Shown here piece by piece: positions 1 through 64,000 of a DNA stretch of 64,000 nt. This DNA comes from Mangrovimonas yunxiaonensis. GTDB lineage: Bacteria > Bacteroidota > Bacteroidia > Flavobacteriales > Flavobacteriaceae. The DNA lies in the NCBI RefSeq assembly GCF_000733475.1, contig NZ_JPFK01000002.1, positions 1-64,000 on the forward strand, read 5' to 3'. A model generated the notes under the pieces. That model searched no databases, was not told the DNA's origin, and saw nothing but the letters and a program-made list of their open reading frames with translations. Numbering within the stretch: the stretch's first letter is position 1; each line of letters begins with the position of its first letter. Made by a program: the position numbers and the translations under genes.

Positions 1-1122
1 GCTGATGGTAACTGTGCTTCGGAGAGCATCATCACCAGAACATGGACTTTAGTAGATGCGTGTAACAATACAACGACTGCCGTTCAGACCATTTCGGTTG
101 TTGATACTACAGCGCCTACCTTTACCGTGCCTGCTGATATCACCATCGAGTGTGATCAAGATTCAACCGACTTGACCCTAACCGGTGACGTGACTGATGA
201 AGCCGATAACTGTGCCACTGGACTAGAAGCCACTTATAGCGATAGCGTTGCTGATGGTAACTGTGCTTCGGAGAGCATCATCACCAGAACATGGACGCTA
301 GTAGATGCCTGTAACAATACGACGACTGCCGTTCAAACCATTTCGGTTGTTGATACTACAGCGCCTACCTTTACCGTGCCTGCTGATATCACCATCGAGT
401 GTGATCAAGATTCAACCGACTTGACCCTAACCGGCGATGTAACCGATGAAACTGATAACTGTGCCACTGGACTAGAAGCCACTTATAGCGATAGCGTTGC
501 CGATGGTAACTGTGCTTCGGAGAGCATCATCACCAGAACATGGACCCTAGTAGATGCCTGTAACAATACGACGACTGCCGTTCAGACCATTTCGGTTGTT
601 GATACCACAGCGCCTACCTTTACCGCGCCTGCTGATATCACCATCGAGTGTGACCAGGATTCAACCGACTTGACCTTAACCGGTGACGTGACTGATGAAG
701 CCGATAACTGTGCCACTGGACTAGAAGCCACTTATAGCGATAGCGTTGCCGATGGTAACTGTGCTTCGGAGAGCATCATCACCAGAACATGGACCCTAGT
801 AGATGCCTGTAACAATACGACGACTGCCGTTCAGACCATTTCGGTTGTTGATACCACAGCGCCTACCTTTACCGCGCCTGCTGATATCACCATCGAGTGT
901 GACCAGGATTCAACCGACTTGACCTTAACCGGTGACGTGACTGATGAAGCCGATAACTGTGCCACTGGACTAGAAGCCACTTATAGCGATAGCGTTGCCG
1001 ATGGTAACTGTGCTTCGGAGAGCATCATCACCAGAACATGGACGCTAGTTGATGCGTGTAACAATACAACCACGGCCGTTCAGACGATATCAATAGTTGA
1101 TTCTACTGCGCCAGAGGTTACA
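1..1122 (+). repeat. 249-base tandem repeats (83-residue HYR-like units)
   Basis: In-frame direct repeats with unit boundaries at 127, 376, 625 and 874, plus a partial unit before 127. Spacing is exactly 249 bases each time. Units at 625 and 874 are identical at base level for well over 150 bases, and the last unit decays near 1050-1122 where the protein leaves the repeat. The array continues beyond the left edge of the window, so total copy number is unknown. Confidence 0.97.
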
Positions 1123-1914
1123 ACCGATTTGTCAGACATCTCTGTGAACTGTGACAACATTCCAGAGCCTACAACTTTAAGTTTTGAGGACTGTTCTGAA
1201 GTTAGTGTCATTGATTTTTCAGAAGCGACCACGTTCGATGGTTCCAACAACAATTATGATATTGTTTGGACATGGACCGTTGCCGATGCCTGTGGAAATG
1301 AGAATATATTTACGCAAAATGTATTTGTAACCGTTTCTGAAACCGTATTAACAATAACCGACAGCAGATGTACAGATGATGGCGATATAGACCTTTACGA
1401 CTATGTTAATGCTACGGATGACAACGCTGATTGGAATATCGTTTCGGGTAACATAACGCCTAGTGATATTATCAACGGTATATTTGATCCTTCGTTATTA
1501 GATCTTGGAGAATACGTATTTAGCTATTCGGTATCTGATACATTTGGCTGCTTTACCACAACAGAAGTTGTTCTAGACATTAACGACGACTGCGTTGTGT
1601 TGCCAATAGAATGTTCAAAAGAAGACATTACCATTTCAAAAGCCATTACGCCTAATGGTGACCAATGGAACGAATATTTTGAAATACTTGGTGCAGAAGA
1701 TTGCGGATTTACAATAGACGTAATGATATTTAACCGTTGGGGAGCCAAAATCTTTGACGCCAAAAACTATCAAAACAATTGGAATGGAAGTGCCCACAAG
1801 GCAGCAATTGGTACGGCAGATAAAGTACCAACAGGAACATACTATTACATTGTTAATTTAAGAAACAGTGGATTTGAGCCAATTACAGGACATATCTACG
1901 TAGGAACCAAATAA
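1..1914 (+). CDS. Large HYR-repeat surface protein with T9SS type B (CHU_C) C-terminal domain, 5' truncated
   Basis: The frame is open from the first base of the window, so the true N-terminus lies upstream and only the last 637 residues are seen. They consist of one partial and four full 83-residue HYR-like repeats (each with DTTAPTFT, IECDQD and VDACNNTTTAVQT), a divergent Ig-like stretch, and a C-terminal module with ITPNGDQWN, NRWGAKIFD, NNWNG and PTGTYYYIVN. That last module is the gliding-associated CHU_C / type B sorting domain of type IX secretion cargo, so the protein is probably exported to the cell surface as an adhesin. Each repeat carries four Cys, which suggests disulfides outside the cell. 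A PorP/SprF gene follows after 13 bases. The ligand cannot be inferred. Confidence 0.9.
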   Translation, partial: ADGNCASESIITRTWTLVDACNNTTTAVQTISVVDTTAPTFTVPADITIECDQDSTDLTLTGDVTDEADNCATGLEATYSDSVADGNCASESIITRTWTLVDACNNTTTAVQTISVVDTTAPTFTVPADITIECDQDSTDLTLTGDVTDETDNCATGLEATYSDSVADGNCASESIITRTWTLVDACNNTTTAVQTISVVDTTAPTFTAPADITIECDQDSTDLTLTGDVTDEADNCATGLEATYSDSVADGNCASESIITRTWTLVDACNNTTTAVQTISVVDTTAPTFTAPADITIECDQDSTDLTLTGDVTDEADNCATGLEATYSDSVADGNCASESIITRTWTLVDACNNTTTAVQTISIVDSTAPEVTTDLSDISVNCDNIPEPTTLSFEDCSEVSVIDFSEATTFDGSNNNYDIVWTWTVADACGNENIFTQNVFVTVSETVLTITDSRCTDDGDIDLYDYVNATDDNADWNIVSGNITPSDIINGIFDPSLLDLGEYVFSYSVSDTFGCFTTTEVVLDINDDCVVLPIECSKEDITISKAITPNGDQWNEYFEILGAEDCGFTIDVMIFNRWGAKIFDAKNYQNNWNGSAHKAAIGTADKVPTGTYYYIVNLRNSGFEPITGHIYVGTK

Positions 1915-1927
1915 AAAGCTATAACCT

Positions 1928-2854
1928 ATGAAATCTATTAGAAATTCTATAGTTGCTATTGCGCTGCTGAGTACGACATTAGGGGTGGCCCAACAGATGC
2001 CTCAGTTTACCCAGTACATGTTCAATACAATTTCTATAAACCCTGCATATGCAGGCAGTAGAGAGACCTTAAGCATTGTGGGGCTTCACAGAAGCCAATG
2101 GGTTGGGTTCTCTGGGGGGCCTATTACACAAACCCTATCGGTACACTCGCCTTTAAGGAATGAAAAAATTGGATTGGGCTTTTCGTTTATAAACGACAAG
2201 CTTGGAGATGAGCATTTTTCGTACATGTACGGCGATTTCTCCTACACTATTAACACTGGTGTAAAAACAAAATTAGCGTTAGGGTTAAAAGCCGGCCTTA
2301 CCAGTTATCGATTGGATAGAGAAGCCTTAGACCCCAATGCCCAGGATCCTAACATTTACGGTATTGAAGACAGATGGAGCCCAAACATAGGTGCCGGTCT
2401 ATATTGGCATACCAATAGATGGTACTTAGGGCTTTCGGCACCTAGAATTTTTACAAATGATTACCACGATAGCGATAGCGGTCAAGATTATGCCGCATTA
2501 GAAAGAATAAGCTACTATTTTACGGGAGGGTATGTGTTTGATTTAAGCCAAAACACCAAACTAAAACCCGCCTTTTTAGTAAAAGCGACCAATGGCGCAC
2601 CGCTTTCTTACGACCTGACGGCCAACTTTCTATTCTACGAAAAGTTTTGGTTAGGCGCTGGTTACAGGTTAAACCAAAATACAGCTGCCCTTGGTGGGAT
2701 TGCAGATTTTCAAGTCTCTAAACAATTGAGAATTGGTTATGCATACGAATACCCGCTTTCTGAAATTAACGATTATGTTGGCGGAACACATGAAATTCTA
2801 ATCATGTTTGAATTATTTAAAACAAAAAGAGTTAAATCACCTAGATACTTCTAA
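1928..2854 (+). CDS. PorP/SprF family type IX secretion system membrane protein
   Basis: A 308-residue protein with an N-terminal signal peptide (residues 1-21, ending GVAQQ) followed by the family hallmark FTQYMFNTISINPAYAGS at about residues 27-44. The remainder alternates short beta strands with aromatic girdles, as in an outer-membrane barrel. In Flavobacterium, SprF is needed for secretion of SprB, and cargo with type B sorting domains generally depends on PorP/SprF-like partners. Its position 13 bases after a CHU_C-tailed protein and 11 bases before an OmpA-family gene fits a dedicated export partner for that protein. Partner specificity is inferred from position alone. Confidence 0.93.
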   Translation: MKSIRNSIVAIALLSTTLGVAQQMPQFTQYMFNTISINPAYAGSRETLSIVGLHRSQWVGFSGGPITQTLSVHSPLRNEKIGLGFSFINDKLGDEHFSYMYGDFSYTINTGVKTKLALGLKAGLTSYRLDREALDPNAQDPNIYGIEDRWSPNIGAGLYWHTNRWYLGLSAPRIFTNDYHDSDSGQDYAALERISYYFTGGYVFDLSQNTKLKPAFLVKATNGAPLSYDLTANFLFYEKFWLGAGYRLNQNTAALGGIADFQVSKQLRIGYAYEYPLSEINDYVGGTHEILIMFELFKTKRVKSPRYF

Positions 2855-2865
2855 AAACGAACAGC

Positions 2866-4776
2866 ATGAGAACAAAAGTTATACTTACAATACTAGCATT
2901 AAGCAGCTCTCTTATCTTTTCGCAAGAAAAAGTTGCTGACAAGTTTTTTGAAAAGTACGCCTATTTAAAAGCAGCCGAACTTTACCAAGAAGCCTATAAC
3001 AAAGGAAAAGATTCCGAGCATGTGCTTACCCGCCTAGGAGACTGTTACTACAACAACTCCAACCCCGAAGAAGCAGCAAAATGGTATAAAATGGCTTTGG
3101 ATAAATACCATAAAATTGGCCCAGAGTACCTTTACAAGTACATACAAACCCAACGTAGTCTTGGCCATTATGAACAAGCCGACGAATGGCTGGTTAAGTT
3201 CAAGGAAATCCAATCGGATGACAGCAGAGTTGAAGAATTAGACGGAAGCAACCTACACCTATATAACGAACTGGCATCGGTTCAAGGGGTTAATGTCGAT
3301 ATAACCAACTTACCCATCAACTCTAAGTATGCCGATTATGGCTCACTTATGTTAGGGAACACACTGTACTTTTCATCTTCTAGAAATACAGACAACGAAA
3401 TTTATAAATGGAATGGCGAGCCTCACCTAGATCTCTACCAAGCCACAAAAACCGTTGTTGAAGGAAAAATAGAGCTTACAGATGCGACAAGGCTTACCTT
3501 TGAAGGCCGAGACAGAAAAAACGTCCACGAAGCCAATGCCGCCGTTACCAACGATGGAAAAACCATGTATTTCACTAGGGACAATGTTAACAAAAGAAAC
3601 AGGCTGCTTTACGACAGAGCCGGCACCACACACTTAAAAATATACAAAGCCCAACTTATTGATAGCACGTGGTCCAATATTGTAGAGCTCCCATTTAACG
3701 ATAATGTTTACTCTACAGGTCACCCTGCATTAAGCCCCGATAATAAGACCCTGTATTTTGTTTCGGATCGCGATGGAGGTTATGGACAAACAGACCTTTA
3801 TAAAGTAGCCATTAACAACGATGGTTCTTATGGTGCTGTTGAAAACTTGGGAAGCAAAGTAAACACCGAAGGACGCGAAGTGTTTCCGCATGTTGCAAAA
3901 GACAGTACGCTTTACTTCTCCTCAGATGGGTTTTTAAACCTAGGCCTGTTAGATATTTTTAAATCTAACATTATTAAAGATGAAGCTGCCGAAACCATTA
4001 ACCTTGGAGCACCATACAATAGTGGTTATGATGATTTTGCCTATTTTGAAGATGAAGATGGCCGCGGCTATTTTGCATCTAACAGACCAGGCGGAAACGG
4101 AAGTGACGACATTTATGGCTTTCACGAATATGTATGCATGCAAATTGTTAAAGGCGTTGTAAAAGACAGTAAAACAAATGCACCCTTAGCCTTAGCTACA
4201 GTACAATTAATTGACGAAGCAGGCAAGATTGCCGAAACAGTAACCACCAACGAACAGGGCGAATATTCCTTTGAGGTTGACTGCAATAAAACCTATAATA
4301 TTTTAGGAAGCAAACAAGACTACAAAGACGATTTAAAGGAACTTAAAACCACCGAAGAACACGAAAAAGAACATCTGGTGGATTTATACCTCATACCGCT
4401 TATCAATGATAACGAAATTGTAATCAACCCTATTTTCTTTAACTTTGACAAATGGGATATCAGACCAGATGCTGCCTACGAACTAGAGAATATTGTTTCG
4501 GTTATGCGTGCACATCCAGACATGGTTATTAAAATAGAATCGCATACCGATAGCCGTGGAAGCGACAAGTACAACATGAAACTTTCAGATCGTCGAGCGA
4601 AATCGACCAGAGATTACTTATTATCCAGAAACATCGCAGCAGAGCGTATAGAGAGCGCCATAGGCTATGGCGAATCGCAACTTGTAAACGAATGTGCCAA
4701 TGGTGTAGAATGTTCTGAAGAAAAGCACCAAGAAAATAGACGATCTAAATTTTTAATTCTTCCAACAGAAGAATAG
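2866..4776 (+). CDS. OmpA-family protein with TPR, PD40 and carboxypeptidase-regulatory-like domains (PorE-like)
   Basis: A 636-residue secreted envelope protein: signal peptide (1-19), TPR-like helices (about 30-110), a WD40/PD40-type propeller (about 150-415; GHPALSPDNKTLYFVSDRDG is one blade), a carboxypeptidase-regulatory-like beta sandwich (about 428-505) and a C-terminal OmpA peptidoglycan-binding domain (about 520-632, with FNFDKWDIRPDA and SHTDSRGSDKYNMKLSDRRA). This order matches the PorE-type proteins linked to T9SS cores and the homologues that commonly follow porP/sprF genes. It probably tethers the adjacent secretion factor to peptidoglycan. It is the third gene of a tight operon that ends at the hairpin at 4933-4961. 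Confidence 0.9.
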   Translation: MRTKVILTILALSSSLIFSQEKVADKFFEKYAYLKAAELYQEAYNKGKDSEHVLTRLGDCYYNNSNPEEAAKWYKMALDKYHKIGPEYLYKYIQTQRSLGHYEQADEWLVKFKEIQSDDSRVEELDGSNLHLYNELASVQGVNVDITNLPINSKYADYGSLMLGNTLYFSSSRNTDNEIYKWNGEPHLDLYQATKTVVEGKIELTDATRLTFEGRDRKNVHEANAAVTNDGKTMYFTRDNVNKRNRLLYDRAGTTHLKIYKAQLIDSTWSNIVELPFNDNVYSTGHPALSPDNKTLYFVSDRDGGYGQTDLYKVAINNDGSYGAVENLGSKVNTEGREVFPHVAKDSTLYFSSDGFLNLGLLDIFKSNIIKDEAAETINLGAPYNSGYDDFAYFEDEDGRGYFASNRPGGNGSDDIYGFHEYVCMQIVKGVVKDSKTNAPLALATVQLIDEAGKIAETVTTNEQGEYSFEVDCNKTYNILGSKQDYKDDLKELKTTEEHEKEHLVDLYLIPLINDNEIVINPIFFNFDKWDIRPDAAYELENIVSVMRAHPDMVIKIESHTDSRGSDKYNMKLSDRRAKSTRDYLLSRNIAAERIESAIGYGESQLVNECANGVECSEEKHQENRRSKFLILPTEE

Positions 4777-4932
4777 CCCCCCCTATTTATTTATAACCTA
4801 TAAAACGTATTTAAGCCAAGTCTGAGACTCCTTACTTGGCTTAAATACTGTTTTACCATACAGGTAATAAGTTCTTGGTTAATTATAATTATTATAGCTT
4901 ACATATTAGAATTTTCTACTCCCTTATTACCT

Positions 4933-4961
4933 AAAAGCCACTCTTATCTAGAGTGGCTTTT
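4933..4961 (+). terminator. Intrinsic terminator after the PorP/SprF-OmpA operon
   Basis: Perfect 11-base stem AAAAGCCACTC / GAGTGGCTTTT around a 7-base loop. Flanking A and T runs could let it work in both directions. Confidence 0.85.
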
Positions 4962-4981
4962 AAACTTTAATAATATGCCAT

Positions 4982-5008
4982 AAAAAAGCCGCTCGATTAA
5001 AAGCGGCC
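4982..5008 (-). terminator. Intrinsic terminator of the CAP-domain gene
   Basis: Stem GCCGCT / AGCGGC (4988-4993 with 5002-5007), followed on the minus strand by a six-T run. It lies about 85 bases beyond the stop codon of the CAP gene. Confidence 0.75.
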
Positions 5009-5091
5009 TTGTCATTCATGATTAACATGAAAATCTAAAATTAACAACAAAAATTGTTAAACAATAATATAGCTTACATATTATCCTTAGT

Positions 5092-5586
5092 TTATTTTTT
5101 AATGAAAATGTTTGTGTAATACCACTTCCCTTGGTTGTCCATTTCTGCCGAAATATCAAAATTCGTAAAGTTTCCAAGCATAACATCCCTATGGCCCGGG
5201 CTATTTATCCAAGCATTAACAACCGACTCGGCAGACGAATACCCATAGGCTACATTTTCTGAAACATTAAGTGCTCCAGCATTGTTGATTAAAAAACTAC
5301 TTCTTTCTGAAAAATTATCATGCGATACGTTGCTTTGCGCAATCATGTAATCGGTATGAGAATACGCTTGAGACTTAATAATGTTCATCTCTTGCAAGGC
5401 ATTTTGCCCTTCGCTAAGCCTATAATTATTAATAAGCTCTAATATTTCTATTTCTATTTGTTTGGCTTGGGGTGCAGCTACTTCCGAAGCTGTGTCGTGT
5501 GCTTGCTCATCGATTTGTTCTGTTGAACAAGAAAAAGAGAGCAAACATAACAGCGCCATTAAAGGGAATAAGTTGTAACGTTTCAT
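5092..5586 (-). CDS. CAP-domain (SCP/PR-1-like) lipoprotein
   Basis: I start the gene at the ATG at 5586 (MKRYNLFPLM), because this gives a clean lipoprotein signal with Cys20 (LLSFSC), whereas the longer frame adds an implausible leader. The 164-residue product carries CAP signatures: NNYRLSEGQN near the start of the domain, the SHDNF and SENVAYG motifs with their His and Glu, and AWINSPGHRDVMLGNF near the end. Bacterial CAP proteins are secreted, and their biochemical activity is mostly unknown. This one is probably anchored in the outer or inner membrane facing the periplasm. It is monocistronic, with its own terminator at 4982-5008. Confidence 0.88.
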   Translation of the reverse strand: MKRYNLFPLMALLCLLSFSCSTEQIDEQAHDTASEVAAPQAKQIEIEILELINNYRLSEGQNALQEMNIIKSQAYSHTDYMIAQSNVSHDNFSERSSFLINNAGALNVSENVAYGYSSAESVVNAWINSPGHRDVMLGNFTNFDISAEMDNQGKWYYTNIFIKK

Positions 5587-5751
5587 TGTTAAGCATGATA
5601 GATTTGGTTTAGTAAAGTTATCATCCTGTTTAAAATAAAATGTTAACAAAATGTTAAAATCGATAAAACACATGTATTTCATCGATTTTTAATGCTTTTT
5701 AACGTTTAGATATTCTTGATTTTACACAAAAACAACCTTTAATCGTCTTTT

Positions 5752-6402
5752 TTATGGAGATAATCGATTTTTACCCCACTCGCCTGTTTCTTCATTTTTT
5801 GTATATACAATTCTGTCGTGCAAGCGGTTAGGCCTTCCTTGCCAAAACTCAAGCTCTAACGGCAAAACCATATACCCACCCCACCAACTTGGCCGTTCTA
5901 TACTTTTATTGGCATACTCCGCCTCTAAAGCTTCTAATTTGGTATCTAAAACCGACCTGTTTTTAACTACCTCACTTTGGTTGGAAACCCAAGCTCCTAA
6001 CTGGCTACCCTTTGGTCTGGAATAAAAATACTCATCGTTTACAGCATTTGAGGTTTTTTTAGCCTGGCCTTTAATAATGACTTGGCGTTCTAAACCGGGC
6101 CAGAAAAAAGACAAACAAACTTTGGGGTTATTTAATATAGAAGCGCCCTTATGGCTGTTGTAATTGGTAAAAAAAACAAAATGGCCATCCATAATGTGTT
6201 TTAACAAAACAATTCTGCTTTCCGGAAAGCCACTTGCTCCAATTGTAGACAATGTCATGGCGTTGGCCTCGACCTCAGAAAATTGCTCTTCTACATCCTT
6301 AAACCACGCATTAAATAATACCATGGGATCGCTGGGAGTTTCTGCTTTTGTCAGGCTGTGTTTTTCATACGATCGTCTATAACTACCTAAGTCTCTATCC
6401 AT
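5752..6402 (-). CDS. pdxH: Pyridoxamine/pyridoxine 5'-phosphate oxidase
   Basis: A 216-residue FMN enzyme that oxidises pyridoxine or pyridoxamine 5'-phosphate to pyridoxal phosphate, the last step of PLP synthesis and salvage. The C-terminal signature LEFWQGRPNRLHDR is intact, PSWWGGYMVLP precedes it, and the FMN-binding segment SRIVLLKHI is present in the N-terminal half. Length matches the family. It is transcribed away from the STAS-like gene at 6485 and stands alone. PLP-dependent enzymes are also present in the window (cysteine desulfurase, RocD, GlyA). Confidence 0.96.
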   Translation of the reverse strand: MDRDLGSYRRSYEKHSLTKAETPSDPMVLFNAWFKDVEEQFSEVEANAMTLSTIGASGFPESRIVLLKHIMDGHFVFFTNYNSHKGASILNNPKVCLSFFWPGLERQVIIKGQAKKTSNAVNDEYFYSRPKGSQLGAWVSNQSEVVKNRSVLDTKLEALEAEYANKSIERPSWWGGYMVLPLELEFWQGRPNRLHDRIVYTKNEETGEWGKNRLSP

Positions 6403-6484
6403 TATATGTGCTATTTTTATTTTAATTTATTTTACTTTTTAACCTCATAAAATTAACATAAATTTAGAGAAAATTTTGTTTAAA

Positions 6485-6922
6485 ATGACGTTTGAGAATA
6501 GCCCCTATTTTAAGAGTTATGAACATAAAAAAATAAGCCTCTCCTTTGGTGATTTTTACTTTCTTGACCATTTTTTAATTTCTGAATTGAATGAAGGCAT
6601 TCATTTAGATTGGAAAAAAATACTAGAGGTTATCGCTGAAATTAAAGCCCACTATGGACCGAATAAAAAGTTGGCCTATATCTCCAATAGGGTAAACTCC
6701 TACTCTATTGAGCCACATTTGTGGATTAACTTTAATAAAGAGTTTGGTTTTATTATGGCTAGCGCTATTATTTCTTATTCTGAAATGAATTATATAAATG
6801 CCACCTTAGAAAAAAGGTTCTCCACCAAAAGCCTTAAGCGATGTACCAGCTTAGAACAAGCTATTGAATGGGTAGAGAATTTAAGGGAGTTTAATCAAAA
6901 TAAAACACTTCACCTTCTTTAG
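6485..6922 (+). CDS. SpoIIAA/STAS-like hypothetical protein
   Basis: 145 residues counting from the ATG at 6485; a TTG three codons upstream is a weaker choice. The pattern of a beta strand (KISLSFGDFYFLDHFL), an alpha-beta core (LAYISNRVNSYSI) and a C-terminal helix SLEQAIEWVENL resembles the small STAS/SpoIIAA-like proteins common in flavobacteria, but no diagnostic residue is visible, so the assignment is tentative. Its 3' end overlaps the convergent rnz gene by 32 bases. It has no signal peptide and is probably cytosolic. Confidence 0.75.
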   Translation: MTFENSPYFKSYEHKKISLSFGDFYFLDHFLISELNEGIHLDWKKILEVIAEIKAHYGPNKKLAYISNRVNSYSIEPHLWINFNKEFGFIMASAIISYSEMNYINATLEKRFSTKSLKRCTSLEQAIEWVENLREFNQNKTLHLL

Positions 6923-7802
6923 CGAGTTTTATGTCACCACTAAAAACTGTTTGCGCTTCTTTTTTAAAGGCTTCTAAATTGTCGTAGCGTGTAGAGTAAT
7001 GCCCTAAAACCAAAGTGCCTACCTCTGCTTTTTTGGCTATTGCTGCGGCTTGCTTTGCCGTGCTGTGTTTTGTGGGCTTTGCCAGTTTTTCGTGCTGCTC
7101 TAAAAACGTCGACTCGTGGTACAACACGCTCACCTCTTTAATTATTGGCACGATGGCCTCGTTATAAGCCGTGTCGCTACAAAAGGCATAACTTTTAGGT
7201 TTTGGTGGCGGCAAGGTAACTTCGGTGTTTTTAATTAAAACCCCGTCATTATTAATAACATCGCTGCCTTGTTTTAATTTTCTAAAATAAGCCTTATCGA
7301 TGTTTGCATCAAGTGCAGCTCCTAACCGCAAGGTGCGTTCTCCCGGTTTTTCCTTAAACAAAAACCCGTTTGTGTAAATTCTGTGGTCTAATGGAATGGT
7401 ACTAACTTCTACGGCATCGTCCTCATAGATTACTTCTGGCTCTTTGGATGTGAGTTCGTGAAAAAATAAATTGTAGTTGGTCCATGAGTCTGCCAACTTC
7501 ATCTGTAGCGTAATAACCTCTTTTAGGCCTTTGGGGCCATAAACATGTAAATCGGCCTCTCTTGTTAGCAGCCTAAAAGTAGAAATTAATCCGACCAGAC
7601 CAAAATAATGGTCGCCATGCAAATGCGAGATAAAAATGTGCTTAACTCTATTAAACTTAACCTTATTCTTTCTAAGCTGCACTTGCGTTCCTTCGCCACA
7701 ATCTATTAAAAACACATGGTTTTTTATATCTAATACTTGGGCCGTAGGGTTGGTATTAATTCTTGGTGTGGCACTATGGCAGCCTAAAATGGTTAATTTC
7801 AT
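6891..7802 (-). CDS. rnz: Ribonuclease Z (tRNA 3'-processing endonuclease)
   Basis: A 303-residue metallo-beta-lactamase-fold nuclease that cuts the 3' trailer of tRNA precursors and uses two zinc ions. The zinc motif HLHGDH is at residues 60-65, preceded by the LIDCGEGTQ strand typical of RNase Z. Further metal ligands sit in CSDTAYNE, HESTF and the C-terminal LGHYSTRY motif. It lies one base after the STAS-like gene at 7804 and is the last gene of a minus-strand run that starts at pyrR. Confidence 0.95.
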   Translation of the reverse strand: MKLTILGCHSATPRINTNPTAQVLDIKNHVFLIDCGEGTQVQLRKNKVKFNRVKHIFISHLHGDHYFGLVGLISTFRLLTREADLHVYGPKGLKEVITLQMKLADSWTNYNLFFHELTSKEPEVIYEDDAVEVSTIPLDHRIYTNGFLFKEKPGERTLRLGAALDANIDKAYFRKLKQGSDVINNDGVLIKNTEVTLPPPKPKSYAFCSDTAYNEAIVPIIKEVSVLYHESTFLEQHEKLAKPTKHSTAKQAAAIAKKAEVGTLVLGHYSTRYDNLEAFKKEAQTVFSGDIKLAKEGEVFYFD

Positions 7803-7803
7803 A

Positions 7804-8136
7804 TTAGAAGCCTAGATCTCTTTCCATTTCTTCCATTTCAATAACATCGTATGCTTCCTTTAGGGTTGGCACAACAACAATTTCGTCGGGCATCTCATCA
7901 AAATTGGCGTTGCTAGCCACCACAACAAAAGAATTCTTGGCTGCTCTATGGTCGTTAGAGATTTTTAAAAATTCGACCACATCTTGAAGCGAAACAGGTT
8001 TTAAGCCTGTTAAACTTACAACAATGTTATCGTTTTTAAATCCGTTGTACATGACGTCCAACTTCTTGACCAACTCGATAACTGAAGCTTTTTCCTGAGT
8101 GATTACGGTTATGTTACCGTTTCTGTCTATAATCAT
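7804..8136 (-). CDS. Small STAS-like protein upstream of rnz
   Basis: 110 residues with an alternating beta-alpha pattern (NITVITQ, NIVVSLTG, DVVEFLKISNDHR, SFVVVAS, EIVVVPTLKEAYDVIEMEEMERDLGF) consistent with a STAS-domain fold. The acidic C-terminal helix is typical of the protein that precedes ribonuclease Z in flavobacteria. There is no catalytic motif. It sits between pyrB (5 bases upstream) and rnz (1 base downstream), so it is cotranscribed. A role as a binding or regulatory partner is a guess. Confidence 0.75.
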   Translation of the reverse strand: MIIDRNGNITVITQEKASVIELVKKLDVMYNGFKNDNIVVSLTGLKPVSLQDVVEFLKISNDHRAAKNSFVVVASNANFDEMPDEIVVVPTLKEAYDVIEMEEMERDLGF

Positions 8137-8141
8137 GATAA

Positions 8142-9071
8142 TTACTGTTTTATTTTAGAAGCCAATAAGTAAATAACAGCCATTCTAACGGCAACACCAT
8201 TTTGGACCTGTTCCAAGATAATGGCTTGATCAGAATCGGCAACATCACTTGTTATTTCCACGCCCCTGTTAATAGGGCCTGGGTGCATAATAACAATTTC
8301 TTTATCTAAGGTGTCTAACAATGCTTTATTAACCCCAAATTGCTGCGAATACTCTCTTGTTGAAGGAAAGTAGTTAATATCCATACGTTCGTTTTGCACA
8401 CGTAACATGTTGGCTACATCGCACCATTCCAAAGCTTTTTTAAGGTTTGTTTCTACCTTTACCCCCAATTTATCGATGTATTTTGGAAGCAGTGTTTTAG
8501 GACCACAAACCATAACGTTAGCCCCTTGCAATTGAAGGGCATAAATGTTAGAAAGGGCCACCCTGCTATGTAAAATATCGCCAACAATAACCACATTTTT
8601 TCCACCTACCTCTCCTAAGCGTTCCCTTATGGAGTACGAATCCAGAAGTGCTTGGGTAGGGTGTTCGTGGGCACCATCGCCGGCGTTAACAATACTGGCG
8701 TTTATGTGTTTGGATAAAAACACCCCTGCTCCCGGGTTGGGGTGGCGCATAACCACCATATCGACCTTCATGGAAAGGATGTTGTTTACCGTATCGATTA
8801 AGGTTTCTCCTTTTTTTACTGAAGATTGCGCTGCCGAAAAGTTTATAACATCTGCCGACAAGCGTTTCTCTGCCAATTCGAAAGAGAGTTTTGTTCGTGT
8901 TGAGTTTTCAAAAAAAAGATTGGCTATGGTAATGTCCCTTAGTGAAGGTACTTTTTTAATGGGCCTATTAATAACCTCCTTAAAATGATCTGCTGTTTCA
9001 AAAATTAAGTCAACATCAGATTTTTTTAAATATTTTATTCCCAACAAGTGATTTACACTTAACTCGCTCAT
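8142..9071 (-). CDS. pyrB: Aspartate carbamoyltransferase catalytic subunit
   Basis: The 309-residue product joins carbamoyl phosphate and aspartate, the committed step of pyrimidine synthesis. The carbamoyl-phosphate motif FFENSTRTK is present, as are MRHPNPGA, HPTQALLD and the C-terminal HPGPINRG. I use the ATG at 9071 (MSELSVNHLLGIKYL) rather than an upstream TTG that would start right at the pyrR stop. It begins 9 bases after pyrR. No pyrI regulatory-subunit gene is in this window. Confidence 0.96.
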   Translation of the reverse strand: MSELSVNHLLGIKYLKKSDVDLIFETADHFKEVINRPIKKVPSLRDITIANLFFENSTRTKLSFELAEKRLSADVINFSAAQSSVKKGETLIDTVNNILSMKVDMVVMRHPNPGAGVFLSKHINASIVNAGDGAHEHPTQALLDSYSIRERLGEVGGKNVVIVGDILHSRVALSNIYALQLQGANVMVCGPKTLLPKYIDKLGVKVETNLKKALEWCDVANMLRVQNERMDINYFPSTREYSQQFGVNKALLDTLDKEIVIMHPGPINRGVEITSDVADSDQAIILEQVQNGVAVRMAVIYLLASKIKQ

Positions 9072-9080
9072 GGTATACAA

Positions 9081-9620
9081 TTAGTTCTTTATTAAATATA
9101 CAGCATCTTCCCCATCGTGTTCCTGCCATTTTACTTTAACCTTTTCCTCGTTAATGGCATCTACTTGCCTTCCTCTATAATTAGGTTGTATGGGCAAATG
9201 CCTGCTAAACCTTCTGTCTATTAGGGTTAGTAGCTCAATTTCATTAGGCCTACCAAACGATTGTATGGCGGTTAATGCTGCTCTTATGCTTCTTCCGGTA
9301 TACAACACATCATCAATAAACACCACTTTTTTATTTTCGACCAAAAAATTAATCTGGGTGGTATTGGCTTCAAGTATTTTTTCGCCCCTTCTAAAATCAT
9401 CACGGTAAAATGTAATGTCTAAAAAGCCCAATTTTATGTCTTTTATCTTGTAATCATGCTTTAAAATATCGGCTAACCTTTGGGCTAAAAACGTTCCTCT
9501 AGGCTGCAAGCCTATTAATACGGTGTTTTTAAAATCGTGGTGGTTTTCAATAAGTTGACAGGCCAGTCGATGAAGAATGATGTTTACCTCTTTTGCACTA
9601 AGTAAAGCTTTATGACTCAT
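9081..9620 (-). CDS. pyrR: PyrR: pyr regulator / uracil phosphoribosyltransferase
   Basis: A 179-residue type I phosphoribosyltransferase fold with the PRPP-binding loop VVFIDDVLYTGRSIRAAL at about residues 98-115. In Bacillus, PyrR binds pyr mRNA in response to UMP and also has weak uracil phosphoribosyltransferase activity. Here it heads the pyrR-pyrB-STAS-rnz run. The leader is too short to hold a PyrR attenuator: the promoter-like elements lie only 9-33 bases from the start codon. RNA-level control of this operon is therefore doubtful. Confidence 0.94.
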   Translation of the reverse strand: MSHKALLSAKEVNIILHRLACQLIENHHDFKNTVLIGLQPRGTFLAQRLADILKHDYKIKDIKLGFLDITFYRDDFRRGEKILEANTTQINFLVENKKVVFIDDVLYTGRSIRAALTAIQSFGRPNEIELLTLIDRRFSRHLPIQPNYRGRQVDAINEEKVKVKWQEHDGEDAVYLIKN

Positions 9621-9628
9621 ATTGTAAC

Positions 9629-9653
9629 CAAAAGTATCTAAAAAGCAAAGTTA
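9629..9653 (-). promoter_or_regulatory. Two TAnnTTTG -7 elements upstream of pyrR
   Basis: On the minus strand TAACTTTG (9653-9646) and TACTTTTG (9636-9629) both fit the Bacteroidota -7 consensus. The nearer one leaves almost no leader, so the farther one is the likelier functional element. Confidence 0.55.
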
Positions 9654-9693
9654 CGGTAAAAAAGTGTAGGGTACAATCTAAAAATACGTATAT

Positions 9694-9728
9694 AAAAAAA
9701 GCCTTGCAGATTTTGCAAGGCTCTTTTT
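9694..9728 (-). terminator. Intrinsic terminator of rpsA
   Basis: Stem GCCTTGCA / TGCAAGGC (9701-9708 with 9714-9721) followed on the minus strand by seven T. It lies about 30 bases past the rpsA stop. Confidence 0.88.
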
Positions 9729-9751
9729 TATTTTAGAATAGCGAAAGCAAA

Positions 9752-11590
9752 TTAGCTTTTACCGTCCATTTTATCTTTAAGGGCTTGAAGCGTTTCGTTA
9801 GCATCGCCTAAAGTAGGTTTTGCTTCTGCCGCGGCGTTTGCAGCTTTCTTAGCAGCAGCCTTAACAATTTTAGCTTCTTCTTCTCTAAAGATAGCGGTAT
9901 GCGAAGCAACTACACGTTTGAATTCTTTGTTGAACTCAATGATTTTAAATTCTGCTTCTTCGCCTTTCTTAAGTTTCTTTCCGTCTTCTTTTTCTAAGTG
10001 ACGTGATGGAACAAAAGCAACGATATCTTCGTTAAACTCGATTGTAGCACCTTTGTCTACGATATCAGAGATTTCAGCTGTGTGAGATGTTCCTACAGCA
10101 AACTCAGCTTCGTATTTATCCCAAGGGTTGTCTGTTGTTTGTTTGTGACCTAAACTTAGTTTACGTCCTTCAACATCCAACTCAAGAACAACAACTTCCA
10201 ATTCGTCTCCTACGTTACAGAATTCGCTTGGGTGCTTAATTTTCTTAGTCCAAGATAGGTCTGAGATGTAAATTAACCCGTCAATACCTTCTTCTAATTC
10301 AACAAACACACCAAAGTTTGTAAAGTTACGTACAATTCCTTTGTGCTTAGATCCTACTGGGTACTTGGTAGTAATGTCTGTCCATGGGTCTGGTGTTAAT
10401 TGCTTAATACCAAGAGACATTTTACGCTCTTCTCTATCTAAGGTTAAGATTTCTGCTTCTACTTCGTCTCCTACAGATACGAAATCTTGTGCAGAGCGTA
10501 AGTGTGTTGACCAAGACATTTCAGATACGTGAATTAAACCTTCTACGCCTTCTGCAACTTCAATAAAGGCACCGTAATCTGCAATAACAACTACTTTACC
10601 TTTTACTTTATCGCCTACTTTAACGTCTTCACCTAAAGCATCCCATGGGTGCTTGCTTAATTGTTTTAAACCTAATTGGATTCTAGATTTATCCTCATCG
10701 AAATCAAGAATTACAACGTTAAGTTTCTGGTCTAATTCTACAATTTCGTTAGGGTGGTTAATTCTAGACCAAGATAGGTCTGTAATATGAATTAAACCAT
10801 CTACGCCACCAAGGTCGATAAACACACCGTAAGATGTAATGTTTTTCACAACACCTTCTAGTACTTGACCTTTTTCTAATTGGCTGATAATTTCTTTCTT
10901 TTGCTCTTCAATATCGGCTTCGATAAGCGCTTTATGAGACACCACTACGTTTTTGAATTCGTGGTTGATTTTCACCACCTTAAATTCCATAGTTTTGTTT
11001 ACATACGCATCGTAATCGCGAATTGGCTTCACATCTATTTGAGATCCTGGCAAGAACGCTTCAATACCAAATACGTCAACGATCATACCACCTTTAGTTC
11101 TGCACTTAACAAAACCTTTAACGATTTCGCCGTTATCGTGGGCTGCATTTACGCGATCCCAAGCTTTAATTACACGTGCTTTTCTATGCGATAATACTAA
11201 TTGTCCTGTAGCATCTTCACGAACATCGATTAACACCTCTACTTTATCACCTACTTTTAGGTCTGGGTTGTAACGGAATTCGTTTAAAGAAATTACGCCT
11301 TCAGATTTTGCGTTGATGTCGATAATGGCATCGCGATCTGTAATGTGGATTACTTCTCCTTCAACAACCTCATCATCTAAAGTGTCTACAAAGTTCTCGG
11401 CAACTAATTGCTCGAACTCTTGTAATTGAGAATCTTCAACCTCATCAATACCTTCTTGGTAATTGTGCCAGTTAAAGTCCTTTAAAAATTGTTCTGGATT
11501 TTTTTGAGCCTCAGAAATTTGTACTTCTGGAGCTTCTGCTGTTTTTACCTCAGTTGCTTCAACTTCGGCTTGTTTTGCTTTGTCAGCCAT
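9752..11590 (-). CDS. rpsA: 30S ribosomal protein S1
   Basis: 612 residues from the ATG at 11590 (MADKAKQAEVEA). Longer in-frame starts exist at 11617 and above, but they add atypical residues. After an acidic N-terminal extension there is a series of S1 RNA-binding domains, visible as repeated GxVxxxxxYGxFxxxxxGxxGLxHxSxxSW units (for example ITSYGVFIDLGGVDGLIH and ADYGAFIEVAEGVEGLIH). A Lys/Ala-rich tail ends the protein. S1 helps load mRNA on the ribosome, which matters in Bacteroidota because they rarely use Shine-Dalgarno sequences. A promoter-like element is at 11716-11723 and a terminator at 9694-9728, so it can be its own transcript. Confidence 0.95.
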   Translation of the reverse strand: MADKAKQAEVEATEVKTAEAPEVQISEAQKNPEQFLKDFNWHNYQEGIDEVEDSQLQEFEQLVAENFVDTLDDEVVEGEVIHITDRDAIIDINAKSEGVISLNEFRYNPDLKVGDKVEVLIDVREDATGQLVLSHRKARVIKAWDRVNAAHDNGEIVKGFVKCRTKGGMIVDVFGIEAFLPGSQIDVKPIRDYDAYVNKTMEFKVVKINHEFKNVVVSHKALIEADIEEQKKEIISQLEKGQVLEGVVKNITSYGVFIDLGGVDGLIHITDLSWSRINHPNEIVELDQKLNVVILDFDEDKSRIQLGLKQLSKHPWDALGEDVKVGDKVKGKVVVIADYGAFIEVAEGVEGLIHVSEMSWSTHLRSAQDFVSVGDEVEAEILTLDREERKMSLGIKQLTPDPWTDITTKYPVGSKHKGIVRNFTNFGVFVELEEGIDGLIYISDLSWTKKIKHPSEFCNVGDELEVVVLELDVEGRKLSLGHKQTTDNPWDKYEAEFAVGTSHTAEISDIVDKGATIEFNEDIVAFVPSRHLEKEDGKKLKKGEEAEFKIIEFNKEFKRVVASHTAIFREEEAKIVKAAAKKAANAAAEAKPTLGDANETLQALKDKMDGKS

Positions 11591-11715
11591 GTGCTGATTA
11601 AAATTTGTATTCTGCATGGCTACGGAAAATTTAAAACGACACACACAGAAGTGTTTTATAAAAAGTTGTTTTAGCGCCTTTTCTCTTTTCCGATTATTCG
11701 TTGAAAAAAGGTGTG

Positions 11716-11723
11716 CAAAAATA
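11716..11723 (-). promoter_or_regulatory. TAnnTTTG -7 element of rpsA
   Basis: TATTTTTG on the minus strand, in the context GTTGTATTTTTGC seen at several genes in this window. It gives a leader of about 120 bases before the ATG at 11590. Confidence 0.65.
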
Positions 11724-11772
11724 CAACTTTTTATGCAATTAGCCTAATGTTAGCACCTTAAAAATTAAAGGC

Positions 11773-12468
11773 TTATCTTTTTGTTTCTAAAGCCGTTTGA
11801 ATAATTTGAAGTATTTTATTCAATTGGGCTTCTGGCGTAAGTGCCGAATTGTCGATTACAATGGCATCTTCGGCCTTTGTTAACGGCGAGTTTGCGCGAT
11901 GCGAATCGATATAGTCACGTTCTTTTACATTTTTTAAAACCTCATCGAAAACAACCTTATCTCCTCTGTTTATTAGCTCATCGAACCGTCTTTGAGCCCG
12001 AACTTCGGCAGAAGCCGTCATAAAAATTTTAACTTCTGCATTTGGAAACACCACAGTTCCTATATCGCGACCATCCATAACCACCCCTTTGGCCTCGCCT
12101 ATTTGGCGTTGTTGTTTAACCAGTTGGTAACGTACTTCTGGAATGGCCGCCACTTGGCTTACAAATGACGATACGGCCAACGTGCGTATTTGATTTTCTA
12201 CGTTAGTACCGTTTAGATAAACTTCTGAAAAGCCTAAGTCGGGGTTAAACTGAAAATCGATTTTTAAATCGTGTAGACTGCCTATTAGCTCATTCACCTT
12301 AAAATCAGCTGCACTTATAAGGTTGTTTTGCATGGCAAAAAGCGTGACGGCCCTATACATGGCTCCACTATCAACATAGGTGTATCCCAAATGCGCTGCA
12401 ATTTGCTTGGCAACGGTACTTTTACCTGTTGATGAATGGCCGTCTATGGCTATTGTAATTTTTTTCAT
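11773..12468 (-). CDS. cmk: (d)CMP kinase
   Basis: A 231-residue P-loop kinase that phosphorylates CMP and dCMP. The Walker A region is IDGHSSTGKST (residues 8-18), a variant of the usual GPSGAGKST. The signature MDGRDIGTVVFPNAEVKIF and the LID segment AQRRFDELINRG with KERDYIDSHR support the assignment. Its start codon overlaps the porQ stop by four bases (ATGA), so the two are translationally linked. It lies upstream of rpsA in the same direction, the same neighbour order as in many other bacteria. Confidence 0.95.
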   Translation of the reverse strand: MKKITIAIDGHSSTGKSTVAKQIAAHLGYTYVDSGAMYRAVTLFAMQNNLISAADFKVNELIGSLHDLKIDFQFNPDLGFSEVYLNGTNVENQIRTLAVSSFVSQVAAIPEVRYQLVKQQRQIGEAKGVVMDGRDIGTVVFPNAEVKIFMTASAEVRAQRRFDELINRGDKVVFDEVLKNVKERDYIDSHRANSPLTKAEDAIVIDNSALTPEAQLNKILQIIQTALETKR

Positions 12469-13493
12469 TGGCCGTTTAAATCTATTTGCATGCCAAAAAA
12501 GTTGGCATTAGCGGCACTGGTGTAACGCGCATGGGTGTAACTAAACCTAAAATTACCAAATTTTAGTCCTAATCCTGCCGAGATACCAGAAAAATTACGC
12601 TGGTCTACAATACGCAATTCTTCCCCTCGTCTAAAATTATACCCCAATCGGATGTTAAATCCGCCCTTAGGGAACAATTCGGCTCCTATGATGGTGTGTC
12701 GTAAAACATTTCCAAAAAAGCTTACGTCGTCTTGGGTTTGGTTACCTTCTAAATCGCTTTCGGCGCGTGCTGGGTTGGCCACTCCTATTGGCCATTTCTG
12801 CAAGTTCTCGAAGGTTAGGTGCCACCGCAACGGAACATTTTCTAGGGTTTGCGACATTCCAAAAGCGACTTCAAACGGCAACGGTTCGTTTTGCCCAGCA
12901 TAGGTGGTTATTTGCACACCTGCATTACGCACCACCAAGGACGCTTGAAATTCTATGTCTTCGTTTATGTACAACAGACCTGCATCAATTGCAGCACCAA
13001 AAGAATTATACTGCTCTAGTTTAGAGGTGATTAGTTTTAGGTTTCCTCCCAAATAAAAATCGGAATACCCTATTTGGCGGGCATAACCTACCGATAGGGC
13101 TGCTTCGTTCCCGGTAAAACTATTGGTCGCATTCCCGTATTCGTCGTAGCCATCAAACTGCCCGTAATTAATGTAATTAACACCTATGTGAAGGGTTTGT
13201 GTTCTTCGGTCCCAGGTATAGGCATAAGCAGCCGTTCCGTAATTTATACCCCCAAGGTAGCTGGTATAATTTACCGCCAATTGGTTGTCCATTGCAACAT
13301 TTATGGTTGCCGGGTTGTATAATGCCTGAGTCACATCGTAATCGACATTGGTAAGTACTTTGCCTCCTAAAGCAGCTTGTCTGGGAGAGGCTACCAAATT
13401 AAGAAATTGATAGGTTGTCTCGCCACCAACCTGTGCTTTAACCACGCCAACCAGCAATATAAAAAACAAAGAAAGGGTAAAGGTTCTTGACAT
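12465..13493 (-). CDS. porQ: Type IX secretion system protein PorQ
   Basis: A 342-residue outer-membrane beta-barrel of the FadL-like PorV/PorQ group. It has a signal peptide (1-20, ending VVKAQ), the N-terminal segment TYQFLNLVASPRQAALGGK, and the ALYNPATI motif shared by PorQ proteins. In Porphyromonas, PorQ works with the T9SS attachment complex that anchors secreted cargo to the surface. Here it overlaps cmk by four bases, and its upstream neighbour lon ends at a strong terminator, so porQ probably starts its own transcript. It belongs to the same secretion system as the CHU_C cargo at the left edge of the window. Confidence 0.87.
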   Translation of the reverse strand: MSRTFTLSLFFILLVGVVKAQVGGETTYQFLNLVASPRQAALGGKVLTNVDYDVTQALYNPATINVAMDNQLAVNYTSYLGGINYGTAAYAYTWDRRTQTLHIGVNYINYGQFDGYDEYGNATNSFTGNEAALSVGYARQIGYSDFYLGGNLKLITSKLEQYNSFGAAIDAGLLYINEDIEFQASLVVRNAGVQITTYAGQNEPLPFEVAFGMSQTLENVPLRWHLTFENLQKWPIGVANPARAESDLEGNQTQDDVSFFGNVLRHTIIGAELFPKGGFNIRLGYNFRRGEELRIVDQRNFSGISAGLGLKFGNFRFSYTHARYTSAANANFFGMQIDLNGQ

Positions 13494-13558
13494 AAAAGAT
13501 GCAAAATAACTAAATCTATCTTAAAACGTCTGCAAGTTTAATTTATTTTTACGTCATT

Positions 13559-13586
13559 AAAAAACCCCGAAACTTCCGGGGTTTTT
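13559..13586 (-). terminator. Intrinsic terminator of lon
   Basis: AAAAACCCCG / CGGGGTTTTT stem with a 7-base loop, immediately after the lon stop codon on the minus strand. Confidence 0.9.
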
Positions 13587-13587
13587 C

Positions 13588-16038
13588 TTATAGCGTTTTA
13601 GCATTTTTGACTTTAGTATTGGTCAAGGCTATGTTTACCACCTCACTCATATCGGAAACGTAATGAAACTCCAGTCCTTTTAAATATTCGGGGTTAATTT
13701 CATTGATGTCTCTTTTATTTTCATCACACAGAATAATTTCTTTAATCCGCGCCCGTTTTGCCGCTAGGATTTTTTCTTTTATCCCGCCTACCGGAAGCAC
13801 TTTGCCGCGCAGGGTTATTTCGCCTGTCATGGCTAAATTTTTCTTTACCTTTCTTTGGGTAAATAGCGATACCAACGAGGTTAGCATGGTAATCCCGGCA
13901 CTAGGGCCATCTTTTGGTGTGGCGCCTTCTGGAACGTGTATGTGAACGTTGTAATTATCGAACACCTCTGGATTAATTCCAAAGGTTTTGGCATTCGATT
14001 TTATATATTCCATGGCTATGGTTGCCGACTCCTTCATTACCTTACCTAAGTTTCCGGTAATGCTTAAGGTGCCTTTTCCTTTAGAAAGAATAGACTCTAT
14101 AAATAGAATATCGCCACCAACTCTTGTCCATGCCAATCCGGTAACCACCCCGGCCACGTTATTGTTTTCGTATTTGTCACGCTCTAATTTAGGGGCACCA
14201 AGCACGTCAACCACATCTGTATTGGTTACTTTTATGTTATAGGTTTCTTCCATGGCAATATTTTTTGCCGCAAAACGTACCATCTTGGCAATTTGTTTGT
14301 CTAGACCACGAACTCCAGACTCGCGTGTATAGCCTTCTACTATTTTTTCTAGTTGGGGTTTTCCTATTTTTAGGTCTTTGGTAGTTAAACCGTGTTCTTC
14401 CAACTGTTTTGGCAACAAATGCCTTTTGGCAATCTCTACTTTCTCTTCTATGGTATACCCCGTAACATTTATAATTTCCATTCTGTCTCGCAGGGCAGGT
14501 TGTATGGTAGACAAACTGTTACAGGTTGCAATAAACATAACCTTAGAAAGGTCGTAGCCCATTTCCAGGAAGTTATCGTGGAAATCGCTGTTCTGTTCGG
14601 GATCCAACACCTCCAGCATGGCCGATGAGGGATCGCCTTGATGGGAATTAGACAGCTTATCGATTTCATCTAACACAAACACCGGGTTTGAGGTTCCTGC
14701 TTTTTTAAGGCTTTGTATAATTCTACCTGGCATGGCGCCAATGTAGGTTTTTCTATGGCCACGTATTTCGGCTTCGTCCCGCAGGCCTCCTAACGACATG
14801 CGCACATACTCTCTCCCTAAGGCTTCTGCTATAGATTTCCCCAAGGAGGTTTTCCCCACCCCTGGAGGGCCGTACAAACACAGTATAGGCGATTTCATAT
14901 CGTTACGCAGCTTAAGCACCGCCAAGTATTCTATAATACGGCGCTTAACATCGTCTAGCCCATAGTGATCCCGATCTAGGATTCTCTTGGCACGCTTTAA
15001 GTCGAATTTATCCTTGCTAAACTCATTCCAAGGCAACTCCAGAAAAAGATCGAGGTAATTACGCTGTATGGAGTATTCTGCTACTTGCGGATTCATGCGT
15101 TGCATTTTGGCAATTTCCTTTTCAAAATGCTTCGCTACTTTTTCGTCCCATTTTTTACTTTTGGCACGTTGTCGCATCTCTTCCAGCTCTTGGTCGTAGC
15201 TTACACCGCCCAATTCTTCCTGAATGGTTTTCATTTGCTGGTGCAAAAAGTACTCGCGCTGTTGCTGGTTCATGTCGTTTTGAACCTTAAGCTGTATGTC
15301 GTTTCTTAGCTCTAGCTTCTGAAACTCTAAATTCATGTACTTTAAGGTCTCTAAAGATCGATCTTTTAAGTGATTAATCTCTAGCAGCTTTTGTTTGTCC
15401 TTCACATCCAAATTCATGTTTGAAGACACAAAATTTACCAAGAACGAATTGCTTTGAATGTTTTTTATGGCAAACGATGCTTCGGTAGGAATGTTTGGAC
15501 TATCTTTTATAATTTGAAGCGCCAGTTCTTTTATAGAATCTATTATAGCAGCAAACTCTTTATTTTTTGGTGTTGGCTTTTCTTCTGGCACATCGCTAAT
15601 GCTCGCTGTCATGTAAGGCTCTTCGGTTAGAACCTCGTTAATTTTAAAACGTTTTTTTCCTTGTATAATAACGGTTACGTTGCCATCGGGCATTTTTAGC
15701 ACACGTAAAATACGGGCCACTGTACCAGTGTTATATACATCGCTCGCCGTGGGGTTTTCTACTGCTTCGTCCTTTTGGGCGACCACGCCAATAACCTTAC
15801 CACCGGCATTGGCATCATTTATAAGTTTTATAGACTTATCTCTTCCTGCTGTAATGGGAATAACCACCCCTGGAAACAAAACTGTATTCCTTAAAGATAG
15901 TATGGGCAAGGTTGCCGGCAAATCCTCCTTATTAATTTCCTCTTCGTCTTCTGGAGTCATTAAAGGAATTAATTCTGCATTCTCATCAAAATCCTGTAGT
16001 GACAAACTGTCAAGGCTTAGTAAACTTGTTTTCTTCAT
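13588..16038 (-). CDS. lon: ATP-dependent Lon protease
   Basis: An 816-residue cytosolic AAA+ serine protease that degrades misfolded and regulatory proteins. It has an N-terminal substrate-binding LON domain ([19 protein letters not shown] at about 44-62), Walker A GPPGVGKT at residues 390-397, and a C-terminal protease domain with the catalytic Ser713 in PKDGPSAG and Lys756 in GGIKEK. Length is normal for the family. It is divergent from the ECF sigma operon across a 218-base gap that contains a 15-base palindrome (16138-16152). I could not identify a clear heat-shock promoter. Confidence 0.97.
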
Positions 16039-16256
16039 AATCTTATTTGAGCCATTCTGTCATAACCCTATGGCCGCGACAGAAATCCGTCTTTTATTAA
16101 ACGTTAATATATTATTAGGCTTCAAGCTCTTAAGCTTAAGATAGCCTATCTTAACCTCTTTCTTAGGACAATTAACATGCCATGACGTAAATTTATACCA
16201 CAAAACTGTAACATTTTCGTTTTTACATTATCTATAAAGCAAACCATACGTTTTAA

Positions 16257-16820
16257 TTGACACTAACCAACCAAAATATCGAGCAGCTTATTTTGCTTTG
16301 TAAAACGGGCAACCAACTTGCGCAATTGGAAGTCTATAATAGGTACCACAAAGCCATGTACAACATAAGCTATAGAATTGTGAAAGACCAGTTTGCTGCC
16401 GAAGACATTATGCAGGACGCATTGCTTTCGGCATTTACAAAACTAGATTCACTAAACGATATAACCACCTTTGGTGCTTGGTTAAAACGTATTGTGATTA
16501 ACAAGAGTATTTATCATTTTAACCAAAATAGTAAATACCAAAACGTTGCTTTTGAGGATGTTGCTTTTAAAGTAGAAGCCGAACACCATAACGGGGTTTC
16601 ACAAGAAGATTTCACACATTTAAAAGCTAAGGAAGTCTTGAAAACTATGGGCCTATTAAAGGACAGCTACAGGATTTCCCTAACCTTACATCTTATTGAA
16701 GGTTACGATTACGAAGAAATATGCGATATCATGAACCTGTCTTACAGCAACTGTAGGACAACTATTTCTAGAGCAAAAGCGAGTTTGCGCGACAAACTAA
16801 AACATTTGGTCTATAATTAA
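16257..16820 (+). CDS. ECF-type RNA polymerase sigma factor
   Basis: 187 residues with sigma region 2 (YNRYHKAMYNISYRIVKDQ, then AAEDIMQDALLSAFTKLDSL) and region 4 (ISLTLHLIEGYDYEEICDIMNLSYSNCRTTISRAKASLRDKL). The only usable start is a TTG at 16257 directly after an in-frame TAA, which implies weak initiation; the next ATG would delete part of region 2. It is followed after 11 bases by a membrane protein with anti-sigma features and then by a DUF4097-type protein, the usual layout of a self-controlled envelope-stress module. The inducing signal is unknown. Confidence 0.9.
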   Translation: MTLTNQNIEQLILLCKTGNQLAQLEVYNRYHKAMYNISYRIVKDQFAAEDIMQDALLSAFTKLDSLNDITTFGAWLKRIVINKSIYHFNQNSKYQNVAFEDVAFKVEAEHHNGVSQEDFTHLKAKEVLKTMGLLKDSYRISLTLHLIEGYDYEEICDIMNLSYSNCRTTISRAKASLRDKLKHLVYN

Positions 16821-16831
16821 ATTACAACGCT

Positions 16832-17383
16832 ATGAGCAATGACTTAGAACACTTATTTAACCGATTGGAAGGAGATTTTGACTTGGCTTCGCCCAAGGCT
16901 GGCCACGAAAAGAGGTTTATGGAAAAACTGCAAAACGCCTCTGAGCAAAAGAAACAAAACGGACGTTTTAAATGGTTGCCGTTTGTTGGTATAGCCGCGA
17001 CCATAGCCCTGCTGTTTTCTATTGCAGTCTTAAACACCAATCGCCAAGATCAAACCGGTCTTGCCAGTGTATCGCCAGAAATGGCCAAGGCCGAAAGTTT
17101 TTTTATATCGACCATTGCCGCCGAGCTTAAAAAGTTGAACCAAGCCGAGAATACCAATACCAAGCTTATTGTAAAGGACGCCTTGGTTCAACTAAAAAAA
17201 CTGGAAAACGATTACGATCTTTTAATGCTGGACCTCTCGAAAAGCGGTAACGACCAAAGAGTAATCTATGCCATGATCTCGAATTTTCAGAGTAGAATAG
17301 ACATTTTGCAAAACACCCTTAAACAAATCGAACTCATCAATCAATTAAAAAACAAACATTATGAAACCAATAAAACCCTTTAA
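16832..17383 (+). CDS. Putative anti-sigma factor (single-pass membrane protein)
   Basis: 183 residues: a cytosolic N-terminal segment of about 45 residues, one transmembrane helix (WLPFVGIAATIALLFSIAVL, about 49-68), and a periplasmic region of helices and likely coiled coil (ELKKLNQAEN, LVQLKKLENDYDLLMLDL). There is no zinc-binding HxxxCxxC motif, so it is not a classical ZAS anti-sigma. Its role is inferred from its place between the ECF sigma gene and the DUF4097-type gene. Its last 23 bases overlap the next gene. Confidence 0.7.
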   Translation: MSNDLEHLFNRLEGDFDLASPKAGHEKRFMEKLQNASEQKKQNGRFKWLPFVGIAATIALLFSIAVLNTNRQDQTGLASVSPEMAKAESFFISTIAAELKKLNQAENTNTKLIVKDALVQLKKLENDYDLLMLDLSKSGNDQRVIYAMISNFQSRIDILQNTLKQIELINQLKNKHYETNKTL

Positions 17384-18446
17384 AATAGCCTGTATTTTCT
17401 TGCTTATTATGCCGTTTATCGCGTTTTCAGCAGAAAAGTACAAACACGATAAAACAAAAACCATTAAACGCAGCTTTAATGTAAACCCAAATGCCGAATT
17501 ACGTATTGATAACAGCTACGGCAACCTTAACATTACAACATGGAACGAAAACCGCATTGCCATTGAAGTTACCATAACCACCAGCGGGAATAACGAAGAT
17601 AAAGTCACCGAAAAATTAGATGCCATTACTGTGGCCTTCGAAAACACCTCTAATTTGGTTTCGGCAAAAACCATTTTTAACAAAAAAACGTCCAGCAGTT
17701 GGTGGAACTGGGGCAAAAAAACCAATGTTAACATGCAAATTAACTACCTTGTAAAAATGCCCGTAACCAATTCGGTTAACTTAAAGAACGATTATGGCAA
17801 TATCGACCTAGATAAACTGCAAGGTCGGGCTGTAATAAACTGCGACTACGGTAAAATTACTACCAAGGAGCTCATGGCCAATAACAACAGCCTTAATTTT
17901 GACTATACCAAAGGCTGCTATTTCGACTACATTAACGATGGTAGTATTAATGCCGATTATAGCGATTTCACCATTTCTAAAGCTGAAAACATTACCATTA
18001 ATGCCGATTATACAAATGCTACTGTAGACGTGGCCGAAAAAGTGGTTTACAACAACGATTACGGTACTGTTAAAATTGGCCAAGTCAATAATGTTGAAGG
18101 CGATGGCGATTACTTAACCCTTGTTATTGGCGACCTTTATAAACATGCAGATATCGATGCCGATTATGGTTCGATTAACATTAAAAACATTGCTCAAGGT
18201 GCCAACAACATTACTATAGACACCGATTACACAGGCATTAAAATAGGCTACGATACCAATTGGAATTTTAATTTTGATTTTGACCTCTCTTATGCAGACC
18301 TGCGTAGCGATGACGCCCTACAGTTTTCCTTGAAAGACAAAGATGGCAGCGATAAGACCTATAAAGGGCATTACGGTAACAGCAACTCTTCTAACAACAT
18401 TACAATAGATGCCGATTATGGCAACTTGACCATAAAAAGAAACTAA
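17361..18446 (+). CDS. DUF4097-type beta-strand repeat protein
   Basis: 361 residues with a signal peptide (residues about 1-24, FLLIMPFIAFSAEK) and then a long run of short repeated strands of the form xADYGxxxI (NSYGNLNI, NDYGNIDL, CDYGKITT, NADYSDFTI, DADYGSINI, DADYGNLTI). This is the single-stranded beta-solenoid of DUF4097 / head-GIN-type adhesin-like proteins. It should be periplasmic or on the cell surface. It overlaps the anti-sigma gene by 23 bases, so it is the output or sensor gene of the ECF operon. A terminator follows at once (18451-18482). Confidence 0.82.
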   Translation: MKPIKPFKIACIFLLIMPFIAFSAEKYKHDKTKTIKRSFNVNPNAELRIDNSYGNLNITTWNENRIAIEVTITTSGNNEDKVTEKLDAITVAFENTSNLVSAKTIFNKKTSSSWWNWGKKTNVNMQINYLVKMPVTNSVNLKNDYGNIDLDKLQGRAVINCDYGKITTKELMANNNSLNFDYTKGCYFDYINDGSINADYSDFTISKAENITINADYTNATVDVAEKVVYNNDYGTVKIGQVNNVEGDGDYLTLVIGDLYKHADIDADYGSINIKNIAQGANNITIDTDYTGIKIGYDTNWNFNFDFDLSYADLRSDDALQFSLKDKDGSDKTYKGHYGNSNSSNNITIDADYGNLTIKRN

Positions 18447-18450
18447 ACAA

Positions 18451-18482
18451 AAAAGCCGCTCAAAATTAGAGCGGCTTTTTTT
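18451..18482 (+). terminator. Terminator between the DUF4097-type gene and the convergent lipoprotein gene
   Basis: Stem GCCGCTC / GAGCGGC (18455-18461 with 18469-18475), flanked by A and T runs on both sides. It probably ends transcripts from both directions. Confidence 0.88.
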
Positions 18483-18499
18483 ATATCATTAAAAACTGT

Positions 18500-19639
18500 T
18501 TAATACGCTAGGTCTACTTCGCCTTGAGAAAGGTTTAAGTCTGCTCCGTTTGACACACCGGTTACTATACCACCAAAGGTTCCTGTAATTTGGCCACCAG
18601 AACTCACGGTTATGGTGCTCGTAAAATCGTCGAAGCCATCGGTATTTGGTGCATAATCACTTCCGTTTAAAGTAAGTATAAAATTCTGCATAACATCAAC
18701 ACCTATTTCGTTTTCGGTCACTTCAAAATAAATGTGATAATTTGCGCCTTGCTCTGTATTCGACCCCGTTACTGTAATTAGCCCATTAGATAAGGTTGCG
18801 CTTCTGGTTATAAAATCGATAGGCAGGGTTCCTGCTGTTACCTTTAAAACACCTGTAGATTGCTCTTGACTACAGTCTAAACCATCTATTGTCGCTTGAA
18901 TGGTACCATTAGGATCGCCACAAGCAGTTATTTTACTTTCTAAAGCGTTAATGTAGGCATTACATAAAGTAGTATCTCCCGAATTTGCATTATAGGCAGC
19001 GGCGGCGGCGTTTGCTTCTGTAGTTGCTTCATCGCATGCTGTTACACCGGGATTGTTATCTTGTGTTCTTTGCCATACAGTTGTTGAAACAATTTCAATA
19101 ACAACATCAAGTCCTTCTACATTTTCAACGGTTTCTTGGTTTTGCGAGATCGTTAAGGTGTTCCCATTATTAGTAATTAGAAACGTTGCCGTTTGCGGAC
19201 CTGCTATTTCTGAAGTCTCTACACCGCCAATCTCTAGGTTAAAAAATGCGTCATTGGTTGATAGAGTATTGCCTTCAACAGTATATTCGCCATTACCGTT
19301 TACATTTTGAAACGATTCGACAAAAGGTCCCGACTGCACCCCATTCATATAAGCTGTCGCGGTCATAACATAATCGCCTGAAGTTGTAAATGTGGTTTCG
19401 TCAAAAATTACCGTATAATCAAGCTCGCTACCAACTACAATAGATTCAGAATTAATGACCATGCCATTAAAACTGCTTGTCGTGTATGTTGTAGCATCAA
19501 AAGAAACGGCAAACCACTCGCCAAGTAATAAATTGCTATTAGAACTCGTACCAAACTCCCCGTCTAACGGTTCATTATCGCAAGACATTATGGTTAAAAT
19601 TGGTAGTACAAAAAGAAGTAATAATTTAATATTTTTCAT
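18500..19639 (-). CDS. Hypothetical lipoprotein
   Basis: A 379-residue lipoprotein (signal ending LTIMSC, Cys20). The N-terminal half begins LLLGEWFAVSFDATTYTTSSF and has the strand pattern of a lipocalin-like domain. The middle holds an Ala-rich segment with paired Cys (ACDEATTEANAAAAAYNAN, then TLCNAYINALESKITACGD). The C-terminal part, from about residue 265, is a beta-rich module ending in GTFGGIVTGVSNGADLNL, similar in layout to flavobacterial DUF6252-type domains. I do not recognise a function. It is monocistronic with a promoter-like element at 19662-19669. Confidence 0.72.
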   Translation of the reverse strand: MKNIKLLLLFVLPILTIMSCDNEPLDGEFGTSSNSNLLLGEWFAVSFDATTYTTSSFNGMVINSESIVVGSELDYTVIFDETTFTTSGDYVMTATAYMNGVQSGPFVESFQNVNGNGEYTVEGNTLSTNDAFFNLEIGGVETSEIAGPQTATFLITNNGNTLTISQNQETVENVEGLDVVIEIVSTTVWQRTQDNNPGVTACDEATTEANAAAAAYNANSGDTTLCNAYINALESKITACGDPNGTIQATIDGLDCSQEQSTGVLKVTAGTLPIDFITRSATLSNGLITVTGSNTEQGANYHIYFEVTENEIGVDVMQNFILTLNGSDYAPNTDGFDDFTSTITVSSGGQITGTFGGIVTGVSNGADLNLSQGEVDLAY

Positions 19640-19661
19640 GATAGATTTAAGTTTACATCTA

Positions 19662-19669
19662 CAAACATA
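19662..19669 (-). promoter_or_regulatory. TAnnTTTG -7 element of the lipoprotein gene
   Basis: TATGTTTG on the minus strand, 22 bases before the start codon at 19639. Confidence 0.5.
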
Positions 19670-19681
19670 ACAATTTTTTAA

Positions 19682-21001
19682 TCAATTTATTTTGGTTTTT
19701 AATACCTTAAACAGCAAAATTATTCCTATTAAAAAGAAAATAAACAGAAAAACTATAGCATTGCGCATGCTTCCTGTTACCTGGTCGATGGTACCATAAA
19801 TTACCATGCCAATAACAATGCCTACTTTTTCAGACACATCGAAAAAACTAAAATACGAGGTTGTGTCTTTGGTTTCTGGTAAAAATTTAGAATAAGTAGA
19901 CCTTGAAAGCGATTGTATACCACCCATAACCAGCCCCACAAAAGATGCCGTAACATAAAACTCTATGGGTTGTGTTACAAAATAAGCGGCAAAACAAAGC
20001 ACCATCCAAATAAAGTTAATTGCAATTAGTGTTTTTATGTTCCCAAATTTTTCTGAAGCTCTGGAGGTTAGCACCGCACCGAGAATTGCTACTATTTGAA
20101 TGACAAGAATACTAACAATTAAGCCCATGGTTTTTTGCTGGTCTGTACCCCAGGCTATTTCCTGCTCCCCAAAATAGGTTGCCACCAACATAATGGTCTG
20201 TACAGCCATGCTATAAACAAAAAAGGCATATAGGTAACGCTTTAAAACAAGGTTTTGTTTAAGTGCTTGCCAGACCAAATTAAGCTCTTTAAAGCCATTC
20301 ATTAACACATCTTTGGTGACTTTATGCCCATTGGAAACCCCTTTAGGTAGCACATAAAAAGTATATTGGCTAAAAAGCATCCACCACAACCCAACGGTAA
20401 TAAAGGAATACCGCATGGCTTTCACCGCGGTCTCTTCGGGAGTGCCAGTAATGCCAAACCATTCGGGTTTCATAACCATCGTTAAATTAATTACCAACAA
20501 CAGCACACTACCTATATACCCCATAGAAAACCCTTTGGCACTTACGCGGTCTTGTTGTTTGGGATAAGCAATATCTGGCAAATACGAATTATAAAACACC
20601 AAGCTCCCCCAATAGCCCATCAATCCAAAAAAGTAAAACATTAAGCTTAAATGAATGTAGTCTAGGCTAAACCAATTTAAACCTATGCACCCAATACCAC
20701 CTAGGTAGCAAAAAAACTTCATAAATGCTTTTTTATTGCCAATATAGTCGGCCACCCCCGAAAGGATTGGAGAAGTTAAAGCCACAACAAAAAAAGTAAA
20801 GGCAGTAACAAACGAGATTAAAGCTGTGTTTTTAATCTCTAACCCAAAGGCTTGTACTCTATCGCCATCGATAAAATTTAAGGTGCCGTAAAAAATAGGG
20901 AAAATGGTCGAGGCTATGGTAAGGGTATAAACAGAATTGGCCCAATCGTAAAAAGCCCATGCGTTAAGAAGTTTTTCACTTCCTTTTTTAAATTTTGCCA
21001 T
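19682..21001 (-). CDS. UMF1/Atg22-type MFS transporter
   Basis: 439 residues with about twelve hydrophobic segments. The N-terminus WAFYDWANSVYTLTIASTIFP is the signature of the UMF1 (Atg22-like) branch of the major facilitator superfamily. A conserved QSLSRSTYSKFLP loop lies in the C-terminal half. Eukaryotic Atg22 exports amino acids from vacuoles; bacterial substrates are unknown. It is an inner-membrane protein transcribed in the same direction as the M48 gene upstream of it. Confidence 0.9.
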   Translation of the reverse strand: MAKFKKGSEKLLNAWAFYDWANSVYTLTIASTIFPIFYGTLNFIDGDRVQAFGLEIKNTALISFVTAFTFFVVALTSPILSGVADYIGNKKAFMKFFCYLGGIGCIGLNWFSLDYIHLSLMFYFFGLMGYWGSLVFYNSYLPDIAYPKQQDRVSAKGFSMGYIGSVLLLVINLTMVMKPEWFGITGTPEETAVKAMRYSFITVGLWWMLFSQYTFYVLPKGVSNGHKVTKDVLMNGFKELNLVWQALKQNLVLKRYLYAFFVYSMAVQTIMLVATYFGEQEIAWGTDQQKTMGLIVSILVIQIVAILGAVLTSRASEKFGNIKTLIAINFIWMVLCFAAYFVTQPIEFYVTASFVGLVMGGIQSLSRSTYSKFLPETKDTTSYFSFFDVSEKVGIVIGMVIYGTIDQVTGSMRNAIVFLFIFFLIGIILLFKVLKTKIN

Positions 21002-21067
21002 AAAAAAAAGCTGCTCGTTTATGGTTTTGAACAGCTCCTAAAGTAAGTATTTATTTTTTATTACAGC

Positions 21068-21898
21068 TTAAAAATCTGAAGTAGCTCTAAACGAACTAAC
21101 CCCAAACTTTTTGGCTTCTGCCTTAGCCTTTGACGCTAAGGTTTTTAAGTCGGCAATCCTAGAATCGCTAGACGGGTGAGTGCTTAACATTTCGGGAGGG
21201 GCTTGCCCGCCACTATTGGCTTTCATGCGCTCCCAAAGCTTCCAGGATTCGTCTGGATCGTAGCCTGCAATAGCCATTAAATACACCCCTATCCTATCGG
21301 CTTCGGTTTCATGAGCCCTACTAAATGGCAACATGCCGCCAACGGTAGTTCCTACCCCATAAGCTTGATTGTACAGCTCTAGATTTTCATCATTTTGCAA
21401 AGCCACATTAAGACCAATGGCTCCAATTTGTTGCAACATGCCTGCACTCATACGTTGCTGCCCATGGTTTGCTAAAGCATGCGCCACCTCGTGCCCCATA
21501 ATAGCGGCAACACCGGTTTCATTTTTGGCAATAGGCAATATGCCTGTATAAAAAACAATTTTTCCGCCTGGCATGCACCAAGCATTTACCGTTTTATCGT
21601 CTATTAAATTGTACTCCCATTGGTAATCTTTTAAATACCCTTGGTGCCCATTGGCATTAAGCCAACGTTCCGATGCTATGGCTATACGCTCGCCTACGCG
21701 TTTAATCATTTCAGACTGGGTCGTACCGGTTACCACCTTACTTTCCGACAAGACTTGGTTGTACTGCTGAAAAGACGTAGGAAACAATTGATCGTTTGAT
21801 ACAAGTGCCATGGTTTGTTTTCCCGTAAACGGATTGGTCGCACAAGATAAAAACAGTCCTGTTGCAAAAAGCGCTGTTATTTTTCGTTTTAAAGTCAT
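21068..21898 (-). CDS. M48-family metallopeptidase (lipoprotein)
   Basis: A 276-residue zinc peptidase with a lipoprotein signal (FLSCATNPFTGK, Cys19). The zinc motif HEVAH is at residues 136-140 inside AAIMGHEVAHALANH, and the third ligand is in AHETEADRIGVYLM. The size and lack of large membrane domains match the periplasmic BepA/LoiP group, which degrades misassembled outer-membrane proteins, rather than membrane-embedded HtpX. The gene lies immediately upstream of the MFS transporter and is divergent from msrB. Confidence 0.93.
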   Translation of the reverse strand: MTLKRKITALFATGLFLSCATNPFTGKQTMALVSNDQLFPTSFQQYNQVLSESKVVTGTTQSEMIKRVGERIAIASERWLNANGHQGYLKDYQWEYNLIDDKTVNAWCMPGGKIVFYTGILPIAKNETGVAAIMGHEVAHALANHGQQRMSAGMLQQIGAIGLNVALQNDENLELYNQAYGVGTTVGGMLPFSRAHETEADRIGVYLMAIAGYDPDESWKLWERMKANSGGQAPPEMLSTHPSSDSRIADLKTLASKAKAEAKKFGVSSFRATSDF

Positions 21899-22056
21899 GA
21901 ACTAGTGTTTTGTTTTAAAAATTAAAAATACAAAAATCGTTTTTAAAAAAAGTAGCGTTTCAAAGAAGAAATAACATTTTATTAAAAACCAGCTTTAACG
22001 GTTAAAATCTGTTATTTTAGCCAAACCTTCTCGACCAACTCTAAAAAGAACGCACT

Positions 22057-22563
22057 ATGAAACGTTTATTATTAACATGGGTGGTGACTATAACAGTCTC
22101 GTTATTTAGCTGCCAAGGTCAAAATAAAAAGCATATGGATTCAAACAAAAAAACAACCTACAAGGTAACCAAAACAAATGAAGAATGGCGTCAGGTTTTA
22201 ACCGATGAAGCATACCACGTTTTAAGGGAAAAAGGCACCGAACGACCACATACAGGCAAGTACAACCTTCATTTTGATAAAGGTTCTTATAACTGTGCCG
22301 CCTGTGGCGCTAAATTGTTTGAAAGCGATACAAAGTTTCAGTCCGATTGCGGCTGGCCAAGTTTTGACAATGCCATAAAAGGTACCATAGAATATAAAGA
22401 AGACCGCACTTTTGGCATGGTAAGAACAGAAATTTTATGCAACAATTGTGGCAGCCACCTAGGCCACGTTTTTAACGATGGGCCAACCCAAACAGGGCTG
22501 CGCTACTGTGTTAATTCCGTTAGCTTGAACTTTAATTCGAAACCCGAAAAAAACAAGGAATAG
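22057..22563 (+). CDS. msrB: Peptide-methionine (R)-S-oxide reductase, lipoprotein form
   Basis: 168 residues. MsrB reduces the R-sulfoxide of oxidised methionine in proteins. The structural zinc Cys pairs are 80/83 (CAAC) and 128/131 (CNNC), and the catalytic Cys151 is in RYCVNS. Cys98 in SDCGWPSF could be a resolving residue. A signal of about 18 residues ends in LFSC (Cys19), so the enzyme is predicted to be membrane-anchored in the periplasm, unlike cytosolic MsrB. The DinB-like gene follows after 30 bases. Confidence 0.95.
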   Translation: MKRLLLTWVVTITVSLFSCQGQNKKHMDSNKKTTYKVTKTNEEWRQVLTDEAYHVLREKGTERPHTGKYNLHFDKGSYNCAACGAKLFESDTKFQSDCGWPSFDNAIKGTIEYKEDRTFGMVRTEILCNNCGSHLGHVFNDGPTQTGLRYCVNSVSLNFNSKPEKNKE

Positions 22564-22593
22564 TTACCAACTTAAGACCGTCCTTTACAAAAC

Positions 22594-23124
22594 ATGGAAA
22601 ACAACATTTTACCCAGCGTTATTAAACAGTTTTTATATTATAAAACTGCTGCCGACAAAACATTTGAACAACTGTCTTTTAACGATATGAACTGGCAGCC
22701 CAACGAAACCTCGAACAGCATTTCTATAATTGTAAAGCACATGGTAGGAAACATGTTTAGCAGGTGGACGCATTTTTTAACTGAAGACGGCGAGAAAGCT
22801 TGGAGAAATCGCGAGCAGGAATTTATAGCAACCTACACCAGCAGCGACCAGTTAGTTGCTGCTTGGGAAAGCGGATGGACCTGTTTGTTTGATGCCTTAA
22901 AGCCCCTAAACGACAGTGACCTGGAACGTACTGTTTATATTAGAAATGAAAAACATACTGTTTCTGAAGCCATTTTTAGGCAATTAGGGCATTACGCTTA
23001 CCATATTGGTCAAATAACGTATATAGGAAAAGTGCGTAAGGAAGACCAGTGGCGCTCTCTATCCATCCCCAAAGGACAATCGGAACAATATAACCAGGAA
23101 AAATTCAGCAAAAATAAAGACTAG
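22594..23124 (+). CDS. DinB-like (DUF1572) protein
   Basis: 176 residues, all-helical, with the three spaced His typical of DinB/YfiT-like metal proteins (VKHMVGN, and HYAYHIGQITYIGK near residue 134). DUF1572 members of this group have no settled function, although some relatives are thiol transferases. It is probably cotranscribed with msrB. It converges on the NADH dehydrogenase gene with one base between the stop codons. Confidence 0.87.
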   Translation: MENNILPSVIKQFLYYKTAADKTFEQLSFNDMNWQPNETSNSISIIVKHMVGNMFSRWTHFLTEDGEKAWRNREQEFIATYTSSDQLVAAWESGWTCLFDALKPLNDSDLERTVYIRNEKHTVSEAIFRQLGHYAYHIGQITYIGKVRKEDQWRSLSIPKGQSEQYNQEKFSKNKD

Positions 23125-23125
23125 C

Positions 23126-24424
23126 CTAATGGTTGCCTTGTTTGGTATTGTGACGTTTTTTAAAAGGCCGTATAATTAAACGTGCCTCACGATCAAAACG
23201 AATGTAGTTATACACCCAGTTAACAAAAACCACCGCCCTATTTCTAAATCCAATTAAAAAAAACAGGTGTACAAACATCCATACAAACCAGGCAAACACC
23301 CCTTGAAATTTCCATCGTTTTAAATCTACTACCGCTTTGTTTCTTCCCACAGTAGCCATGGCGCCTTTATCTTTGTACTTAAATGGGTGCATAGGTTTGC
23401 CCGCTAACATACGGACTAAGTTTTTTCCTAGTTGCTCCCCTTGTTGAATGGCCGGCTGTGCCATCATGGGATAACCTTTTGGCTGCTGTGCCGTTACCAT
23501 ATGAGCAATATCGCCAATGGCAAATACATTATCTAGGCCTTTTACTGCATTAAACTCATCTACAACAACACGGTTGCCTTTGGTAACAAACGATGCTGCA
23601 TCCAAGCCTTTTATTGTAGCGCCCTTAACACCCGCAGTCCAAATAAGTGTTGCCGTCTCGAAAGTTACATCTGTATTGGTGGTGGCAAGGCTGCCATCGT
23701 AATGGGTTACCCTAAGGTTTTTCCATACATTTACGCCCAAACTTTCTAAAAACGCTTCTGCTTTAATAGAGGCTTTTTCGCTCATGTCCTTTAATATGCT
23801 ATCGCCAGACTGCACCAAATTAATCTGCGCTCTTCTGGTGTCTAGGTCTGGATAATCTTTGGGCAAGATTCCTTTTTTTATCTCGGCAAGTGCTCCAGCC
23901 AGCTCTACCCCCGTGGGTCCTGCACCAACAATAACAAAATTCATTAACTTATCACGCTCTTGCAAATCGGAAGTTAACAGCGCATCTTCAAAATTTTCAA
24001 GAATTAAACTGCGTAGGTCCAACGACTGCGGAATGGTTTTCATAACCATGCTGTTTTCTGCTATGGTGGTATTGCCGTAAAAATTGGTTTCAGAACCCGA
24101 AGCAACTACCAAATAGTTGTAGCTTAGGTCACCTATATTGGTTATTACCTTATTGTTGGCAACATCAATAGCTTCTACATGGGCCAACCGAAACAAAATA
24201 TTGGGGAAGTTTTTAAGGATTTTCCGCAAAGGGTAAGCTATAGAATCTGGTTCTAACCCACCCGTAGACACTTGATACAAGAGCGGTTGAAAAGTATGGT
24301 AGTTATGCTTATCCAGAAGGACCACCTGGACTTCTTGTTTAGACAATTGTTTTGCTAAGGCTATGCCTGCAAATCCGCCACCAACAATAACCACGCGCGG
24401 ACAGCTTAATCGGGGTATATTCAT
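23126..24424 (-). CDS. ndh: Type II NADH dehydrogenase (NDH-2)
   Basis: A 432-residue single-subunit flavoprotein that passes electrons from NADH to quinone without pumping protons. It has an FAD-binding motif VVIVGGGFAGIALAKQL (11-27), a second Rossmann motif VIVGAGPTGVELAGAL for NADH, and FAIGDIAHM at the FAD C-terminal site. The C-terminal segment FAWFVWMFVHLFFLIGF is amphipathic to hydrophobic and fits membrane attachment. A promoter-like element lies at 24443-24450. The symbol is given by family; I cannot exclude another paralogue elsewhere in the genome. Confidence 0.92.
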   Translation of the reverse strand: MNIPRLSCPRVVIVGGGFAGIALAKQLSKQEVQVVLLDKHNYHTFQPLLYQVSTGGLEPDSIAYPLRKILKNFPNILFRLAHVEAIDVANNKVITNIGDLSYNYLVVASGSETNFYGNTTIAENSMVMKTIPQSLDLRSLILENFEDALLTSDLQERDKLMNFVIVGAGPTGVELAGALAEIKKGILPKDYPDLDTRRAQINLVQSGDSILKDMSEKASIKAEAFLESLGVNVWKNLRVTHYDGSLATTNTDVTFETATLIWTAGVKGATIKGLDAASFVTKGNRVVVDEFNAVKGLDNVFAIGDIAHMVTAQQPKGYPMMAQPAIQQGEQLGKNLVRMLAGKPMHPFKYKDKGAMATVGRNKAVVDLKRWKFQGVFAWFVWMFVHLFFLIGFRNRAVVFVNWVYNYIRFDREARLIIRPFKKRHNTKQGNH

Positions 24425-24442
24425 AAACGTAAGCTTTCCCTA

Positions 24443-24450
24443 CAAAGGTA
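24443..24450 (-). promoter_or_regulatory. TAnnTTTG -7 element of ndh
   Basis: TACCTTTG on the minus strand, 18 bases upstream of the start codon. Confidence 0.55.
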
Positions 24451-24532
24451 TTATTTTTTTGTCAGCTAAATTCATATTTCGATTTAGGTTTCGTAAATTC
24501 GTAGCTTCAAAAATTAGACAAAATAAATTCTC

Positions 24533-25909
24533 ATGAGTAAATACGATATTATTGTTCTAGGAAGTGGCCCAGGAGGCTACGTAACTGCCATTAGAGCATC
24601 TCAATTAGGTTTTAAAACCGCTATTGTAGAAAAAGAAAGCCTTGGCGGGGTTTGTTTAAATTGGGGGTGTATTCCTACCAAAGCCCTATTGAAATCTGCT
24701 CAAGTATTTGAATACCTTAAACATGCTGAAGATTACGGATTATCTGTAAAAGAAGCCGATAAAGACTTTACTGCAGTTGTAAAACGCAGCCGAGGTGTGG
24801 CCGAAGGCATGAGCAAGGGGGTTCAATTTTTAATGAAAAAGAACAAAATAGACGTTATTGAAGGTTTTGGAAAGCTAAAGCCTGGCAAAAAAGTAGAAGT
24901 TGACGGCAAAGAGTATAGTGCCGACCACATTATTGTTGCTACTGGAGCGCGCTCACGTGAATTGCCTAGCTTACCACAAGACGGCAAAAAAGTGATAGGC
25001 TATCGCGAAGCCATGACCTTAAAAGAGCAACCTAAGAAAATGATTGTTGTAGGCTCTGGCGCCATTGGGGTAGAATTTGCCTACTTCTATAAGGCTATGG
25101 GTACCGAAGTAACCATAGTCGAGTTTATGCCAAATGTTGTTCCTGTTGAAGACGAAGAAGTTTCTAAACAACTAGAACGCAGCTTTAAGAAAAGTGGCAT
25201 AAAAATTATGACCTCTGCCGAAGTAACCAAGGTAGACACCTCTGGATCTGGGGTTAAAGCAACCGTTAAAACCAAAAAAGGCGAAGAAGTTCTTGAAGCC
25301 GATGTGGTGCTTTCGGCTGTTGGTATTAAAACCAACATCGAGAACATCGGACTAGAAGACGTTGGTATTGTAGTAGACCGCGACAAAATTTTAGTTAATG
25401 ACTACTACCAAACCAACATTCCTGGCTACTATGCTATTGGAGATGTTACACCAGGGCAAGCTTTGGCCCACGTAGCTTCTGCCGAAGGTATTTTATGTGT
25501 TGAAAAAATTGCCGGCATGCATGTTGAAGCCCTAGACTATGGTAACATTCCTGGCTGCACCTATGCGTCTCCAGAAATTGCTAGCGTTGGTTTAACCGAA
25601 AAACAAGCCAAAGAACAAGGTTACGATATTAAAGTTGGTAAATTCCCGTTCTCAGCCTCTGGTAAAGCCAGTGCTGCTGGAACAAAAGATGGCTTTGTAA
25701 AAGTGATTTTCGATGCCAAATACGGCGAATGGCTAGGGTGCCACATGATTGGTGCCGGTGTTACCGACATGATTGCCGAAGCTGTTTTAGGTAGAAAATT
25801 AGAAACTACAGGACACGAGGTATTAAAAGCCGTACACCCGCACCCAACAATGAGTGAAGCGGTAATGGAAGCCGTTGCCGATGCTTACGACGAGGTCATC
25901 CACCTATAG
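24533..25909 (+). CDS. lpdA: Dihydrolipoyl dehydrogenase (E3)
   Basis: A 458-residue flavoenzyme that reoxidises dihydrolipoamide in 2-oxoacid dehydrogenase and glycine cleavage complexes. FAD site GSGPGGYVTAIRA (10-22), redox disulfide Cys41-Cys46 in GGVCLNWGCIPTK, NAD site VVGSGAIGVEFAYFY, and the C-terminal catalytic HPHPTMSEAVMEA are all intact. The gene is monocistronic: divergent from ndh and ended by a strong terminator. No E1 or E2 genes lie in this window, so it probably serves several complexes. Confidence 0.96.
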   Translation: MSKYDIIVLGSGPGGYVTAIRASQLGFKTAIVEKESLGGVCLNWGCIPTKALLKSAQVFEYLKHAEDYGLSVKEADKDFTAVVKRSRGVAEGMSKGVQFLMKKNKIDVIEGFGKLKPGKKVEVDGKEYSADHIIVATGARSRELPSLPQDGKKVIGYREAMTLKEQPKKMIVVGSGAIGVEFAYFYKAMGTEVTIVEFMPNVVPVEDEEVSKQLERSFKKSGIKIMTSAEVTKVDTSGSGVKATVKTKKGEEVLEADVVLSAVGIKTNIENIGLEDVGIVVDRDKILVNDYYQTNIPGYYAIGDVTPGQALAHVASAEGILCVEKIAGMHVEALDYGNIPGCTYASPEIASVGLTEKQAKEQGYDIKVGKFPFSASGKASAAGTKDGFVKVIFDAKYGEWLGCHMIGAGVTDMIAEAVLGRKLETTGHEVLKAVHPHPTMSEAVMEAVADAYDEVIHL

Positions 25910-25936
25910 AATATAATGTATTTTACATATACCACT

Positions 25937-25969
25937 AAAAAAGGTTCCATTTCGATGGAACCTTTTTTT
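25937..25969 (+). terminator. Intrinsic terminator of lpdA
   Basis: Perfect 14-base stem AAAAAAGGTTCCAT / ATGGAACCTTTTTT with a TTCG tetraloop. It is symmetric, so it can also act on the convergent aroQ transcript. Confidence 0.92.
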
Positions 25970-25988
25970 ATATGGATTTCCGAAGAAA

Positions 25989-26408
25989 TTACAAAAAACT
26001 TTGAATGGCCAACTCGTAACTCTGCAGCCCAAAACCAACAATTACGCCTTTAGCATTTGGCGACACATAGGATTGGTGCCTAAAATCTTCCCGGCTAAAC
26101 GTATTGGAAATATGCACCTCTACAACCGGCGTTTCTATAGCAGCTACGGCATCGCCTATACCAACCGATGTATGGGTATAAGCGGCAGCATTTAGCACAA
26201 TACCATCATAAGCTCCAAAACCGGCTTCCTGCAATGCATTAATAAGCTCGCCTTCTACATTGGACTGGTAATGTGTTATACCTATGTTGGGATACTTATC
26301 TTTAAGCGTTTCTAAAAACTCTGTAAAAGACAAACTACCGTAAATGCCTGGCTCGCGTTTGCCAAGCAAATTTAAATTGGGCCCGTTTATAATCATGATG
26401 TTCTTCAT
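25989..26408 (-). CDS. aroQ: Type II 3-dehydroquinate dehydratase
   Basis: 139 residues, the usual length for the dodecameric type II enzyme of the shikimate pathway. NGPNLNLLGKREPGIYG (8-24) carries the catalytic Arg and Tyr, YQSNVEGELINAL and NAAAYTHTSVGI bind substrate, and EVHISNTFSRE holds the catalytic His. It stands alone between lpdA and the outer-membrane barrel genes. Confidence 0.96.
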   Translation of the reverse strand: MKNIMIINGPNLNLLGKREPGIYGSLSFTEFLETLKDKYPNIGITHYQSNVEGELINALQEAGFGAYDGIVLNAAAYTHTSVGIGDAVAAIETPVVEVHISNTFSREDFRHQSYVSPNAKGVIVGFGLQSYELAIQSFL

Positions 26409-26462
26409 ACCGTAAAAGTATAAAAAAAGACTGAAGTAACCCCTTTGCCCCAGTTAACAACA

Positions 26463-26496
26463 AAAAAAAGAGCAGATATTTAACCTGCTCTTTTTA
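26463..26496 (-). terminator. Intrinsic terminator of the first barrel gene
   Basis: AAAGAGCAG / CTGCTCTTT stem with an A-rich flank that reads as a T run on the minus strand, about 25 bases after the stop codon at 26520. Confidence 0.8.
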
Positions 26497-26519
26497 GTTT
26501 GTTTTATATGGTAAAGTCG

Positions 26520-27065
26520 TTAAAAACTAAACATGGCTCCTACACTTAAAATGCCAAAATTCCAATTAACACTTCTGCTATAGTAACCATAACTATTGTA
26601 GTATACATCATCGTAACTAGACCTTACCCCTCTGTATGAGGCGTTCAACTGAATTTTTTCGTTAATGTTATAGCCAAACATGGGACGGTAGTAAACTCCG
26701 CCATCATTACCATCGTTAATGCCCACGGCATACCCTAAATCCAGTCCTACCGTAAACATCTCGTTAATATAAAAGCGCCCGGCACCTGCTATGGGTACAA
26801 ATTGCACATCGTCATAATCGAGGTCTACCCCATAATACGTTCTGGTTTCTCCAAAAGAATGCGAAAACCCTAATGCTGGCCCAGCACTAAATTTTTCGCC
26901 AATAGCAAATTGATACGTTGCATCGACCCCTAAAGAAAACGTCGCAAAATCGCTGCCATCGGCCATGGGCAATCCAATAAACGCTCCTACACTAAACCCT
27001 TCTTGTGCCCTTACGCCGTAAACAGCAGTTAATACAACAACCCATGCTAATAAAATGTTTTTCAT
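26520..27065 (-). CDS. Small outer-membrane beta-barrel protein, paralogue A
   Basis: 181 residues with a signal peptide (1-20, YGVRAQ) and about eight amphipathic strands ending in FGILSVGAMFSF, whose terminal Phe is typical of outer-membrane barrels. It resembles OmpX/OmpA-barrel-type proteins of Bacteroidota. The C-terminal half is almost identical to the neighbour at 27225-27758, so the pair arose by duplication. Function is not known. Each copy has its own terminator. Confidence 0.82.
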   Translation of the reverse strand: MKNILLAWVVVLTAVYGVRAQEGFSVGAFIGLPMADGSDFATFSLGVDATYQFAIGEKFSAGPALGFSHSFGETRTYYGVDLDYDDVQFVPIAGAGRFYINEMFTVGLDLGYAVGINDGNDGGVYYRPMFGYNINEKIQLNASYRGVRSSYDDVYYNSYGYYSRSVNWNFGILSVGAMFSF

Positions 27066-27169
27066 AATCTGTTAAATTTTAATTGTTAAAATAGTTTAGG
27101 GTGTTTTTAACCCCTTTGTGAGTTTATGAACGTAAAGACAAAAGGTTAACAAAAAGCGACATTTTATTT

Positions 27170-27200
27170 AAAAAAAAGGCCAAAACAAATGTTTTGGCCT
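27170..27200 (-). terminator. Intrinsic terminator of the second barrel gene
   Basis: GGCCAAAAC / GTTTTGGCC stem with an AAAT loop, followed on the minus strand by a T run, 25 bases past the stop codon. Confidence 0.88.
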
Positions 27201-27224
27201 GCTAATTTATATGCGATAAAATGT

Positions 27225-27758
27225 TTAAAAGCTAAACATAGCGCCTACACTTAAAATTCCGAAATTCCAATCAACGCTCCTGCTATAGTACCCATAACCA
27301 TCGTAGTATACATTATCGTAACTAGACCTTACACCTCTATATGAGGCGTTCAACTGGATTTTTTCGTTAATGTTGTAACCAAACATGGGGCGGTAGTAAA
27401 CCCCACCGTCATTGCCGTCGTTAATACCCACGGCATACCCTAAGTCCAGCCCTACCGTAAACATCTCGTTAATGTAAAAACGCCCGGCACCTGCTATGGG
27501 TACAAATTGAGTATCATCATAATCAAAACCGTAATAGGTGTCGCCAAAAGAATGTGAAAATCCTAATGATGGCCCTACACTAAATTTATCGGCTATAGCA
27601 AATTGATAGGTGGCATCGAATCCTAAAGAAAAGGTTGCAAAATCGCCTCCATCTGCTACAGGCACACCAATAAACGGCCCTACACTAAACCCTTCCTGGG
27701 CTTTAACGCCAAAGGCCATGGCTAAAACAACAACTAAAGTGACATAAATTTTTCTCAT
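27225..27758 (-). CDS. Small outer-membrane beta-barrel protein, paralogue B
   Basis: 177 residues with a signal peptide ending FGVKAQ and the same barrel pattern as the gene at 26520. From FVPIAGAGRFYINEM to the C-terminus the two proteins differ at only a handful of positions, while the signal peptide and the FGDTYYGFDYDD loop region differ more and carry a short deletion. At base level the shared half has scattered synonymous changes, so the duplication is not brand new. It is transcribed as a separate unit. Confidence 0.82.
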   Translation of the reverse strand: MRKIYVTLVVVLAMAFGVKAQEGFSVGPFIGVPVADGGDFATFSLGFDATYQFAIADKFSVGPSLGFSHSFGDTYYGFDYDDTQFVPIAGAGRFYINEMFTVGLDLGYAVGINDGNDGGVYYRPMFGYNINEKIQLNASYRGVRSSYDNVYYDGYGYYSRSVDWNFGILSVGAMFSF

Positions 27759-27852
27759 AATTAATATCTAATTAAGTGGTTAATATGGAAGTAATTTAGT
27801 GAAATTTTTAGACTTCGCCATATCTGGGTTAAAATAACCCAAGCCATAGCAC

Positions 27853-27884
27853 AAAAAAGCCGAAGCAAATGCTTCGGCTTTTTA
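27853..27884 (-). terminator. Intrinsic terminator of the PorT-like barrel gene
   Basis: GCCGAAGC / GCTTCGGC stem with an AAAT loop and a minus-strand T run. Confidence 0.9.
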
Positions 27885-27909
27885 AAAAGTTTTATTCTAG
27901 AATAATGTC

Positions 27910-28542
27910 TTAGAACATGAATCCTACAGAAAGTTGGATTACACCATTTTTAATTTCTCCATTAGAGTTATCAAAATCGCTAATATCCATTAAACCTAAG
28001 CTATAACGAGCATCAAAGTTTAAACCGTTATCCATTTTGTAACCCAAACCAAGGTTAAAGGCAAAATCTATAGACTTTAAGGAATCTTTAATATCCACTT
28101 CACCTGAATCAGATTGGTCAAAACCTCCTCCAGTGATAGTTTCTTCCCAGTCGCTTTTTGCTGATACTAAAATACCTACTTGTGGTCCTGCAGAAACATT
28201 AAAACCATTTACGATGTAATATTTAAAAGAAAAAGGAATATTTACATAATCCAATTTTAATTTTTCCTCGTATTTAGCAGTTACACCACCAAAGCTCTCA
28301 GACTCTTCGTATTTTGTACCTTGAGCAGAATACAACAATTCAGCTTGTACTCCCATTTTTTCGTTAAATTTGAACTCAGCAGCACCACCAACATGAAATC
28401 CTATTTTCATATCGTTGTTTTCTATGTCACCAGTTAAAGTTGCAAAGTTAACACCAGCTTTTGGTCCAAAGCTAAATTCTTGTGCCATAGCACCAGTAAA
28501 TCCAAATACTGCAATTGCAGCAGTTAAAATTAATTTTTTCAT
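27910..28542 (-). CDS. Outer-membrane beta-barrel (porin-family, PorT-like) protein
   Basis: 210 residues: signal peptide (1-20, FGFTGAMAQ), then FSFGPKAGVNFATLTGD, GFHVGGAAEFKF, MGVQAELLYSAQGTKYEE and a terminal IQLSVGFMF strand. This is the outer-membrane protein beta-barrel layout (PF13568-type), seen in many Bacteroidota proteins of unknown function. It is unrelated in sequence to the duplicated pair downstream. It is monocistronic. Confidence 0.83.
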   Translation of the reverse strand: MKKLILTAAIAVFGFTGAMAQEFSFGPKAGVNFATLTGDIENNDMKIGFHVGGAAEFKFNEKMGVQAELLYSAQGTKYEESESFGGVTAKYEEKLKLDYVNIPFSFKYYIVNGFNVSAGPQVGILVSAKSDWEETITGGGFDQSDSGEVDIKDSLKSIDFAFNLGLGYKMDNGLNFDARYSLGLMDISDFDNSNGEIKNGVIQLSVGFMF

Positions 28543-28739
28543 AATTGTTTAAGTTTTATAAATTGGTGCTGCAAACTAAATACATTTTTTTTAATTATGA
28601 ACAATCAAATTACAAATTTATGGCGTGCAAGACTTTAAAAGATTGAAAACCAACTTAATAACAGCTCAAAAACTATTAAATAGCATCAAAATACTGAATA
28701 CCAAACACTTAACATCCTTATTATAAATTTCACAACGTA

Positions 28740-29636
28740 ATGACCTGGGAGCAAGCCATAAACGATTATAAACTGTATTTAAAGATAGAACGCGGGCTAT
28801 CTAACAATTCTATTGTTAATTACAGCTTAGATGTTAAAAAACTAACCAAGCACTTAAACGACAACAACATTACAACATCGCCCATACAGATTGAAGCAGA
28901 AACCATACAGGATTTTATTTATCAATCGGCTAAATTGGTTAATGCACGATCGCAATCACGCTTAATTTCTGGGTTACGAGGGTTTTTTAATTACCTTATT
29001 TTTGAAGGCTACCGGAGCACCAACCCTCTGGAACTTATAGAGTCGCCAAAAATAGGCCGAAAACTTCCTAATACGCTTTCAGAGCAGGAGATAAACCAGT
29101 TAATATCGGCCATAGATTTAAGTAAACCCGAGGGTGAGCGCAACCGTGCAATCTTAGAAACCTTATATAGTTGTGGCTTACGTGTAAGCGAGCTTACCCA
29201 TTTAAAGCTATCGGATTTGTTTTTTGATGAAGGCTTTATAAAGGTTACGGGAAAGGGTAATAAACAGCGGTTTGTACCCATTGTTCCATCTACAAAAAAG
29301 TACATTACCATATATATTAAGGCTATTAGGAGCCACTTAAACATACAACCGGGTTGTGAAGACGTTTTATTTTTAAACCGGCGAGGCCAACAGCTTAGCC
29401 GCGCCATGATTTTTACCATTGTAAAACGCTTGGCCGAAAAAATTGGGCTACATAAAAGCATCTCGCCCCACACCTTTCGGCACTCCTTTGCCACCCATTT
29501 ACTAGAAAATGGAGCCGATTTACGTGCCATACAGCAAATGTTAGGTCATGAAAGCATTACCACAACCGAAATATACATGCACATAGAAAAAAGCCATTTA
29601 AAGGACGCTATAGAGCGTTTTCATCCAAGGAAGTAA
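28740..29636 (+). CDS. xerD: Tyrosine recombinase XerD
   Basis: A 298-residue site-specific recombinase with an N-terminal SAM-like core-binding domain (1-95) and a C-terminal catalytic domain. The full catalytic set is present: Arg148, Lys172, His244, Arg247, His270 and the nucleophile Tyr279. Length and the core motifs HTFRHSFATHLLENGADLR and LGHESITTTEIYMH match chromosomal XerD, which resolves dimers at dif, rather than phage or transposon integrases. No attachment-site repeats or mobile genes surround it. Confidence 0.93.
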   Translation: MTWEQAINDYKLYLKIERGLSNNSIVNYSLDVKKLTKHLNDNNITTSPIQIEAETIQDFIYQSAKLVNARSQSRLISGLRGFFNYLIFEGYRSTNPLELIESPKIGRKLPNTLSEQEINQLISAIDLSKPEGERNRAILETLYSCGLRVSELTHLKLSDLFFDEGFIKVTGKGNKQRFVPIVPSTKKYITIYIKAIRSHLNIQPGCEDVLFLNRRGQQLSRAMIFTIVKRLAEKIGLHKSISPHTFRHSFATHLLENGADLRAIQQMLGHESITTTEIYMHIEKSHLKDAIERFHPRK

Positions 29637-29836
29637 CCAAAAAGACCTAGTATTTACTTTTAAATTTCTATCGCGTAAAACAATGCGGAACCTCATAATT
29701 TTAATTCCACAACAAAGACCTTTTACCTACCCTGAGTGGCCGTAGGTAAATCTGAAATCACTAAATACTTATATTTTATGGACACTAGAGAGCCGCCTAC
29801 TAAAGATTTCCAAAGCACACCTTCCACTCTAGCCCA

Positions 29837-29864
29837 TAAAAAAAGCCTGTATTGCTACAGGCTT
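29837..29864 (-). terminator. Intrinsic terminator of rny
   Basis: AAGCCTGTA / TACAGGCTT stem with a TTGC loop and a minus-strand T run, about 30 bases after the rny stop. Confidence 0.85.
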
Positions 29865-29892
29865 AATTTAAAGATATGTTTTGTTTTTGAAA

Positions 29893-31464
29893 CTACTTTG
29901 CAATATTAACGGCACGAGTTTCTCTAATTACAGTAATTTTTACTTGCCCAGGGTAGGTCATATCGGTTTGTATTTTTTGGGAAATATTAAACGATAATTC
30001 CGAGGCTTTTTGGTCATCTACCTTGTCGCTTTCTACAATAACCCTAAGCTCACGTCCGGCTTGAATGGCATAGGCTTTCTTTACACCATTAAACCCAAAA
30101 GCGATGTCTTCTAGATCCTTTAAACGCTGTATGTAGCTATCTAATACTTGACGTCTGGCTCCTGGTCTGGCACCGGAAATGGCATCGCAAACCTGTACGA
30201 TAGGCGCCAACAACGATTTCATTTCAATCTCGTCGTGGTGTGCACCAATGGCGTTGCACACATCGGTTTTTTCGCCGTACTTTTCGGCCCATTGCATTCC
30301 TAGTATAGCATGTGGCGTTTCCATATCGGTCTCGGCATCTGGCACTTTTCCTATATCGTGTAACAATCCGGCACGTTTAGCCAACTTAGAATTTAAACCT
30401 AGTTCGGCAGCCATAACACCACATAACTTAGCCACCTCACGCGAGTGTTGCAATAAGTTTTGCCCGTAAGACGAGCGGTATTTCATACGGCCAACGGTTT
30501 TTACCAATTCTGGATGCAGGTTGTGTATGCCTAAATCTATAATGGTACGTTTACCAACTTCTATAATTTCTTGCTCAATTTGCTTTTTGGTCTTCTTAAC
30601 AACCTCTTCAATCCTGGCTGGGTGAATTCTGCCATCGGTTACCAACTTGTGTAGCGAAAGTCTCGCAATTTCACGTCGCACAGAATCGAAACACGATAAA
30701 ATGATTGCTTCTGGGGTGTCATCAACAATAATTTCTACTCCTGTAGCGGCTTCTAACGCCCGTATGTTTCGTCCTTCACGACCAATAATACGGCCTTTAA
30801 CATCGTCCGATTCAATATTAAAAACAGACACACAGTTATCTATGGCCTCTTCAGTACCTACACGCTGAATGGTGTTTACAATAACCTTTTTGGCTTCTTG
30901 CTGGGCCGTTAGTTTGGCTTCTTCTATGGTTGTTTGTATGTACGCCATGGCATCGTTCTTGGCTTCGCCCTTAAGCGATTCTACCAATTGCGCTTTGGCT
31001 TCTTCAGCAGAAAGGCTAGAAATAACTTCTAATTGCTCGACTTGGCTTTTGTGAAGCCTATCGATCTCTTCTTGCTTTTTATCAAGAATTTCCAGTCTGT
31101 GGTTGTAGTCTTTAACTTTATCTTCCAGCCCTTGGTTTAGCTTTTTGTTTTTAGACAATTCGCTAGAAACCTGCGATTCCTTATCGCGGGTGCGTTTTTC
31201 GGCATCGGCCATTTTCTTGTCGCGCGACATGATTACTTTTTCATGCTCGGACTTAAGCTCTATAAACTTTTCCTTGGCTTGAAGTATTTTATCTTTTTTT
31301 AAGGCCTCGCCTTCCGATTTGGCTTCTTTAATAATTGTGGCCGCAGATTTTTCGGCATCTTTTACAAGTTTTGAGGCATTTTTCTTTTCGATGGTTTTTG
31401 CGATTAAAAATCCGATGATTAATCCTAGCAAAATACCACCTACAGTTAGTATAATTGGGTCCAT
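29893..31464 (-). CDS. rny: Ribonuclease Y
   Basis: A 523-residue membrane-bound endoribonuclease that starts decay of many mRNAs. It has an N-terminal membrane helix ([20 protein letters not shown], 4-23), a long coiled coil (about 30-190), a KH RNA-binding domain with [20 protein letters not shown], and an HD domain with LLHDIGK and the later [10 protein letters not shown] motif. It follows the candidate 6S RNA gene on the same strand. The order zap genes, small RNA, rny suggests one locus for growth-state control, but that is inference. Confidence 0.96.
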
Positions 31465-31486
31465 TGTTAGTGTTTGGTTTTATATA

Positions 31487-31660
31487 TAAAAAAAGCCTAC
31501 ATCAGTTTTATTATTGTATAAACCCCTTAAAAACAAGTTTAGGGCTAACAAGCTGGTCAAGGATCTATTCGAGGATAGCGTGCTTTTACAACTTAAACTC
31601 ACCCTTTTTAAAGAATTTGTGTTGAGTTTACCAAAAAAATAACTAATGTAGGCAGTAACC
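31487..31660 (-). ncRNA. ssrS: Candidate 6S RNA (6S-Flavo type)
   Basis: No ORF fits this 216-base gap, but the minus-strand transcript folds like a 6S RNA. The 5' end GCCTACATTAGTT pairs with the 3' end AACTGATGTAGGC (13 pairs, one G-U), followed by seven T as a terminator. Inside, GAGTTTA can pair with TAAACTT to close an apical arm, which leaves a large A/U-rich bubble, the region where RNA polymerase would bind. The location right after zapA is the same gene neighbourhood as E. coli ssrS. The bounds at the 5' end are approximate. A leader or attenuator for rny is the main alternative. Confidence 0.65.
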
Positions 31661-31681
31661 TTTATTTTATTTTAAAGAACG

Positions 31682-31975
31682 TTAAGAGTCTAAATGCTCC
31701 AGCAACATATGGTTTAAAGCTTCTAGCTTATCTTGCACCTGTTTGTTGGTCTGGTCTTTATCTATTGTTGTTTGTTCCACTTGAGAGGCAAACTGTAAGG
31801 CACACATGGCCAAAACGTCTTGCTTATCTCTAACGGAATAACTTTGCTCAAATTGCTTAATCGTGGTTTCAATTTTCTTGGCCGCTTTTCTTAGGCCCTC
31901 TTCCTGACTAGGCAAAATGGTTAACGGGTACACCCGGTTAGCAATGGATATTTTAATTTTTAAATGCTCTGACAT
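31682..31975 (-). CDS. zapA: Cell division protein ZapA
   Basis: A 97-residue FtsZ-ring bundling protein. KIKISIANRVYPLTILPSQEEGLRKAAKKIE gives the N-terminal beta-alpha head, and the rest is a coiled coil with the conserved ALQFASQVEQ stretch. It follows the coiled-coil gene at 32000 after 24 bases and is followed by the candidate 6S RNA. Confidence 0.93.
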   Translation of the reverse strand: MSEHLKIKISIANRVYPLTILPSQEEGLRKAAKKIETTIKQFEQSYSVRDKQDVLAMCALQFASQVEQTTIDKDQTNKQVQDKLEALNHMLLEHLDS

Positions 31976-31999
31976 CGCCTTTCTTAAAAACCATTTTAT

Positions 32000-32290
32000 C
32001 TATTCGGAAAGTTCTGAAATACAGTAGTCAATCTCCCGAATTAATGTGTTTATTTTGAGCTTAGTTTCTCTTTTGTTATTGTCACTACCAAGCATGGTAT
32101 TTGCCATCTTTAAAGCTTCGAACTTGTCTTCCCAAGCCGTACTTATTTGTGTTTGGGCTTGAAGCTTTTCATGTGCCAATTGCAACGCTTGTTCAAGCTG
32201 TTCATTGGTTTGTTGTAATGCGTCCATTTTTAAAAGTGTTTCTTCAATACTTTTTTCTAGACGTTCAACAAGTTGTTCAATCCCACTCAT
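32000..32290 (-). CDS. Coiled-coil protein upstream of zapA (ZapB-like candidate)
   Basis: 96 residues that are almost entirely heptad coiled coil (IEQLVERLEKSIEETLLKMD, QTNEQLEQALQLAHEKLQAQ) with a short C-terminal helix. Size and position before zapA suggest a division-ring partner like ZapB, but no sequence signature proves it. It is the first gene of the transcript, with a promoter-like element at 32314-32321. Confidence 0.75.
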   Translation of the reverse strand: MSGIEQLVERLEKSIEETLLKMDALQQTNEQLEQALQLAHEKLQAQTQISTAWEDKFEALKMANTMLGSDNNKRETKLKINTLIREIDYCISELSE

Positions 32291-32313
32291 TGGCTATACG
32301 CATACTTATCATA

Positions 32314-32321
32314 CAAAGTTA
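32314..32321 (-). promoter_or_regulatory. TAnnTTTG -7 element of the zap operon
   Basis: TAACTTTG on the minus strand, 23 bases before the start codon at 32290. Confidence 0.55.
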
Positions 32322-32490
32322 AGACTCCTGACCTAAAATCACAATTGTTTTTGAATAAAATTTGTGTTTTAACGTTGTGTTTCTATTAATAAACGGTATG
32401 TTTCTTATTTTATTTTCTATTGTAAATACATATCTAATTAATATTTTAGCCTTTTGTTTTAATTATTTTAATCCTTCGATAAAACGTATT

Positions 32491-34185
32491 ATGCTTAAAA
32501 AATTTGCCCTTATCTTTTTTTTACCCGCCTTAATTTTTTCGCAAACTAAAGACGTATACCCTAAGGACTATTTTGTACATCCCTTAGATATTACCCTTGT
32601 TCTCTCGGGTACTTTTGCCGAGCTGCGCTCCAATCACTTTCATTCTGGATTAGACATTAAAACCCAACAACGCGAAGGGTTAAAAATATATGCCTCGGCC
32701 AGTGGCTATGTTAGCCGCATAAAAGTACAGCACTTTGGTTACGGCAAAGCACTTTACATTACACACCCTAACGGTTATACAACGGTTTATGCCCACTTGC
32801 AAAGGTTTAGTCCTAAAATAGAGGCCTATATAAAAAGCAAACAGTACGAAGATGAAACTTTCGAAATTGAACGCTTCCCAAACAACGACGAGCTTATCGT
32901 AGAACAGGGCGAAGTTATCGCATATAGTGGCAATACCGGAGGGTCTGGAGGCCCACACCTCCATTTTGAAATTCGCGATAATATGGAGCGCCCCATAAAC
33001 CCATTGCTTTTTGGCATGGATGTAAAAGACACCACCAAACCCGTAATAAAAAGCCTAATGGTCTACCCCATTAGCGACGATGCCCATGCCAACAAATCCA
33101 ACGAAGTGCAAAAACTACGACTACGGGCACTGGGAAATGGCGATTATACAACAGAAAAAATACAAGCCTACGGAAAAATAGGCTTTGCCATAGAGACTAA
33201 CGACCGACAAGATCTTGCCTACAACAACAATGGCGTTTACAACATCCAAACATTTTTTAACGGCAACAAGAAAATAGACATCGGGTTTAAACGCTTCTCC
33301 TTCGACGAGACAAAGCATATTAATTGCTTGATTGATTACGGTTACTACAAAACCCACAAAGATCGTTTACAGAAATTATTTATCGAAAAGAACAATCCCT
33401 TAAGCCTGTATACCGAAGTAGACGACAATGGCTATTTATTTATTGAAGACAGTACGGCCTCGGTTTATAAAGTACGGGTAAAGGATTTTCATGATAACGA
33501 TAGCTGGTTAACCATAAACATTGAAGGAAAAAAGGAAACCGACGTTAAACGAACACCAAAAAAAGAAACCTTTTACTACATACAAGCCGATAAAGACAAC
33601 GAACTGTTGCATAAAAACATTACCGTCCATTTTAATAAAGATACCTTTTACGACAATTTTTACATGGACTTTTCGGTAAGTAACGATACGGTAAGCCTTC
33701 ATAAAGACATTATCCCCACTAAAAAGTACTTTACCATTACATACGATACTTCAGCTTTTAAAAAAGAAGACTTAAAACACCTGTACATTGCGCGTTTGGT
33801 GGGCTATAACGACTACCCCCTTTACTCCAAAACCCACAAAACAGAAAACAGCATTTACACAACCACCAAAACCTTAGGAAAATATGCCTTGGTAACAGAT
33901 AAAACCCCGCCTACCATTGCACCCATAAACTTTTCAGATGGTAAGTGGTTAAGCAAATACCGCTATCTTAAATTAAAAATAGACGATAAAGGCTCTGGAA
34001 TATCAAACTACAGGGCTACCGTAAATGGCCAATGGATTTTAATGGAGTACGATTATAAAACAGACACCTTAGTCCACGACTTTAAAGACGGCAACATCAC
34101 CGAAACCAAAAATAATTTAAAGGTAATTGTAACCGATAATGTAGGAAATAGTTCTACATTTGAAGCTACATTCTATAGAAAATAA
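32491..34185 (+). CDS. M23-family metallopeptidase
   Basis: I use the ATG at 32491 (MLKKFALIFFLPALIFSQ), which gives a proper signal peptide; the frame extends upstream only through hydrophobic filler. The 564-residue protein has an M23 (LytM) domain at about 45-165 with the zinc ligands in HFHSGLDI (His51, Asp55) and GGPHLHFEIRD, and a long C-terminal beta-rich region. M23 enzymes cleave peptidoglycan cross-bridges, so it should be periplasmic. It lies only 7 bases before the TonB receptor, which suggests one transcript. Confidence 0.9.
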   Translation: MLKKFALIFFLPALIFSQTKDVYPKDYFVHPLDITLVLSGTFAELRSNHFHSGLDIKTQQREGLKIYASASGYVSRIKVQHFGYGKALYITHPNGYTTVYAHLQRFSPKIEAYIKSKQYEDETFEIERFPNNDELIVEQGEVIAYSGNTGGSGGPHLHFEIRDNMERPINPLLFGMDVKDTTKPVIKSLMVYPISDDAHANKSNEVQKLRLRALGNGDYTTEKIQAYGKIGFAIETNDRQDLAYNNNGVYNIQTFFNGNKKIDIGFKRFSFDETKHINCLIDYGYYKTHKDRLQKLFIEKNNPLSLYTEVDDNGYLFIEDSTASVYKVRVKDFHDNDSWLTINIEGKKETDVKRTPKKETFYYIQADKDNELLHKNITVHFNKDTFYDNFYMDFSVSNDTVSLHKDIIPTKKYFTITYDTSAFKKEDLKHLYIARLVGYNDYPLYSKTHKTENSIYTTTKTLGKYALVTDKTPPTIAPINFSDGKWLSKYRYLKLKIDDKGSGISNYRATVNGQWILMEYDYKTDTLVHDFKDGNITETKNNLKVIVTDNVGNSSTFEATFYRK

Positions 34186-34192
34186 AACAGAC

Positions 34193-36655
34193 TTGAAGGC
34201 CTATTTCAAAATCCAACTCATCTGCCTTGTACTCCTACCGCTATGGGGTGCCGCACAAACAGGAACGCTTAAAGGTATTATCCTAGACGAAAACAACGCT
34301 CCCATTGGCGATGTTAACATTACAGCCCAAAAAACAGGAACCACAACCAACCAAAACGGGTTTTTCCTTCTAAAAATCCCGGCAAACCAAGAGGTTACGG
34401 TAAGTTTTACGCATCTTGCCTTTAAAACCATTCAGGCAACATTTACGCTTAAAAACGGCGAGTCTATGGAGTTTAACCCTGTTATGAGCAGCAATGTCGA
34501 ACAAATTTCTACCGTGGTCATCTCTAGCGAAAAACGCAAAGCAATAGAAGGCATTATTACCCTAGAGCCTAAAACCATACGAAAAATACCAGGCGCCAAT
34601 GCAGGGGTCGAAAACCTGTTAAAAACCCTTCCCGGTGTTAGCGGAAATAACGAATTGAGCACCCAATATGCTGTTCGTGGTGGAAACTACGACGAAAACC
34701 TCGTTTATGTTAATGGCTTTGAAGTGTACAGACCCTTTTTAATTCGGTCTGGACAACAAGAAGGCCTAAGTTTTGTAAATACCGATTTGGTAAGAAATGT
34801 CGACTTTTCTGCCGGTGGGTTTCAAGCAAAATACGGCGACAAACTATCGTCTGTCCTAGACATTACCTACCGTCAACCCTACGATTTTGGCGTAAGCCTA
34901 GATGCCAGCTTGTTGGGCGGAAGCCTTGCCGTTGAAGGCGCCAGTAAAGATTCGAAATTTACCGGAATTGTAGGCGTTCGGTATAGAGACAATAGCCTAT
35001 TGGTCGATGCCAAGCAAACAGAAACCAACTACGACCCCACTTTTTTTGATGTGCAATCGTACTTAACCTATAAGTTTAGCGATAAATTTCAGTTGGACTT
35101 TTTAGGCAATGCCTCACTAAACAAATACGACTACCAACCCAAAACCAGACAGACCAATTTTGGTACCTTGGACAATCCTTTAGCGCTTTTAGTTTATTAC
35201 CAAGGGCAAGAAAAAGACCAATACCAAACCCTGTTTGGCGCTTTAAAAGGAACCTATACCGTTAACGACAACCTAACTTTGCAACTTATTGGGTCGACCT
35301 ACCACACCACCGAAGAAGAATACTTCGACATCTTGGCACAATACCGCTTAGGGGAAGTTAACACCAACATTGGCGATGAAAACCTTGGCGAAGTAGAATT
35401 TAGCGAAGGCATAGGAAGCCAATTAAACCACGGACGAAACGATTTGGATGCCTTAATAACCAACCTTGAGCACAAAGGCAGCTATCAATTAGAAGACAAC
35501 CACTTTGAATGGTCTTTAAAATACACCCACGAAGATATTCGCGATCGGTTAATTGAATGGGAGGTTATCGATTCGGCAGGGTTTTCCATAGCGCCACCAA
35601 GTAGCGATGCTTTTAACGACCAACCCTACACCCCGTACGAAGGCCCTTTAGCAGCCTTTCAAAATGTACGCGCTAAAAACCAAACCCAAATAGACCGGAT
35701 ACAAGCGTATTTACAATGGAGCAGACGCCTTAATATTAAAAAAACCGAACTTTGGTTTAATGTTGGCGGCCGGGCACACCAATGGGCCGTAAGCGGTAAC
35801 AACATCACATCTAAATCGCAAATTGCCTTAAGCCCCAGAGCCCAAATAGCGGTAAAACCCGATTGGAAAAAAGACATGCTCTTTAGGCTTGGTGGTGGTT
35901 TATATTACCAACCGCCTTTTTACCGCGAGCTTAGAGACGCTTCTGGGGAGGTAAATCCCGAAGTAAAAGCCCAAAAATCCTACCACGTGGTTCTTGGCAA
36001 CGATTACAGTTTTAAAATGTGGGACAGACCTTTTAAATTAACCACCGAAGCCTATTACAAAAAAATAACCGATGTTAACCCCTATACCGTAGAGAATGTA
36101 CGCATTCGTTACCGTGCTAAAAACAATGCCAAAGCCTATGCCTATGGTTTAGATTTAAGGCTTAACGGCGAATTTGTTCCAGGAACAGAATCGTGGGTTA
36201 GTTTTGGATACTTAAAAACCGAAGAAAATATAGAAAACCAAGGCTACATAGCACGACCAACCGACCAACGCTTAAAGTTTGCCGCTTTATTTCAAGACTA
36301 TGTGCCTGTTATGCCTAAAATGAAAATGTACCTTAACCTGGTGTACAATACAGGCGTGCCCGGGGGCTCGCCAAGCTATGCCAATCCCTACGAGTACCAA
36401 AATAGACTACCAGATTACAAACGTGCCGATTTGGGGCTGCAATATGTTATTGTAGATTACAACGAGACCTTTAATCGCGGGTGGCGAAAACCTTTTAAAT
36501 ACCTATCGATTGGGTTTGAGATCTTTAATATTTTCGATGTGCAAAACTCCATTACTAACACTTGGGTAAGGGATGTTTATAGCAAACGGCAATACGCCAT
36601 TCCCAATTACCTAACACCAAGAGTGTTTAATGTACGAACAACCATGAAGTTTTAA
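34193..36655 (+). CDS. TonB-dependent receptor with carboxypeptidase-regulatory-like domain
   Basis: 820 residues if it starts at the TTG at 34193, which yields the signal peptide MKAYFKIQLICLVLLPLWGAAQ; another TTG at 34160 overlaps the upstream gene. A carboxypeptidase-regulatory-like domain (GTLKGIILDENNAPIGDVNI) precedes a plug domain (ENLLKTLPGVSGNNELSTQY, then AVRGGNYDENLVYVNGFEV) and a 22-strand-type barrel ending in NVRTTMKF. No SusD-like partner is adjacent, so it is not a classical polysaccharide-utilisation pair. The substrate is unknown. Confidence 0.9.
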   Translation: MKAYFKIQLICLVLLPLWGAAQTGTLKGIILDENNAPIGDVNITAQKTGTTTNQNGFFLLKIPANQEVTVSFTHLAFKTIQATFTLKNGESMEFNPVMSSNVEQISTVVISSEKRKAIEGIITLEPKTIRKIPGANAGVENLLKTLPGVSGNNELSTQYAVRGGNYDENLVYVNGFEVYRPFLIRSGQQEGLSFVNTDLVRNVDFSAGGFQAKYGDKLSSVLDITYRQPYDFGVSLDASLLGGSLAVEGASKDSKFTGIVGVRYRDNSLLVDAKQTETNYDPTFFDVQSYLTYKFSDKFQLDFLGNASLNKYDYQPKTRQTNFGTLDNPLALLVYYQGQEKDQYQTLFGALKGTYTVNDNLTLQLIGSTYHTTEEEYFDILAQYRLGEVNTNIGDENLGEVEFSEGIGSQLNHGRNDLDALITNLEHKGSYQLEDNHFEWSLKYTHEDIRDRLIEWEVIDSAGFSIAPPSSDAFNDQPYTPYEGPLAAFQNVRAKNQTQIDRIQAYLQWSRRLNIKKTELWFNVGGRAHQWAVSGNNITSKSQIALSPRAQIAVKPDWKKDMLFRLGGGLYYQPPFYRELRDASGEVNPEVKAQKSYHVVLGNDYSFKMWDRPFKLTTEAYYKKITDVNPYTVENVRIRYRAKNNAKAYAYGLDLRLNGEFVPGTESWVSFGYLKTEENIENQGYIARPTDQRLKFAALFQDYVPVMPKMKMYLNLVYNTGVPGGSPSYANPYEYQNRLPDYKRADLGLQYVIVDYNETFNRGWRKPFKYLSIGFEIFNIFDVQNSITNTWVRDVYSKRQYAIPNYLTPRVFNVRTTMKF

Positions 36656-36670
36656 AAAAGAAACGCTTTT

Positions 36671-37819
36671 TTAGCTCGCAACAAATTCTTTTAAAACCGC
36701 TACAACGTAATCTATTTCTTCTTTCGTATTGAATTTGCTAAACGAAAAACGAATAGAGGGTTTTTGCTTGTCTTCTTCTGAAAGGATATGGTCTAAAACA
36801 TGCGACCCCTTGCCGCTACCACTTTGGCAAGCGCTTCCTTTAGAACATGCTATGCCCTTTAAATCTAACTGAAACGGTAAGGTTAAAGCTTTTTCTGGCG
36901 ACATGGGCAAACAGGCGTTAATTAACGTATAGGTGCTTTTAGTATTGTCGTGGCAATTGCCGTTAAATTTCACCGCTGGTATTGCAGCTTCTAGTTGCGA
37001 TTTAAAATAATCTTTTAAACCTTGAACATAGGTGCGTTCCTCGTTTAAGTTATCGTAAGCCAGTTTAAACGCCGTCTCTAATCCTTTTATATTATGAACC
37101 GACTCGGTACCGGCACGGTAACCGCGTTCTTGTGCGCCTCCAAAAATTAGCGGTTTAAGGTTGCTGTCTTTTCTTATGTAGGCAAAACCTACCCCTTTCG
37201 GGCCATGAAACTTATGAGCAGCTGCCGTCATAAAATCAATAGGAATTTGTTGCACGTCCCACTCATAATGTCCTATAGACTGTACAGTATCGCTATGAAA
37301 CAAAGCGTTGTGTGCCTTGCAAAGCGCTGCAACGTGCTGGATGTCTAAAATGTTACCTACTTCGTTATTAACATGCATTAAACTCACCAATTTTTTATCG
37401 TTGTTTTCAGCAAGCAATTGCTCTAGATGGTCGTAATCTGGCGTGCCACATGCCTGAAGCTTAACATACGCCACACGAATGCCGTATTCACTTTTTAGTT
37501 CTTCTACAGTATGTAAAACCGCATGGTGTTCTATAGCCGACGTAATGATTGTTTTTACATCACCATCGCGTACGGCACAACGCAATATCATGTTATCGGC
37601 CTCTGTACCACCAGACGTAAAAATAATTTCCTGCGGTAAGGCATTTAAATATTTGGCTATGGTTTTTCTGGTTGTTTCTACAATAGTCTTAGATGCGCGC
37701 CCAAAAGCATGGGTAGATGACGGATTGCCATAGCTATGGCTTAAAACATCTTGAATGTCGTTTATCACTTCTTCCCTTACCTGGGTAGTTGCAGCACTAT
37801 CTAAGTATACAGACTTCAT
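36671..37819 (-). CDS. Cysteine desulfurase (NifS/IscS family)
   Basis: A 382-residue PLP enzyme that removes sulfur from cysteine for Fe-S cluster or tRNA thiolation use. The PLP lysine is Lys203 in AAHKFHGPKG, the catalytic Cys331 is in SKGSACQSG, and TSGGTEADN binds the cofactor phosphate. The N-terminus MKSVYLDSAATT is typical of the NifS/IscS class. No isc or suf scaffold genes are next to it, so the specific acceptor is unclear, and I leave the symbol blank. Confidence 0.93.
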   Translation of the reverse strand: MKSVYLDSAATTQVREEVINDIQDVLSHSYGNPSSTHAFGRASKTIVETTRKTIAKYLNALPQEIIFTSGGTEADNMILRCAVRDGDVKTIITSAIEHHAVLHTVEELKSEYGIRVAYVKLQACGTPDYDHLEQLLAENNDKKLVSLMHVNNEVGNILDIQHVAALCKAHNALFHSDTVQSIGHYEWDVQQIPIDFMTAAAHKFHGPKGVGFAYIRKDSNLKPLIFGGAQERGYRAGTESVHNIKGLETAFKLAYDNLNEERTYVQGLKDYFKSQLEAAIPAVKFNGNCHDNTKSTYTLINACLPMSPEKALTLPFQLDLKGIACSKGSACQSGSGKGSHVLDHILSEEDKQKPSIRFSFSKFNTKEEIDYVVAVLKEFVAS

Positions 37820-37855
37820 AAACTGAATATTTATAAGGTTTTGTTAATTGTGGCA

Positions 37856-37863
37856 CAAAAATA
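37856..37863 (-). promoter_or_regulatory. TAnnTTTG -7 element of the cysteine desulfurase gene
   Basis: TATTTTTG on the minus strand, 36 bases before the start codon. Confidence 0.55.
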
Positions 37864-37916
37864 TTCAAATAAAATTATTTACTGGGGACAACATTCCTAT
37901 ATTTAACAATATCTTT

Positions 37917-37924
37917 TATTTTTG
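37917..37924 (+). promoter_or_regulatory. TAnnTTTG -7 element of the Asp-rich lipoprotein gene
   Basis: TATTTTTG on the plus strand, 20 bases before the ATG at 37945. It faces away from the element at 37856-37863, so the two genes share a compact divergent promoter region. Confidence 0.6.
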
Positions 37925-37944
37925 TCCCTATTAAAGAAAATGCT

Positions 37945-38916
37945 ATGCGAAAATATGTCTTGCTTTTTGGTTTATTAACCAGTTTTTTGTCTTGTGATGA
38001 TGGTGATGTTTTTACAGTTTCGTTAGATTTTGACGATACCTTTAACATCTGTGGCGATGTTGTTTTCTACAAAACAAAATCTGACCCCAACGAGTCACTT
38101 TCGCTAAAAGTAACCAGTCCTATTAATTCTTTAGAAGACATTATAGCAACAGAACCTATTGTTGATGGCGACCTTACCTTAGTGCAGCTGGTAAACCCAG
38201 AAATTACAGGTACCATAAACGGCTCGAGCAATGCCTTTAATTACAGAACCTATAATTCGGCCGTTGGAAACAATGCTTTTTGTAGCGATGTACCACCTTC
38301 TAATCTAAACATTGCCGAAGACTACTCGAGTACAAGTGGCACCTTTACCATTACAACAACACTAATTGAAGACGATAATGATGGAATTCCAGCCGAAATG
38401 GAAGACCGAAACGGAAATGGCGATTTAAACGACGACGATACCGATGGCGATGGCATACCAAACTACTTGGATGAAGATGACGATGGCGATAACGTTTTAA
38501 CAAAAACCGAGCTTATCGACTCTGATTTGGTAGACAGCAACAACGATGGCGATAATGACGATGATACAGACAACGACCCACTAACCAACCCTGTTGATAC
38601 CGATGACGATGGCGTACCAAACTATTTGGACAATGACGATGATGGCGATGGGATACTAACCATAAACGAAGAAAACCAAACCCAAAACCAAAATCCGGCC
38701 AACGATTTTACCAATCCCAATGTGGCCGACTACCTTAACCCAGATGTAAGTACCGAGGTTCTAGCAACCGAATACCGCACGCATGAAATAAAACAGGTAT
38801 TTGTTATCGACATCTTTATTGAAAATATTTCGTTTTCTAACTTAAACCAAAGCACCTTCGATTTTGGTACTAAGGAAATCTCTACCGAAAGCAGGGATTT
38901 TACCCCAGAGTTTTAG
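37945..38916 (+). CDS. Lipoprotein with Asp-rich (thrombospondin type 3-like) calcium-binding repeats
   Basis: 323 residues: lipoprotein signal (LTSFLSC, Cys17), a beta-rich N-terminal domain with two Cys, and from about residue 147 a chain of Asp-rich loops such as DTDGDGIPNYLDEDDDGD and DTDDDGVPNYLDNDDDGDG. These loops follow the DxDxDG pattern of TSP3/EF-hand-like calcium sites found in many flavobacterial surface proteins. The C-terminus has no T9SS sorting domain. Its 3' end overlaps the convergent Smr gene by four bases. Specific function unknown. Confidence 0.82.
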   Translation: MRKYVLLFGLLTSFLSCDDGDVFTVSLDFDDTFNICGDVVFYKTKSDPNESLSLKVTSPINSLEDIIATEPIVDGDLTLVQLVNPEITGTINGSSNAFNYRTYNSAVGNNAFCSDVPPSNLNIAEDYSSTSGTFTITTTLIEDDNDGIPAEMEDRNGNGDLNDDDTDGDGIPNYLDEDDDGDNVLTKTELIDSDLVDSNNDGDNDDDTDNDPLTNPVDTDDDGVPNYLDNDDDGDGILTINEENQTQNQNPANDFTNPNVADYLNPDVSTEVLATEYRTHEIKQVFVIDIFIENISFSNLNQSTFDFGTKEISTESRDFTPEF

Positions 38917-39467
38917 TTGGAATCGGGCGTTGCATTCTGGTAGATATACACCTCGGTAGCACCCAAACCGTACTTTTTATAATCGGCATCGTAATATTTT
39001 ACGTTATACCTACCAAACAAGTATTCCAGTTCCATTTTTAGAACGCCTTCGCCAACACCATGAATAAACACCATTTTCTGGAACCGTTTTCTAATGGCAA
39101 ATTCCAATTGCCGTCTGGCCGTATCAACCTGTAAAGTTAACATGTCGTGGTTAGTCATACGTCCTGGGGTGTCGGTAAGCTGGTGAATGTGTAAATCGAC
39201 TTCAAAAGTTGGTTGGTATTTATCTTTGGCTTTTTTCTTTTGAGATTGTTGGCGCCTTTTGGGCAATTGTTTCTCTTTTAGAGCCTCTACACTTGGGGCG
39301 ACTTCCGAAGTATTAATCGCATCATCAATAACCACCAATTCATTTTCTGCAAACTCCAAATCAAAGCCATCGCAGCAAACAACAACTTTTCCGGCTTTTA
39401 CCGAAACAACCGTGCCCGTTAAATCCTCATCTAAAACCGATACCGTTTGCCCTACTTTAATTTCCAT
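38913..39467 (-). CDS. Smr-domain protein (MutS2 C-terminal-like)
   Basis: 184 residues: an N-terminal SH3/KOW-like beta segment (VGQTVSVLDEDLTGTVVSV), a basic linker (PKRRQQSQKKKAK) and a C-terminal Smr domain with VDLHIHQL and IHGVGEGVLKMEL. Smr domains nick or bind DNA or RNA; standalone forms in other bacteria rescue collided ribosomes. Here the acidic-basic layout matches DUF2027-type proteins. It is 3 bases downstream of the small membrane protein gene at 39471, so the two are probably cotranscribed. Confidence 0.85.
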   Translation of the reverse strand: MEIKVGQTVSVLDEDLTGTVVSVKAGKVVVCCDGFDLEFAENELVVIDDAINTSEVAPSVEALKEKQLPKRRQQSQKKKAKDKYQPTFEVDLHIHQLTDTPGRMTNHDMLTLQVDTARRQLEFAIRKRFQKMVFIHGVGEGVLKMELEYLFGRYNVKYYDADYKKYGLGATEVYIYQNATPDSN

Positions 39468-39470
39468 AAG

Positions 39471-39659
39471 CTAGTTTTCGTGATGCTCTTCTTCAGATTT
39501 ACTCGGAATTGATCGTGAAATACGATAAACCCCTAACATTAAACAAAACAGCCCTAAAATTAATATGGTTGTGTCTTGTTTTTCATCGGCTTGCGCATAT
39601 ATGGCTACTACTGCGCCAATTATAACAAGAAGATAATTTATAATTTTATTAAATTTCAT
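39471..39659 (-). CDS. Small two-helix membrane protein
   Basis: 62 residues from the ATG at 39659. Two hydrophobic segments (IINYLLVIIGAVVAIYA and ILILGLFCLMLGVYRI) are separated by a short charged loop, and the tail is acidic with two His. It is a hypothetical inner-membrane protein. It is the first gene of the transcript with the Smr gene, and a promoter-like element lies at 39687-39694. Confidence 0.7.
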   Translation of the reverse strand: MKFNKIINYLLVIIGAVVAIYAQADEKQDTTILILGLFCLMLGVYRISRSIPSKSEEEHHEN

Positions 39660-39686
39660 TTTGAGTGTACTTAGGCATTGAAATAA

Positions 39687-39694
39687 CAAAAATA
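39687..39694 (-). promoter_or_regulatory. TAnnTTTG -7 element of the small membrane/Smr operon
   Basis: TATTTTTG on the minus strand, 27 bases before the start codon at 39659. Confidence 0.5.
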
Positions 39695-39755
39695 CGTTTA
39701 ATTACATTCTATTTCCATTAAAATTAATTAGTACTTTAGTCCAAAACAAAAAAAG

Positions 39756-40043
39756 ATGGCGCTTGGAGCGGAAAATTTTATGCTACCTTGCTTAAACAAA
39801 CAAATTTTAGGGTTTGATTGTATGGGCTGTGGCATTCAACGAGCTTTTGTTCTCTTGGCCAATGGCGAGTTTTTAGCAGCGTTTAAAATGTACCCTGCCA
39901 TTTACACCTTAATGGCTTTAGCTTTGTTTATTGGTCTTAATTTTTTCTTTAACTTCAAACATTCAAATAAAATTATTAACCTGCTTGCCATACTATCGGT
40001 TGTTACCATCGTGGTAAGCTTTTTTATTAAAACTGTGAATTAA
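39756..40043 (+). CDS. DUF2752 membrane protein (first copy)
   Basis: 95 residues with the DUF2752 Cys signature C-x9-C-x2-C-G-x-Q-R (PCLNKQILGFDCMGCGIQR), then two hydrophobic helices (YPAIYTLMALALFIGLNFFF and IINLLAILSVVTIVVSFF). Three Cys in a fixed pattern suggest metal or redox chemistry at the membrane surface. It is the first of four tiny membrane genes read in one direction. The function of DUF2752 is not known to me. Confidence 0.87.
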   Translation: MALGAENFMLPCLNKQILGFDCMGCGIQRAFVLLANGEFLAAFKMYPAIYTLMALALFIGLNFFFNFKHSNKIINLLAILSVVTIVVSFFIKTVN

Positions 40044-40048
40044 ATATT

Positions 40049-40381
40049 ATGGAACAACAAAAACTCAACCCTACCCTTGTTTATGTCTTGTCTATTCTTG
40101 GTTTACTTTGCTGCTGCTTTGGTGGCTTAGGATTTATCTTGGCAGGAATTGCCTTTTTTGTAGCTAAAAGCAATTTAAAAAAGGCTCAGCTAGCCCCCGA
40201 GAGTTACGACCCCGGAAGTGTTAAAGCTATGAACACCGCTAAAATTGTGGCTCTTATTATTTTAGCCATTAACGTGCTGTACTTTGTGGCTACTATTTAT
40301 AGAATAGCTACTGTTGGCTGGGATGAGATTATGGAGCAATCGCAACAGATGATGGAGCAATGGCAACAACAGAGCAATTAA
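40049..40381 (+). CDS. CCC-motif small membrane protein
   Basis: 110 residues with two hydrophobic helices. The first holds the CCC motif (ILGLLCCCFGGLGFILAGIA), followed by AKSNLKKAQ, a short polar loop, AKIVALIILAINVLYFVA, and a Gln-rich acidic tail. The spacing of CC, Lys-x-Asn and the second helix resembles the CD225/dispanin protein encoded next, so I infer the two are distant relatives. It is 5 bases after the DUF2752 gene. Confidence 0.85.
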   Translation: MEQQKLNPTLVYVLSILGLLCCCFGGLGFILAGIAFFVAKSNLKKAQLAPESYDPGSVKAMNTAKIVALIILAINVLYFVATIYRIATVGWDEIMEQSQQMMEQWQQQSN

Positions 40382-40463
40382 TCTCCTCCTTATATCATTT
40401 AAAAGTGGCTTAAACAGTCACTTTTTTATTATTTTTGGATAAATTTTTTATACGCTATAACCT

Positions 40464-40742
40464 ATGGAAATTAAACCAACCAGACCAAACAGTTACTTAG
40501 CACTTGCAATTATTAGCACCATTTTATGTTGCTTACCCGCAGGTATTGTAAGTATTATTTACGCCACAAAAGTAAACACCCTTTACGAAGACGGAAAATA
40601 TGATGAAGCCGAAAAAGCCTCGAAAAATGCCAAAACATGGGGCATTGTATCTATTGCACTAGCCGTACTAATATATGTGGTGGTGTTTGCTATTTATGGT
40701 CTTGCAATTTTTGCAGCATTAGCAAATGGTGGTGATTTTTAA
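40464..40742 (+). CDS. CD225/dispanin family membrane protein
   Basis: 92 residues: PNSYLALAIISTILCCLPAG (first helix with the Cys-Cys pair), IVSIIYATKVNTLYEDGKYDEAEKAS (re-entrant segment and loop), and KTWGIVSIALAVLIYVVVFAIYG (second helix). This is the CD225 fold shared with eukaryotic IFITM proteins. The bacterial role is undescribed as far as I know. Its last 17 bases overlap the start of the next DUF2752 gene, which argues for translational coupling. Confidence 0.88.
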   Translation: MEIKPTRPNSYLALAIISTILCCLPAGIVSIIYATKVNTLYEDGKYDEAEKASKNAKTWGIVSIALAVLIYVVVFAIYGLAIFAALANGGDF

Positions 40743-41139
40743 ACTTCGGTTTTTTATATACCTTATTATAGCGATACTGCTTATTGGCGCAGTATCGCTA
40801 TATTTTTTAATTAATCCTGCCGAGGCAAACATCTTTCCGCCTTGTCCGTTTCACACCGTAACAGGACTTTACTGCCCGGGTTGTGGTAGCCAAAGGGCCA
40901 TACACGACATTTTAAATGGTAATTTGCTACAAGGCTTTGGCCACAACTATTTGTTTTTGCTCTTGTTTTTTGTGCTGGGCTATGAGGCCTTAACCTGGAT
41001 ACGGGCCAAATGCTTTAACAAAACAACCTACAACCTTATAAACACTTCAAAATTTACCATAGCGGTGCTGGTTGTTGTACTTGTATTCTGGTGTTTAAGA
41101 AACCTCCCCTTCTACCCGTTTACCATGTTAGCACCATAA
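40726..41139 (+). CDS. DUF2752 membrane protein (second copy)
   Basis: 137 residues starting at the ATG inside the dispanin gene. A first helix (FFIYLIIAILLIGAVSLYFL) precedes the signature CPFHTVTGLYCPGCGSQR, again C-x9-C-x2-C-G-x-Q-R, and two more helices follow. It is a diverged paralogue of the protein at 39756. The operon ends at the hairpin 41138-41175. Confidence 0.87.
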   Translation: MVVIFKLRFFIYLIIAILLIGAVSLYFLINPAEANIFPPCPFHTVTGLYCPGCGSQRAIHDILNGNLLQGFGHNYLFLLLFFVLGYEALTWIRAKCFNKTTYNLINTSKFTIAVLVVVLVFWCLRNLPFYPFTMLAP

Positions 41140-41175
41140 AAAAATGTGACCAGCTTTAACACCGATCACATTTTC
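41138..41175. terminator. Bidirectional terminator between DUF2752 cluster and rocD
   Basis: AAATGTGA (41142-41149) pairs with TCACATTT (41166-41173). A runs and T runs flank both sides, and it lies between two convergent stop codons. Confidence 0.75.
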
Positions 41176-41202
41176 TATAACGATATAAAAACGTTGGTTA
41201 GT

Positions 41203-42447
41203 TTACTTCTCGAATGCTTTTAACGTTTTAATAATTATAGACACACAGTCCAATAACTGCGCTTTATCCATAACTAAAGGTGGTGCAAAACGAATGATGT
41301 TACCATGAGTTGGCTTAGCCAACAAACCATTATCACGAAGGGCCAAACAAATGTTCCAAGCGGTTTCGCTTTCTTCGTCATCGTTTATAACAATGGCGTT
41401 CAATAAGCCTTTACCTCTTACAAGCTTAACAATATTACTTTCGGCTATATAATTGTTTATCTCTGCTCTAAAAAGTTGTCCTAAAGTTTCGGCGTTGTCG
41501 GCTAGGTTTTCCTCTTTTACGACGTCTAACGCAGCCATGGCTACAGCGGCGGCAACAGGGTTCCCTCCAAATGTGCTCCCGTGACTTCCAGGAGTTATAA
41601 CGTCCATAATATCATCATTTGCCAGTACGGCACTTACAGGGTAAGCTCCACCACTTAGGGCCTTTCCTAAAATTAAGATGTTAGGCTTTACATTTTCATG
41701 ATCGCAAGCCAAAAGTTTTCCTGTTCTAGCAATTCCTGTTTGTACCTCATCGGCTATAAACAGCACATTATACTTTTCGCAAAGGGCTTTGGCTTTTTGC
41801 AAATAACCTTCGGTTGGCACATAAACACCAGCCTCTCCCTGAATGGGCTCTACTAAAAACCCAGCTACATTAGGATTGTTTTTTAAGGCCGCTTCTAAAG
41901 CTTCTAAATTGTTATAATCAATTTTAATAAATCCTTGGGTGTATGGGCCAAAGTTTTTTCTGGCTACGGGATCGTTAGAGAACGAAATGATGGTTGTCGT
42001 TCTTCCATGGAAATTGTTTTCGCAAACAATAATTTCGGCTTGATTTTCATCAATACCTTTTTCTTGGTAAGCCCAGCGTCTACAAATCTTTAAAGCAGTT
42101 TCTACAGCTTCGGCTCCTGTGTTCATGGGTAGCAGTTTATCAAACCCAAAATATGTTGTTGCATATTTTTCAAATCGTCCCAACATATCGTTGTAAAACG
42201 CTCTAGAAGTTAAGGTAAGGGTTTGTGCCTGTGTGGTCATCGCCTCAACAATCTTAGGGTGACAATGCCCTTGGTTTACGGCAGAATAAGCCGATAAGAA
42301 ATCGTAATATTGTTTGCCTTCTACATCCCAAACATATACGCCTTTACCTTTGCTTAAAACCACAGGTAGTGGGTGGTAATTGTGTGCGCCATATTTGTTT
42401 TCTAAATCCATCGCCTGCTGCGATGACAATTGGTCTAAAACAGCCAT
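41203..42447 (-). CDS. rocD: Ornithine--oxo-acid (delta) aminotransferase
   Basis: A 414-residue class III PLP aminotransferase that converts ornithine to glutamate semialdehyde in arginine and ornithine breakdown. NTGAEAVETALKICRRWAY, FHGRTTTIISFSNDP, IADEVQTGIARTGK and the PLP lysine in ILGKALSGGAYPVSAV are all conserved. The family-specific N-terminus ENKYGAHNYHPLPVVLSKG supports ornithine over acetylornithine aminotransferase. It is monocistronic. Confidence 0.93.
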   Translation of the reverse strand: MAVLDQLSSQQAMDLENKYGAHNYHPLPVVLSKGKGVYVWDVEGKQYYDFLSAYSAVNQGHCHPKIVEAMTTQAQTLTLTSRAFYNDMLGRFEKYATTYFGFDKLLPMNTGAEAVETALKICRRWAYQEKGIDENQAEIIVCENNFHGRTTTIISFSNDPVARKNFGPYTQGFIKIDYNNLEALEAALKNNPNVAGFLVEPIQGEAGVYVPTEGYLQKAKALCEKYNVLFIADEVQTGIARTGKLLACDHENVKPNILILGKALSGGAYPVSAVLANDDIMDVITPGSHGSTFGGNPVAAAVAMAALDVVKEENLADNAETLGQLFRAEINNYIAESNIVKLVRGKGLLNAIVINDDEESETAWNICLALRDNGLLAKPTHGNIIRFAPPLVMDKAQLLDCVSIIIKTLKAFEK

Positions 42448-42619
42448 TTTTAATAAAATTTATGTGTGAAAAAATACCTATTCCTTCTCTACCTTTATTC
42501 TTCCGAAGTCTCGAAAATTCAGCGTGGGAGAGAAATCATCCCTAAGCGTCCGCAAATTACTAAATATTAACTGCTCTTTAAAATATTTAACAGGTGTTTT
42601 TTGCTATAAAAAAACATCC

Positions 42620-42627
42620 TACTTTTG
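42620..42627 (+). promoter_or_regulatory. TAnnTTTG -7 element right before rlmD
   Basis: TACTTTTG ends only 4 bases before the ATG at 42632, with a TTTG at 42600-42603 that could serve as the -33 element, though the 16-base spacing is short. If used, the mRNA would be leaderless or nearly so. Confidence 0.6.
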
Positions 42628-42631
42628 CAGC

Positions 42632-44041
42632 ATGTCTAGAAAAAACAGAAAGAAAGTTTTTACCGAACTTGAGGTTATCGATGCAGGAGCAAAAGGCAAG
42701 GCCATTGCCAAAGCCCCCGATGGAAAGGTTATTTTTTTATCAAACGCCGTACCTGGCGATATAGTAGATGTGCAAACCTTTAAAAAACGCAAAGCCTATT
42801 ACGAAGGAAAAGCCACCGTATTTCATAAATATTCAAGCAAACGCACCCAGCCTGTTTGCGAACATTTTGGCACCTGTGGCGGCTGCAAATGGCAAAACAT
42901 GGCTTACGAACACCAATTGCAATACAAGCAAAACGAGGTTGTAAACAATTTAACCCGTTTAGGGCATATCGAGTTGCCTAGTAATACCACCATTCTAGGA
43001 GCTGAGGAACCGTATTTCTACCGAAACAAAATGGAATTCTCGTTTAGCGATAGCCGTTGGTTAACCCAAGACGAAATCAATTCTGAAGAAGACTTAGGCG
43101 ATAAAAATGCCCTTGGCTTCCACATTCCCGGCATGTGGGATAAAATTTTAGACATTAAAAAATGTTGGTTACAAAAAGACCCTTCTAACGATATTAGAAA
43201 TTTTATTAAGACTTTTGCTGTAGAAAACCAACTCGAGTTTTTTAATACTAGACAACAAAGCGGCTTTTTACGTACCCTAATGATAAGAACGGCAACAACC
43301 GGCGACCTTATGGTTTTGGTGCAGTTTTTTAAAGAAGACAAAGCCAAACGCGAATTACTTTTAGATGCTTTAGCCGAAAAATTTCCCGAAATCAGTGCCC
43401 TTCTTTATGTTATAAACGAAAAAGGTAACGATACCATTTACGATCAAGACGTTATAACCTACAAGGGGAACGCTTTTATTTTTGAAGAAATGGAAGGCTT
43501 AAAGTTTAAAATTAACGCCAAATCATTTTACCAAACCAATTCCAAACAAGCCTACGAACTTTATAAAGTAACCCGCGATTTTGCTGGGCTAACTGGCGAC
43601 GAGCTTGTTTACGATTTATATACAGGAACCGGAACCATTGCCCAATTTGTTGCCAAAAAAGCCAAAAAAGTTATTGGTGTAGAAGCCGTTCCAGAGGCCA
43701 TTGAAGCTGCCAAAGAAAACGCGCAACTAAACAACATTGAAAACACCGCATTTTTTGCCGGCGACATGAAAAACATCTTTAACGATGCGTTTATTGCAAC
43801 CCACGGCAATCCCGATATTATTATTACCGATCCCCCAAGAAACGGCATGCATAAAGATGTTGTTAAGCAAATCCTAAATATTGCACCAAAAAAAATAGTT
43901 TATGTAAGTTGCAATACGGCTACGCAGGCAAGAGACCTAGCATTAATGGACGCCATGTACAAAGTCACCAAAATTAAACCTGTCGACATGTTTCCGCAAA
44001 CGCACCATGTAGAAAATGTTGTACTTTTGGAAAGAAGATAA
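42632..44041 (+). CDS. rlmD: 23S rRNA (uracil-5-)-methyltransferase RlmD-type
   Basis: 469 residues from the ATG at 42632 (MSRKNRKKVF), where a TRAM domain begins (VIDAGAKGKAIAKAPDGKVIF). The frame stays open upstream, but those residues are unlike any family N-terminus. Fe-S cluster Cys residues are in VCEHFGTCGGCKWQ, the SAM-binding region is LVYDLYTGTGTIAQFVA, and TDPPRNGMHKDVV with the catalytic Cys in VYVSCNTATQARDL completes the RumA-type fold. It methylates a uridine of 23S rRNA (U1939 by analogy). DUF6452 and DUF6048 genes follow in one operon. Confidence 0.92.
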   Translation: MSRKNRKKVFTELEVIDAGAKGKAIAKAPDGKVIFLSNAVPGDIVDVQTFKKRKAYYEGKATVFHKYSSKRTQPVCEHFGTCGGCKWQNMAYEHQLQYKQNEVVNNLTRLGHIELPSNTTILGAEEPYFYRNKMEFSFSDSRWLTQDEINSEEDLGDKNALGFHIPGMWDKILDIKKCWLQKDPSNDIRNFIKTFAVENQLEFFNTRQQSGFLRTLMIRTATTGDLMVLVQFFKEDKAKRELLLDALAEKFPEISALLYVINEKGNDTIYDQDVITYKGNAFIFEEMEGLKFKINAKSFYQTNSKQAYELYKVTRDFAGLTGDELVYDLYTGTGTIAQFVAKKAKKVIGVEAVPEAIEAAKENAQLNNIENTAFFAGDMKNIFNDAFIATHGNPDIIITDPPRNGMHKDVVKQILNIAPKKIVYVSCNTATQARDLALMDAMYKVTKIKPVDMFPQTHHVENVVLLERR

Positions 44042-44048
44042 AATTATT

Positions 44049-44558
44049 ATGAAAAAAATAACGGTTGCTCTTTTGCTCTTTCTAACCCTTTTGGCCTGCG
44101 AACGCGACGATATCTGTTCTGAAAGCAACACCACGGCCCGCATTAAAATCGCCTTTTTCGATGCCAACCTTCCTAATGAAGACGCGCCCAAAACCGTGTT
44201 TAAGCTTCGCGTGCAAGGTGTGGGCAACGACAACGTTTTAGAAGGCTACAATGCAACCGATAAAAGCGACATGTTATTGCCCCTTAAAACGACCGAAAAC
44301 ACCACCCAATATAAAGTGCATAAAAACTATAGTGTTGACGACAACGACAACATCTTGGGCAATGAGGATATAATTACCATTTCCTACACTTTAGAGCAAG
44401 AATACCTTTCCAGAGCCTGCGGCTACAAAACCGTTTTTAAGAACGTAACTATAACCGTAGAAGATGATGGCAATACCTGGATACAAAACATTTTGCCTGC
44501 GAATGATAATCTTATAGTCGATAATGAAGATGAAATACATTACAACATTTACCATTAA
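44049..44558 (+). CDS. DUF6452-type lipoprotein
   Basis: 169 residues from the ATG at 44049 with a short lipoprotein signal (LFLTLLAC, Cys17) and then the family start ERDDICSES. A beta-rich domain with further Cys (SRACGYKTVF) follows. This protein commonly lies after rlmD in flavobacteria. It is 7 bases downstream of rlmD and overlaps the next gene by about 35 bases. No function is known. Confidence 0.83.
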   Translation: MKKITVALLLFLTLLACERDDICSESNTTARIKIAFFDANLPNEDAPKTVFKLRVQGVGNDNVLEGYNATDKSDMLLPLKTTENTTQYKVHKNYSVDDNDNILGNEDIITISYTLEQEYLSRACGYKTVFKNVTITVEDDGNTWIQNILPANDNLIVDNEDEIHYNIYH

Positions 44559-45258
44559 CACCATTTGCCTACTGTTTTTCGTTAGCTTAAGTGCCCAAAA
44601 CGATAGTATTCCAGAGCAGCCCCAAGTGGTCGACTCGTTAAAAACAAAACAAAAATACGGCATACGCCTTGGGGGCGACATAGGTAAATTAATCCGTTCG
44701 TTTGTCGATGATGATTATACCGGATTCGAGATTAATGGAGATTACCGACTTACCAAAAAATGGTATCTGGCTGGCGAAATAGGTGCCGAAGAAAAATTTA
44801 CCCAAAACGACCAACTAACCAACACCACAAAAGGCACCTACTTTAAAGCAGGTGTAGATTATAATGCTTACGACAATTGGTACGGCATGGAAAACATGAT
44901 TTATGGTGGCTTTAGAATTGCCGCAAGCACGTTTTCGCAAACCTTAGAATCGTATAGTGTATACGCCGAAAACCAATATTGGGCACCACAATACACCCAT
45001 GAAGTGCCTACCGAGTTTAGCGGTCTATCGGCATTATGGGGCGAAGTTATTGTTGGACTAAAAGTAGAAATCCTAAACAATTTATACCTTGGCGCCAATG
45101 TTCAGTTTAAATACACCATTAACCAAGATCAGCCCGAAGGATTCGAAAACCTCTACGTTCCTGGCTATCATAAAACTTACGACAGTGGAGATTTTGGATT
45201 TGGCTACGGCTACAACCTCTCTTATTTAATTCCGTTGTTTAAAAAAAACAAAAACTAA
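44524..45258 (+). CDS. DUF6048-type outer-membrane barrel protein
   Basis: 244 residues with a signal peptide (residues about 1-24, LLFFVSLSAQ), then a predicted beta barrel (YGIRLGGDIGKLIRSFVDDD, GTYFKAGVDYNAYDNWYGME, LYLGANVQFKY, FGYGYNLSYLIPLF). It matches the DUF6048 protein paired with DUF6452 after rlmD. Two adjacent ATG codons (44524, 44530) are equally plausible starts. The overlap with the upstream lipoprotein gene suggests the two products act together at the outer membrane. Confidence 0.82.
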   Translation: MKMKYITTFTINTICLLFFVSLSAQNDSIPEQPQVVDSLKTKQKYGIRLGGDIGKLIRSFVDDDYTGFEINGDYRLTKKWYLAGEIGAEEKFTQNDQLTNTTKGTYFKAGVDYNAYDNWYGMENMIYGGFRIAASTFSQTLESYSVYAENQYWAPQYTHEVPTEFSGLSALWGEVIVGLKVEILNNLYLGANVQFKYTINQDQPEGFENLYVPGYHKTYDSGDFGFGYGYNLSYLIPLFKKNKN

Positions 45259-45318
45259 TCCACCGGGAAAATCTCGTATAAAAACGGGCTTCCCTTTCAA
45301 ATAACCTTAGAGGTTTAT

Positions 45319-45326
45319 TATCTTTG
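45319..45326 (+). promoter_or_regulatory. TAnnTTTG -7 element of pheT
   Basis: TATCTTTG 24 bases before the ATG at 45351, in the same TATCTTTGCA context as the SRP RNA promoter. Confidence 0.65.
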
Positions 45327-45350
45327 CACACCTAAACAGAATTGCATTTT

Positions 45351-47777
45351 ATGAAGATTTCTTACAATTGGCTTAAGCAATTTATACAAGTAGATTGGGA
45401 CGCCGAAAAAACGGGCGAATTACTTACAGATCTAGGACTAGAAGTAGAAGGCATAGAGCGCTTTCAATCTGTAAAAGGCGGCCTAGAAGGCATTGTTGTT
45501 GGTGAAGTACTCACTTGCGAACAACACCCCAATGCAGATCGTTTAAAAGTTACCACCGTTAATATAGGAGAACAGGAGCCCGTACAAATTGTATGTGGCG
45601 CCCCTAATGTTGCTAAGGGCCAAAAAGTGCCAGTAGCCACTATAGGAACCACACTATACACCCCCGAAGGCGAAGCCTGGAAAATTAAGAAAGGGAAAAT
45701 ACGAGGTGAATCCAGCTTCGGTATGATATGTGCCGAAGACGAATTGGGCCTAGGAAAATCGCACGAAGGAATTATGGTTTTAAGTGCTGCATTAACACCG
45801 GGAAAACCCCTAGCAGAAGTGTTTCAGGTTGAAAACGACCAAGTTTTCGAAATTGGGCTAACACCAAACCGTGCAGATGCCATGAGCCATTTTGGTACCG
45901 CTAGAGACCTTAAGGCTGGTTTGCTTCAAAAAGATATAAACTTAGAGTTAATTACCCCTTCGGTAAGTGCCTTTCATGTAGACAACCGCACCCAGCGTAT
46001 AGATGTGGATGTAAAAGATTACAATTTAGCACCTAGGTATTGTGGTGTGACCATTTCTGGTTTAAAAGTAGAAGCATCGCCCGCTTGGCTAAAAAACAGG
46101 TTACAAGCCATAGGCATTACCCCTAAAAACAATGTTGTAGATGCAACCAACTACGTGTTACACGAGCTTGGGCAACCACTGCATGCGTTTGATGCCGCCA
46201 AGATAACAGGCAATAAAATTGAAGTTAAAACACTTCCTGCAGGAACAAAATTTACAACCCTAGACGAGGTTGAACGCGAACTTCATGAAGAAGATCTTAT
46301 GATTTGCGATGCGGAAAAACCCATGTGTATTGCAGGGGTTTTTGGCGGATTGAGCTCTGGCGTGACCGAAACCACAACAAGCATTTTCCTAGAAAGTGCC
46401 TATTTTAATCCTGTTTCTGTAAGAAAAACAGCTAAAAGACATGGTTTAAATACCGATGCTTCTTTTAGATTTGAAAGAGGAATAGACCCGAACATTACAG
46501 AATACGCCCTTAAGCGTGCGGCTTTGTTAATTCAAGAGATTGCCGGTGGCGAGATTACAAGCGATGTATATGATACCTACCCTAAAAAGATTGAGGATTT
46601 CCAAGTACGTTTAAGTTTTGACAACGCCAAGAAACTTATTGGTCAAGACATTCCTAAAGAAACCATTAAAGGTATCTTAATGTCGTTGGGCATAAAAATA
46701 AACAATGTTACCGAGGCCGGACTAGGGCTTACCATACCCGCTTACAGGAACGATGTGCAAAGGGAAGCCGATGTTATTGAGGAAGTTTTACGCGTGTACG
46801 GTTACAACAACATAAAAACAACAGAAAAACTTAACGCCTCGATTTCTAATACCTCGAGGTTTGAAGACTATAAAGTTCAAAACATTATTGGCAATCAACT
46901 GGCTTCACAAGGGTTTTACGAAATGCTTTCAAACTCTTTAACCACGGCCAAGTATACAGCACTTAGCGAACAATTACAACACGACCACAGCGTTGAAATG
47001 CTTAACCCTTTAAGCAACGATTTAAGTGTGTTGCGCCAAAGCATGTTGTTTTCTGGGCTAGAAGCCATAAACCACAACATTAATAGAAAACGCAACAACC
47101 TAAAGTTATTCGAGTTTGGTAAAACTTACCACGACTTTAATGGAACGCGCCAGGAGTTTAAACGCTTGTCGGTGTTTGTTTCGGGAAATCGCGACAACCA
47201 ACGTTGGAATACTGTTGTAAAAGAAAGCGATTTCTTCTACCTAAAAGGCATTATCCAAACCATTTTAGAGCGTTTAGGCATTTCTGGCACCACTATTTCG
47301 CCCATGCAGAGCGATTTGCTTTCTGAAGGCATTATCCTTTCTAAAAAAAGTCAGCAACTGGTAGAATTTGGTTTGATTAAGAAGCCCGTGTTAAAGGCGT
47401 TTGATATTGCCCAAAATGTGCTTTATGCCGAATTTAATTGGGACAATATTTTAAACATTATAAAAGCAAACCATGTCTCGTACACCGAAATTCCAAAATA
47501 CCCTGAGGTAAGACGCGATTTTGCTTTACTAATAGACCAAAAGGTTTCGTTTGAAGACATTGATAAAATTGCCACACAAACCGAAAAAAACCTGTTAAAG
47601 GATGTAGACCTGTTTGATGTTTACCAAGGAAAAAACCTCCCCGAAGGCAAGAAAAGTTATGCTGTAAGTTTTACACTACAAGACAAGAACAAGACACTAA
47701 CAGATAGCCAGATTGATAAAATCATGAAAAAGCTCCAAACCAATTTCGAAAAACAACTTGGTGCCGAGTTACGATAA
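45351..47777 (+). CDS. pheT: Phenylalanine--tRNA ligase beta subunit
   Basis: 808 residues starting at MKISYNWLKQFIQVDW; a TTG three codons upstream is rejected. Domains in order: B1, EMAP-II-like tRNA-binding (about 40-155, EQHPNADRLKVTTVNIG), B3/B4 (about 210-390), B5 (about 405-475), and a C-terminal ferredoxin-fold anticodon-binding domain (ending KIMKKLQTNFEKQLGAELR). It pairs with PheS, which is not in this window. The gene ends in a strong terminator at 47780-47808. Confidence 0.96.
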   Translation: MKISYNWLKQFIQVDWDAEKTGELLTDLGLEVEGIERFQSVKGGLEGIVVGEVLTCEQHPNADRLKVTTVNIGEQEPVQIVCGAPNVAKGQKVPVATIGTTLYTPEGEAWKIKKGKIRGESSFGMICAEDELGLGKSHEGIMVLSAALTPGKPLAEVFQVENDQVFEIGLTPNRADAMSHFGTARDLKAGLLQKDINLELITPSVSAFHVDNRTQRIDVDVKDYNLAPRYCGVTISGLKVEASPAWLKNRLQAIGITPKNNVVDATNYVLHELGQPLHAFDAAKITGNKIEVKTLPAGTKFTTLDEVERELHEEDLMICDAEKPMCIAGVFGGLSSGVTETTTSIFLESAYFNPVSVRKTAKRHGLNTDASFRFERGIDPNITEYALKRAALLIQEIAGGEITSDVYDTYPKKIEDFQVRLSFDNAKKLIGQDIPKETIKGILMSLGIKINNVTEAGLGLTIPAYRNDVQREADVIEEVLRVYGYNNIKTTEKLNASISNTSRFEDYKVQNIIGNQLASQGFYEMLSNSLTTAKYTALSEQLQHDHSVEMLNPLSNDLSVLRQSMLFSGLEAINHNINRKRNNLKLFEFGKTYHDFNGTRQEFKRLSVFVSGNRDNQRWNTVVKESDFFYLKGIIQTILERLGISGTTISPMQSDLLSEGIILSKKSQQLVEFGLIKKPVLKAFDIAQNVLYAEFNWDNILNIIKANHVSYTEIPKYPEVRRDFALLIDQKVSFEDIDKIATQTEKNLLKDVDLFDVYQGKNLPEGKKSYAVSFTLQDKNKTLTDSQIDKIMKKLQTNFEKQLGAELR

Positions 47778-47779
47778 TA

Positions 47780-47808
47780 AAAAAGCCTGTTAAAAACAGG
47801 CTTTTTTA
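47780..47808 (+). terminator. Intrinsic terminator of pheT
   Basis: GCCTGTT / AACAGGC stem (47785-47791 with 47795-47801) flanked by A and T runs, beginning at the stop codon. Confidence 0.88.
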
Positions 47809-47880
47809 TTATTGCATCCTTAACATGCTAACACCGTAATTTTTCGTATCTTTATTAGGCAACCATAACCTCATTAAATT

Positions 47881-48126
47881 ATGGATTCTACCTATAAAAA
47901 AATTTACACCGGAAATTTTATCGTGGTTCAGCTTATTGTGGACAAACTAGAAGCAATAGACATTAACCCCATATTAAAAGACGAATCGGAGTCTGGTCGC
48001 TTAGCGGGATTTATGGCCTCTATCCCTGGTCTTCAAGACATTTATGTAAGTGAAGACGAACTAGAAGCAGCGCTTCCTATTGTAGAAAGCGTTGTTAGCG
48101 AGCTAGAAGCCAATAATGCCAATTAG
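47881..48126 (+). CDS. DUF2007 small protein
   Basis: 81 residues (IVVQLIVDKLEAIDINPILKD ... LQDIYVSEDELEAALPIVES) with a ferredoxin-like beta-alpha pattern. DUF2007 is labelled a putative signal-transducing domain, with no proven activity. The upstream sequence TATCTTTA near 47850 is a near match to the promoter consensus. Its stop codon abuts the convergent ABC-F stop codon. Confidence 0.85.
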   Translation: MDSTYKKIYTGNFIVVQLIVDKLEAIDINPILKDESESGRLAGFMASIPGLQDIYVSEDELEAALPIVESVVSELEANNAN

Positions 48127-49827
<1,701 letters not shown>

Positions 49828-49865
49828 TTAACAACGTATTAACAACGCATCAGCGTTGCAAAGGG

Positions 49866-49873
49866 TATTTTTG
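49866..49873 (+). promoter_or_regulatory. TAnnTTTG -7 element of the thioredoxin-fold lipoprotein gene
   Basis: TATTTTTG ends 6 bases before the ATG at 49880, so the transcript would have almost no leader. Confidence 0.55.
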
Positions 49874-49879
49874 TACATT

Positions 49880-51346
49880 ATGAAGTTACCTACATTTTTA
49901 CCTATGTTCTTTTGCAGGGCAAGCCTTTTGTTTGCTTTGGGAGGGCTTGTTATTGCTTGTCAGGAAGATAGCAGCACAACCAGCGCTTCGGCCTATTTGG
50001 GCGGCGAAATTATTAACCCAAAAGACAGAACGGTTTACATAACTACTACCGATGCTAGGGCGATTGATACGTTAACCTTAGACGACCGCAACAGGTTTCT
50101 TTATAAATTTGACAGCTTGGTGCCTGGGTTATATTCCTTTAGGCTCTCTGCTGCAGATGGCCTGGAGCATCAAATTGTATTGGTCGAGCCCAACGACAGT
50201 ATTATGCTTAGACTAAACACACTCGAGTTCGACGAGTCTTTGGTTTACACTGGTAAAGGAGCTAAAAAGAACAACTACCTTATAAACCTTTTTCTTGAAA
50301 GCGAGCAGGACGACAAGAAAGTACTCGGGTTTAGCCAGCTTTCGCCAAAGGCGTTTGAGGCTCATGTAGACTCCATGAAAGCCCTTAAACTTAAAGCATT
50401 AAAAAAGTTTTCATCAGAAAATACGGTCTCCAAACGGTTTATTAACCTTATTGAGACCAACATTAATTACGATTATTATTTAAGTAAAGAGGTTTATCCG
50501 TTTGTTAATTACTCGAGCAGTGAGCGCAACATTATTAAATCGCTACCCGAGAGTTTTTATGCCTACAGAACAGATATAGACTACAGCATTCAAAATGTTA
50601 GGGACTACTTCCCCTACTACCCATTTTTAAAACATCATTTTGAAAATCTGGCCCTAACCGAACATTTTAAAACCTCTAACGACAGTATATTAAACAGAAA
50701 ATGCCTAGGTTATAACTTAACCCGTTTAAAGCTTATTGATAGTTTGGTTAAAAACGACGACATGAAAAACCAATTGCTAATCAATACGGCCATAGAGTTT
50801 ATTAGCGACAATAAAAATGTTAAGGACTACGACTCGCTTTTGGTTTCTTTTAAAGCTAAAAGCACAGATCGTTACCACACCGATTATTTAAACAATATTG
50901 TGGCTTCGCTTAAAGTTTTAAAGCCAGGAAACAAGCTTCCTAAACTATACGTTTACGATATTGATAACAACACACATACCTTAAACCAGCTTGTTAAAAA
51001 CAAGCCTACGGTTATGTATTTTTGGAGGCAATCGTATTTAAGGCACTACCAAGACTCTCACAAAAAAATAGAGGAGCTTAAAGTGAAATACCCCGAAATT
51101 AATTTTGTGGCTTTAAACATAAACGAGACCAGCAGCCAAGCTTGGAAAGACCATTTAAAACAGTATAAATACCCTACAAAAAGCGAATATTTGTTTGTAG
51201 ATCCTAAAAAGGCAAAACAAGATTTGGCCATTTACCCCATTAACAAAGTGATTTTATTAGACAATCAGGGAAAAATTATTAATGCACAGACCAACATGTT
51301 TTCCCTACATTTTGAAAAGCAACTGCTAGAAGCCTTAAACCAATAA
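49880..51346 (+). CDS. Thioredoxin-fold lipoprotein lacking the CxxC motif
   Basis: 488 residues from the ATG at 49880 with a lipoprotein signal (LGGLVIAC, Cys27). The N-terminal part (about 35-110, GGEIINPKDRTVYITTTDAR) resembles the DUF4369 beta domain that precedes TlpA-type thioredoxins in Bacteroidota. The middle is helical. The C-terminal domain (about 355-488) has a TlpA-like fold (KPTVMYFWRQSYLRHYQDSH, then INFVALNINE, and YPINKVILLDNQGKI with the cis-Pro region), but the WCxxC site is replaced by WRQSY. It should be membrane-anchored and not a disulfide reductase. Confidence 0.83.
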   Translation: MKLPTFLPMFFCRASLLFALGGLVIACQEDSSTTSASAYLGGEIINPKDRTVYITTTDARAIDTLTLDDRNRFLYKFDSLVPGLYSFRLSAADGLEHQIVLVEPNDSIMLRLNTLEFDESLVYTGKGAKKNNYLINLFLESEQDDKKVLGFSQLSPKAFEAHVDSMKALKLKALKKFSSENTVSKRFINLIETNINYDYYLSKEVYPFVNYSSSERNIIKSLPESFYAYRTDIDYSIQNVRDYFPYYPFLKHHFENLALTEHFKTSNDSILNRKCLGYNLTRLKLIDSLVKNDDMKNQLLINTAIEFISDNKNVKDYDSLLVSFKAKSTDRYHTDYLNNIVASLKVLKPGNKLPKLYVYDIDNNTHTLNQLVKNKPTVMYFWRQSYLRHYQDSHKKIEELKVKYPEINFVALNINETSSQAWKDHLKQYKYPTKSEYLFVDPKKAKQDLAIYPINKVILLDNQGKIINAQTNMFSLHFEKQLLEALNQ

Positions 51347-51350
51347 ATAA

Positions 51351-51382
51351 AAAAGCCTCGAAATTTATTCGAGGCTTTTTTT
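51351..51382 (+). terminator. Terminator between the thioredoxin-fold gene and fsa
   Basis: GCCTCG / CGAGGC stem (51355-51360 with 51370-51375), A run before and seven T after. It is symmetric enough to act on both convergent transcripts. Confidence 0.85.
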
Positions 51383-51404
51383 ATGGTAAGTAATACAGGT
51401 CTTA

Positions 51405-52058
51405 TTAGTTTCCTTTTTTATAATCTGCTAAAAACTTTTCCAGTCCGATGTCTGTTAGCGGGTGTTTTAACAACCCGGAGATAGAACTTAAAGGCCCTGT
51501 CATAACATCGGCTCCAATTTTAGCACAATCAATTACGTGCATGGTATGGCGAACCGAAGCAGCTAAAATTTGTGTTTCGAAAGCGTAGTTGTCGTAAATG
51601 TGGCGAATTTCAGAAATTAAATTCAAACCATCTGTCGATATATCATCCAAACGGCCTATAAATGGCGACACATAAGTTGCTCCTGCTTTTGCAGCTAGTA
51701 GTGCTTGTCCTGCAGAGAACACTAAGGTTACGTTGGTTTTAATGCCTTTATCGCTAAAGTACTTACAGGCTTTAACCCCATCTTTAGTCATAGGTAGTTT
51801 AATAACAATCTGGTCATGTAGCTCGGCTAAAGCCTCGCCTTCTCTTACCATGCCTTCAAAATCGGTAGAAATAACCTCTGCACTTACATCGCCATCTACA
51901 ATATTGCAAATGTCAACATAGTGTTTCATAATATTGTCGTGCCCTGTAATGCCTTCTTTGGCCATTAAAGACGGGTTGGTTGTTACCCCATCTAAGATGC
52001 CCATGTCCTGAGCTTCTTTAATTTGCTCTAGGTTTGCCGTATCGATAAAAAATTTCAT
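51405..52058 (-). CDS. fsa: Fructose-6-phosphate aldolase / transaldolase-like protein
   Basis: A 217-residue small-transaldolase-family enzyme. [16 protein letters not shown] and [13 protein letters not shown] mark the family, and the Schiff-base lysine is Lys87 in [34 protein letters not shown] follows at the phosphate end. The length fits the FSA/TalC subfamily; whether it acts as an aldolase or a transaldolase cannot be decided from sequence alone. A promoter-like element is at 52098-52105, inside the end of the SDR gene. Confidence 0.92.
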
Positions 52059-52097
52059 CTGATTAAATTCGTTTTAGTTGTGTTAATTCTCGTCCTG

Positions 52098-52105
52098 CAA
52101 AATTA
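52098..52105 (-). promoter_or_regulatory. TAnnTTTG -7 element of fsa
   Basis: TAATTTTG on the minus strand, 40 bases before the start codon, overlapping the SDR stop codon by three bases. Confidence 0.5.
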
Positions 52106-52906
52106 CAATTTATAATGGTTCATTAATAACCTTTCGTAAACTTTATCGGGTAAAATACGCTTTAAGACAATGGAGAATTTTTGCATGGTTTCCCCTACCT
52201 TATAATGCCCTTTTGGGTGCGTTGTTGTAATAACCTTAAGTATGGCATTTGCCATAATTTTAGGGTCTTGCCCACTATTTACATGCTCATCCATTAAGGT
52301 TAAGGTGTTTCCGTAGGATGTCTTATAAGGTGAATTCTCTTTTACCGGGGCATGGTACCGTCCTGCAGCAATATTTGTAGCAAAATCGCCTGGAGCCACA
52401 TTGGTCATTTCTATATTAAAAGGTTTTAATTCCATTCTATAGGCTTCGGTAATCAATTCCAGAGCGCCTTTGCTGGCACTATAAACCCCTCTAAAAGGCA
52501 ATCCCATGTATCCTGCAATAGATGTGATGTTAATAACCAGTCCCGACTGCTGCTTGCGCATTTGTGGCAGCACTGCCTTAATCACGTTTAAAGGGCCAAA
52601 AAAGTTCGTTTCAAAATTGCGTTTTATCTCTTCCTCCGGAATTTCCTCTATAGGACCTGTTATTCCTGCTCCGGCATTGTTTATTAACACATCTAACCGT
52701 CCTGCTTTGCTAATAACCTCGGCAACTGCCGTTTTAATGGTTACAACATCTGCGACATCTAAGGCCACTAAAGGAAATTTGCTGTTCGGGTAGTTGTTTG
52801 GTGTGCGGCTGGTCCCGTAAACCTGAAAACCCTTTTCTGTTAGAAACTCACCAACAGATTTCCCTATTCCAGAAGAACCTCCTGTAATTAAAATAACTTT
52901 AGCCAT
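52103..52906 (-). CDS. Short-chain dehydrogenase/reductase (SDR)
   Basis: 267 residues from the ATG at 52906 (MAKVILITGGSSGIGKSVGEF). The cofactor motif TGGSSGIG, NNAGAG, the catalytic Ser in INITSIAGYMG and the YSASKGALE motif (Tyr and Lys) are all present, so this is an active classical SDR. The Arg after the first strand (YGTSRTPNN) favours NADP. The substrate is unknown. It lies just downstream of the SRP RNA gene on the same strand. Confidence 0.9.
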   Translation of the reverse strand: MAKVILITGGSSGIGKSVGEFLTEKGFQVYGTSRTPNNYPNSKFPLVALDVADVVTIKTAVAEVISKAGRLDVLINNAGAGITGPIEEIPEEEIKRNFETNFFGPLNVIKAVLPQMRKQQSGLVINITSIAGYMGLPFRGVYSASKGALELITEAYRMELKPFNIEMTNVAPGDFATNIAAGRYHAPVKENSPYKTSYGNTLTLMDEHVNSGQDPKIMANAILKVITTTHPKGHYKVGETMQKFSIVLKRILPDKVYERLLMNHYKL

Positions 52907-52960
52907 GATTATAAAATTTATTGGGGTAAAAATACAACTTAAAAGGAAAGTAAAGCGCAT

Positions 52961-53062
52961 AAAAAAAGGCAAGCTACCTACATCACACTGCTACAACCGC
53001 GTACCTTTGCTGCGTTCCCGCCCTGGAGGATTCTGCAGGAGCTAGTTGTGTAGGACTTGCCG
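52961..53062 (-). ncRNA. ffs: Bacterial signal recognition particle RNA (4.5S type)
   Basis: On the minus strand the transcript contains the conserved SRP domain IV with CCAGGGCGGGAACGCAGC followed by AAGGTA. The ends GGCAAG and CTTGCC pair to close the long helix, and a run of seven T at 52967-52961 terminates it. Length is about 100 bases. It binds Ffh and targets membrane proteins during translation. The 5' bound is set from the TATCTTTG element at 53067-53074. Confidence 0.93.
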
Positions 53063-53066
53063 ACTG

Positions 53067-53074
53067 CAAAGATA
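53067..53074 (-). promoter_or_regulatory. TAnnTTTG -7 element of SRP RNA
   Basis: TATCTTTG in the context GTTGTATCTTTGCAG, placed the expected few bases before the first pairing base of the RNA. It is one of the best promoter matches in the window. Confidence 0.75.
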
Positions 53075-53151
53075 CAACCTTTTAATACTTTTACAATGAT
53101 TTTTTAAACTGAATTTTATTGAATACATTGCCTGAAATTATTTTAAAAACC

Positions 53152-54183
53152 ATGAATGCTGTTAAGCTCCTTATTGTCACCACGTTATTTGCTTTTATAA
53201 CTTCCTGCGGAAACAATGTTGCAGAGATGAAAAAGCACCTTACAATCAATGCAAACCAAGCTAACCAGTCTTTTTTGCTTGGAGAACCCCTAGACGTTAG
53301 CATAAACAACCCAAAAAACTACGATATTGGCGATGTTTCGTTCTCGCTTGACGGCAATGCGATTACTAAAAAAACAACCCTGACCAATATGAAACTTGGC
53401 GAGCATACCATTACAGCTCAAATGCAATTAAATGGGGAGCTAGAAACCATTACCAAAACCATTACGGTTTTAAACAATAAAACACCTAAGGTTTATACCT
53501 TCGACATTATTAACGAATATCCCCACGATATTACGTCCTATACCCAAGGCCTAGAGTTTTACAAGGGCGAGCTTTACGAGAGCACAGGCCAGTACGGTAG
53601 CTCTAAACTTCGCAAAGTAAACTACAAAACAGGAGAGGTTTTGAAAAATCACAACGTCCCTAACGAATATTTTGCCGAAGGCATAACCATTTTTAACCAC
53701 CAAGTATACCAGCTTACTTGGCGACGAGGAATTGGGTTTGTTTACAATGTAGAAACCTTTGAAAAAACCGGATCTTTTAAATACAACAACAGCAAACAAG
53801 GCTGGGGCCTTTGCAACGATGGCAAAGTGCTGTACAAAAGCGATGGCACCGAAAAAATCTGGACGCTAGATCCTGAAACCCTTGCCGAGAAAAGCTACAT
53901 TCAAGCTTACCACAATAAAGGAAAAGTTGTCGAACTAAACGAACTAGAATGGGTAAACGGAAAAATATATGCTAACCGCTGGGAGAAAAATGGCGTAGCC
54001 ATAATTAACCCTGAAAATGGCGCTGTTGAAGGGGTTATCGACTTCTCTTCCCTACACAAAAAAGTAACCCAACACCCCAAACTCGATGTGTTAAACGGGA
54101 TTGCCTATAACCCAGAAACGCAAACGCTTTTTGTAACAGGTAAGCTTTGGGATAAATTATTTGAAGTTAAAATTGTAGAATAA
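53152..54183 (+). CDS. Glutaminyl-peptide cyclotransferase (glutamine cyclotransferase type)
   Basis: 343 residues from the ATG at 53152, with a lipoprotein signal (FAFITSC, Cys18). An N-terminal Ig-like segment precedes a five-bladed propeller of the plant-type glutaminyl cyclase family (YTQGLEFYKGELYESTGQYG, LTWRRGIGFVYN, WGLCNDGKVLYKSDGT, LNELEWVNGKIYANRW, LNGIAYNPETQTLFVTGKLW). The enzyme turns N-terminal Gln into pyroglutamate. That is of interest here because T9SS-exported and lipoprotein-rich bacteroidotes often carry N-terminal Gln after signal cleavage. Confidence 0.9.
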   Translation: MNAVKLLIVTTLFAFITSCGNNVAEMKKHLTINANQANQSFLLGEPLDVSINNPKNYDIGDVSFSLDGNAITKKTTLTNMKLGEHTITAQMQLNGELETITKTITVLNNKTPKVYTFDIINEYPHDITSYTQGLEFYKGELYESTGQYGSSKLRKVNYKTGEVLKNHNVPNEYFAEGITIFNHQVYQLTWRRGIGFVYNVETFEKTGSFKYNNSKQGWGLCNDGKVLYKSDGTEKIWTLDPETLAEKSYIQAYHNKGKVVELNELEWVNGKIYANRWEKNGVAIINPENGAVEGVIDFSSLHKKVTQHPKLDVLNGIAYNPETQTLFVTGKLWDKLFEVKIVE

Positions 54184-54324
54184 CTGGAAGCTTTTCGAAA
54201 CAAAATTAGATTTATGTATAAAAATAAATCCTAAAAAAACGGCCCCGTTATTTTATAAACCATGCAGGATATTGTAATAAATCATTGATTTAAAAGTTTT
54301 ACTTTAGCACTTAAACCCTTTCCT

Positions 54325-55881
54325 ATGAAACGCATTGCCACTTTCACCATCTTTTCCCTATTCATCCTGCTGTGGAGCTCCTGCCGAAAAGAATTGGATT
54401 TTGACACAAAATCTGGTGGATTGGTATTTTCTAAAGACACCGTGTACCTAGACACCGTTTTCTCCAATATTGGCTCGAGCACCTACAACCTTAAGGTGTA
54501 CAACCAAAGTGATGATAATATTAGCATTCCTTCGTTAAGGTTAGCGTTTGGCGAAAATTCGGAATACCGATTAAATGTAGATGGTGTTGCTGGTAAGGAG
54601 TTTCAAGATGTAGAAATTCTAGCCAACGATAGCATGTACGTTTTTGTAGAAACAACGATAGATATTAATAACTTGCCTAACACCAATGGCGAATTTCTTT
54701 ATACCGATAAAATTGAGTTTGGAACTGGCGTCAACATGCAAACGGTAGACCTAGTAACCTTAGTAAAAGACGCCTATTTTATTTATCCAGACCGCGACAA
54801 TACCACAGGAATTGTTGAAACCCTTACTCTAAATATTGGTGGCGAACAAGTAGAAACCAACATTCAAGGGCGTTATTTACTTCCCGAAGAACTTACCTTT
54901 ACCAACGAAAAACCTTATGTAGTTTATGGCTTTGCCGCAGTACCCAATGGCGAGACACTAACCGTAGATGCTGGAGCACGGGTGCATTTTCATGCCGATT
55001 CTGGGCTTTTGGTTTCAGAAGGTGCTTCGCTTAATGTGAATGGCGCTTTAAGTTCTGATTCTGAGGTATTGGAAAATGAGGTGATTTTTGAAGGCGACAG
55101 GCTAGAACCATCCTTTTCTGAAGTTCCCGGACAATGGGGCACCATTTGGCTTTTTGAAGGTAGTGTAAACAACACCATTAATTACGCAACCATAAAAAAT
55201 GCTTCGGTAGGCATTTTAAGCGATGGTAATGCGAATGACATTAATGATAAATTAACCATAACCAACTCGCAAATTTACAATTCCAGCAATTATGGTATTT
55301 TGGGTAGAAACACTTCTATCGCAGCAGAGAATATCGTAATCAACAATGCAGGTCTAACCTCGTTTGCAGGAACATTAGGAGGCAAATACAACCTTACACA
55401 TTGCACCATTGCCAACTACTGGAGCAATGGTTTTAGGCAATTTCCAGCACTGTTGCTAAACAACTTTCAAGAGGATGGCCAAGGCACGGTTTTCCTTGCC
55501 GATTTAACCGAAGCCAACTTTAACAACTGCATTATCTATGGCAATGACAATCCGGAATTTATTCTAGATGAAATAAGCGACGACCAAGTTGCTTTCAACT
55601 TTAAGTTTACCCATTCCTTATTGAGATTTGATGACCCCAACAATAGCTTTAACGGGCCTAATTACAATTTTGATGATGTAACCAAGTACAACAACAATGT
55701 TTTTAATGAAAACCCATACTTTAAAAACCCACAAAACAACCAAATGGCTATTGGCGAAAACTCTGCTGCCAACGGCATAGCAACACCTTTAATACCTGCT
55801 GGCACCGATATTTTAGGTACGCCAAGAGATAACAATACTCCAGATAGCGGTGCGTACGAGAGTGCCCCTTTCGAGGATTAA
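54325..55881 (+). CDS. Lipoprotein with right-handed beta-helix region
   Basis: 518 residues with a lipoprotein signal (LLWSSC, Cys20). After a beta domain (about 35-150) with DTVFSNIGSSTYNLKVYN, a solenoid-like region has short repeated strands rich in Asn (INYATIKNASVGILSDG, LTITNSQIYNSSNYGILG, ENIVINNAGLTSF), typical of right-handed beta-helix / pectate-lyase-like folds. No catalytic motif is clear. Its place after the glutaminyl cyclase gene has no obvious functional meaning. A near-consensus TACTTTAG lies about 25 bases before the ATG. Confidence 0.78.
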   Translation: MKRIATFTIFSLFILLWSSCRKELDFDTKSGGLVFSKDTVYLDTVFSNIGSSTYNLKVYNQSDDNISIPSLRLAFGENSEYRLNVDGVAGKEFQDVEILANDSMYVFVETTIDINNLPNTNGEFLYTDKIEFGTGVNMQTVDLVTLVKDAYFIYPDRDNTTGIVETLTLNIGGEQVETNIQGRYLLPEELTFTNEKPYVVYGFAAVPNGETLTVDAGARVHFHADSGLLVSEGASLNVNGALSSDSEVLENEVIFEGDRLEPSFSEVPGQWGTIWLFEGSVNNTINYATIKNASVGILSDGNANDINDKLTITNSQIYNSSNYGILGRNTSIAAENIVINNAGLTSFAGTLGGKYNLTHCTIANYWSNGFRQFPALLLNNFQEDGQGTVFLADLTEANFNNCIIYGNDNPEFILDEISDDQVAFNFKFTHSLLRFDDPNNSFNGPNYNFDDVTKYNNNVFNENPYFKNPQNNQMAIGENSAANGIATPLIPAGTDILGTPRDNNTPDSGAYESAPFED

Positions 55882-56011
55882 TTGCTTTATGGAAAATACC
55901 CAAATGTTTTTATTAGGAAATGATTAACAGCCCATTAACATCAGCCTAACAGTTGAAACGTTAATTTTAGCTTAGTTAATTTAAAAGCTATTAATCAAAA
56001 TACCCGAACAG

Positions 56012-56164
56012 ATGAAACATATTATTACCATTGCCTTTATGATTACCTCATCAGTAACCAATGTAGAGGACACGCAAAAACAAGTGGCCGAGAGTTCTTG
56101 CTCCAATCTCACCGAAAAAATTGACAATCACCACACGATTACGGTAAAAAAATTAGCATTATAA
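56012..56164 (+). CDS. Candidate 50-residue secreted peptide
   Basis: A short ORF (MKHIITIAFMITSSV...KKLAL) with an N-terminal hydrophobic stretch after MKH, then a polar C-terminus with one Cys. A complete intrinsic terminator starts within 10 bases of its stop codon, which suggests a real short transcript. I found no strong promoter, and no homologue is recognised, so this is only a candidate. Confidence 0.45.
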   Translation: MKHIITIAFMITSSVTNVEDTQKQVAESSCSNLTEKIDNHHTITVKKLAL

Positions 56165-56168
56165 CAAG

Positions 56169-56198
56169 AAAAAAGCCTGTAAAAATTACAGGCTTTTT
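56169..56198 (+). terminator. Intrinsic terminator after the 50-residue ORF
   Basis: GCCTGTAA / TTACAGGC stem (56175-56182 with 56186-56193) with A and T runs on both sides. It can also end the convergent glyA transcript. Confidence 0.88.
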
Positions 56199-56231
56199 GT
56201 TTTATTGAGGTGTTTAAAAAACGCGTATTGC

Positions 56232-57503
56232 TTAAGAAAACAAGGGTTTATCTCCCATCATGGTATTTACCTTAGCCGCTACTGCACTAAGTGTTTCTTC
56301 GTCTTGGTAGTTCATGATAACCTCATCAATCAAATCGACAATAGCTTTCATATCGGTTTCTTTTAAACCTCTGGTGGTTACTGCCGGTGTTCCTACTCTA
56401 ATCCCCGAAGTTACAAATGGCGATTTATCATCAAAAGGCACCATATTTTTATTTACTGTAATATCTGCCTTAACTAAAGCCGCTTCAGCATCTTTTCCAG
56501 AAACCGCTTTATTTCTCAGGTCGATTAACATCATGTGGTTATCGGTACCTCCAGAAATAATGTGATAGCCTTTTTCAACAAACGCCTCGGCCATGGCTGC
56601 TGCATTTTTCTTCACCTGAAGGGTATAGTGCATAAAATCCTCGGTTAAAGCTTCGCCAAAGGCAATGGCTTTGGCCGCAATAATATGTTCTAATGGTCCA
56701 CCTTGATTTCCTGGGAATACAGCAGAGTTTAACAAGGTTGACATTTTCTTTAGGTTGCCATTTTTAAGCTTTAAGCCAAATGGGTTATCAAAATCCTGAC
56801 CCATCATAATCATACCGCCTCTTGGGCCACGTAATGTTTTATGTGTTGTGGTTGTTACAATGTGGCAATGTGGCAACGGATCGTTTAAAATGCCTTTAGC
56901 GATTAATCCTGCTGGATGCGAAATATCGGCCATAAGTATGGCGCCTACCATATCTGCAATTTCACGAAAACGCTTAAAATCCATATCTCGCGAATAAGCC
57001 GACGCACCTGCTATAATTAATTTCGGACGTTCCTTTTTGGCCACTTCCTCTACGTGGTTGTAATCTATTATGCCGGTTTCTCTATCAACTCCATAAAATA
57101 CTGGACGATAAAGCTTGCCCGAAAAGTTAACTGGAGAACCGTGTGTTAAATGCCCGCCATGGGACAAATCGAACCCTAAAATAGTATCGCCTGGTTTTAA
57201 ACAAGCAGCAAAAACCGCTGTATTGGCTTGGCTTCCCGAGTGTGGCTGTACGTTTACGTATTCGGCATTAAATAAAGCCTTGGCTCGGTCTATCGCTATT
57301 TGCTCGACCACATCTACAACCTCACAACCGCCATAATAGCGTTTTCCAGGGTAACCTTCGGCATACTTGTTTGTAAGTACAGATCCTGCAGCTTCCATAA
57401 CTTGGTCGCTCACAAAATTTTCTGAAGCAATCAGTTCTAAACCATGTAACTGTCTTTCATGCTCCTCTTTAATTAACTCAAATATTTGTTCGTCGCGTTG
57501 CAT
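56232..57503 (-). CDS. glyA: Serine hydroxymethyltransferase
   Basis: A 423-residue PLP enzyme that makes glycine and 5,10-methylene-THF from serine. The PLP lysine is in [13 protein letters not shown], and [33 protein letters not shown] and [15 protein letters not shown] are all conserved. It is monocistronic with the promoter-like element at 57530-57537. Length is standard for the bacterial enzyme. Confidence 0.97.
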
Positions 57504-57529
57504 TTTTATAGTATTCGTTAAAAATTAAT

Positions 57530-57537
57530 CAAAAATA
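57530..57537 (-). promoter_or_regulatory. TAnnTTTG -7 element of glyA
   Basis: TATTTTTG on the minus strand, 26 bases before the start codon. Confidence 0.5.
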
Positions 57538-57705
57538 ATAAATCCATTAGTTTAATACATCAAAAAACATATATTTACTTAGAGAAGTCGTTATTTTTAA
57601 AAAACGGCCTCAGTGAACCTATTTTTTTAGCTTGAATTTTAGTATTAAAATAAAAAGTTATGTAGGTTTGAATAGAATTTAATAAACAAAAAACAACCTT
57701 TAGTT

Positions 57706-58998
57706 ATGCAAATTTCAGCTAACAACCCTAATAGAAAATCTTGGCTTCATGTTGATAAGAATTCAGATTTTCCCATTCAAAACATTCCGTTTGGGGTGTT
57801 TTTAACCCGAGACGACATTATTACTATAGGAACCCGTATTGGAGATACTGCCATTGATCTTGGGGCCTTGCACCAGCTTGGTTATTTTGATGACATTCCC
57901 TTAACAGACGATATTTTTCTTCAAGATTCGCTAAACGATTTTATTGCCGATGGCCGAAAAACTTGGCGTATGGTTAGAAATCGTATTGCCGATATTTTTG
58001 ACGAAGAAAACGACACGCTAAAGAACAACAAAAAACACAAAGAGATTGTTTTATTTAGATTAGACGAAATTGAAATGCAATTGCCTGTACAGATTGGCGA
58101 TTACACCGATTTTTACTCGAGCATAGAACACGCCACAAACGTAGGCACCATGTTTCGCGATCCAGACAATGCCCTTTTGCCTAACTGGTTACACATTCCG
58201 GTAGGATATCATGGCAGAAGCAGCTCGATTATTCCATCTGGAATACCTGTACACAGACCACAAGGGCAAACCATTCCTGCCGATAGCGATACCCCAGTAT
58301 TTGGGCCTTCGAAGTTGGTAGATTTTGAATTGGAAATGGCCTTTATTACAACCGATGCTAACGATCTGGGGGAACCCATTCCTGTTAATGAAGCCGAAGA
58401 GTACATCTTTGGGCTTGTGCTATTTAACGACTGGTCTGCTAGAGACATTCAAAAATGGGAATACGTCCCATTAGGCCCATTTTTAGCTAAAAACTTTGCG
58501 TCTTCCATTTCACCTTGGATTGTTACCCTTGATGCTTTGGAGCCTTACCGTGTAGAAGGTCCTAAACCATTAAAACCACAGTTGCCGTATTTGCAATATA
58601 AAGGGAAAAAGAGTTTCGACATTAATCTTGAAGTCGCCTTAAAACCTAAAACAGCCAAAGAAACGGTTATCTGCAAATCCAACTTTAAATACATGTACTG
58701 GAACATGTCTCAGCAATTGGCACACCACACGGTTAATGGCTGCCCAGTAAATTCTGGTGACATGATGGGAAGTGGCACCATATCTGGTCCTACTCCAGAT
58801 TCTTATGGTTCTATGTTAGAGCTTACCTGGAAAGGCAGCAAGCCCATAACCTTAGAAGATGGCTCTGAACGTAAGTTTATAAACGATTACGATACGGTTA
58901 TTATGCGTGGTTTCTGCGAAAAAGAAGGGACCCGTATTGGTTTTGGAGAAGTCTCTACACAACTTCTACCTGTTTACAACCCGAAGAAAAACAAATAA
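57706..58998 (+). CDS. fahA: Fumarylacetoacetase
   Basis: A 430-residue enzyme that hydrolyses fumarylacetoacetate to fumarate and acetoacetate, the last step of tyrosine breakdown. It shows the N-terminal SH3-like domain (FPIQNIPFGVFLTRDD) and the C-terminal FAH hydrolase core with DFYSSIEHATNVGTMFR, LPVGYHGR-type IPVGYHGRSSSI, VDFELEMAFI, NDWSARDIQKWEYVPLGPF and GTISGPTPDSYGSMLEL. The 200 bases upstream hold nothing I recognise beyond A/T-rich sequence. Other tyrosine-pathway genes are not in the window. Confidence 0.96.
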   Translation: MQISANNPNRKSWLHVDKNSDFPIQNIPFGVFLTRDDIITIGTRIGDTAIDLGALHQLGYFDDIPLTDDIFLQDSLNDFIADGRKTWRMVRNRIADIFDEENDTLKNNKKHKEIVLFRLDEIEMQLPVQIGDYTDFYSSIEHATNVGTMFRDPDNALLPNWLHIPVGYHGRSSSIIPSGIPVHRPQGQTIPADSDTPVFGPSKLVDFELEMAFITTDANDLGEPIPVNEAEEYIFGLVLFNDWSARDIQKWEYVPLGPFLAKNFASSISPWIVTLDALEPYRVEGPKPLKPQLPYLQYKGKKSFDINLEVALKPKTAKETVICKSNFKYMYWNMSQQLAHHTVNGCPVNSGDMMGSGTISGPTPDSYGSMLELTWKGSKPITLEDGSERKFINDYDTVIMRGFCEKEGTRIGFGEVSTQLLPVYNPKKNK

Positions 58999-59010
58999 TA
59001 TCTTGAATAT

Positions 59011-59062
59011 AAAACCTCCCACATTCCGACCATTAAGTTTGTTGAAGTGTGGGAGTTTTTTT
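59011..59062 (+). terminator. Intrinsic terminator of fahA
   Basis: CTCCCACA (59016-59023) pairs with TGTGGGAG (59048-59055), followed by seven T. The loop is long (24 bases). Confidence 0.75.
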
Positions 59063-60848
59063 ATTGCTTCTTGGTGTTATCAATCCAACGGTCTATTTTT
59101 TCTTCTAAAAATTGTAACGGAATACATCCTGTTTCCAAGACTTGGTCATGAAACGCCCGAATATCAAATTTTTCTCCCAAACTGGCTTCGGCTTTGTCAC
59201 GTAGTTCCATAATTTTCAATTGCCCTATTTTGTAAGATAATGCCTGTCCCGGATTGGCCATATAGCGTTCAATCTCGCTTTCAATTTTAGCTATTGGAAT
59301 GGCTTCATTTTCCAAACAATATTGAATGGCCGCTTCCCTACTCCAACCTTTGGCATGCAACCCCGTATCTACAACGAGTCTTACTGCACGATGAATTTCA
59401 CTACTTAACATCCCAAAATATTGATAGGGATCTTTGTAAAGCCCTAGTTCTCTACCCATACTTTCAACATATAAAGCCCAACCTTCACCATAGGCGCTAT
59501 ACCAAAGTGTTCTTCTGAAGTCTGGTAAATTCTCATTTTCTTGCTGAAACGATACCTGAAAATGATGCCCCGGAATGGCTTCATGAAGGAACAAACTTTC
59601 TTTATTAAAAATGTTATAGTCCGTCACTACAGGAATGGGTGTGTAAAAAATTCCTGGCCTACTACCATCTAACGCACCAGGACTGTAATTGGCCGCAGCC
59701 GATTTTTCTCTGAATGGTTCTGTTCGTCTAACTTCAAATTCAGTTTTGGGTTGTTTGCTGAACAATTGGTCTAATTGCGGAAGCATAACTTTATGAATGC
59801 TATCATACCAAGCTATCACTTGCGAGCGCTCTGTAAATGGCATCAAATCTTTTTTAGTTCTCACAAATTCAAAAAAGGCATTTAAATCACCTTCAAAACC
59901 AACTTCCTTTTTAACCTCTTCCATTTCCCCTCTAATTCTTGCCACTTCGCTAAGACCAAGTTCATGAATCTCATCGGCAGTCATAGTGGTGGTGGTATAT
60001 TTTTTTATTTGAAAGTTGTAATACGCTTGACCTAGTGGGGTAACCTTTGCTATACCAAAATCTTCTTTTCCAGCAGGCAGATAGTCTTCTTTTAAAAATT
60101 CTACCATTGCTTTGCTTGCGGGTATAATTTTGTTTTTTACCATGCTTGTATAGGCTTCGGTAAGTGTCGCTTTTTCTTCTTCGGTAAACGACTCTGGGAA
60201 ATTTGTTACGGGCGAATAGTACAGGTTGTCCTCTAGGGCTGCTGTCGATAAAATTTCAAACTGCGGAATTACCTTTAGGGTTAGCGATTTTGGTAAAACA
60301 TAGCCCTCGGCTATACCTGTTTTCATATTTTCCTTAGCCGAATTGAGCCAAACCAAATAAGCATCAACACGCGTTAACCAATGTTCATAATCGGCCACTG
60401 TCTTGAAGGGTTGCGACGTAGCACCACTTGCCCATTTATTAAAATCTAAATTTTTAGACCACATTTGATCTATAGGCATCAAATCTTTCTTAAAATTGAA
60501 TTCTCCCAAATTTATATCACAATCCCAAAGCAAAACATCTTTAGTCATACGTTCGGTCTCATCCAGCAAAGAATCAGGAATTGCATTTAGCTTTCCTTTA
60601 TATTTAGTGTAATAGGCTTTTTTCTTGGCTTTATAATCTTGTGAAAGGAAATTTGGATATTGGTCATTAAATCTATTATCCCCGGCGTTTGTAGCTTTAA
60701 TGGGATTTAACACCAATCCTTCTTCATTAAAATCGGCCAGTAATTGAGCAAAATCTTTGCTTACATCAGGAGCATCATCACCTTTAACTTCTTTTTTACA
60801 AGAAATAAGCACCGTACTCAATAGGAAAAGAAATATAACTTTTTTCAT
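59061..60848 (-). CDS. DUF885 family metallopeptidase-like lipoprotein
   Basis: 595 residues with a lipoprotein signal (STVLISCKKE, Cys17). The gluzincin-like motif HEAIPGHH is at residues 422-429, and the upstream GALDGSRPGIFYTPIP and downstream YGEGWALYVESMGRELG segments carry the remaining family motifs, including the likely third zinc ligand (the Glu of YGEGWALY or nearby). DUF885 proteins are taken to be zinc peptidases in the periplasm. Its promoter element at 60873-60880 overlaps a 16-base inverted repeat. Confidence 0.9.
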   Translation of the reverse strand: MKKVIFLFLLSTVLISCKKEVKGDDAPDVSKDFAQLLADFNEEGLVLNPIKATNAGDNRFNDQYPNFLSQDYKAKKKAYYTKYKGKLNAIPDSLLDETERMTKDVLLWDCDINLGEFNFKKDLMPIDQMWSKNLDFNKWASGATSQPFKTVADYEHWLTRVDAYLVWLNSAKENMKTGIAEGYVLPKSLTLKVIPQFEILSTAALEDNLYYSPVTNFPESFTEEEKATLTEAYTSMVKNKIIPASKAMVEFLKEDYLPAGKEDFGIAKVTPLGQAYYNFQIKKYTTTTMTADEIHELGLSEVARIRGEMEEVKKEVGFEGDLNAFFEFVRTKKDLMPFTERSQVIAWYDSIHKVMLPQLDQLFSKQPKTEFEVRRTEPFREKSAAANYSPGALDGSRPGIFYTPIPVVTDYNIFNKESLFLHEAIPGHHFQVSFQQENENLPDFRRTLWYSAYGEGWALYVESMGRELGLYKDPYQYFGMLSSEIHRAVRLVVDTGLHAKGWSREAAIQYCLENEAIPIAKIESEIERYMANPGQALSYKIGQLKIMELRDKAEASLGEKFDIRAFHDQVLETGCIPLQFLEEKIDRWIDNTKKQ

Positions 60849-60872
60849 CTCTAAAACGTATTTGGTTTACAC

Positions 60873-60880
60873 CAAATATA
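60873..60880 (-). promoter_or_regulatory. TAnnTTTG -7 element of the DUF885 gene, inside an inverted repeat
   Basis: TATATTTG on the minus strand, 24 bases before the start codon. It shares bases with the inverted repeat TTTGGT-TTAC-ACCAAA at 60861-60876. Confidence 0.5.
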
Positions 60881-60903
60881 GACAAAAGATATCTTTTGAA
60901 GCG

Positions 60904-61293
60904 TTAAAGCAAGGTGCTCCAGTCCAAATCGTTAATTGCCCCGTGACTTGCATGTTTATCCACAAGGCCATTTTTCACAATCAATAGTTGTGGCGATTCG
61001 TGATAAACACTAAAACGAGAAGCAATTTCATTGGAAATATCGCGGTGCTGCAACAAGTCTAAATAATACAGATCTACCTGATTGCCCAGAGCATACGCTT
61101 TTTCAAACTGATTTTTCACCATGCGACTAATACCGCATCTGGTAGAGTGCTTAAAGATGAGCTGCTTTTTATGCTTTGACCGCTCTATTATTTCATCCAA
61201 TTGACTCATTTCATTCAAAACCATCCAAGGTAGTGCTTCATTTTTAATATCTTCATCAGAAGACGCTCCAAACAACTTGTTAAATATTCCCAT
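60904..61293 (-). CDS. YtxJ-like monothiol bacilliredoxin-type protein
   Basis: 129 residues from the ATG at 61293 (MGIFNKLFG); an upstream start adds nothing plausible. A thioredoxin-like fold with the single active-site Cys in KHSTRCGISRMV, and the cis-Pro segment ESPQLLIVKNG, identify the DUF2847/YtxJ family linked to bacillithiol. Its mechanism is monothiol exchange. It is divergent from clpB and probably monocistronic. Confidence 0.88.
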   Translation of the reverse strand: MGIFNKLFGASSDEDIKNEALPWMVLNEMSQLDEIIERSKHKKQLIFKHSTRCGISRMVKNQFEKAYALGNQVDLYYLDLLQHRDISNEIASRFSVYHESPQLLIVKNGLVDKHASHGAINDLDWSTLL

Positions 61294-61433
61294 ACATTGT
61301 AATTTTAAAAATCCATCATACAAAACAACGACAAAAAGTCACCCGAAACACAACAACAAACAGACATTTTGTCTGTGTAAATGAATTGGTAAGGTAATTG
61401 ACTTTATGCTCGTATAAAATAAAGAATAAATAT

Positions 61434-64000
61434 ATGAACTTTAATAATTATACCATAAAATCACAGGAAGCCATACAGCAAGCACAACAGCTTGCACAGA
61501 GCTTCGAAAACCAACAAATTGAAAACGAGCACATTTTTAAGGCCCTTTTCAATGTTGATGAAAACGTGCTACCATTCATTTTAAAAAAAATGAATGTCAA
61601 CGTAAACGTCTTGCAACAGGCTTTAGATAAGCAAATAGAAAGCTTCCCTAAAGTATCTGGTGGCGACATTATGCTATCGCGCGATGCCGGAAAAACCCTA
61701 AACGAAGCAGCTATCATTGCCAAAAAAATGAAGGATGAATATGTTTCTGTTGAACATTTAATTTTAGCGGTTTTTAAATCGAACAGCAAAATTGCACAGA
61801 TGCTCAAAGACCAAGGCGTTACCGAAAAAGCCTTAACAGCCGCCATTGAAGAATTGCGCAAAGGCGATCGCGTAACGTCCCAAAGCCAGGAAGAAACCTA
61901 TAATGCACTAAGCAAATACGCCAAAAACCTAAACCAATTGGCCAGAGACGGCAAATTGGATCCCGTTATTGGTCGTGACGAGGAAATTAGACGGATTCTT
62001 CAAATTCTATCGCGTAGAACCAAAAACAACCCCATTTTAGTGGGCGAACCCGGTACGGGTAAAACAGCCATTGCCGAAGGTTTAGCACACCGTATTGTTG
62101 ATGGCGACGTGCCTGAAAACCTAAAGGAAAAACAAATTTTTGCTCTAGATATGGGGGCGCTTATTGCGGGTGCCAAATACAAAGGCGAATTTGAAGAACG
62201 CCTAAAAGCTGTTATTAAAGAAGTCACCACTAGCGAAGGTGATATTGTCCTCTTTATTGATGAGATTCACACCTTGGTAGGTGCAGGTGGCGGCCAAGGC
62301 GCTATGGATGCCGCTAACATTTTAAAGCCCGCTTTGGCGCGCGGTGAATTACGTGCTATTGGTGCGACAACACTCGATGAATACCAAAAATATTTTGAAA
62401 AGGACAAAGCTCTAGAGCGTCGTTTTCAAAAAGTTATGGTAGACGAACCCGATACCGAAAGCGCCATTTCTATTTTAAGAGGCATTAAGGAGAAGTATGA
62501 AACCCATCACAAGGTTCGTATTAAAGATGAAGCTATTATTGGTGCCGTAGAATTATCCGAAAGATACATCACCAACCGTTTTCTACCAGACAAAGCAATC
62601 GATTTGATGGATGAAGCCGCATCGAAACTGCGTATGGAAATCAACTCCAAACCCGAAGAACTGGATGTATTGGACAGAAAAATCATGCAGTTGGAAATCG
62701 AGATTGAAGCCATTAAGCGTGAAAAAGACGAGGCTAAATTAAAATCGTTACGATCTGAATTGGCTAATCTAAAAGAAGAGCGCAACGAAATAAACGCCAA
62801 GTGGAAAAGCGAAAAAGAGGTTGTCGATAACATTCAAGCTACAAAACTAAACATTGAGAACTTTAAGCTGGACGCCGAGCGTGCCGAGCGCGAAGGTAAT
62901 TATGGCAAAGTAGCCGAAATACGCTATGGCAAAATAAAAGAAGCTCAAGAAAACCTGGAAAAGCTTCAAAAGGAATTGCAAGAAAACCAATCTGGAAACT
63001 CCCTAATAAAAGAAGAGGTTACCTATGATGATATTGCCGAAGTTGTCGCAAAATGGACCGGCATTCCTGTAACCAAAATGCTACAGAGCGAACGCGAGAA
63101 ACTTCTAAAATTAGAAGACCAATTGCATAAGCGTGTTATAGGACAAGAAGAAGCTATTGTTGCTGTAAGCGACGCCGTAAGACGAAGTCGTGCAGGACTA
63201 CAAAACCCCGACAAGCCTATTGGAACCTTTTTGTTTTTGGGAACAACAGGCGTTGGAAAAACCGAATTGGCAAAAGCACTCGCCGAATATTTGTTTGACG
63301 ATGAAAGCGCCATGACCCGAATAGACATGAGCGAATACCAAGAGCGTCATGCCGTAAGCCGCTTAGTAGGTGCGCCTCCAGGGTATGTAGGCTATGATGA
63401 AGGTGGCCAGTTAACCGAAGCCGTAAGACGCAAACCCTACTCTGTCGTGTTATTAGACGAGATTGAAAAAGCTCATCCAGACACCTTTAACATTCTATTA
63501 CAGGTTTTGGATGAAGGCAGGTTGACCGACAACAAAGGACGCGTGGCCGATTTTAAAAACACCATTATCATTATGACCTCCAACATGGGAAGCCATATTA
63601 TACAAGAAAAATTTGAAGCCACAAAAGACATCGATGCCGCTATGGAAATAGCTAAAATAGAAGTCCTTGGCCTGTTAAAAAAATCGGTGCGACCAGAGTT
63701 TTTAAACCGAATTGACGATACGATTATGTTTACCCCCTTAACCAAGGAAAATATTAAAGATATTGTTGGGTTACAACTAAAAGGCCTTACTAAAATGATA
63801 GCTAAGCAAGGCATTACCTTCGATGCCACACCCGAAGCTATCGCTTACTTGGCCGAAAAAGGGTACAATCCCGAATACGGTGCACGACCCGTAAAGCGGG
63901 TCATTCAAAAAGAAGTCCTAAATGCACTAAGCAAAGAACTTCTTTCGGGCAACATAACAACAGATAGCATTATTTTGCTTGATGCCTTTGACGATAAACT
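61434..64000 (+). CDS. clpB: ATP-dependent chaperone ClpB, 3' truncated by the window
   Basis: 855 complete codons are visible; the family is about 860-870 residues, so only a few are missing. Domains in order: Clp N-terminal repeat (1-145), AAA+ D1 with Walker A GEPGTGKT (204-211) and [12 protein letters not shown], the long coiled-coil middle domain (about 405-525, [19 protein letters not shown]), and D2 with Walker A GTTGVGKT (603-610) and [11 protein letters not shown]. Together with DnaK it dissolves protein aggregates after heat shock. I see no clear heat-shock promoter upstream, and no inverted repeat of the CIRCE type. Confidence 0.97.

Follow-up and report, generated by a model that had tools for sequence, protein, structure and literature searches.

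DUF2752 genes as recurrent neighbours of small membrane proteins, and two predicted two-gene units in Mangrovimonas yunxiaonensis

Four genes for small membrane proteins lie in a row on the forward strand of the window, the 64,000-nucleotide stretch of Mangrovimonas yunxiaonensis DNA analysed here, and the question is which of these proteins belong together and what they might do. The original prediction took them for a matched set that suggests a membrane complex. Our reading of the sequence is that the locus is two adjacent, separate two-gene membrane units, one joining a DUF2752 protein (DUF2752a) to a CCC motif protein and the other joining a CD225 protein to a second DUF2752 protein (DUF2752b). 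The features are as follows.

39756 to 40043, forward strand: DUF2752a, 95 aa, first gene of unit 1; short type, with no helix ahead of the cysteine motif; PF10825, 59.4 bits.
40049 to 40381, forward strand: CCC motif membrane protein (NF040945), 110 aa, second gene of unit 1, 5 nt past DUF2752a; 120.8 bits.
40401 to 40425, forward strand: intrinsic-terminator-like hairpin and U-run at the end of unit 1, in the gap between CCC and CD225; a 10-pair stem, then TTATTATTTT.
40464 to 40742, forward strand: CD225/dispanin protein (PF04505), 92 aa, first gene of unit 2; 88.2 bits; the sole CD225 match in this genome.
40726 to 41139, forward strand: DUF2752b, 137 aa, second gene of unit 2; long type, with a helix ahead of the motif; PF10825, 63.7 bits.
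40767 to 40812, forward strand: hairpin and U-run inside the first-helix codons of DUF2752b, with a stem of 14 pairs at 40767 to 40802; candidate terminator or attenuator.

The predicted gene content of 39756 to 41139 was borne out, since all four open reading frames and their family matches were found, with profile scores above the cut-offs of PF10825 (27 bits), PF04505 (27.1 bits) and NF040945 (65 bits). The last two genes do overlap, by 17 nt. No Rfam family matched anywhere between 39400 and 41500. Animal IFITM proteins are antiviral and related to CD225. IFITM also has known relatives in bacteria. PMC3282796 proposes a bacterial origin for the animal family, describes the CC, G and A-x6-A motifs of dispanins and states that the conserved CC of the bacterial relatives needs an explanation other than palmitoylation. 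By score and motifs the window protein is a full member of the bacterial dispanins: its first hydrophobic segment carries CC, and its loop has the conserved G and A-x6-A. In an alignment of 15 CD225 sequences C22, G44, A49 and A56 were invariant and C23 nearly so. Beyond what bacterial dispanins have in the two papers on them, this locus adds the DUF2752 partner and the embedded hairpin. The available parts of PMC4488726 and PMC3282796 make no mention of the gene neighbourhood or operon of bacterial CD225, nor that of PMC4488726 of any DUF family. In the literature searched we found nothing on the role of IFITM relatives in bacteria, no paper for the name of NF040945 (a family probably related to DUF4190, PF13828, whose entry is a name without a function) and none naming DUF2752; papers on Gardnerella stress and fly TM2D genes held nothing on bacterial function in the parts available.

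Gene neighbourhoods across genomes provided the main evidence on what goes with what. In a sample of 60 genomes of relatives (own genome included), 43 of 51 DUF2752 genes had CCC or CD225 no more than 1.5 kb away, against a chance expectation of about 0.07 on a generous estimate, and seven of the remaining eight adjoined a TM2 gene. DUF2752 was present in 82 of the 148 genomes of an own-phylum sample, where 75 of 93 genes, counted in two parts (60 + 15), had TM2, CD225 or CCC within 1 kb; the other 18 had none of these within that distance, and about ten of them no obvious small partner whatever. Seen from the partner side, CD225 matches above the cut-off had DUF2752 as the next gene downstream, same strand, in 21 of 23 cases from two phyla (11/12 in the sample of relatives, 2/2 in further genomes and 8/9 in Actinomycetota, where 30 of 33 DUF2752 genes were examined and three gave no locus). 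CCC matches above the cut-off were near DUF2752 in 35/37 and 17/19 cases in two overlapping samples, and 56 of 101 TM2 genes in the own-phylum sample (matches with E up to 0.001) adjoined it, the other 45 lying elsewhere. Some of the DUF2752, CCC and CD225 scans used local HMMs made from the sequences that had been fetched; scores told CCC and CD225 apart.

Further neighbours of DUF2752 included TM2, DUF4234, RDD and similar proteins, and some DUF2752 genes stood without a visible partner. For instance, Streptomyces cadmiisoli has TM2-DUF2752-TM2 as annotated, Nonomuraea has CD225-DUF2752 and Paenibacillus has a DUF4234-like gene followed by DUF2752, the genes of the latter two being unannotated in the records. 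Lone CD225 genes were seen at G019:C10 and G301:C8, and of the two CD225 places in Nonomuraea gerenzanensis, one lacks a DUF2752 within the surrounding 4.2 kb that was retrieved. In a single genus, four genomes (G079, G083, G126 and G198) have a short DUF2752 but neither an adjacent CCC gene nor a CCC match genome-wide, so DUF2752 can do there without this partner. Among the loci fetched, no gene was a natural fusion of DUF2752 to CCC, CD225 or TM2. The type of partner tracks the DUF2752 phylogeny, with 24 label changes on the tree against 64.3 in shuffles; the grouping of CD225-linked DUF2752 proteins from the own phylum and Actinomycetota has moderate support (93/77). The pairing of DUF2752 with small-protein genes is thus well supported, and comparison across several phyla shows DUF2752 genes repeatedly beside genes for small membrane proteins that have two hydrophobic segments (CD225, CCC, TM2, DUF4234 and others), often closely spaced or overlapping on one strand. 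Given the 21 of 23 upstream positions, DUF2752 is a specific candidate partner for bacterial CD225 proteins, and these similar pairings in distant bacteria offer a first lead on what such IFITM-related proteins work with. Because DUF2752 joins several uncharacterised small membrane families, one experiment could inform several DUFs.

Cysteines had been central to the idea of a matched set. The pattern C-x9-C-x2-C-G-x-Q-R can indeed be read in both DUF2752 copies, but it marks the family as a whole and is no peculiarity of this locus: C-x(7-13)-CxxCG occurs in 119 of 121 distinct DUF2752 open reading frames collected, with a spacing of 9 in 116 of the 119 and Arg three residues past CG in 107. 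Two frames, which we excluded from the tree and topology counts, break the motif, one of them (L185) having none of the three Cys. Lys plus Arg amounted to 0.054-0.084 per residue on the motif side of the DUF2752 helices versus 0.18-0.23 on the opposite side. This charge pattern strongly suggests that the C-x9-CxxCG motif is at the outer membrane face and that the N-terminus of the long form and the loop past the next helix are cytoplasmic. On the partner side, the Cys and K-x-N likeness claimed for CCC and CD225 is present and fits homology, so that the argument from matched cysteines holds only in part. Profile-profile probability was 95.7% for CCC versus CD225 and 85.1% for CCC versus DUF4190, and the CCC model matched the window CD225 protein at E 3.6e-6, under the model's cut-off; the similarity of CC and CCC follows from the homology of the two families. 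CC or CCC was found in 47 of 49 CCC sequences and CC in 16 of 20 CD225 sequences, versus a cysteine pair in none of the 19 TM2 partners examined, which eliminates matched cysteines as the unifying feature. The TM2 proteins (PF05154) are likewise two-TM proteins that adjoin DUF2752 elsewhere; the domain has no match in this genome, and in profile comparison TM2 and DUF4234 partners had no detectable homology to CD225, nor TM2 to CCC.

The near-invariance of C-x9-CxxCG on the predicted outer face, together with the frequent cysteines of CCC and CD225, would suit a membrane thiol-disulfide enzyme that swaps electrons with the cysteines of its partner. We consider this unlikely, since the number of cysteines in DUF2752 is odd, L185 does without all three, the TM2 partners offer no pair, and those of CD225 and CCC sit within a hydrophobic segment. 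We found no related solved sequence and no confident fold match for DUF2752, whether to thiol-redox proteins or to others. AlphaFold2 models were made of the window DUF2752b (pLDDT 94.5, pTM 0.78) and of the DUF2752 of L150 (pLDDT 82.2, pTM 0.48), and Foldseek gave no confident match of either to solved structures. The fold searches returned 34 matches, none at E ≤0.001, with a best Z of 3.1 on a second look, and another four matches with a best E of 7.2; these failed matches do not show that DUF2752 is a new fold. The single remote-homology match among solved structures, at E 0.85 to a stretch of a ribosomal protein, was rejected.

A role in protection of the membrane, against stress or phage, had also been called conceivable; CD225 would then work in the manner of IFITM, to counter fusion or the entry of phage DNA. 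PMC4488726 reports moderate restriction of influenza virus when mycobacterial CD225 proteins are made in human cells, which is consistent with such a role. The locus itself gives the proposal no support, and we regard it as improbable. None of the four proteins matched PADLOC at E up to 1. Of seven neighbours scanned, two did, as SspA/DndA and as mads_2 (E 1.1e-19), but NCBIfam reads them as a NifS-like cysteine desulfurase (below cut-offs) and RlmD. Several flanking genes keep their place in related genera, unlike those of a mobile defence island, and the presence of DUF2752 in more than half of the phylum sample also argues against a defence system. No CD225 was confirmed in viral contigs; the lone "phage" record with one is, by its gene content, probably a piece of bacterial chromosome. 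PHROGs gave just three weak matches, of unknown function (E 0.0027-0.0087).

Equally improbable, in our judgement, is that DUF2752 and its partner present substrates to a membrane protease in membrane-protein quality control. Six genomes (G019 by Pfam; G026, G061, G074, G172 and G177 by similarity) have a DUF4870 gene and an M48 peptidase gene after DUF2752, and in all of these except G177 TM2 comes first. In the window and its nearest relatives, no protease was seen by eye beside the CD225 and CCC units.

This leaves the single cysteine-rich complex of four membrane proteins, which we consider very unlikely. The four genes are collinear in five of 60 genomes (G000, G001, G002, G029 and G031, own genome included), as such a complex would have it. 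The original prediction named rare co-occurrence in a neighbourhood survey as the result that would speak against it, and the quartet reading fails on this point because 10 of the 60 genomes hold both units and only those five keep all four genes in line; the units lie apart in four of the ten (G010, G015, G030 and G024) and are convergent in one (G013). In the tree DUF2752a falls in the CCC-linked clade and DUF2752b groups with CD225-linked proteins, and from these different lineages we rejected a tandem duplication as the source of the two copies. A terminator-like hairpin parts CCC from CD225; a 62-nt stretch around it folds at -13 kcal/mol (z -4.0), and a similar hairpin with a U-run was judged by eye to lie between the units in G001 and G031. 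With this hairpin and so little collinearity, transcription predicted from sequence is not that of a continuous four-gene operon. The proposed linkage of DUF2752 with the small proteins that it flanks is accordingly strongly supported as two independent pairs and does not hold as a four-member set. It is hardly credible that the adjacency is an old gene order without functional meaning: near relatives do keep much of the neighbourhood, flanking genes included, but the pairs recur in unrelated surroundings and in other phyla, with genes often overlapping or nearly abutting.

Within the second unit, the embedded hairpin starts 24 nt past the CD225 stop codon and folds at -23.8 kcal/mol (z -5.85). 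In an alignment of six genomes, three of them close congeners and with the structure taken from one row, 7 of the 14 pairs were changed on both sides and 94% of cells were paired. Hairpin scores of at least 25, a threshold set after the scores had been seen, were reached by 6 of 12 own-phylum CD225-linked DUF2752 genes versus 1 of the 2691 coding windows used as controls and none of 409 first windows; at a threshold of 16 the counts were 6/12 versus 28/2691. The scan covered those DUF2752 genes with at least 25 codons ahead of the motif, leaving out 33 of 119, mostly of the short type. No such hairpin was seen in eight Actinomycetota CD225 pairs. With its stable GC-containing stem, U-run and compensatory changes, the element has the sequence features of an intrinsic terminator. 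It resembles the terminators and attenuators known from coding sequence in having a stable hairpin and then a U-run, and differs from them in two ways: it occupies the 5′ part of a gene that comes second in a conserved pair, and it covaries at the codon level. This suggests that the CD225 transcript may end inside DUF2752b, in which case CD225 would be made in excess. Placed as it is within an overlapping gene, such a covarying hairpin would offer a compact means of setting protein ratios.

The reading that we prefer, and to which we give about an even chance, is of two paired units in which small IFITM-like or TM2-like proteins have DUF2752 as a dedicated, probably scarcer partner in the membrane. 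By analogy with IFITM, the small partner would be the abundant, oligomerising, membrane-embedded part, in surplus where CD225 transcripts end at the embedded hairpin. DUF2752 would bind this protein in the membrane and control its assembly or state, and its three-cysteine site may be a metal-binding or thiol-reactive centre; we infer both this contact and what the cysteines do. A bolder extension, which we hold tentatively and think doubtful, is that DUF2752 and an interchangeable two-segment protein (CD225, CCC/DUF4190, TM2, DUF4234 or others) make up a two-part membrane machine that is widespread in bacteria and was the original context of the dispanin family, with the outer-face three-Cys site controlling partner assembly and the embedded terminator setting the partner in large excess. 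To our knowledge, no palmitoylation of the dispanin CC motif is known in bacteria; if true, control of partner assembly by the DUF2752 cysteine site would explain why bacterial dispanins keep CC.

Lastly, a search of genome contigs found no relatives of DUF2752b. A degenerate DNA pattern search returned two records, one of which (L158) holds a real DUF2752; the pattern match in L157 was rejected by eye as a DUF2752 gene, and that genome has DUF2752 elsewhere. Our reading of the proteins places the own phylum as Bacteroidota and the near relatives in Flavobacteriaceae; the ornithine aminotransferase had its best plasmid match in Parabacteroides (61.8%). Among 72,556 plasmid records, five matched DUF2752b and one matched CD225.

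The four small genes of the original prediction were all found at the positions it gave, and profile matches placed each in its named family. The genes and two hairpins at the locus are:

39756-40043, + strand, DUF2752a (family DUF2752, PF10825)
40049-40381, + strand, CCC (NF040945)
40401-40425, hairpin and U-run between CCC and CD225 (z -4.0)
40464-40742, + strand, CD225/dispanin (PF04505)
40726-41139, + strand, DUF2752b (PF10825)
40767-40802, perfect 14-pair stem followed by a U-run, in the first-helix codons of DUF2752b (-23.8 kcal/mol, z -5.85)

DUF2752a is followed after 5 nt by CCC and CCC after 82 nt by CD225, which overlaps DUF2752b by 17 nt. The two DUF2752 matches and the one CD225 match of the genome are all at this locus. 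The further proposal, that the four proteins form a single complex, is unsupported, as the collinear quartet occurs in 5 genomes and its two halves are otherwise apart or convergent. We found instead a well supported pairing of two genes, [DUF2752-CCC] and [CD225-DUF2752], which is undescribed as far as the literature was searched.

We sampled 60 genomes, that of M. yunxiaonensis included, and counted CCC matches at E 0.001. DUF2752 was present in 40 genomes (51 genes), CCC in 34 (32 of them over the cut-off), and CD225 in 12; CCC and CD225 were both over their cut-offs in 10. The quartet was collinear in G000, G001, G002, G029, and G031. In G010, ∼97 kb separates the two units, and in G024 ∼3.5 kb; they are on separate contigs in G015 and in G030, and adjacent but convergent in G013. 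The congener G003 has the DUF2752-CCC unit only. This implies that each unit persists without the other alongside. In G001 and G031, counterparts of the hairpin between the units can be made out by eye; the same stretch of G029 shows, by eye, a short hairpin-like sequence with a U-run and nothing more. The neighborhood at 36671-41202 is stable and is not a mobile island. Several related genera have its cysteine desulfurase, lipoprotein-like, and Smr-like genes on the flanks of the short DUF2752.

Within the 60 genomes, 43 of the 51 DUF2752 genes had CCC or CD225 within 1.5 kb, where a generous estimate of chance gives ∼0.07. A TM2-domain gene (PF05154, over the Pfam cut-off) adjoins seven of the remaining eight, and the eighth sits next to a protein of 55 residues that narrowly misses the BRI3 cut-off (25.3 against 25.9 bits). 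Two CCC-family proteins, L092:4784-5413 (G013:C4) and L093:4998-5471 (G022:C2), have no DUF2752 nearby, and their neighborhood is conserved between those two genera.

Across 148 Bacteroidota genomes, DUF2752 occurred in 82 (93 genes) and TM2 in 85 (101 genes). TM2 or CD225 was within 1 kb of 60 of the 93 DUF2752 genes and CCC within the same distance of 15 more, together 75/93. We fetched the surroundings of all 18 leftovers. Two adjoin a DUF4234-like gene (L121 by Pfam, L137 by resemblance), two a DUF7544-like gene (L142 by Pfam, L145 by resemblance), one DUF5684, and one a GYF_2+DUF805 protein; the leftover in G177 neighbors DUF4870 and an M48 peptidase at the end of its contig, that in G099 is a broken match within a frame of 75 residues, and no obvious small partner was seen in the fetched surroundings of the other 10. 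The order DUF2752, DUF4870, M48 peptidase was observed at six loci, L076 (G019), L078 (G026), L110 (G172), L114 (G074), L126 (G177), and L154 (G061), with TM2 first where the contig extends that far, making a four-gene arrangement. At L147 (G182) and L148 (G190), the gene directly after DUF2752 encodes what we take, by eye, to be an SPFH/band-7 protein; the two proteins are 82% identical.

The pairing was also found in other phyla. Among 100 genomes of Actinomycetota, the phylum of a Streptomyces record, 27 carry DUF2752 (33 genes). Partners at 30 of these loci, labeled by Pfam for some and otherwise by local HMMs or BLAST, were CD225 (8), DUF4234-like (8), RDD (5, one only partly inside its locus), TM2 (2), DUF6704-like HGxxPAAW (2), and unassigned (5). 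Of the nine Actinomycetota CD225 genes over the cut-off, eight immediately precede DUF2752 on the same strand, the exception being G301:C8; a tenth match, in G284, is below the cut-off and on a different contig from the DUF2752 of that genome. With 11/12 in the relatives, whose one exception (G019:C10) lies close to the end of a contig, and 2/2 in further Bacteroidota genomes, the total is 21/23. Outside this count, one site in Nonomuraea gerenzanensis carries CD225-DUF2752, and at a second the 4.2 kb retrieved around CD225 (L207:1977-3380, NZ_LT559118.1) contain no DUF2752. DUF4234-DUF2752 occurs in a Spirochaetota record, and in a Paenibacillus record a DUF4234-like gene, by resemblance, precedes DUF2752. 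MT839860.1 (L206:3605-4462), an "UNVERIFIED: Bacteriophage sp." record from human feces, carries CD225-DUF2752 followed by what are presumably pyrimidine-biosynthesis genes, hence it looks like a bacterial scaffold or chromosome fragment.

Gene order was CD225 then DUF2752 in all 21 adjacent cases. With start codons approximate, CD225 and DUF2752 were -17 to +18 nt apart save for one outlier, as measured on the 12 distinct pairs of 20 for which a Met start was listed, and the spacing from DUF2752a-type genes to CCC was typically 5 to 23 nt. TM2 was downstream of DUF2752 in 50 cases and upstream in six. The two window copies fall in different groups of a DUF2752 tree with 119 domains, built on only 66 columns and with 54 of 116 inner branches open. 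Of the 50 rows in the DUF2752a group, 41 are CCC-linked (98/92), and of the 29 in the DUF2752b group, 18 are CD225-linked, including those of Actinomycetota (93/77). Partner labels changed 24 times on the tree versus 64.3 times in shuffles.

In the literature, the available text of PMC3282796 places bacterial dispanins in seven phyla and allows that their CC motif may serve a role other than palmitoylation, and that of PMC4488726 reports moderate antiviral activity of mycobacterial IFITM-type proteins in human cells. Neither "operon" nor "neighbo" occurs in these texts as available. Judging candidate papers by title or the opening of the abstract, we found no description of DUF2752 paired with CD225, TM2, or CCC in the open-licence literature searched, though one may be in print elsewhere.

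DUF2752 proteins share a near-invariant C-x9-CxxCG motif; in an Actinomycetota ORF of the family beside a contig end (L185:36-644), all three cysteines are replaced. A helix precedes the motif in CD225-linked and TM2-linked proteins and mostly not in CCC-linked ones. Since Lys+Arg density is 0.054 to 0.084 on the motif side versus 0.18 to 0.23 on the other, the motif is predicted to lie outside, which strongly suggests an outer-face position for the cysteines. The AlphaFold2 model of DUF2752b was confident (pLDDT 94.5, pTM 0.78), with helices at residues 2-28, 41-46, 55-63, 67-73, 76-97, 108-125, and 132-135, and had no confident match in the PDB. By profile comparison, CCC and CD225 appear homologous (probability 95.7%), CCC and DUF4190 probably so (85.1%), and CD225 and DUF4190 possibly so (69.5%); TM2 and DUF4234 showed no detectable relation to these three. 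CC or CCC occurs in 47/49 CCC sequences and CC in 16/20 CD225 sequences. No TM2 sequence of 19 has a pair, and 18 carry one or more cysteines in this stretch.

Pairing, gene order, and spacing are conserved features. DUF2752 and its small partner would form a physical complex with the partner in excess, DUF2752 acting as a dedicated partner for assembly or regulation that employs its three cysteines. Membrane shaping of the IFITM type is, for CD225, an analogy only. Counted against an obligate complex are a single genus in which four genomes keep a short DUF2752 with no CCC match anywhere in the genome, the CD225 genes without an adjoining DUF2752, and L185, which lacks the motif cysteines.

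The stem inside DUF2752b begins 24 nt past the CD225 stop and has strong equivalents in G001, G002, G031, G024, and G015 and looser ones in G013, G029, and G030 (RNAfold). Upon alignment of six genomes, both sides vary in 7 of the 14 pairs and 94% of the cells are paired, versus at most 53.6% in slid registers. This covariation count is favored in that the window row supplied the structure and close congeners make up three of the six rows. At one pair, three genomes have C-G, two have G-C, and one has U-A. There, synonymous serine codon changes (TCG, TCC, TCA) track the opposite codon (GCG, GGG, GTG) in five of the six genomes, which looks, from sequence, like the pattern expected of selection on the RNA. 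A terminator-like hairpin score of at least 25 was reached by 6/12 Bacteroidota CD225-linked genes, 1/12 rows with TM2 upstream, 3/24 other rows outside Actinomycetota (L104, L096, L105), 0/10 CCC-linked rows of scorable length, 0/28 Actinomycetota rows, and 1/2691 control coding windows, this last on the minus strand of the window at ∼26800-26940 (score 32.5). Synonymous shuffles of those six CD225-linked genes matched the observed score in 0 to 4 of 100. These results strongly suggest a selected RNA hairpin in DUF2752b. Putative partial termination after CD225 may make CD225 more abundant than DUF2752b; the hairpin may instead serve another purpose, for example RNA stability or a coupling with translation. 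Toward their 5′ ends, four DUF2752 genes with other partner types also carry terminator-like hairpins, L096 (G126), L104 (G083), L105 (G164), and L106 (G061).
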